Shown here piece by piece: positions 1-33,312 of a stretch of 33,312 nt of DNA. The translations under genes were made by a program, and so were the position numbers. Position 1 is the first letter of the stretch, and each line of letters starts with the position of its first letter. This DNA is from Helicobacteraceae bacterium 4484_230 (GTDB lineage: Bacteria > Campylobacterota > Campylobacteria > Campylobacterales > Sulfurimonadaceae), in contig MZGN01000001.1 of NCBI GenBank assembly GCA_002085085.1, positions 1 to 33,312 of the forward strand. The letters are read 5' to 3'. The notes under the pieces were generated by a model, which saw only the letters and a program-made list of their open reading frames with translations, searched no databases and was not told the DNA's origin.

Positions 1-37
1 TATCACAATCTTTGTCATAATAAACATTCAATGCCAT
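1..37 (-). CDS. ilvC: Ketol-acid reductoisomerase, N-terminal fragment (truncated by window edge)
   Basis: Reverse strand from 37 reads ATG GCA TTG AAT GTT TAT TAT GAC AAA GAT TGT GAT = MALNVYYDKDCD, resembling the N-terminus of campylobacterotal IlvC; GAGGGA Shine-Dalgarno-like sequence just upstream. Only 12 codons visible. Confidence 0.7.
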   Translation of the reverse strand, partial: MALNVYYDKDCD

Positions 38-56
38 CTGAACATCCCTCTTGAAT

Positions 57-73
57 CGCGCGATAAAAGCGCG
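57..73. other. Small perfect hairpin (CGCGC-GATAAAA-GCGCG) in the ilvC leader / divergent intergenic region
   Basis: 5-bp GC-only stem with 7-nt loop directly visible; function unknown. Confidence 0.4.
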
Positions 74-198
74 TAAATTTTGTGCGATTATATCGAAAAA
101 TCTTAAAATATCAGTTTATACCATAGTTAATAAAAGACTTTTAGTCAGACCTGCAAATCACATGTTACAATAAACAATAAATTTTTATAAGGCATTTT

Positions 199-837
199 AT
201 GAAAAAATTCAATCTGGTTAAAGAGATTATAGTCGTTGATCACGACAGGCTGCTTCAGGCGGTAAATTCTGAAAAAAGCTTTGGAATTACCTATGAAGGT
301 GATATAAAATACGCTCCGTTCGACTCAAGTGATATTTTCATTTATCAAAACAGCAATAATACCGGACAATCACCCGTTGCCGACTATGCTGCTTTGTTTG
401 GAAATACCTATCAGATAGTTGAAGATAATGAGCGTGTGCTTATAAAAGCAGCCGGAGCATGGAAGAGTATTATCGAAATCAATATTGAAAATGCCGAATA
501 CGATGATACAAGCAGTGACGGTATAGCAGAGTTTGCAGATAAAGAGTTGGAAGACATAGGCTGGAATGCAACTGAATTCGATATTAACTATCGTGAACTT
601 GTGGAAAAAATGGAAGAATCATGTGACGGGCTTCTCTTCTGTGTTGAACATGAAGGTGAAAACTATCACTTTAGCGGACTGGGATACATTTTTGACTATC
701 CGTCTACGCGCAAAACACTTTTTGATTACTGTAAAACCCGAATCCAGGAACTGATGGAAAATAATGAGGATTTTAAAAAAGAAGTGTTGGACTCCGACCA
801 GCTTGAAGCTACGGAGTTTTTTGGCATAATCCAGTAA
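199..837 (+). CDS. Hypothetical acidic protein, 212 aa
   Basis: Full-length ORF with ATG; no motif recognised. Confidence 0.75.
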   Translation: MKKFNLVKEIIVVDHDRLLQAVNSEKSFGITYEGDIKYAPFDSSDIFIYQNSNNTGQSPVADYAALFGNTYQIVEDNERVLIKAAGAWKSIIEINIENAEYDDTSSDGIAEFADKELEDIGWNATEFDINYRELVEKMEESCDGLLFCVEHEGENYHFSGLGYIFDYPSTRKTLFDYCKTRIQELMENNEDFKKEVLDSDQLEATEFFGIIQ

Positions 838-844
838 GTTTTAT

Positions 845-880
845 ACGGTAAAGACTATTTATTCTCTATAGCTTTACCGT
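845..880. terminator. Bidirectional hairpin between convergent genes
   Basis: ACGGTAAAG (845-853) / CTTTACCGT (872-880), extended inward by CTAT (855-858) / ATAG (868-871) with a single bulged A; 13 bp total, 9-nt loop; lies between convergent ORFs and overlaps the 3' end of the minus-strand CDS. No strong T-tract. Confidence 0.55.
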
Positions 881-1241
881 CTTTGTCGAATTTATTGCCG
901 CTTACAGGAAGGTCTTCTTTAAATGTCCATTTGGACTTCAGTTTACCGTTTTTATAGTACTCTTTTGAAATACCTTCCAAAGCACCATTCTTATACTGCT
1001 TTTCAAACTTCAGTTTGCCGTTTTTATAATAACCTTTGGATAGGCCGTCGCGCTTGTCATTTTTAAAGTTCGTCTCATACTTCAATTTACCGTTTCTGTA
1101 ATAACCTTTTGAAAGGCCATTGCGCTTTCCGTTAGAAAAATTCGTTTCGGATTTTAACTCTCCGCTCGAATAATTCTTTTTCTGAATATCGGCATGTGCC
1201 ATAGTAGTAAGCAAAGCCGCGATAATTAGTGCCTTTTTCAT
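855..1241 (-). CDS. Secreted MORN-like / YwqK-family repeat protein
   Basis: Signal peptide-like N-terminus (MKKALIIAALLTTMAHA) followed by about four 24-aa repeats of the form GKLKxExxFKNxKRxGLSKxYYKN. Confidence 0.8.
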   Translation of the reverse strand: MKKALIIAALLTTMAHADIQKKNYSSGELKSETNFSNGKRNGLSKGYYRNGKLKYETNFKNDKRDGLSKGYYKNGKLKFEKQYKNGALEGISKEYYKNGKLKSKWTFKEDLPVSGNKFDKDGKAIENK

Positions 1242-1266
1242 TACTCAGCCTTTGTTGTTTGCAAGA

Positions 1267-2088
1267 CTACTCTCTAAGTGCCTTCTCGTTCATCTTGTAG
1301 AATTTAATAGCTCCGCTTATCAGTGAAGTTCCCTGGGCAAAATATTTATTTGAATCCAGTTTGATATTGTCTTGGCCGATTAGTTTTGTTTTTGCAAGAT
1401 TGACATATTTGTTGACATCATTTCTATAGCTGACAAGCTGGTTGTTTAAACCTTTTGGATACTTGCTGCCGTAGTTTTTGTTAAGATTCACCATAGTGTC
1501 AATAACCTGCCCCATATACTCGGCAACCTCTTCAGCATACTCTTCCATATAGTCTATCTCTTCATCTTCACACTCACCGCGTGCAGCGATACCCGAGCCC
1601 AACCCTCGAAGCTTGCCAAGACCTTCCGTCAGACGCATGATCTTGTTCATCATCAAATCACTTGCTTTCTGCTCAAATGCCGTACCGTTACCGAAAAGAT
1701 TTTTCTGAACTTTTCCTGCAACTGTAATCATTTTGTTGACCAGCGAACTGTATGCCTTAAATGAAGTAAGCGGCTCAAGCTGAAAAGCCATCTTGTTAAG
1801 AGCACGCATCTGCTTCTTCAGTTTGTCAAATTCTGCATCAATTTCCGGCCCAACCACCTGAAACTGGCGATTAATAGCCTTGAATGCATTCTTTATCTTG
1901 CTTCTGTTTTCATATACTCCAAACTGTGCAAATTCACTCCCATTCAAAAAATTATATGTTCCTCCCCGTGTCTTCTGGGTTGCCACTATCAAATCTTTGA
2001 CATTTCCCATATATCTCACTTTTTTTGCTTGACTTGCAGCCGAAGCAGAAAGTGCCAGTACCATTAAAAATATTAAAATCTTACGCAT
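1267..2088 (-). CDS. Secreted helical protein with similarity to nitrate/nitrite-sensing (NIT)-like domains
   Basis: Signal peptide; motifs 'ATQKTRGGTYNFLNG' and 'LGKLRGLGSGIAARG' resemble NIT-like sensor helices; no output domain. Confidence 0.5.
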   Translation of the reverse strand: MRKILIFLMVLALSASAASQAKKVRYMGNVKDLIVATQKTRGGTYNFLNGSEFAQFGVYENRSKIKNAFKAINRQFQVVGPEIDAEFDKLKKQMRALNKMAFQLEPLTSFKAYSSLVNKMITVAGKVQKNLFGNGTAFEQKASDLMMNKIMRLTEGLGKLRGLGSGIAARGECEDEEIDYMEEYAEEVAEYMGQVIDTMVNLNKNYGSKYPKGLNNQLVSYRNDVNKYVNLAKTKLIGQDNIKLDSNKYFAQGTSLISGAIKFYKMNEKALRE

Positions 2089-2137
2089 TCCCTGTCCTTT
2101 TAGAGGTTTGTTAAAAACTATTATATCAGAAAAAATA

Positions 2138-2154
2138 GTTAACAGATGGTTAAC
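2138..2154. promoter_or_regulatory. Candidate operator GTTAAC-AGATG-GTTAAC upstream of the minus-strand NIT-like gene
   Basis: Exact repeat of a 6-bp palindrome with 5-bp spacer (also TTAAC-N6-TTAAC), 50-66 bp upstream of the start at 2088. Confidence 0.35.
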
Positions 2155-2221
2155 GACTTAAACGTTGCACAAATATACTGTTGCATGTTGCGGTTGCTAT
2201 CAGATAGTAGGTAAAATTATA

Positions 2222-2623
2222 TTATCGCGTCAGTAGCCATCGCTGCAGAATAATTTTTGCAGAAAGAGAATCTATGCGGCCATCTCTTTTATAGCGGATA
2301 CTGCCCTTAAGCATCTCCTCGGCCTCAAGAGAGCTGTCGCTTTCATCCTGATAAAAAATATCTCCGCTGAAACCGACCAGACCCATAAAATGTGCCACAC
2401 GTCTTCGCATCTCATCTTCAGAACTGCCACCCATAGGTATTCCGACAACTACGGTCTTTATGCTCCATTCTGCTATTACTGCCTTTACTGCCGAGGAGGC
2501 CTGTTTTCTGTTTTTGCGCAGTATTGCCTGTATTGGTGTTACAATACTGCCATCTGGAGAATAAGCCAATCCTATACGCTTAAGACCCAGGTCAATTGCA
2601 AGGACAGGATAAATATTTTTCAA
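2222..2623 (-). CDS. ruvX: YqgF/RuvX family putative pre-16S rRNA nuclease / Holliday junction resolvase
   Basis: N-terminal 'VLAIDLGLKRIGLAYS' and 'VVVGIPMGGSSEDE' motifs; adjacent to mnmE. Confidence 0.85.
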   Translation of the reverse strand: MKNIYPVLAIDLGLKRIGLAYSPDGSIVTPIQAILRKNRKQASSAVKAVIAEWSIKTVVVGIPMGGSSEDEMRRRVAHFMGLVGFSGDIFYQDESDSSLEAEEMLKGSIRYKRDGRIDSLSAKIILQRWLLTR

Positions 2624-2640
2624 TTCTATACCAATGCCAT

Positions 2641-3984
2641 CTATTTTCCCAGACAGAAGCTGCCAAACATCTTATCAAGCATTTCATCGTTCTCAAACGG
2701 ACGTGTTATGGACGACAGTGCCCGTATCGCCTCGCCAAGATGAAATGAAAAAAGTTCAAGAAGCTGGTCATCCAGATGCTCCTCGGCCTCTTTGATCGCT
2801 TTCAGCACGCTGCGCACGGCATCAATCTGTCTCAAAGATATCAGCATCATCTCATCCGAAGAATTCTGCAGATCCATAATGCTTTTTAGCACATCAATCA
2901 GTTCAGCACTGCTTTTCTTGCAGCTTAAACGAATAGGCTCGAAACCATTAAGCCCAGCAGTATCAAAAATCTGTTTTAAGTCAGATTTGTTGATAACAGT
3001 TATGAATGTACGGTCATCTTTATAAAGATTCATAAGATCGAGAATAGTCCTATCCTCCTTATCCATCTCCGCACTGCCGTCAAAAAGTGCTATTACAATC
3101 TCACTCTCACGTATAGCATTTATGGTGCGCTCGATCCCTATGCGTTCAATCTCGTCACCAGCCTCACGAATGCCTGCCGTATCCACAATGCGAATCAAAT
3201 GGGTACCTATACGTACCTGCTCTTCAATGGTATCACGCGTAGTACCTGCTATATCGCTGACAATAGCCCGGTCATAGTCAAGAAGGCTGTTAAGAAGTGA
3301 ACTCTTCCCGACATTGGGCTTGCCGATAATAGCCACCTTGAAACCCTGCATCAATCCACGGCGGCTTTCACTTGCCCTTAAAGTCCGGCCAAGTTCATCC
3401 ATAATATTCTGCAGTCTGCTCTTCATCTGTAAAACAAGATCTTCAGGCAGATCCTCTTCTGCATAATCTATGGAAACTTCACAGTATGCCAGTATCTCAA
3501 GCAGTGCATTGCGCATATCCTCTATATACTCTTTTAGAGAACCCTTTATCTGTCTTGCCAAAATCTTTGCGGCATCTTCACTTTTTGCCTCAATAAGCTG
3601 TGCTATTGCTTCGGCTTCGGTCAAATCGATGCGGCCGTTAAAAAAAGCGCGTCTGCTGAACTCACCCGGCTCGGCAAGCCGGGCTCCCTCATGCAGTACA
3701 GACTTCAGTATCTCTTCGGCTACAACCTGTCCACCATGACACTGAAACTCCACTATATCCTCTGCAGTAAAACTGTGCGGGCCTTTAAAATAGATCACTA
3801 TCGCCTCATCGATCAGCTCCCCGTCTTTATTGTAAAGTGGGCACAAATGGGCATACCTGGGGGTAAGTTTCTCTTTTTTGGTAAGTTTTACAGCAATGGA
3901 GAGAGCGGAGTCTCCGCTTAAACGTATGATCGAGATAGAGCCTACGCCGTGAGCTGTCGCAACGGCGGCAATAGTATCAGCCAT
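2641..3984 (-). CDS. mnmE: tRNA uridine-5-carboxymethylaminomethyl(34) synthesis GTPase MnmE
   Basis: 'DTIAAVATAHGVGSISIIRLSG', G1 'GKPNVGKSSLLN', 'DTAGIRE', 'NKSDL', C-terminal 'FGSFCLGK' (C-x-G-K). Confidence 0.97.
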   Translation of the reverse strand: MADTIAAVATAHGVGSISIIRLSGDSALSIAVKLTKKEKLTPRYAHLCPLYNKDGELIDEAIVIYFKGPHSFTAEDIVEFQCHGGQVVAEEILKSVLHEGARLAEPGEFSRRAFFNGRIDLTEAEAIAQLIEAKSEDAAKILARQIKGSLKEYIEDMRNALLEILAYCEVSIDYAEEDLPEDLVLQMKSRLQNIMDELGRTLRASESRRGLMQGFKVAIIGKPNVGKSSLLNSLLDYDRAIVSDIAGTTRDTIEEQVRIGTHLIRIVDTAGIREAGDEIERIGIERTINAIRESEIVIALFDGSAEMDKEDRTILDLMNLYKDDRTFITVINKSDLKQIFDTAGLNGFEPIRLSCKKSSAELIDVLKSIMDLQNSSDEMMLISLRQIDAVRSVLKAIKEAEEHLDDQLLELFSFHLGEAIRALSSITRPFENDEMLDKMFGSFCLGK

Positions 3985-4002
3985 CTTTATTTACCATGTG
4001 GG

Positions 4003-4905
4003 TCAATAGCTGTTGTATTCGTTTATGATGATGTACTTTGAGCCGTCTCTTGTAGTGCGGATAGCTACATATTTATCATGATATCGCTCGCGCAGCTGTT
4101 TTAAAGCAATCTGTACCAAAACCCCGTCTAATATCTTTGTGCGCGCCCTGCCGTCATTGTCTATCTCTTCATAAACACCGAGCAGATAACGCGAGATGGA
4201 CTCTTCCTGATTTTTCAGAAATTCCGCTATTTCAAGTCTTAACTGCATACGATACTTTGCATTGATCCAGTTGAAAATCATATATGAGAGTGCTTTGTAG
4301 CGATACCCTTCTTTACCTATCAACAGGGCAGCATCCTCACCGCTAAACTCTATAAGCAGTGTGGTATCGTCATATACCGAGACCTCTATCGCATTAAGAG
4401 AGAAGCAAAGTTTGTCAAAAAGATCATTTATCTCCTCTTTTACCGTGGAAGCAATCTCTTCGACACTCTGCCTCTCTTCAAAAAAACCGCTTATTGCACT
4501 GTTCGTATTTCGCAAATCTTCATAATGGGGCTCTTGCGCTTCTTCCTCTTCTATCGTCTTAACTTCATCTTCAAATTCCTCTTCTGCATAAAGTTCGATC
4601 TCCTCCTCGGGCAGATCCGTCTCTATGCTCTCCTCATGATCCATCGGTGTGAAAGTGGGCTCATCATGGGAAATCGACTCTTCTGCTTCCGGTGCAGATT
4701 CCTCTTTAACCTCCTCTGGCATACTCTCTGCAGAAAGAGCTGTTTTACATTCTGCAACGACAATAGCAGGTTTGGCCAGCAAACCGAAAAGTTTTTTTGA
4801 AGGCTGCTGTATTACAACGACATTCAGTTCACTGACAGAGCAGGAGAGCTCTTTTGCAGCTTTCAGATAGGCATCTTCAAGGCTTTTTGCTTCAATCTTT
4901 ATCAT
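4003..4905 (-). CDS. jag: Jag/KhpB-like protein (Jag-N and KH/R3H-type region) with acidic linker
   Basis: Jag-N 'IKIEAKSLEDAYLKAAKELSCSVSELNVVVIQQPSKKLFGLLAKPAIV'; 'LIGKEGYRYKALSYMIFNWIN' KH motif; next to yidC. Confidence 0.85.
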   Translation of the reverse strand: MIKIEAKSLEDAYLKAAKELSCSVSELNVVVIQQPSKKLFGLLAKPAIVVAECKTALSAESMPEEVKEESAPEAEESISHDEPTFTPMDHEESIETDLPEEEIELYAEEEFEDEVKTIEEEEAQEPHYEDLRNTNSAISGFFEERQSVEEIASTVKEEINDLFDKLCFSLNAIEVSVYDDTTLLIEFSGEDAALLIGKEGYRYKALSYMIFNWINAKYRMQLRLEIAEFLKNQEESISRYLLGVYEEIDNDGRARTKILDGVLVQIALKQLRERYHDKYVAIRTTRDGSKYIIINEYNSY

Positions 4906-6544
4906 GATGCTTCTCCACCAGATGCTTCTCGTGGCGTGCGGCTTTGGCAGCCTCGAATTTCCTGTTTACTATATACTGCTGAGCTATGGAGAAGAGATTG
5001 TTCACAAACCAGTACAGCACCAAACCTGACGGGAACGTAACAAAGAAAAAGGTAAATATAACCGGCAGGAACTTGAACACTTTCTCCTGCATTGGATCAG
5101 TAAAGTTGCTTGGCGTTATCTTCTGCTGGTAATACATAGTCGCACCCATCAGGATCGGCAAAATATATGTCGGATCCATACGTGAAAGATCCTGTATCCA
5201 GAACATCCATGGAGCACCCTGAAGCTCTACCGCATTAAGAAGAACGCGGTAGATCGCAAAAAAGACAGGGATCTGAAGCAGCATGGGCATACATCCGCCA
5301 AGAGGGTTGACGCTGTGCTTTTTGTAAAGCTCCATAGTCGCTGCGTTAAGTCGCTGCGGATCGCCTTTATGCTTCTCTCTCAGCTCTTTTATTTTAGGTG
5401 CTAGCTCTTTCATTCTCTGCATAGAGAGCATACCTCTGTATGTCAACGGATAAAGCATCATGCGGATAATGATTGTCAATGCGATGATAGCCCAGCCCCA
5501 GTTGCCAAACATGCCCTCAAGCCACATAAGAACCTTGAACATCGGCGCTGAAATAAAGGTAAACCAGCCATACTCTATTGCGTTTGTGAGAACAGGATCT
5601 ATATTTTGAAGAACCTTGTAATCTTTTGGTCCGATATAGCCGCTAAAACTTATCGACTGCCCGGCATCGATGTAGACTATGGGGTTGTTGTCGCGATCTC
5701 TCTCTATAATTACGCTTGTGTCCGGTCTGAGCGAATAGAATATCGATGCAAAATACTGATCGAAAGCAGAAGCCAGGGATACGTCGTTAAACGTACTGCG
5801 CCCTTCTGTGTCCCCATCTTCAAAGATAGTGACGAGATCATTACCCGTATAGACCATCGCACCGTGTACCGCCATCATCATCTGGCCTTTATGCTCGGCA
5901 TGCTGTCCCAGATAAATAAAATATCTCTTATCTTCAGAAAGATTTACTTTTACATCATAGTGCCCGTCCTGATAAAAAGTAATCTCCTTGTTTACATTGA
6001 CACTGCTTAGTTCCTGAGTTAAAACCACTTTTAGCGAAGAACCTTCCATGTTCACCTGCTTTACATCGGAACGGTACGGGGTTTTAGCTGCCTCTTCATT
6101 GAGCTTGCTGTCGGAAAAACGGATATACAACGGTTTGGCACCGTTTTGAGGGACCATCTGTATAGGGTTGCCCTCTTTATCGTTATACTTTTCATCTTTA
6201 AGTATTTTTGATGAGATACGGCCGAGCGTATCTATCTTAATGCTGAAATGTTGGGAATCTATACTTACAAGAGTGTTTGTGCTGTCTTTGGCAATATTTT
6301 CATCTGCCGAAACACTATGTCCTATTTCAGGTTTGGCCGGTACGGATTCTACATTGTGTGCCCTGGTATCTGAAGTAACTTTTTCACTGCCATGCTGTAG
6401 AGTATTTTCTTTATGATTCTGTGCAATATCTTTCTGCGCCTGCGTCTGTTTTGGGGGGAAAATGGCCGAATACCCTATAAAGAAGACTATCGACAGAGCC
6501 ACAGCCAGCAGAAGGCGTTGGTTTGATGACATATTATCTAACAC
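4892..6544 (-). CDS. yidC: Membrane protein insertase YidC
   Basis: 'NQRLLLAVALSIVFFIGYSAIFPPKQ', C-terminal Oxa1 domain 'NWGWAIIALTIIIRMMLYPLTYRGMLSMQRMKELAPKIKELREKHKGD'. Confidence 0.97.
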   Translation of the reverse strand: MLDNMSSNQRLLLAVALSIVFFIGYSAIFPPKQTQAQKDIAQNHKENTLQHGSEKVTSDTRAHNVESVPAKPEIGHSVSADENIAKDSTNTLVSIDSQHFSIKIDTLGRISSKILKDEKYNDKEGNPIQMVPQNGAKPLYIRFSDSKLNEEAAKTPYRSDVKQVNMEGSSLKVVLTQELSSVNVNKEITFYQDGHYDVKVNLSEDKRYFIYLGQHAEHKGQMMMAVHGAMVYTGNDLVTIFEDGDTEGRSTFNDVSLASAFDQYFASIFYSLRPDTSVIIERDRDNNPIVYIDAGQSISFSGYIGPKDYKVLQNIDPVLTNAIEYGWFTFISAPMFKVLMWLEGMFGNWGWAIIALTIIIRMMLYPLTYRGMLSMQRMKELAPKIKELREKHKGDPQRLNAATMELYKKHSVNPLGGCMPMLLQIPVFFAIYRVLLNAVELQGAPWMFWIQDLSRMDPTYILPILMGATMYYQQKITPSNFTDPMQEKVFKFLPVIFTFFFVTFPSGLVLYWFVNNLFSIAQQYIVNRKFEAAKAARHEKHLVEKHHDKD

Positions 6545-6876
6545 TGATCACCCTTTTTGTATTTAAAATTTTTGATTATATAAAAGCGCTTGCCCGCTTT
6601 TGGAATAAGCCAGTACTTTATCGAATTTATGGTTAAAACTTTCGGATTTTTTGACAATTTCAATAATTCCGGATAGTCTATTCCGCCTGGAAACAGTTGA
6701 TTACAGGTCAGTATGCGTTTTGCCGAATAATAAAAGGCTACATGAAGCGGGTTTTCCTCAAACTGCCATCTTGCATATTCGGAACAGGTCGGATAGTAAC
6801 GGCAGCTTCCATAACCCAAAAGGGTAAAAAAACGTTGATACAGAGTAAGAAGTTTAAGAAGTATTTTTTTTATCAT
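6538..6876 (-). CDS. yidD: Membrane protein insertion efficiency factor YidD
   Basis: 'GYGSCRYYPTCSEYARW' motif; between yidC and rnpA. Confidence 0.93.
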   Translation of the reverse strand: MIKKILLKLLTLYQRFFTLLGYGSCRYYPTCSEYARWQFEENPLHVAFYYSAKRILTCNQLFPGGIDYPELLKLSKNPKVLTINSIKYWLIPKAGKRFYIIKNFKYKKGDQC

Positions 6877-7213
6877 CTTTAAAACTGCCTGTACGCATCA
6901 AAGCTTTTCTGCACTCTTGTTTTAATACCGAATATTGTACCGTAGGCATTGGGGATTTGGCGACGAAGATATAAGCTCCATCCTGTAAAAGATCGCAATA
7001 ATCGTGAAAAAGCGCGCGCATTCGACGCTTGCTTCTATTTCTGGCCACTGCATTTCCTACCTTCTTGCTGGCAGTAAAACCGATCCTCTTTTCTCCTTTT
7101 TCAGAAAGATAAAAGAGAACCAGTGAACGCGAATGCGCGCTTTTGCCGAGCCTGTAGATGCGCTGAAACTCTTTTGTCTGTTTCAGCTTGGAAAAACTGT
7201 TTATACAGCCAAT
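6854..7213 (-). CDS. rnpA: Ribonuclease P protein component, likely non-canonical ATT start at 7213
   Basis: ORF track begins at internal GTG (7048), but the same frame continues upstream: [67 protein letters not shown] (classic RnpA). In-frame stop at 7219; ATT at 7213 is preceded by AAGGA with 8-nt spacing. Confidence 0.8.
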
Positions 7214-7335
7214 CGCTTACGTCCTTTTGCACGACGTGCATTAATAACTCTGCGACCGTTTTTTGTCGACATACGCTTTCTAAAACCATGTGTACGCTTA
7301 CGTGGCGTATTATGCGGCTGATATGTTCTTTTCAT
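7201..7335 (-). CDS. rpmH: 50S ribosomal protein L34
   Basis: Translation of reverse strand from 7335: [44 protein letters not shown] (44 aa); below the ORF-track length cutoff. Confidence 0.98.
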
Positions 7336-7429
7336 TGAGCAATCCTGGTTGTTGATTTTAAGTGCGAAATAATAGTAAACACTTACTTAAAGACCGTTTA
7401 AGTTTTTTAAAAGCTTACCGGATACAACA

Positions 7430-7783
7430 CTATTGCAGCAGAAACTCCTTTAAAGGCTTCTCTACGGATTGACCCTCGGGCGGAGTTTCAAACATCTCTT
7501 TTTTAAGCTCCATATGACAATCCCTGCATCCACGGATAACCATATGCTCTTTGATATTCGGCTCTTCAATTTTCTCTATGGAGTGGCAGGCAAAGCAGTC
7601 GTCACCGCATTCGGACATACTGTCCGTATCTGCTTTGTGACAGGTGATGCATGTAAGCATCGGCTTATGCCGTTCATCGCTCTCGATGGTGTCTATAAGC
7701 TTCGGATGGCATGTCAGGCAGTCTCCCGTACAGGCGAAAAGCCTGACAGCGAACAGCACTGTAAATATAACGACTGTTTTCAT
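7430..7783 (-). CDS. Small periplasmic tetraheme cytochrome c
   Basis: Signal peptide and four CXXCH motifs: CLTCH, CITCH, CFACH, CRDCH. Confidence 0.85.
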   Translation of the reverse strand: MKTVVIFTVLFAVRLFACTGDCLTCHPKLIDTIESDERHKPMLTCITCHKADTDSMSECGDDCFACHSIEKIEEPNIKEHMVIRGCRDCHMELKKEMFETPPEGQSVEKPLKEFLLQ

Positions 7784-7824
7784 AACGAAAATTATACTAT
7801 TACATCACTAAGCGGACCTGAAGA

Positions 7825-10401
7825 TCAGGATATCTCAACCCTGATCTCTTCTCCGTCGGCATCAAAAAGAACACGTGAACCCTCTTTTACCTTACCGCTG
7901 AGGATTAAATCAGCCAGCCTGTCTTCGACTATCTCGTAAAGTGCTCTCTTCAACGGTCTGGCACCATAAGTAGGATCAAATCCGGCTTTTGCTATCAGCA
8001 CTTTGGCGGCGTTGCTTAAAGTCAATTCTATATCACGATCCTGTACTTTTGCAGCAATTTCACTGAAGAAAAGATCGACAATAGCAACTATCTGCTCTTC
8101 GCCAAGTGCATTGAACTGTACGATATCGTCAAGCCGGTTTAAAAACTCCGGTTTAAAATGGCGCCTTAGTTCGTCCAGTACCACACTTTCAAGATTCGGA
8201 TCACCGGCCATACTCATTATCTTGTCACTGGCTATATTTGACGTCAGAATAATGATCGTGTTGGTAAAGTCGATCGTTACTCCCTTGTTGTCAGTCAGAC
8301 GGCCATCATCAAGTACCTGCAACAGAACATTGAATACATCCGGATGGGCTTTCTCTATCTCATCGAACAGGACAACACTGTAAGGCTTTCTGCGTACGGC
8401 TTCAGTAAGCTGTCCGCCCTCTTCGTACCCGACATAACCCGGAGGCGCACCTACCAGACGTGATACGGCGTGTTTCTCCATATATTCACTCATATCGATA
8501 CGGATCAGGTTTTCCTGAGAGTCAAACAAAAACTTCGCCAGCGTTTTTGCCGTCTGTGTTTTACCTACCCCGGTAGGCCCAAGGAACATAAAACTTCCTA
8601 TAGGGCGGTTTTTGTCCGACAGTCCCGCCTTGTTGCGCTTAATGGCGCGTGCTACTGCGTGAGTCGCTTTCTCCTGGCCAATTACATCCTTATTGAGTTC
8701 ATCTTCAACGTGAATTATCTTCTCTTTTTCGCTCTGGAGCATTTTTGTTACCGGTATCTGCGTCCATCTGCTGACGATTCCCGCGATCGACTCCTCATCC
8801 ACGCTGTTTTTAAGCAGAGTCCCCTCTTTTTGCATCTCTTTCCACTGCAGCTGCAATGCCGCTTCTTCTTCATGAAGCTTTGGTATCTCTCCATATTCTA
8901 TGGCAGCTGCGCGTTCAAAATCACCGTTGCTTTTTGCCTGAGTGGCCTCACGGCGCTTGACTTCAACATCATTTTTGATGTTTGAAATACGCTCAAACAC
9001 CTCTTTTTCATGTTCAAACTGTGCCTCCAGCGAGAGCTTTTCCTCTTCGGCATCGGCCAGCTCTTTTTCGATCTCTTCAAGACGCTTGCTGTTGGATGGA
9101 TTTTCATCCATTTTCAGAGCCTCTTTTTCTACACTCAGCTCCTGAATATGTCGTTTTACAGCTGCAAGCACATTTGGTTCAGACTCTATCTGCATCCTGA
9201 GCTCTGCAGCTGCCTCATCGATCAGGTCTATCGCTTTATCCGGCAGAAAACGGTCTGTAATATACCTGTCTGACAGTTTGGCGGCAGCAACCAGCGCAGC
9301 ATCTGTAATTGTAACATTATGGTGGGCTTCAAGCCGCTCTTTTATGCCGCGAAGTATCTGTAAAGACTGGTTGACCGTAGGCTCATCCAGGTTTACGGGC
9401 TGAAAACGTCTCTGAAGTGCTGCATCTTTTTCAAAGTACTTTCTGTACTCCTTCAGTGTCGTCGCACCTATGGTATGCAGCTCACCCCGCGCCAGCGCCG
9501 GCTTCAGGATATTTGCCGCATCCATACTTCCCTCCGATGCTCCGGCACCGACAATAGTATGGATCTCATCTATAAACAGAATAATATTCGCACTCTGTTT
9601 TACCTCTTCTATAACCGCTTTCAGGCGCTCCTCAAATTCTCCTCTGTATTTTGCACCTGCAATCAAAGTGCTCATATCCAGTGCCACTACCCTTTTGTTC
9701 TGTAGTGACAGCGGTACTTCTTTGTTGTAAATACGCTGCGCAAGACCTTCGACTATCGCCGTTTTGCCGACACCGGGCTCACCAAGCAAAATAGGATTGT
9801 TCTTTGTTTTACGAATCAGGATCTGCATCATCCTGCCGATCTCCTCATCACGTCCGATAACCGGTGAAAGATTACCCTCAGCAGCCTCTTTTGTAAGATC
9901 GATGCCGTACTTGTCCAGGCTCTCGAGTGTCTCATCGGCCGTTTGTGACTCGATCTTCTGACCCCCGCGCATAGCTTCTATGGTTTTTTGCAGCTCCATC
10001 GCATCGACATATTTACCTAAAACACTTCTAAATGGATCCTCTTTTATATTTGCAAGTATGTAGCTGTCTACTGCAAGAAAGCTGTCCCCATTTTTTGTCA
10101 TTTCTCCGATACCACGCTCGATAGTCTGCATCATATTGCGTGAAATACGGATATTCTCCTTTGATACCGATGATGATTTCGGCAGAGAGTTGGCCATACT
10201 TTTTACATCCAACTCTATGGCGACCTTGTCTATATTCATCTTGTTTAAAGCCTGATTGAGCACAGAATTCGAATTGGTCAAAAGTGCCCATAAAAAATGT
10301 ACAGGTTCTACCTCACTGTTCTGGTTGTGCAGAGCCAGTGATATGGAAGACTCTATCGCCTCAGTCATCTGATGTGTCAGTTTTTCAAAAATTGTATTCA
10401 T
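7825..10401 (-). CDS. clpB: ATP-dependent chaperone ClpB
   Basis: Two AAA+ modules ([33 protein letters not shown]), middle coiled-coil domain, '[27 protein letters not shown]'. Confidence 0.97.
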
Positions 10402-10439
10402 TATATATCTCCTCTGTTCCTATCTTTTAAAGTTAGATT

Positions 10440-10469
10440 ATTATAGCGAATTGAGTCACCTTCTGTCAA
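10440..10469 (-). promoter_or_regulatory. Consensus sigma70 promoter of clpB
   Basis: Reverse strand TTGACA (10469-10464), 18-nt spacer, TATAAT (10445-10440); AGGAG ribosome-binding site at 10413-10409 before ATG at 10401. Confidence 0.75.
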
Positions 10470-10495
10470 GTATACTTGATATAAATAGGCTCAAG
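10450..10495. promoter_or_regulatory. Two tandem HAIR-like (HspR-type) inverted repeats overlapping the clpB promoter
   Basis: 10475-10495: CTTGA-N11-TCAAG, perfect outer arms with the HAIR spacing (consensus CTTGAGT-N7-ACTCAAG). 10450-10470: ATTGAGT-CACCTTC-TGTCAAG, imperfect second copy. Confidence 0.6.
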
Positions 10496-10542
10496 TATGA
10501 TTATACGATAATAATCTTATTGTTATTTCAATATGTTTTTAC

Positions 10543-10548
10543 TATAAT
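10543..10548 (+). promoter_or_regulatory. Candidate -10 element (TATAAT) for ctpA operon
   Basis: Exact TATAAT in the divergent intergenic region, 73-78 bp upstream of ATG at 10621. Confidence 0.4.
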
Positions 10549-10620
10549 AACTGACTTTATAACCCAGAGACCGGAAAAACAGAAAATAGGTCTAATCATT
10601 GGAAACGGACATTTAATATT

Positions 10621-11949
10621 ATGAAAAACGGGAAATTTTTACTTATAGGTTTTGCTAGTGCTGCAACAGTACTCTCACTCGCTTTCTCTTCATCACTTTT
10701 TGCTAAAACTGAATCGGATCAACCTACCGTAGAAGCCTCAAGGCTCCAGTCTCTGGCAAAATTCACAAAAGTTCTAAGCATAGTGGAGAAGTACAATGTA
10801 GATGAGCTCACAATAGAAGAGCTGATGGACAAATCACTTCAGGGCCTGATGACAAACCTTGATGCACACTCTTCATACCTGAATGCAAAAAACTTTGAAA
10901 AGATGCAGGTTCAAACCAAAGGTGAATTTGGCGGACTCGGCATTACAGTTGGAATGAAAGACGGCGCATTGACAGTTATCGCCCCGATTGAAGGGACTCC
11001 TGCAGACAAAGCCGGGTTAAAGTCCGGAGATATTATTTTAAAGATTGATGACAAATCGACTCTGAGCATGACAATAGACGATGCAGTCAATATTATGCGT
11101 GGAGAACCGGGCACACCGATAGATCTTACAATCGTTCGCAAAGGTGAAAACAAGCCGATCGTAATTCATATCATACGTGATATTATCAAAATCCAGTCGG
11201 TCTATGCTAAAAAAGTAGGTGATAATATACTTTATATTAGAGTCACAAGTTTTGATCAAAAAGTCGTAAAAGACGTAAAAAATGCCATCAAAGAACATAA
11301 AACCGACAGTAAGGGTCTGATCCTTGACCTGCGAAACAACCCAGGCGGCCTTCTCGACCAGGCGGTAGGCCTGGTTGATCTTTTTGTCGATGAAGGCAAT
11401 ATCGTCTCCCAAAAAGGGCGTGACAGTCGTGAGAACCGCGATTATGATGCCAATGATGACAACACTGTTACCGATATGCCTCTTGTCGTACTTGTCAATG
11501 CAGGAAGTGCCTCGGCATCAGAGATTGTCAGCGGAGCGCTGCAAGATCATAAACGGGCTGTCATTGTCGGTGAAAAAACATTTGGAAAGGGAAGCGTACA
11601 GGTTATTTTGCCAATAACCGATACCGAAGCGATCAAATTGACAATCGCACGCTATTATCTGCCGAGCGGAAGAACTATCCAGGCGGTAGGTGTTACGCCT
11701 GATATTGAAGTGCAGCAGGGAAAAGTACCTGTACATGAAGATGAGTTTACAATCAAAGAAGCGGATCTGAAAAAACATCTTGAAATAGAACTCAAAAAAG
11801 TTGATGGTGATGAAAACTTGTCAAAAACAGGAGATCTGTCACAGGAAGACAACAAAAGCATTATCACCGAAGAGTACCTAAATAAAGACTGTCAGCTTAA
11901 AGAGTCTGTGGACATAATGAAAGCGCTGATAATAATGAAGGAGAAATAG
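10621..11949 (+). CDS. ctpA: S41 family C-terminal processing peptidase with PDZ domain
   Basis: Signal peptide, PDZ '[40 protein letters not shown]', catalytic '[35 protein letters not shown]'. Confidence 0.92.
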
Positions 11950-12665
11950 TGGAAAAACGTGAGCTTGTATATGAGGGGAAGGCAAAAAGACTTTTTGCTA
12001 CAGACGATGCCGAACTGCTGATCTCTGAGTTCAAAGATGATCTCACTGCCTTCAACGGAGAGAAGAAATCAAGTGAAAGCGGCAAAGGTGCCCTTAACAA
12101 TAAAATATCGGCAGAACTTTTTAAACTGCTGGAGTCCAGGGGCATTCCGACACATTTTGTTGAAATGATCGATGCGAACCATATGCTTCACAAACGTGTT
12201 GACGTAATCCTTATAGAAGTAATTGTACGAAATATCGCCACAGGAAGCTTGAGCCGCAACCTAGGTATTGAAGACGGTAAGGTTCTTCCTTTTACACTGG
12301 TGGAATTTGATTACAAAAATGATGATCTTGGCGATCCAAAGCTAAATGATCAGCACGCTTTAATACTGGGACTAGTTGATTTTCAGGATGAATTGGACAA
12401 ACTGCGTCGTATGGCAAGACAGGTAAATGAAATACTCAAACCTTATTTTGCCGAAAAAAGACTAAATCTGGTCGACTTCAAACTTGAATTCGGCAAAGAC
12501 AGCCAGGGCAATATTATTCTTGCCGATGAAATAAGCCCCGACAACTGCCGCTTCTGGGATATGGAAACCGGTGAAAAAATGGACAAGGACCGTTTTAGAG
12601 AAGGCCTTGGCGGTCTGAAAATCGCTTATGAAGAAGTATTAAACCGTATACTAGGGAGTAAATAG
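11949..12665 (+). CDS. purC: Phosphoribosylaminoimidazole-succinocarboxamide synthase
   Basis: '[32 protein letters not shown]', '[12 protein letters not shown]'; GTG start overlapping the TAG of ctpA. Confidence 0.96.
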
Positions 12666-12667
12666 TA

Positions 12668-12910
12668 ATGAAAGCAATTGTAAACATCTCACTAAAAGAA
12701 GGCGTTCTTGACTCACAGGGAAAAGCCGTCCACCATGCTCTTGATGCACTGAAATTCGAAGGAGTGGAAGACGTGCGTGTCGGAAAGCAGATCGTTTTGA
12801 AGCTTTCATCTTCTGACAAAGTATCTGCCAGAAAAGAGGTAACTGAAATGTGCGAATCACTTCTGGCAAACACAGTTATAGAAGATTATGAGATAGAGTT
12901 AATCATATGA
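12668..12910 (+). CDS. purS: Phosphoribosylformylglycinamidine synthase subunit PurS
   Basis: 80-aa PurS-type sequence 'LKEGVLDSQGKAVHHALDALKFEGVEDVRVGKQIVL' between purC and purQ. Confidence 0.94.
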   Translation: MKAIVNISLKEGVLDSQGKAVHHALDALKFEGVEDVRVGKQIVLKLSSSDKVSARKEVTEMCESLLANTVIEDYEIELII

Positions 12911-13581
12911 AAGTCTCCATTCTTCAATTTCCCGGCACCAATTGCGAATATGACACACAATATGCATTTGAAAAACTTGGTGCCTCAACATCTCTAGTCT
13001 GGCACAAAGACACTTCGCTTCCAAAAGATACCGGACTGCTTGTAGTCGCCGGGGGATTCAGCTATGGAGACTATCTCCGAAGCGGTGCAATTGCCCGCTT
13101 TTCGCCGATAATGAAGGCGGTTAAAGAGTATGCCGACGATGGTGGTATGGTACTGGGAATCTGCAACGGATTTCAGGTACTTACCGAGTCTCATATGCTG
13201 CCGGGCGCACTCAAGCGCAATGAGCATCTGCACTTCATCTCCAGACATCACCATCTAAAAGTAAAAAGCAAAGACAACCGTTTTTTACAGGAAATGCAAA
13301 ACAGCGATATCGTAAACATACCGATCGCACACCATGACGGCAACTTCTATATAGATCCTGACGGCCTCAAAGAGCTCTACGATAATGATCAGGTGCTGCT
13401 TCAGTACTGCGATGAACATGGTAAAACCAGCAACCCGAACGGTTCCGTAGATGCCATTGCCGGCATATGCAACAAAAATAAAAACATCTTTGGCCTGATG
13501 CCTCACCCTGAACGGGCTATGGACCTGATTCTCGGCTCTGACGACGGCATTAAAATGTTAAGTGGCTTTTTTAAAGATTGA
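12907..13581 (+). CDS. purQ: Phosphoribosylformylglycinamidine synthase subunit PurQ
   Basis: 'VLQFPGTNCEYDT'-type N-terminus, 'GGFSYGDYLRSGAIARFSPIM', 'LGICNGFQVL', 'MPHPERAMD'. Confidence 0.96.
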   Translation: MKVSILQFPGTNCEYDTQYAFEKLGASTSLVWHKDTSLPKDTGLLVVAGGFSYGDYLRSGAIARFSPIMKAVKEYADDGGMVLGICNGFQVLTESHMLPGALKRNEHLHFISRHHHLKVKSKDNRFLQEMQNSDIVNIPIAHHDGNFYIDPDGLKELYDNDQVLLQYCDEHGKTSNPNGSVDAIAGICNKNKNIFGLMPHPERAMDLILGSDDGIKMLSGFFKD

Positions 13582-14669
13582 TGAGACTGCTGCTTTCTCT
13601 CTTTCTGCTTATCGGTTCTTTGTGGGCCGAAGCAGATACCTACAGCGATACTCCTGATGAAGTCGAACAGACAGTTCTCTACCTTTCATATGACGAATTC
13701 CCGACTCATCTGTTTAAAGGCCAAATCTTCTCCATAAGGCTCAAAACACTCTCAACCATCAGCACATCAGGTGATATCAGCTACCACTTCGACAACTCTT
13801 CCGGAGTAACACTTCTTACGACAGAACCAATTCGCAAAATAGAAGAACCATACTATTACGATACCTTCTATTTCAGAGTGGACAACCGCAAGCTTAGGAC
13901 TCCGGATATTACCGCAGTAATAAAATACAGTGAATTTTATGAAGCGTATCCAACTACTATTGACGGAAAACAGCTCGAAGCCGTAACGCTAAACCCGAAC
14001 AGCAGCTACGCAAATATCATTGCGGACAACTTCAATATTACACAGGCAAAAACGACACGCTATGATAAAAACAGCAATATTGCAGTCTTTATGGCTTCTG
14101 CCAAACACTGCAACCTGGAAACTTTTCACCTTGAAGATGCCATAAAGCAGGGATTTGAATCATTGGACAACAATTACGATGCTTCAACTATGACATATTA
14201 CGTAATCATTCCTACCACACTAAAAACTCTGAAATTTTCATATTTCAATCTTGGTAAAAAACGCTTTATAGACATTACTATCCCGATTGTCCTGGATGAC
14301 GACAGCGTCTCGACACAAAGTGATCTCAAACCTACCGAATACAAACATACTATGCTCAAGATTGCAGGTGCCGGCGCAATTGCCCTTGTCGGCCTGCTGC
14401 TGCTTCTGTTCAAACGAAGAGTCACCTACCTGATGCTGATACTTGTTCCTGGCCTCTATATAGCATATATGAATGCTCCTGTCGAAAATACATGTGTTAA
14501 AAAAGGAAGTCACATATACCTTCTTCCCATCAAGCGGGGTACAATATTTGAAACACTGTCCGAAGAAAAAATATTTGAAGTGCAGGGAAGTATCAAAGGG
14601 TACAAAAAAATAAAACTCGATGATAATAAAATAGGATGGATAAAAAATGAAGATATTTGCACATATTAG
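13581..14669 (+). CDS. Membrane-anchored protein with C-terminal SH3-like domain
   Basis: Signal peptide, extracytoplasmic beta-rich region, two TM segments near the C-terminus, then 'CVKKGSHIYLLPIKRGTIFETLSEEKIFEVQGSIKGYKKIKLDDNKIGWIKNEDICTY'. ATG overlaps the purQ stop (TGATG). Confidence 0.7.
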   Translation: MRLLLSLFLLIGSLWAEADTYSDTPDEVEQTVLYLSYDEFPTHLFKGQIFSIRLKTLSTISTSGDISYHFDNSSGVTLLTTEPIRKIEEPYYYDTFYFRVDNRKLRTPDITAVIKYSEFYEAYPTTIDGKQLEAVTLNPNSSYANIIADNFNITQAKTTRYDKNSNIAVFMASAKHCNLETFHLEDAIKQGFESLDNNYDASTMTYYVIIPTTLKTLKFSYFNLGKKRFIDITIPIVLDDDSVSTQSDLKPTEYKHTMLKIAGAGAIALVGLLLLLFKRRVTYLMLILVPGLYIAYMNAPVENTCVKKGSHIYLLPIKRGTIFETLSEEKIFEVQGSIKGYKKIKLDDNKIGWIKNEDICTY

Positions 14670-15333
14670 CTGGCTCTATGCCACAATTATAATTTTCCTC
14701 GCTATGACGATGATGATCATCTTCTTTCCGGTAGTTCCCAAACCGTATGCACCGAAAATTGCCTCCTGGTTTATCCGTCTTGCACTGTTTATGCCTGTAC
14801 GCGTTATTGGGAAAGAGGATCCCGATACAGAGATGTTTTTACTGAACCATCAAAGCGATATCGATATTGGACTTATGGAGACTATCACAAAAAGGGATCT
14901 GGCCTGGGTTGCCAAAAAAGAGCTGTTCGACGTTCCCTTTTACGGTCTTGTCGTAAAACTGCCTGAAGATATTGCCGTTGAAAGAGAAAGCAAATCTTCG
15001 CTTATAAAGTTGATAGCAGACTGCAAAGACCGTCTTGACAAAGGTCGTGTAATTACGATGTTTCCAGAGGGCACACGTACGAAAACGGGTAGAATGCGCA
15101 CGTTCAAACCCGGTGCGAAAATGGTCGCAGACAAGTTTAAACTGCGTGTTCAGCCGGTCGTACTCATCGAGACGGCAAAACATTACGATATAAAACGGTT
15201 CTATCACCGCCCGGGAAGGCTTACTGCTATCTATCTGCCTGCTTTCAATGCCGATAAAAGTGACAAAGAGTGGCTTAAACGTCTCCAGGCAGAAATGCAG
15301 GAAACGTATGACAAATACGCTTCAAAAGGGTAA
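14647..15333 (+). CDS. plsC: 1-acyl-sn-glycerol-3-phosphate acyltransferase
   Basis: 'NHQSDIDIGL' (HX4D), 'FPEGTRTKTGRMRTFKPGAKMVA'. Confidence 0.92.
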   Translation: MKIFAHISWLYATIIIFLAMTMMIIFFPVVPKPYAPKIASWFIRLALFMPVRVIGKEDPDTEMFLLNHQSDIDIGLMETITKRDLAWVAKKELFDVPFYGLVVKLPEDIAVERESKSSLIKLIADCKDRLDKGRVITMFPEGTRTKTGRMRTFKPGAKMVADKFKLRVQPVVLIETAKHYDIKRFYHRPGRLTAIYLPAFNADKSDKEWLKRLQAEMQETYDKYASKG

Positions 15334-15336
15334 AGA

Positions 15337-15723
15337 TTGAGCCTACAGACAATACTTGCCGTCGGATGCGGAGGCTTCATTGGAGCAGTACTCAGAGTCT
15401 ATCTCAATGGACTGATCTCAAACAAGGTTCCTCACGAACTCCCTTTCGGTACTCTTGGCGTCAATCTTATAGGCAGCTTCATCATGGGTATACTTGTTGC
15501 TTACTTTATGTATAGCACTATTTTTTCACTTCATGTAAAATCGTTTCTAAGCACAGGTATACTGGGAGCATTGACAACCTACTCCACCTTTGCCATAGAG
15601 AGTGTACTGCTGCTGGAAGGGGGACATTTTCTACTGGCAGGAACAAACATGGCATTAAATGTATTTGGAACAGTCATAATGGCTGCAATAGGCTTTAGCA
15701 CAACGGTTTCACTGCTTAAATAG
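15337..15723 (+). CDS. crcB: Fluoride efflux channel FluC/CrcB
   Basis: 'GGFIGAVLRVYLNGLI', 'PFGTLGVNLIGSFIMGIL', 'TGILGALTTYSTFAIE'; TTG start. Confidence 0.93.
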   Translation: MSLQTILAVGCGGFIGAVLRVYLNGLISNKVPHELPFGTLGVNLIGSFIMGILVAYFMYSTIFSLHVKSFLSTGILGALTTYSTFAIESVLLLEGGHFLLAGTNMALNVFGTVIMAAIGFSTTVSLLK

Positions 15724-15748
15724 AGTCAAACAAAACTATTGACTGCAG

Positions 15749-16327
15749 TTACTGCCTGCCTATTTCTACAATCTCGTCGGCACACCACTTTGCCAGATCG
15801 ATCTCATGTGTAATCAGCAGCATTCCCATAACATCAAGATGCCCCAGCAACATCTGCATAACCTCAAGCTGAATAACATTATCCAGAGCCGAGGTGGGCT
15901 CATCCAGCAAAAGAAGGTCCGGTTTCATCAAAAGCGCCCGCAGTATCGAACTGCGCTGCAGCTGTCCCCCTGAAAGTTCATGGGGAAGTTTGTCAAGAAA
16001 TGAAGGGTCAAGTTTCATCTCCTCAAGATAGTCCCCGATGCCTTTAAGTGACGCAACATCTTCTATCTGGTTGCGTATGGAGTATGCGGGATGAAAAGAT
16101 GTGTAAGGGTCTTGAAAAACCTCTGAAATACGAAGTGCGTCTATTTTTCCTGTAATCGGCTTCAGTTCTGAAAGGATCAGTTCAAAAAGCGTGGTCTTGC
16201 CGGCACCGCTGGGACCCACTATAGCCTTGATCTCACCGCGCTCAAGAGAGAGTGAAAAATCACGATAAAGAAGATTTTCCTTATCGTAGCCAAAATCAAT
16301 ATTGCTGATCTCAAGTACTTTGTCCAA
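15749..16327 (-). CDS. ABC transporter ATP-binding protein (short, Opp/Nik-like)
   Basis: Walker A GPSGAGKTT, signature LSGGQLQR, Walker B LLLLDEPTSALD; no permease in window. Confidence 0.88.
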   Translation of the reverse strand: MDKVLEISNIDFGYDKENLLYRDFSLSLERGEIKAIVGPSGAGKTTLFELILSELKPITGKIDALRISEVFQDPYTSFHPAYSIRNQIEDVASLKGIGDYLEEMKLDPSFLDKLPHELSGGQLQRSSILRALLMKPDLLLLDEPTSALDNVIQLEVMQMLLGHLDVMGMLLITHEIDLAKWCADEIVEIGRQ

Positions 16328-16356
16328 TTACAGCCCTGTATGCAGACCCCAAGCAC

Positions 16357-17232
16357 CTAGCTTCGAGTGTTTTCCCTGGAAATTCTTTTTGCCTTGTACA
16401 AGCTATTGTCTGCACGCTTAAAGACTGCATCGATAGAAATATCATCAGACTTAAGTTTTGCAGCTCCGACACTGACAGCAAAGCTTATCTGCATTTTTGA
16501 GACACGTGTTTTAGCGACGGTTTTTCTAATCCTGTCGATCTTGGCAAGCGCTGCCTCCTTTTCTACCCCGTAAAGCACCAGAATAAATTCATCTCCGCCA
16601 ACCCTTGCAAAACAGTCGTCTTTATCCAGGTGTGTCTGCACTGCCGCAACAAACGCTTTAATCACCTCATCACCGACATCATGGCCGTATGTATCGTTGA
16701 CCGTCTTGAACTTGTCAAGATCGAACACAAAAAGAAAAAAAGGTATATTGTTTTCTTTTGCTTTGGCAAACAGGGGATTTGCTACTTCAAAAAATCTTCT
16801 CCTGTTGGCAATTCCCGTCATAGGATCCTCTCTTGCGATCTTTTCAAGTTCCTCCATCGCTTTTTTAAGTTTGATCTGCGTCTGTATGCGGACAAGAACC
16901 TCTTTTGGCCTGTAGGGCTTGGTAATATAGTCAACCCCTCCTACATCAAATGCCCTGACAACACTATCCGTATCCGTCTTTCCGGTCAGAAAAACAACAG
17001 GTATATCCCTGGTAGACTGGTTGGCCTTAATCAGTGAGCATGTCTTGAAACCGTCAATCCCCGGCATATTGATATCCAGAAGAATAAGATCCGGCTTCTC
17101 TTTCTCTATCATCTCAAGCGCACTTTTGCCGTCGATTACTACACTTACATCATATGCGTTCAAGATCTCCATCAAAAAATCTATACTGCCGGGATTGTCA
17201 TCGACTATCAGTATTTTTGGTTTCTCTGCCAT
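16357..17232 (-). CDS. Response regulator with diguanylate cyclase domain (REC-GGDEF)
   Basis: REC 'ILIVDDNPGSIDFL...LILLDINMPGIDG...KPY'; 'DPMTGIANRRRF' and active-site 'RVGGDEFILVLYG'. Confidence 0.95.
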   Translation of the reverse strand: MAEKPKILIVDDNPGSIDFLMEILNAYDVSVVIDGKSALEMIEKEKPDLILLDINMPGIDGFKTCSLIKANQSTRDIPVVFLTGKTDTDSVVRAFDVGGVDYITKPYRPKEVLVRIQTQIKLKKAMEELEKIAREDPMTGIANRRRFFEVANPLFAKAKENNIPFFLFVFDLDKFKTVNDTYGHDVGDEVIKAFVAAVQTHLDKDDCFARVGGDEFILVLYGVEKEAALAKIDRIRKTVAKTRVSKMQISFAVSVGAAKLKSDDISIDAVFKRADNSLYKAKRISRENTRS

Positions 17233-17241
17233 AATTGCCTA

Positions 17242-19587
17242 TTATACCTTGAATATGTTGCCAGCCGGCTTACCTTTAAAGTGATCATCGATGATCTTTG
17301 CCGTCATTTTAAAATTATATGTCTTTACCGAGGCCGCAACCTCATCAAATATCTTTTTATCCTCATGGGTCATCCTGTATCCAGAAAGCTCATCGATAAC
17401 TTTCTTGCACTGTGCAGCTTTTCCTTTTTTTGCGTGTTGACGGATATTGAGCAGAAGCAGACGCATCTTGTCTCTGCCGATCAAATCAAGACTCTTTCTT
17501 GAAATACTCTCCTTTTTTCTTTTCAATGTTTTTATGTCATAAAGAAGCACCTGTATCTGTTTATCAAGATTATCCAAAAGGGCACCGTAAAGCTCTTTAC
17601 TGCCGGATGAAAATACACTCTCAAGCTCTTTTAGAGTTTCATACAGCTTTTTTGCCCCCAGATTACCGGCTATGCTTTTGTGGTAGTGGGCAAGATCCTC
17701 CGCCTCTTTATGATTGTTGTGCAGTATCATATGGTTGAACTTGCGTACAGAATCCTTCAGCGAATCGGCAAAATCATACAGTACCGTACGGTACAGTTTT
17801 GTATTACTGTTTATCCTTGAGAGACCCTCTTCAACATCTATCTCTCTCAATGTGTCAACCAAAGCACTTTTGTCACCCTCATCCTCCTGGCTGTTTGGAA
17901 CATAAACAACATTTGAAGCATCTATCTTGACCGGAATATACTGCAGAAGCATTTCATAAAACCTCTCTACGTCTATAGGCTTGTCAAGATAATCCTGCAA
18001 GCCCAGCTTTTCCATCTGACTGCTGCCGTCACCTTTGAGATTTGCACTGAGTGCAATAATGGGAATATGGTCAAACTGGGGATATTCCCGTATGATAGCT
18101 GTTGCGCTGTAGCCGTCCATTACCGGCATGTTGATATCCATCAGTATCAATTCGAAAGTATTGTCCTCCATGATAGCTTCTACCGCCTTCTGGCCATTCT
18201 CAACAGTCGTAATATCAATTCCGGTACCTTCAAGAAGGCCACGTACAACGGTCTGGTTCATAACATTGTCATCCGCCAGAAGAATACTGCTGCCTTTTAA
18301 AACAGCCAGGTCTTTATGTGTATATACTCTGCTTTTAAGCTGCTCTGCACTCTCCTTGTCACCAAAAACATCCACCACAAGCTCATATACCATTCGCTGA
18401 CTGAATGGCTTGTGCAGGCAGGCATCAATCTTGATCTCTCTGGATAATTTTTCTGAAACATCCTGCTTAGTAGCACTCATCATAACGATCTTGGATTTGC
18501 ATTTATGCAAAATTGATTTATCCAGACAGAGACGAAGCATCTTTTCGTCAACAACAATAAGATCAAAAGAGTGGACCGCAAAAAGTTCACGCAGTTTTTT
18601 CGCATCCGAAGCACGCCAGCATTTATGGTGAAAATATTCCAGCATCTCTTTTAGTGTCTCTGCCGTCTTTGTCTTTTTATCGACAATCAGCACATTTTTA
18701 TCCATCTGCTGCCTTGAAGGCAGTCTATAGCTTCTGCGGTCAACCTCATACACAGGCTCTATAGCTATGGTGAAGATAAAACTGCTTCCTTCACCGTATT
18801 TGCTGGTAGCATATATCTCTCCACCCATTAATTCTACAAGGTTTTTGGAGATATTGAGTCCCAGGCCCGTCCCGCCGTATTTTCTGCTTGTAGAGTTCTC
18901 TGCCTGTGAAAAAAGATTGAAAAGTTTTGGTATCTGCTCTTCCTGGATCCCTATTCCGGTATCGACAACTTTAAATCTCAACATACGCTTTTTATCCTGA
19001 GTAACTTCAGGTCTCTCTATTTCAAGCGTTACCGAGCCGTGTTCGGTAAATTTAATACCGTTGTTTATCAGATTGATCAACACCTGCGTCAGGCGAAGCG
19101 GGTCACCTTTCATCTTTGCAGGAACACCTTTTTCCATGCTGAAAACCAGCTCAATACCCCTCTCTTTCGCCTTGAGCCCTACGATATTGGCAACATCCTT
19201 CAAAACAGTGTTAATATCAAATTCGACACGCTCTATCTCTACCTTTCCCGCTTCTATCTTGGAAAAGTCGAGAATATCATTAACGATGCTGAGCAGAAGA
19301 TTGGATGAATTTTTGATTTTTTCAAGAATACTACGCTCTTTTTCACCCTGCTCACTCTGACTCAGCATATAAGTGAATCCGATTATGGCGTTCATTGGCG
19401 TACGTATCTCATGACTTAAATTTGCCAAAAGCGCCTCTTTGATGCGTGTAGCTTTCTCTGCTTCTTCCAAAGCACTTTTTAGCTTTCTGTCATACTTTGT
19501 TTTGTTTATATGGCTGATGATACCCATCACCAAAATAAAAACAAAAGTGGCAAAAACGATCCATAAAAAATTGTCTTGATTTATCAT
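17242..19587 (-). CDS. Hybrid sensor histidine kinase (TM-HisKA-HATPase-REC(degenerate)-REC-Hpt)
   Basis: 'ANLSHEIRTPMNAIIGF', 'GGTGLGLNISKNLVELMGGEI', second REC 'LLADDNVMNQ...LILMDINMPVMDG', Hpt-like 'DLAHYHKSIAGNLGAKKL'. Confidence 0.93.
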   Translation of the reverse strand: MINQDNFLWIVFATFVFILVMGIISHINKTKYDRKLKSALEEAEKATRIKEALLANLSHEIRTPMNAIIGFTYMLSQSEQGEKERSILEKIKNSSNLLLSIVNDILDFSKIEAGKVEIERVEFDINTVLKDVANIVGLKAKERGIELVFSMEKGVPAKMKGDPLRLTQVLINLINNGIKFTEHGSVTLEIERPEVTQDKKRMLRFKVVDTGIGIQEEQIPKLFNLFSQAENSTSRKYGGTGLGLNISKNLVELMGGEIYATSKYGEGSSFIFTIAIEPVYEVDRRSYRLPSRQQMDKNVLIVDKKTKTAETLKEMLEYFHHKCWRASDAKKLRELFAVHSFDLIVVDEKMLRLCLDKSILHKCKSKIVMMSATKQDVSEKLSREIKIDACLHKPFSQRMVYELVVDVFGDKESAEQLKSRVYTHKDLAVLKGSSILLADDNVMNQTVVRGLLEGTGIDITTVENGQKAVEAIMEDNTFELILMDINMPVMDGYSATAIIREYPQFDHIPIIALSANLKGDGSSQMEKLGLQDYLDKPIDVERFYEMLLQYIPVKIDASNVVYVPNSQEDEGDKSALVDTLREIDVEEGLSRINSNTKLYRTVLYDFADSLKDSVRKFNHMILHNNHKEAEDLAHYHKSIAGNLGAKKLYETLKELESVFSSGSKELYGALLDNLDKQIQVLLYDIKTLKRKKESISRKSLDLIGRDKMRLLLLNIRQHAKKGKAAQCKKVIDELSGYRMTHEDKKIFDEVAASVKTYNFKMTAKIIDDHFKGKPAGNIFKV

Positions 19588-19620
19588 TGAAATGATTATA
19601 TCTTATTTTGTGGATACTTT

Positions 19621-20604
19621 TTATTTAATAAAAAGGAGGATTCGCTCTATGAGCCAGAAAAAAGAGATGCCGCCAAAAATATAAGACAATACGAAAACGA
19701 TCTTCTCTCTTTCAATCCCCGTAACAAGAGAAAAGCACGACAACAGCAGTATTGCCGCTGCGATAAAGAGTATCTGTCCAAGCTCTATTCCTATATTGAA
19801 CGCCAGTACCGCCATCGGTATCTCACCATGTGGCAGCCCTATGGTATTTAGCATACCTGCAAAGCCAAGTCCATGCAAGAGTCCAAAAAGAAATACCATC
19901 ATTGGAAGATGGCGCCTGCCTATGGATCTTGGATCATTCCTCAATACTTCACGATACACGATTATGATACTTGCCGCGATCATGGCCTCCACATAAACCG
20001 ACGGCACTTCAATAAGATTGAAAATACTAAGTAGCAAAGTGGCGGAATGAGATAGCGTAAAAGCCGTAACAGACAGAATAAGCACTCGCAAACCGGGAGC
20101 GAGAAAAATAAGTGCCAGCAAAAACAGAAGGTGGTCAAACCCGGTCAAAATATGCAAAAACCCGAGAGTCAAATATTCTACCGACATTTCATACAGAGAG
20201 CGCCCTTCTCCTATCAACATAAAAGGATGGTTTCTGCGCAGCAGATCTTGCTGTGAACGATCCCTGCCGATATAATTGACCAGCACTCCCCTGTCCGATG
20301 AAGCAAGACCGTCTATCCAAATGCGCGAACCGGCAAGCGTACCGTCAGCGCATGATAAAGCATAACGCTCAGTAATGAAACCATTTTCAGTAACGATATT
20401 GCTCTTAACTGTTTTGGTACACGATAACGGGAAAGCTGTTTCGATCTCACCGGCAAACATATCTTGAACCGGTTTTTTATAAATAACCGATATTTCACCC
20501 CCATCCTTCTGCTTGAGCTCCAAGTAGGACAATCCGCTTTGATGGCCGGAGAGTATCGAAAACAGTGCTGTCAGTATGAATGCGATCTTTACAAATGTTT
20601 TCAA
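19621..20604 (-). CDS. HupE/UreJ_2 family membrane protein
   Basis: 'LGFLHILTGFDHLLFLLALIFL', 'FTLSHSATLLLS', 'GLLHGLGFAGML', 'FNIGIELGQ'. Confidence 0.85.
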   Translation of the reverse strand: MKTFVKIAFILTALFSILSGHQSGLSYLELKQKDGGEISVIYKKPVQDMFAGEIETAFPLSCTKTVKSNIVTENGFITERYALSCADGTLAGSRIWIDGLASSDRGVLVNYIGRDRSQQDLLRRNHPFMLIGEGRSLYEMSVEYLTLGFLHILTGFDHLLFLLALIFLAPGLRVLILSVTAFTLSHSATLLLSIFNLIEVPSVYVEAMIAASIIIVYREVLRNDPRSIGRRHLPMMVFLFGLLHGLGFAGMLNTIGLPHGEIPMAVLAFNIGIELGQILFIAAAILLLSCFSLVTGIEREKIVFVLSYIFGGISFFWLIERILLFIK

Positions 20605-21419
20605 TTCACTTCTAGCCGATACCGGGAAACGAGCCTGTCATAAGCATCCCGAAGGCCGCGTATCTGTCTCTCTCGTATAAAATCACGATATACCAACTCT
20701 TCAACTTCATCAAAAGGCAGAATTTCACCTCCGGTTTTTTCTATAATATAAACCAAATGCACTCCATATTTAGATCTTACAGGTCCCGACCACTCCCCGC
20801 GCGGCATCAACCGGACACGTCCGGCAAAATAGTTTCCGAATTTTGCGGAGAGAGTCTTTTCATCTGCAGGTCCTATCCGGCTGGAACCGGAAAAAGTATC
20901 TCCAAACTCAATGCCCTTGCGAGGGGAAATATCGTACTGCCAGAGAGTGTCCAGAAGTTCAGAAAGTACGGCCTCTCTTTTTTTGTCGGCGAAAATATGA
21001 AAAAAAATGATTTTTCCGCCTATACGGTAAGAGTCTTTATGTGTTCTGTAGTATTCTTGAAGTTCCTCTTCATCGGGTTCCGCTTGGGAAACGGAAGATG
21101 CAAGAACCTTATCCATTCTGTCCAACAGTCTGTCACGCACCACCTTGTCTTTTTTTTCAAGCTGCATAGCCACTGCTTCATCCAGCATCACTTCTTGGCG
21201 AAAGTACTCTTTATACAAAAACTCAAGCTCAACGTCATTCGGCACTCGCTGCCAGCGCTGAAAAAAATCTTTTTTGATCTTCTCCTGCTGAAAACTGTTA
21301 ATCGAAACACGCTTTTTTTCAGGCTGCACTCCATTTTGACCCACAACACTATACAACAGATAGAGCAAAAGCCCGATAATCAAAAAATGCACATAAGGTT
21401 CGGACAGCAGCCTTTTCAT
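20601..21419 (-). CDS. Membrane-anchored parvulin-type peptidyl-prolyl cis-trans isomerase
   Basis: N-terminal TM; PpiC/SurA-like features 'SSRIGPADEKTLSAKFG...MPRGEWSGPVRSKYGVHLVYI'. Confidence 0.82.
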   Translation of the reverse strand: MKRLLSEPYVHFLIIGLLLYLLYSVVGQNGVQPEKKRVSINSFQQEKIKKDFFQRWQRVPNDVELEFLYKEYFRQEVMLDEAVAMQLEKKDKVVRDRLLDRMDKVLASSVSQAEPDEEELQEYYRTHKDSYRIGGKIIFFHIFADKKREAVLSELLDTLWQYDISPRKGIEFGDTFSGSSRIGPADEKTLSAKFGNYFAGRVRLMPRGEWSGPVRSKYGVHLVYIIEKTGGEILPFDEVEELVYRDFIRERQIRGLRDAYDRLVSRYRLEVN

Positions 21420-21427
21420 TTTTTTCC

Positions 21428-24196
21428 TTATAGAAAAAACTTATAACGTGCGTAAAACTCCAAATTGCTTTCATTTGTACCGTTTACGCTTTGGTCATAA
21501 AAAATCCCAACTGACAGATGGTCTTCCCCAAAAAGAGCACCGCCATACCCGGCAGAACAAGAGAAGTTGAACTGGTTCGAGAAACCGTTGTAGTAGGGTG
21601 CAAATTCCGCGTACGGCCTCCAAACTCTGGTGTAACGCTGTCTGTTTACTGTTCCATAAAAGAAATTTGCACCAACTGTATAGTAGGTTTCAGGCAAAAT
21701 CAGTGCGTTCTCGGGTGCTATATGGTCGATAACCCCCCTTGATGCTCCACTCTCTCTGTAACTCCCATATTCGGCAAAAAGCCCCCATGCAAGATCCGGA
21801 TAACCATTGCGAAACTGCCTGTATAGATCGAATCGTGCCTTAAACCCTTTTCCAAGATAAATATCATCTTGTGAATGAAAACTTTGATACGCCGCCGAAA
21901 GTGAAACCATAGAGGAGTTTAGATATTGAAAATAAACCTTTGCCGATAGTTCATCTTTGTCACCCCCAAGAAGCAGATAGTTCGTCTCTTCCGATTTGAT
22001 CCTATTACCATATCCGGCTTCCAGCGCCAACCGGCTCATAACATTGTAATGAACCGCTGCTTTAAAATATACGTAATCATCCATGGCCGATCTGACACCG
22101 GCAGCAACATCGACATAGCCCCGCATAAAACGTTTTTTAAGCCCAAGCTCAAACGAACTGTCATTACCTGGCTCACCCACAAATGTATCACCTTTGTCGG
22201 CACTGTTATCCACATGCTCCACACCCGCATGTAGTGCCCAGGCATCTGCAATATAATATCTGACGGCAGCTCTGGCATAAGAACGGACGAGATCACTACG
22301 CTGCTGTAAACCTCCTTTTATATCGACAACATCGGCATACTCTTCCACAAGCTCCAACCGCTGCCTATAGAGTAAGTAGTCATATCGATTGTAACGCCGG
22401 CCTTCAAACGATAGGGTCTGAGCCAGTGAGATGTTGCCCGTCTCCACTCCTGCCAAAACTTTGTCTCTTGCAGGTAAAATTGCACTATAACGATATAAAA
22501 TATCAAGCTGATCGGCACGTGCATCGTCGGAAAGAGCGATATTAAGCTTCATCCACGGCTCAACATCTTCAAGCCTGCCCTCAAGATATCTTGCCCTGTC
22601 ATGTGCATTATGACGCAAAGCCCATAAAATCGATATTTCAGTATAAGTTTTTTGACCCAGGACCGCTTCAGATCTTTTCAGCTTGTACTCATATTTATCC
22701 ACATCAATAAAATACATCCCTGCCTTAAGATAGTTTGCAAGAAAAACCCTGTCTTTTATCATATTTGGATCATGCCTGAGCTCTTCTTTAAGCTCTTCAA
22801 AAATCTCAGCCATCATCTTCATAAAAGCATCCGTCTCTTCTCTTGCCTGCATAATATACGCGTACATAAATTTTACATCCACACTGCTTTTGTCAGAATA
22901 GAGCAGGCGCTTGACATATTCCATCGCCCTGTCTGAACGCTGGAGGGAAAAATTTCCTACTGCAAGAGGCAGCCAAAGCTCAGGATCCACACGCCCACCC
23001 TCTTCTATCTCAAAAATTATCTTTTCAAGAGAGGTCGCATTGTGATTATCTATATAAAACCACAATACCGCCGCCCTGGCTTCCACAGAATTTGAATCCA
23101 ACTGTACGGCACGCCCAAAAGCTTCTGCCGCTTTTTCATACTTGTCAAGCAGACTGTAGACCTGCCCTTTTATAAGCCAAAGATAGACATTTGACCCCAA
23201 GCTGGCATTTTTCTCTTCTTTGTCAAAAATACTCTCCAGTTCTCTATACTTTTTTTCGGTAAAAAGAGTATCGATATATGCAAGATACAGATGTTCTTTA
23301 CCAAATTTCATATACCCGTCATACGCGACTTTTTCTACAAAGTCTGGATCTTTTCCGTTATAGTAATAGAGTATACGCTCATAATCTATCAATCTTCCTT
23401 CGCCCATATTATAAAGATTGACAGAAGCTTTAGCGGCGGTGGTGAGTTCTTGCAGATACCAACCCACATCCGACAACCGTTTGTAATACGCGATTAGATC
23501 TTTGTCCGGGCCTTTCAGCTCCACATCTTTTAGTACATCAAATGATTTTTGCATCTTCTTTCGCGAAATATAGTAATCCGAAAGTTTCATTGAGGCTTTT
23601 GGTCCGAGTCGTCCCGCCTGCTGCATCTCAGTCGCAATGCGTTGCGCAGACTTTATATCACCAGTATCCGCGTAGATCCTCAAAGCCTCACCTAGCCACC
23701 TGGCTTCTATTTTTTTCGAGCGGAAAAGTTCTTCAAGGGTCCTGGCAGCGATCTCAGGCAGGCCGGTTTTATCATATATATCGATCATCTTTTCAATGTT
23801 TTCAGGCGTAGGGTCACTTTGTGCAATTGACCTTAGGATCGGTGCAGCCGTCTCATACTGATAGGAATTCAATGCATAGGAGAGTATCTTTTTTTCCAGC
23901 AATTTGTCATGGGTTTTGCTGTAAATAAACTCATAATGCCTTATTGCCTCGTCTCTTCTGTCAAGCCATTGTGATACCTCTGCCATTTTTCGATGCCAGT
24001 AGATCGATTCAGGATACTTCTTCAGCGCCCGTTTACCAACTTTATAGGCATTTTTCAAATCTGAAGAGTAGCTAAAAACCTGAAACATCAGTTTTAATTT
24101 CTCATTTTCCTGTTCCAAAGAGTCTGGTACTCCAGCCGCCAATGTATTGTTTGTTAAAAAAATAAGAACAAACAATGGTAAAAATATATACCGCAC
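21428..24196 (-). CDS. pelB: PelB-like outer-membrane export protein: signal peptide, TPRs, C-terminal beta-barrel
   Basis: Signal peptide, multiple TPR-like helices, then alternating barrel-like C-terminus ending '...NLEFYARYKFFL'; immediately downstream of pelA and the TM-TPR ORF. GTG start. Confidence 0.75.
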   Translation of the reverse strand: MRYIFLPLFVLIFLTNNTLAAGVPDSLEQENEKLKLMFQVFSYSSDLKNAYKVGKRALKKYPESIYWHRKMAEVSQWLDRRDEAIRHYEFIYSKTHDKLLEKKILSYALNSYQYETAAPILRSIAQSDPTPENIEKMIDIYDKTGLPEIAARTLEELFRSKKIEARWLGEALRIYADTGDIKSAQRIATEMQQAGRLGPKASMKLSDYYISRKKMQKSFDVLKDVELKGPDKDLIAYYKRLSDVGWYLQELTTAAKASVNLYNMGEGRLIDYERILYYYNGKDPDFVEKVAYDGYMKFGKEHLYLAYIDTLFTEKKYRELESIFDKEEKNASLGSNVYLWLIKGQVYSLLDKYEKAAEAFGRAVQLDSNSVEARAAVLWFYIDNHNATSLEKIIFEIEEGGRVDPELWLPLAVGNFSLQRSDRAMEYVKRLLYSDKSSVDVKFMYAYIMQAREETDAFMKMMAEIFEELKEELRHDPNMIKDRVFLANYLKAGMYFIDVDKYEYKLKRSEAVLGQKTYTEISILWALRHNAHDRARYLEGRLEDVEPWMKLNIALSDDARADQLDILYRYSAILPARDKVLAGVETGNISLAQTLSFEGRRYNRYDYLLYRQRLELVEEYADVVDIKGGLQQRSDLVRSYARAAVRYYIADAWALHAGVEHVDNSADKGDTFVGEPGNDSSFELGLKKRFMRGYVDVAAGVRSAMDDYVYFKAAVHYNVMSRLALEAGYGNRIKSEETNYLLLGGDKDELSAKVYFQYLNSSMVSLSAAYQSFHSQDDIYLGKGFKARFDLYRQFRNGYPDLAWGLFAEYGSYRESGASRGVIDHIAPENALILPETYYTVGANFFYGTVNRQRYTRVWRPYAEFAPYYNGFSNQFNFSCSAGYGGALFGEDHLSVGIFYDQSVNGTNESNLEFYARYKFFL

Positions 24197-25275
24197 TATC
24201 GTTCCTGCTCTTTAAGCAATTTTACCGAAAGTTTTTTTGCGGCTTCAAGCCTGTCCATAGAGAGGTACAGCTTAATAAATTTTACTGTCATATCTTCATC
24301 TTTTAGATAGCGTTCCTCATAACTTTGAGCCAATTTAATGGCCCTGTCGTTCAATCCACCACCTACAAGCACCTCAACAGCCTTTAGCAAATATCTCTTT
24401 TTTGTTTTGTAGTCATCACAATTTTTATAAAGGGAGATAAACATATCGGACGATTGGACAAAATCTCCTGCAGTAGCATGCAATTGGGCCAGCTCTTCAT
24501 TGTAATCCGGATCGGTTTCAGCCAATTTGGCAAGCGTCTGCAGTGCTTTTTCATAATTTTTATCTTCAATATAAAGAGTATATGCCACATTTAGCCATTT
24601 TTGTGACTCCCCGCCGAAAAGACTATTTAATTTTTCTACACACCAAAGCCGTGTTTTAAGCTCTTGCGGCTCCGTTGCCATATAAACACACTGCTCAAGA
24701 GCAAAAAGATCGCCTGCTTCATAAAGAGGTCTTAAAAATGCCAATGCCTCTTTTTCCATAGAGAGATCCATAGCATATCCATACCAGACAAGAGCACTCT
24801 CCCTGCTAAAAAGTTGCTTTTGCAATACATGATCGATTACGACAGCCATCTCCTCTTTTATTTCGCCGATAAACTCAGGATCACTGCTGTAACCGGCCTG
24901 TGTTTTCAGCAGCCTGTAATCCAACAACTCCAACTCTTCAGCAATCTGGGAACTTTCAGACTTTCGCAATACACTGATAAGTTTTTTCGTAAGGTCGTAA
25001 TTGCCGTTTTCCAGGCTCACTTTGGCCGTTGCAAGCATCAAGCTGATATTTTCCGGCTCCAGCCTCAACATATTTTCCAAATATACGCCAGTAAGCTCAT
25101 AGTTGCTTTTCTCCTCAAACACCTGTTTATGCAACATTGTCTTCGGATAAAGTATAAACAGTATAAAAACGAAAACGGAAAAGATAAACAGTATCTCTTT
25201 TGAGCTGGCAACCTCTTTGTGGTTTGCATGGATCTCGGCTATCTCTTCACCTGCATCGTACAGTGACATTCGCAT
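24196..25275 (-). CDS. Inner-membrane-anchored TPR protein, probable N-terminal half of a split PelB
   Basis: Single TM (ILFIFSVFVFILFILYP) and TPR-like repeats; stop overlaps the pelB start by 1 nt; position in pel locus. Confidence 0.65.
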   Translation of the reverse strand: MRMSLYDAGEEIAEIHANHKEVASSKEILFIFSVFVFILFILYPKTMLHKQVFEEKSNYELTGVYLENMLRLEPENISLMLATAKVSLENGNYDLTKKLISVLRKSESSQIAEELELLDYRLLKTQAGYSSDPEFIGEIKEEMAVVIDHVLQKQLFSRESALVWYGYAMDLSMEKEALAFLRPLYEAGDLFALEQCVYMATEPQELKTRLWCVEKLNSLFGGESQKWLNVAYTLYIEDKNYEKALQTLAKLAETDPDYNEELAQLHATAGDFVQSSDMFISLYKNCDDYKTKKRYLLKAVEVLVGGGLNDRAIKLAQSYEERYLKDEDMTVKFIKLYLSMDRLEAAKKLSVKLLKEQER

Positions 25276-28024
25276 CCCTTTCAGTATGATACTTTAGTGA
25301 AACCCTGCCTGAAGAGACCGTCCGCTCGTCCGCTTGAGGTACGGCATCCAAACGGCAGTTATCCGCGAGCTGGTAATTAAACTCAAGGGGAATATTGGCA
25401 TGAAAGCGCATAAACACCTCTTTTGCAGAGCGCTTGTGTGAAAGCAGCTTGCCGTTCGAATCGACCAGATAATTCTGCCTCTTCTGCTTGCCTGCAATAC
25501 TAAAGCGGTGCGTACTACCGCTATCAAGATGCAGATAGTTACCGCTTGAATGCTTTTTGATTCCCGCAACTCCTACAGAAAGGTCGAAATCGATAAAACC
25601 GCTCTCCGGCAGACGAAGAGTTTTAAGAGAGTGCATGCCTGCTGCCAGCCATTCATTCCCATCTTTAGCCATAGATACTTCATAAAAGTCCATAGCTTTT
25701 AAAATATATTCCGACGTATATATAGGCATCACCTCCTGTACCATAGCCCAGTCGAAAACCGTATGAAGTGCCCTTAGTGAAGCTTTTTTTGAACCGGAAT
25801 AGAGGTGAAAGTAGATATCTATCGGCTTGAAACGCCTTGGGGCATCGGTCAGCTTAAAGGTTTGGATCACCTTTTTAAAACCCCAAAATGGCCCCAGCCA
25901 ATTGTTTGTATATACATTTTCATTCTGTGCGGCCGTAAATATCTGATAATAATTGCCTCTTTTGATACCCATAGGGGAGATAAGGCTCAGCCACGGGCTG
26001 GTATTTGTAGCCATCGTATCACCGCCGTTGATCTGTAAAATATTATTTTTGTAAACATATGACAGTGTTGTCTCTGTCGGCATACAGTCACCGCTCCAGA
26101 AAACCATATTGGTCGATCTTCCTTCAGGTTCAAGTCTGGTATTGATATATCTTAAAGATCCCAGAAGCTCCCGGTCAAGTGAAAAATCATAGTTCTTTAC
26201 GTTAAGACGGTATTTTGGATCCAGATGGCCGTCTACTATTTTTCCCCAATAAAACGGATGGGTATAGGTATGCGTAGCCGCCTCAACATTCTCAAGCGCA
26301 AAAATACGGCGCGCGATCTTTTCAAGACTGGGACTGAGTTTTGGATAAAGCCCATACGCCGCAGTCTCCCCTTCTATGATAGAGACGGATAACGGTATGT
26401 GGTATTTGGTAAAGATCTCATCATAAAGCACCTGCCCGGAAAAAAGCTCCGGGTTCCACTCGGCCCTGTTCATGATTCCGTCTCCGTCAATATGCACAAA
26501 AAGCAGCCGCCTGCCATTTTCTGTCGTTACATCCGGAGCCGGCAGCAGCGGGAGCCGCAGTGATTCACGCAACAGTTTGAAAGGGTTGGCGATCCAGAGA
26601 TTCTCCTGGTTTATCTCGGCCATTACCGCCCCCTCGAACGCGTATCCGCCCCATGGAGTAATAGCGGCCAACACACTCGTGCCTCTTGCATACTTCACAC
26701 TGCACAAAGGTTTTGCGTTATCCGGCATAAACAATGATTCACCCGAAGGAATAAAGGGCTCTATTTCAAAACCCATACGGGAGTTATCATATATCAGCCT
26801 GCCCCTATTTTGATATCCGGGCTTTATGGCTAACGGTTCCACGGATATCTTAAACATATCGAACAGTTTTTTATGCTTTTCAGCCTCGATAGACTCCAGC
26901 ATCAGCAACTTAATACCGCTGTTATACAAACCCGCCATCTTCGCTTCAAACTTTTTTGGGTATTTTACGGCATAGGTTCCGTTGATCCATACTGTAACGC
27001 CGGCATAGCGGTCAACATCGGGCGGACGAAGCTTCCACTCGGAAATCGGCTTGATCACAGGAATATAACCCATATATTCCAGCGACATTGCAAGGTAAAG
27101 AAAAGATGTGGAGTACATTTTATCATCACCTGGCGTTCCATCAAACTCCGTATCATCATAAAGCAGCAACACCTCCCGCCTGACTGCTATTTTGCTGCTT
27201 TTGCCAAAGCGCTGCAGGTATCGGTCGGCAACATACGGGATCAGTCCCAGCTCTTCAATGGATGCAATCGCTTTTTGTATCTTCTTCTCTTCTTTCATAG
27301 GCAGATAATCGACGGCGATAACAGGTATATGATACTCTTGTATCTTTTTTACTTGGGCAAGAAGCCATTTGCGGTCTGCTTCGGAAACATTTTTATATTT
27401 AAGCTCTTTGCCCGAGAGTCCGTGAAAAAGCGACTCAAAAAGGACAGCCTCGATGCAGCCGTGCACATCATCAATAAGCTCAAATCCGCGATTTATAATC
27501 AGCTTGCACTCCGGATAACGACTATGAAACTCTTTGATCAGGGAAATCAGCCCAAGGCGCATCCGTTCTACATCTTTTTTCTCTTTCACCGCAAGAGTGT
27601 AGGAGTCCAGCGTGTCAAAGAAAAAATTTTTAAAACCCTTTTTTAGTAAAGGGCCGATAACTTTTTCAAAAAAGAAATGCCGATAGGCTTTACTTCCCAC
27701 ATCCACAACCGCTGCATTCCAGATGTCATTTTTGCCAATTATCCACTCCGGATTAACCTCGGAATAGTAAGAGAGCTCTTTCTCAACCTCGCCTACACTG
27801 ACATATGCGTAGATATTTTTTTTATAAAGTTTAAAACCATGCGATGCGGTGTCTACATGTTCCGGCTGAAGGATGATGTAATCATGTATGCCTACCTGGC
27901 TGTACGAAATATCATCGCCATAGTAGACCATCGCGCTTTTTCTTTCCAATGATGAGGCATAAAGTGCCTGGAAGGTAAAAACTACAAACAGGATTGATAT
28001 TTTAACGAAGCATAAAAGTTTCAT
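25247..28024 (-). CDS. pelA: PelA-like bifunctional glycoside hydrolase / polysaccharide deacetylase
   Basis: N-terminal PelA hydrolase-type 'VYYGDDISYSQVGIHDYIILQPEHVD...FFFDTLDSY'; deacetylase motifs 'VHIDGDGIMNRAEW' and 'ATHTYTHPFYW'. Confidence 0.92.
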   Translation of the reverse strand: MKLLCFVKISILFVVFTFQALYASSLERKSAMVYYGDDISYSQVGIHDYIILQPEHVDTASHGFKLYKKNIYAYVSVGEVEKELSYYSEVNPEWIIGKNDIWNAAVVDVGSKAYRHFFFEKVIGPLLKKGFKNFFFDTLDSYTLAVKEKKDVERMRLGLISLIKEFHSRYPECKLIINRGFELIDDVHGCIEAVLFESLFHGLSGKELKYKNVSEADRKWLLAQVKKIQEYHIPVIAVDYLPMKEEKKIQKAIASIEELGLIPYVADRYLQRFGKSSKIAVRREVLLLYDDTEFDGTPGDDKMYSTSFLYLAMSLEYMGYIPVIKPISEWKLRPPDVDRYAGVTVWINGTYAVKYPKKFEAKMAGLYNSGIKLLMLESIEAEKHKKLFDMFKISVEPLAIKPGYQNRGRLIYDNSRMGFEIEPFIPSGESLFMPDNAKPLCSVKYARGTSVLAAITPWGGYAFEGAVMAEINQENLWIANPFKLLRESLRLPLLPAPDVTTENGRRLLFVHIDGDGIMNRAEWNPELFSGQVLYDEIFTKYHIPLSVSIIEGETAAYGLYPKLSPSLEKIARRIFALENVEAATHTYTHPFYWGKIVDGHLDPKYRLNVKNYDFSLDRELLGSLRYINTRLEPEGRSTNMVFWSGDCMPTETTLSYVYKNNILQINGGDTMATNTSPWLSLISPMGIKRGNYYQIFTAAQNENVYTNNWLGPFWGFKKVIQTFKLTDAPRRFKPIDIYFHLYSGSKKASLRALHTVFDWAMVQEVMPIYTSEYILKAMDFYEVSMAKDGNEWLAAGMHSLKTLRLPESGFIDFDLSVGVAGIKKHSSGNYLHLDSGSTHRFSIAGKQKRQNYLVDSNGKLLSHKRSAKEVFMRFHANIPLEFNYQLADNCRLDAVPQADERTVSSGRVSLKYHTERDANVTVRCR

Positions 28025-29240
28025 ATTCCAACTCCCTCAACTCTCGTCTCAACACAAAAAGGCTGCCTATAAATACTATCAACAAAGATACAGCATAACC
28101 ATAACCAAACATAGACGGCCCCAGGTAGATAGACACGAAAGAGAGTGATCCATTAAGAAAGAAAAACAGAAGGGACATCCACATCGCGATCACTCTTCTG
28201 TCAATATAGTAAAGCAGAGCCATAACTGACATAAAACCCAACTGAAGCTGCGCGCCTATGGTGAGAATATGAAACAGCCCAAGATAGATAAGCTTAAGCG
28301 TCGCGCCATTGCGTATGGCATCGAAAAACAGTTCATATTTTTCTGCAAAATCGGCCTCGAGACGAAAAAAGAAAATTGCCATACCCGGCAAAATAGAGAG
28401 ATAGGCGATAAAAATCGGCATATCGTACACTATGGAGGCATGCAGCTTTCCAATTACTTCATAACCGGTCAGGGGGTGGTACCAAAATACAAATTTATCC
28501 ACCCATACTCCCAGGTTGTAAAAAAAGCCCGCAAAACCTAAACTCCAGTAAAAATTTTTACTATTGAAAAAACGAAAACTTATCAATCTTGAAGATTTAT
28601 ATGTCTTGGTGATCAGGGTCATCATAATGGCTAGAAGCAGAGCGTTTCCAAGAAAGAAAATAAAGATCATATTTTCAAGATTTTTTCCAAAATAGAAAGA
28701 GAGCACAATGATCAGGCCATACGAAAGGGCAAATGCAATCAATACGGAACGGTAATATTTCAGACTGGCTGCCAGTATGTTTGAAATCCAAACACCAGAG
28801 AGCACCAAAAAGGTTGAAAGTACGCCGATGGCAAACAGATTGCCCTGTTCTGGAAAAACAAAAAGCAAAAAAGGATATACAAAAACAAAACCTACTATCC
28901 AGATAATTAAAAGTGCTCCATAGTAGGCCGGCAAAAGTTCATCCTCTCTGCCTGCAAATATCTCATCAGCGATAAACCTGGTAAAAGGCAACTGCATAAA
29001 ACCTGTAATTATCATGCTTGAAGCCAATGCTATCGCGTAAGTGATGACAATCTGAAACTGAATTACACTCGTATCCATTTTCATTGTCGCAAGGTTGACA
29101 AAACCTACAAAAAGAATTGCAACAATCGAGATGACCCATGGGCCTGAGCTCAGCAGTGCCGAATAGCCGTAAACTTTTGCCAATGAGAATAGTCTGTCTT
29201 TTTTCAGTACTCTTCGAAGCTCAAATCCTATTCCGGCCAT
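28002..29240 (-). CDS. pelG: PelG, polytopic membrane protein for Pel export
   Basis: 'MAGIGFELRRVLKKDRLFSLAKVYGYSALLSSGPWVISI' and about 12 TM segments. Confidence 0.94.
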   Translation of the reverse strand: MAGIGFELRRVLKKDRLFSLAKVYGYSALLSSGPWVISIVAILFVGFVNLATMKMDTSVIQFQIVITYAIALASSMIITGFMQLPFTRFIADEIFAGREDELLPAYYGALLIIWIVGFVFVYPFLLFVFPEQGNLFAIGVLSTFLVLSGVWISNILAASLKYYRSVLIAFALSYGLIIVLSFYFGKNLENMIFIFFLGNALLLAIMMTLITKTYKSSRLISFRFFNSKNFYWSLGFAGFFYNLGVWVDKFVFWYHPLTGYEVIGKLHASIVYDMPIFIAYLSILPGMAIFFFRLEADFAEKYELFFDAIRNGATLKLIYLGLFHILTIGAQLQLGFMSVMALLYYIDRRVIAMWMSLLFFFLNGSLSFVSIYLGPSMFGYGYAVSLLIVFIGSLFVLRRELRELEYETFMLR

Positions 29241-29241
29241 A

Positions 29242-30732
29242 TTACATCACCTCTTTATAGGCCATGCGGTAATTCTCGAGAAACGTATCCTGCCTATAAT
29301 AACGTTGCACACGCTCGAGCGCAGCTTTTTGGGCGCTTATCCAAGCTTCGTTATCAGTAAGGAAACGGATATAGTTTTCAGCCAGTGCCGAAGGGTTGGC
29401 TATCGGGGTAACCGCTCCCGCCCTTCCTATTGCCTCGTCCTCTTCTCCAAGTCCTCCATAAATCAGGTCTCGACAGCTTCCAACATCCGTAGCTACACAT
29501 GGAACACCTGCCGCATAACCCTCAAGGATAGTAAGCGGCATGCCCTCGCTCACCGATGTCAATGTAAGCAAACCTGTTTGGGGTAATATATCTTTTATAT
29601 TCTGAAATCCTTTAAAATAAAAATTGCTCTCGAGCTTAAGCGTCTCTACCATATTTATGCACTCTTGGGCATATAGAGGATCTTCATCCAGCGGTCCTAC
29701 TACCCAGGCTTCTATATCCTCGATCTCATTGGCAACTATCCTTACAGCACGGATAAAAGTTTTTATGTCTTTGATCGATACAACACGTCCTATAAGAGTG
29801 ATAACCTTCGGTATATCCGCAGGTCTTTTCAAACAGCACTCTCCCAGCTCATCTACATTGACACCATTGGGTATGATCTTTGTCTTTGACCTGTCAGCTC
29901 CAAAATAGACCTGTATATCTCTGGCTCCGGAGAATAGAGAGAAAATTTTATCTGCACGACGGTAACTGAAAACACCGATCTGCTCAAAGAAACTTACCCA
30001 CATTTTTTTTATGTAATTGAACTCTTCAGGCTGCTTAAGGAGTGTCGGTTTTTGAAACTTGATCCAGTCTGCTGTCAGCATGTCTATTTTTCTCTCACGC
30101 GTATAAATACCATGTTCGGTCAATACAAAAGGAGTGCCGGTGTTATACGAAGCCAACGATGCCAAAAAACCTGCGTAGCCTGTTGACGGACTGTGAAGCA
30201 GTCTGCACTCCGGCAGTTTTTTTACGATATCAGCCAAGATCCAGATAGGCTTGTGAATATTTCTCACTGTCCAAAAATAGTCGATAAAAGGCAGGTCCGG
30301 ACAATTTTGAGAATACTTTTCCTTGATGAATTCCCAAGACTGTTTGCCATACAAAAAGTGCTTGTATGTCACTTTTTCAGTATAAAACTGAATATTTTTC
30401 ATAGTAGATGGCATATCTCCATCGGCACTTTTAAACCAACTGTACAGATCTTCTATGCTTTCAAAGGAGTCGGTATCCGGCACCCTTTTAGCAGGGTGCC
30501 CGCCCTCTTCCTCAAAAAGATAGTGCGTTTCCAGATGAACAAGGTTCTCAGGCAGCTTATAGCGCATTTCATCATATTCCGATCTGGCTGACCCCAAAAA
30601 AACAATACCGAAATTCAACTCCGGCATACCGCTGATAAGTTGATGGATCCAGGTGGAAACGCCTCCCCTGATATAAGGATAGGTCCCTTCCGCAAGAAGA
30701 AGGATATCGATCGCTTTTTTACTCTTTTCCAT
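29242..30732 (-). CDS. pelF: PelF, GT4-family glycosyltransferase
   Basis: 'LLLAEGTYPYIRGGVSTWIHQLISGMPELNFGIVFLGS', 'LTEHGIYTRERKID', 'SVSEGMPLTILEGYAAGVPCVATDVGSCRDLI'. Confidence 0.95.
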   Translation of the reverse strand: MEKSKKAIDILLLAEGTYPYIRGGVSTWIHQLISGMPELNFGIVFLGSARSEYDEMRYKLPENLVHLETHYLFEEEGGHPAKRVPDTDSFESIEDLYSWFKSADGDMPSTMKNIQFYTEKVTYKHFLYGKQSWEFIKEKYSQNCPDLPFIDYFWTVRNIHKPIWILADIVKKLPECRLLHSPSTGYAGFLASLASYNTGTPFVLTEHGIYTRERKIDMLTADWIKFQKPTLLKQPEEFNYIKKMWVSFFEQIGVFSYRRADKIFSLFSGARDIQVYFGADRSKTKIIPNGVNVDELGECCLKRPADIPKVITLIGRVVSIKDIKTFIRAVRIVANEIEDIEAWVVGPLDEDPLYAQECINMVETLKLESNFYFKGFQNIKDILPQTGLLTLTSVSEGMPLTILEGYAAGVPCVATDVGSCRDLIYGGLGEEDEAIGRAGAVTPIANPSALAENYIRFLTDNEAWISAQKAALERVQRYYRQDTFLENYRMAYKEVM

Positions 30733-31681
30733 ATACTTGCGAACCCTCCTTCCACTGTTCTACCAATGGATTAAGCAGCATATTTATCTGTAAACTCTCT
30801 GCGCCGCTTAACAACTTCTTCACTATTGAGAACTCTCTTTTATTATAATGGATTTCCGCCAGGTAGGGAATCATAAATTCATTATTTCGGCCGCCGTATC
30901 TTACTGCCAACTCAAGATATGCCTCCGCGCTGTCATAATCTTTCAGCATCAAGGAGCATCTCCCAAGCAGCAGGCACAACTTTCCATTCTCGGGGTTTGT
31001 CCTTAAAGACTCTTTGGCATATTTCTGAACTTCCCTGGCAATAAACTCCTTCAGGTCACTATCGGCAAGCTCAAAATAAACTATATCCCAATAAAGAAAT
31101 GCGAGCTCTTCCGCGAGTTTCGCTTTCTCTTCCCGTCCGGATACATTTTCTATAGCCTGCAGTTTCTGATGTATCTGACTGTTTATACCGCGCTCAAGCT
31201 TGTCTATAACCGCAAAACCATAAAGCCTGATCTCATCATTTCGGTCGGAAAGACTGTTTTTTATCAATGCAATATCATTTTTGCCTACACTCTCTACCAA
31301 GGAGACCAGTGCCTTCATCTTCAATGATTCAGACATTACGTCGCCGCCAAGTATGCGCCCCATAGAAGCCTCACCAAAAATCCTGCGAACCTCCGGGAAC
31401 TCGCTGCTGAAACCCGCCATATCGATATACTCGACATTACTCAACTGCTCTTCGTATTTAACTGTTCTAAGGTAGTAGATGATCCAAGCCGTCATCAAAA
31501 AGCCTACCAGCGGGAGCGCTACATTAAAAACCCAGAAAAAAATAAAAATTTTACTCTTTTCGCCAGGGAATTTTTCCCCAAGCATATATATAGAGACCAA
31601 TGCCGGAAAAATAGATACGATTGAAAATACCAGATAAATATAACCCAGAGGTTTATCCAGGAAAAAGAGCCATAGACTCAT
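30719..31681 (-). CDS. pelE: PelE, TM plus TPR protein
   Basis: Two N-terminal TM segments, HEAT/TPR-like helical repeats, located between pelD and pelF. Confidence 0.82.
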   Translation of the reverse strand: MSLWLFFLDKPLGYIYLVFSIVSIFPALVSIYMLGEKFPGEKSKIFIFFWVFNVALPLVGFLMTAWIIYYLRTVKYEEQLSNVEYIDMAGFSSEFPEVRRIFGEASMGRILGGDVMSESLKMKALVSLVESVGKNDIALIKNSLSDRNDEIRLYGFAVIDKLERGINSQIHQKLQAIENVSGREEKAKLAEELAFLYWDIVYFELADSDLKEFIAREVQKYAKESLRTNPENGKLCLLLGRCSLMLKDYDSAEAYLELAVRYGGRNNEFMIPYLAEIHYNKREFSIVKKLLSGAESLQINMLLNPLVEQWKEGSQVYGKE

Positions 31682-32283
31682 TCTTGTCCCAATACAAAAG
31701 ATTCGATCAAATCGATTTTAGAAACAGGAAAGCTGGCTATTTCAACCAGATTGGAATCTTTGATCTCCACATCCTGCTTGACTTTTTCCATATAACCATG
31801 CACTGATGAAACATCTGAAAAAGGAAAGAGTATAGCGATCACATCGGCCTTGTCTGTACTTGTAGAGCTCATAATATCCAAAGCCCTTAAATTCTTTTCG
31901 ACAACACTTAATATAAGATGGGTTTTCAGTTTACTTTTTGAACGGAATATCAAAACTGTCGATCTGGCACTATGTTTTTTATAAAGACGGTTCAGCCTAT
32001 AGATCTCAAAACGGAAGTTTTCCTGAAAATATGGCATAAAATCTCTGATGCCGTTCAGTATCCTCATTTTATGCAACTCGTCAAACATATAATTTACTAA
32101 AATTGAAATAGAGATAAGGGCGTCTTTGTTGAATGACATAAACGGCATCTCCTCGATCGCAAAAATACCTACGACGGTATCATCTGAAACTGCCGGTATG
32201 ACAGCAAGGTATTTACCGGCGCTGTACTCTTCATCCCCGCTGACATAAATCGGCATCTTTTTTTCAAAAACATCAACAACCAT
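31678..32283 (-). CDS. pelD: PelD C-terminal part: end of GAF and degenerate GGDEF c-di-GMP-receptor domain
   Basis: 'GKYLAVIPAVSDDTVVGIFAIEEMPFMSFNKDALISISILVNYMFDEL' (GAF end) and degenerate GGDEF with RxxD ('LRALD'); overlaps the N-terminal ORF by 11 nt in another frame. Confidence 0.75.
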   Translation of the reverse strand: MVVDVFEKKMPIYVSGDEEYSAGKYLAVIPAVSDDTVVGIFAIEEMPFMSFNKDALISISILVNYMFDELHKMRILNGIRDFMPYFQENFRFEIYRLNRLYKKHSARSTVLIFRSKSKLKTHLILSVVEKNLRALDIMSSTSTDKADVIAILFPFSDVSSVHGYMEKVKQDVEIKDSNLVEIASFPVSKIDLIESFVLGQE

Positions 32284-32842
32284 CAGATCTCTCTATTGTA
32301 AATACCTTCTTCAACAGCTGTAAGAACTGCTGAAAAAAATCATCTCTGCTTCTGGCGTAAAAATCGTCTTTTATTTTTCGTATAGAGTTCTGAATGCTCA
32401 TTGGCTTGACCACATAGCTTTTCTCTATCTGGTCATGTGAGATCTTCAGGGTATAGAAAGCCTTGCTTAACTCAAACAATTTATGCCTTGTAAACTCCGC
32501 TTCCGTTTTCTGCAATATGATTGTTTGTGTCCAGTAATAGTGAAATTCTCCGAAGATCAATACCAAAACAAGTTCACTCAAAAAGACTTCATAAAAAAAG
32601 TCCGGATAACCGAACTTCATTGCGACACCAAATAGAGATATCGCCAACAAACCGCTGGAAATGCCGTGAAACAGAGTGATTATTGTTAATACGATAGTTA
32701 AAAAAGATACGGAACTCTCAAGCATACAAATATCTTGAGGGTTGGTAAAATAACCCGCACCCAGATAGATACCGACTATTGCTACCGTCTCCAGATAGGG
32801 ATAGTTCAGAAGTGTCTTTCTGGCTTTATTGGTTAAAAGCAT
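32273..32842 (-). CDS. pelD: PelD N-terminal part: TM region, coiled coil and beginning of GAF
   Basis: Several TM segments then '...DDFFQQFLQLLKKVFTIERSDGC*'; ends abruptly at the start of the GAF domain. Confidence 0.75.
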   Translation of the reverse strand: MLLTNKARKTLLNYPYLETVAIVGIYLGAGYFTNPQDICMLESSVSFLTIVLTIITLFHGISSGLLAISLFGVAMKFGYPDFFYEVFLSELVLVLIFGEFHYYWTQTIILQKTEAEFTRHKLFELSKAFYTLKISHDQIEKSYVVKPMSIQNSIRKIKDDFYARSRDDFFQQFLQLLKKVFTIERSDGC

Positions 32843-32853
32843 ATGTCAGACAA

Positions 32854-33312
32854 TTAATTTTCAGCGGAGAACAGCATGGAGGTTATCAGCTCTTGGGCAA
32901 CAACTCCGATTGAGGTATTTCCCCAACTGCTATCCGACCCGGTAGTACTCCAGGCAACTTCTCCCGAATCGACATCGATAAATTTTAAATGCAGACTAAC
33001 GGCCGGCTCACCGTCTATTCCTGTTTTGTAGCGCCACTCACTGACACCGCCGGTCAATATATACTTATCACCGCTTTTTTTCGCTTCCTGAAGCTTTTGG
33101 GAGAGCGTATGACCTGAAGCGTCGGCTACTGTATCTATTTTATTATTTACACGATAACCCCTGGCAAGCATCACGCCTTCGGCAATATTTGCCGCGCGCA
33201 TACCTGCTCTTGGGGTATCCGTATAATTATCCAGAGCATAAAGTGATATGCTGCCTGCTTTTTCAATCGAAGGAATAGGGCTGCTTGAAGAAACCTGAAC
33301 ATGGCTGCATCC
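32854..33312 (-). CDS. pelC: PelC-like outer-membrane lipoprotein (N-terminus truncated by window edge)
   Basis: Frame stays open to the window edge: GCSHVQVSSSSPIPSIEKAGSISLYALDNYTDTPRAGMRAANIAEGVMLARGY...; GC at the edge fits a lipobox; position directly upstream of pelD. Confidence 0.85.
   Translation of the reverse strand, partial: GCSHVQVSSSSPIPSIEKAGSISLYALDNYTDTPRAGMRAANIAEGVMLARGYRVNNKIDTVADASGHTLSQKLQEAKKSGDKYILTGGVSEWRYKTGIDGEPAVSLHLKFIDVDSGEVAWSTTGSDSSWGNTSIGVVAQELITSMLFSAEN

Follow-up and report, generated by a model that had tools for sequence, protein, structure and literature searches.

The gene for PelD, the c-di-GMP receptor of the Pel complex, is split in the metagenome-assembled genome (MAG) that we analyzed, and from the deletion pattern across the whole genome we are highly confident that this split is an artefact of metagenome assembly. 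The window, a stretch of 33,312 nucleotides, is the whole of contig C65 of assembly G000, which is 65.9% complete and comprises 141 contigs. As assembled, PelD is not one continuous membrane-GAF-GGDEF chain and is instead spread over two ORFs, a state that we attribute, very probably, to the assembly. The features of the locus are as follows:

32273..32842, minus strand: N-terminal pelD ORF, 189 aa, with the membrane helices and the linker, reaching to where the GAF domain starts (ORF call, alignment to the PelD of relative G006)
31678..32283, minus strand: C-terminal pelD ORF, 201 aa, with the remaining GAF and the degenerate GGDEF domain carrying an RALD (RxxD) motif (ORF call, PF16963, PelD structures, alignment to G006)
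~32284..32292, minus strand: pelD deletion breakpoint, with ~77-86 nt (25-29 codons) absent relative to G006 and L062

The N-terminal ORF ends in ...LKKVFTIERSDGC* and the C-terminal ORF begins with MVVDVFEKKMPIYVSGDEEYS..., and the two overlap by 11 nt (ATGGTTGTTGA) in two different frames. The ATG of the C-terminal ORF is directly preceded by TAG-AGA-GAT-CTG, and an AGAGA micro-repeat is found at the breakpoint. A first-pass annotation of this DNA had described pelD as two ORFs with an 11-nt overlap and a change of frame, and the coordinates on the minus strand bear this out. Its identification of the gene also holds, as the C-terminal ORF matches both the Pfam family PelD_GGDEF (PF16963; 2.2e-11, 44.1 bits where the cut-off is 27) and the solved Pseudomonas aeruginosa PelD chains (~1e-4), and the N-terminal ORF corresponds to the membrane portion and linker of PelD in relatives.

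PelD has four predicted transmembrane helices followed by a GAF and a degenerate GGDEF domain, binds c-di-GMP via R402 and an RxxD motif, and forms a complex with PelE, PelG, and PelF (PMC8461298). In B. cereus, c-di-GMP binding likewise needs RxxD and the equivalent Arg (PMC7112168). The window protein resembles the PelD of other Pel operons (P. aeruginosa, PDB 4DMZ/4DN0; the single-ORF L062 and G006) in its membrane part, the remainder of its GAF domain, and a degenerate GGDEF domain in which the RALD of the RxxD site aligns with RSLD in relatives and RGLD in 4euv. It also resembles the single-ORF PelD loci of Campylobacterota in gene order: pelD has a pelC-like gene on one side and pelE on the other, after which come pelF, pelG, pelA, and pelB, as in relatives. 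Unlike P. aeruginosa PelD, the window protein has Lys rather than Arg at the position of R402 (GYMEK versus GYLQR, near the C-terminus of the C-terminal ORF), where R402 is identified as the Arg of GYLQR from the numbering of the aligned P. aeruginosa sequence, with R367 as the starting point. Most relatives have Arg at this position and L013 has Lys, as in the window; judged from the alignment, a Lys here may or may not bind c-di-GMP. A further difference from the PelD of P. aeruginosa and Campylobacterota is that the window pelD lacks the first part of the GAF domain, ~25-29 codons, and is shifted in frame, so that a complete GAF domain is not present in the assembled sequence.

To measure the extent of the loss, we aligned both ORFs to the PelD of relatives. 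The N-terminal ORF covers residues 18-198 of the G006 PelD with 57% identity, and the C-terminal ORF aligns from residue 225 of the G006 and G023 proteins, both single 425-aa ORFs, with 44% identity. In the L062 alignment, aligned residues stop at 191 and restart at 224, which is residue 4 of the C-terminal ORF and places its residue 1 at 221. Counted between the last codon of the N-terminal ORF and the first codon of the C-terminal ORF, the two nearest relatives imply a loss of 77 nt (G006) or 86 nt (L062); both values are of the form 3n+2, as the change of frame requires. The missing segment is where the GAF domain begins. The gap and frame shift in the alignments to G006, G023, and L062 thus agree with the first-pass proposal of an out-of-frame internal loss within the GAF domain, which had been put at 25-45 residues; the ~25-29 codons that we measure lie near the low end of that range.

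Relatives encode PelD in one piece. All 14 homologues from a first search have one frame each, 408-483 aa long, and nearly all are single-frame in a wider family scan (47 matches in 45 of 228 genomes) and in a scan of genome contigs (26 loci). A split with the boundaries or the loss of the window was found in none of the three. Three candidates were rejected as comparable cases: the pelD fragments of G151 stop at contig ends, the split pelD of G148/L082 is a simple frameshift without residue loss and is accompanied by a split pelE, and G239/L080 has many frameshifts and a contig title that ends in ‘pilon’. In L082 (VCAX01000016.1, ‘symbiont_bin2’, a high-coverage symbiont MAG), pelD and pelE are each split by frame changes (3141-4501 and 4485-5613), and these splits could be real decay of pel in a symbiont. 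The sole other genome of the same genus carries neither PelD nor PelG, and a second genome of the same species was not found.

These comparisons bear on the proposal that pelD encodes a genuine two-piece receptor, in which translational coupling yields two separate proteins, a membrane half and a soluble, untethered half that binds c-di-GMP. The ATG of the C-terminal ORF does overlap the stop of the N-terminal ORF and the RxxD motif is kept, so translation of a binding half is possible. However, the first-pass annotation had itself named close relatives with an identical two-ORF pelD and conserved boundaries as the sign of a genuine split, and we found no relative that is split at the same place or with the same loss. 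In addition, the start of the GAF domain is missing, which would leave the soluble piece without part of its fold, and similar deletions occur throughout the MAG. By contrast, a two-ORF pelB is common to relatives. We therefore give this reading almost no weight, and on the sequences compared nothing supports a conserved two-piece PelD.

The split of pelB itself, into ORFs of 922 aa (21428-24196) and 359 aa (24196-25275) on the minus strand, looks genuine on sequence comparison, as the arrangement is common to G016, G029, G002, and G033; G039 has one ORF to which both parts align. A second gene of the operon, pelG, carries a loss of its own:

28280..28295, minus strand: pelG deletion breakpoint, inside pelG (28002-29240), with 45 codons (135 nt, in frame) gone between ...TLKLI and YLGLFHI...

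The window PelG is 412 aa long and lacks exactly 45 aligned residues, with clean flanks, that are present in 8 of 8 aligned relatives; a full single-frame pelG is carried by 14 relatives. The pelG loss is probably the same kind of artefact as the loss in pelD. Because the operon thus carries two big private losses, of which only the pelG loss keeps the frame, we undertook a genome-wide test.

Using tblastn chaining, we compared 410,882 bases of G000 with 1.6 Mb of G016, a relative assembled as a single contig. Across 153 genes and 49,009 aligned residues, we find 19 deletions and 6 insertions of at least 24 nt. At 60 nt or more there are 14 deletions in G000 relative to G016 and no insertions; 13 of these deletions measure 69-161 nt, and the remaining one, which spans 647 nt and is flanked by pieces of low identity, is doubtful. 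pelD fell below the identity filter of this count and was entered in an ORF-pair analysis instead. As a control, the same procedure was applied to loci of other genomes, a small set of 43 genes and 14,071 residues centred on pel clusters, and gave no deletions, against ~4 expected at the G000 rate (P ~0.02). The G000 deletions are clean losses of ~30-165 nt in conserved genes, with sizes that span all three frame classes, and inspection by eye found no clear motif shared by their junctions.

Several of the affected genes are ones that a cell can hardly do without. For instance, secA (contig C75, locus L201, 9439-11692) is broken into four pieces. Three segments are gone from it, of 69, 165, and 92 nt, and the 92-nt loss is out of frame; the 165-nt loss was read from the sequences, as the aligner had divided it into 129 + 36. 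G000 yielded no other secA, and secA is in pieces in none of 30 other genomes searched, G008 showing just a partial frame. In a second example, groEL has a 31-nt loss that is out of frame. SecA and GroEL are essential, and a four-piece secA in a living cell is not credible. Deletions are also found in gatB, an lptF/G gene, and genes for cytochrome c assembly, an ABC-F protein (named from the sequence of the gene), a semialdehyde dehydrogenase, a PLP enzyme, a response regulator, and a protein of the FAD/fumarate-reductase type.

The survey speaks to two explanations in which the pelD deletion is real. In the first, the genome is undergoing reductive decay and pelD is one among many true pseudogenes, as deletions in many genes on many contigs might suggest. 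Such decay is expected to bring nonsense mutations and single-base frameshifts, whereas decay by point mutation is absent here: over ~42,000 aligned residues, almost all stops either precede the start or sit where a deletion has joined two ends, and only three small frame changes were seen. Moreover, the essential secA, groEL, and gatB would be lost, and we regard this explanation as extremely improbable. In the second, which the first-pass annotation had listed as an option, the sampled population carries an inactivating deletion that removed part of the GAF domain and with it the c-di-GMP control of Pel. The loss in pelD is clean and out of frame, and the family does contain a pel operon with frameshifted pelD and pelE (L082), so decay of pel may occur. 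Against this, deletions in this size class recur across the MAG, indispensable genes included, and the remaining pel genes are open and well aligned, the pelG loss excepted. A real pelD deletion could exist alongside artefacts elsewhere, and we consider an inactivating deletion unlikely, if less so than decay of the whole genome.

The best explanation for the split of pelD is a systematic defect of the assembly, of which it is a single instance. We judge it an artefact because the same assembly has similar clean losses elsewhere, including in the essential secA and groEL, a pattern that matches the assembly error also raised by the first-pass annotation. The losses resemble local deletion errors in MAGs in being clean, ~30-165 nt long, in conserved genes, random with respect to frame, and present in essential genes too; a literature search on this kind of MAG artefact found no paper describing the exact pattern. 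We propose that pelD is normally a single ORF and that the contig lost ~77-86 nt of it at ~32284-32292, possibly through mis-joined coverage gaps or the collapse of a strain bubble in the assembler. The start of the gene would thereby have been joined to its remainder out of frame, and both the stop and the internal ATG would be spurious. The missing bases would be present in the organism, which probably encodes an ordinary one-piece PelD that serves the Pel complex as its usual c-di-GMP receptor, with membrane, GAF, and degenerate GGDEF parts in a single chain. This result averts a false claim that c-di-GMP control of Pel was lost or re-engineered, and it calls for distrust of any other apparent pseudogene, domain loss, or split gene in this MAG that has yet to be checked against reads.
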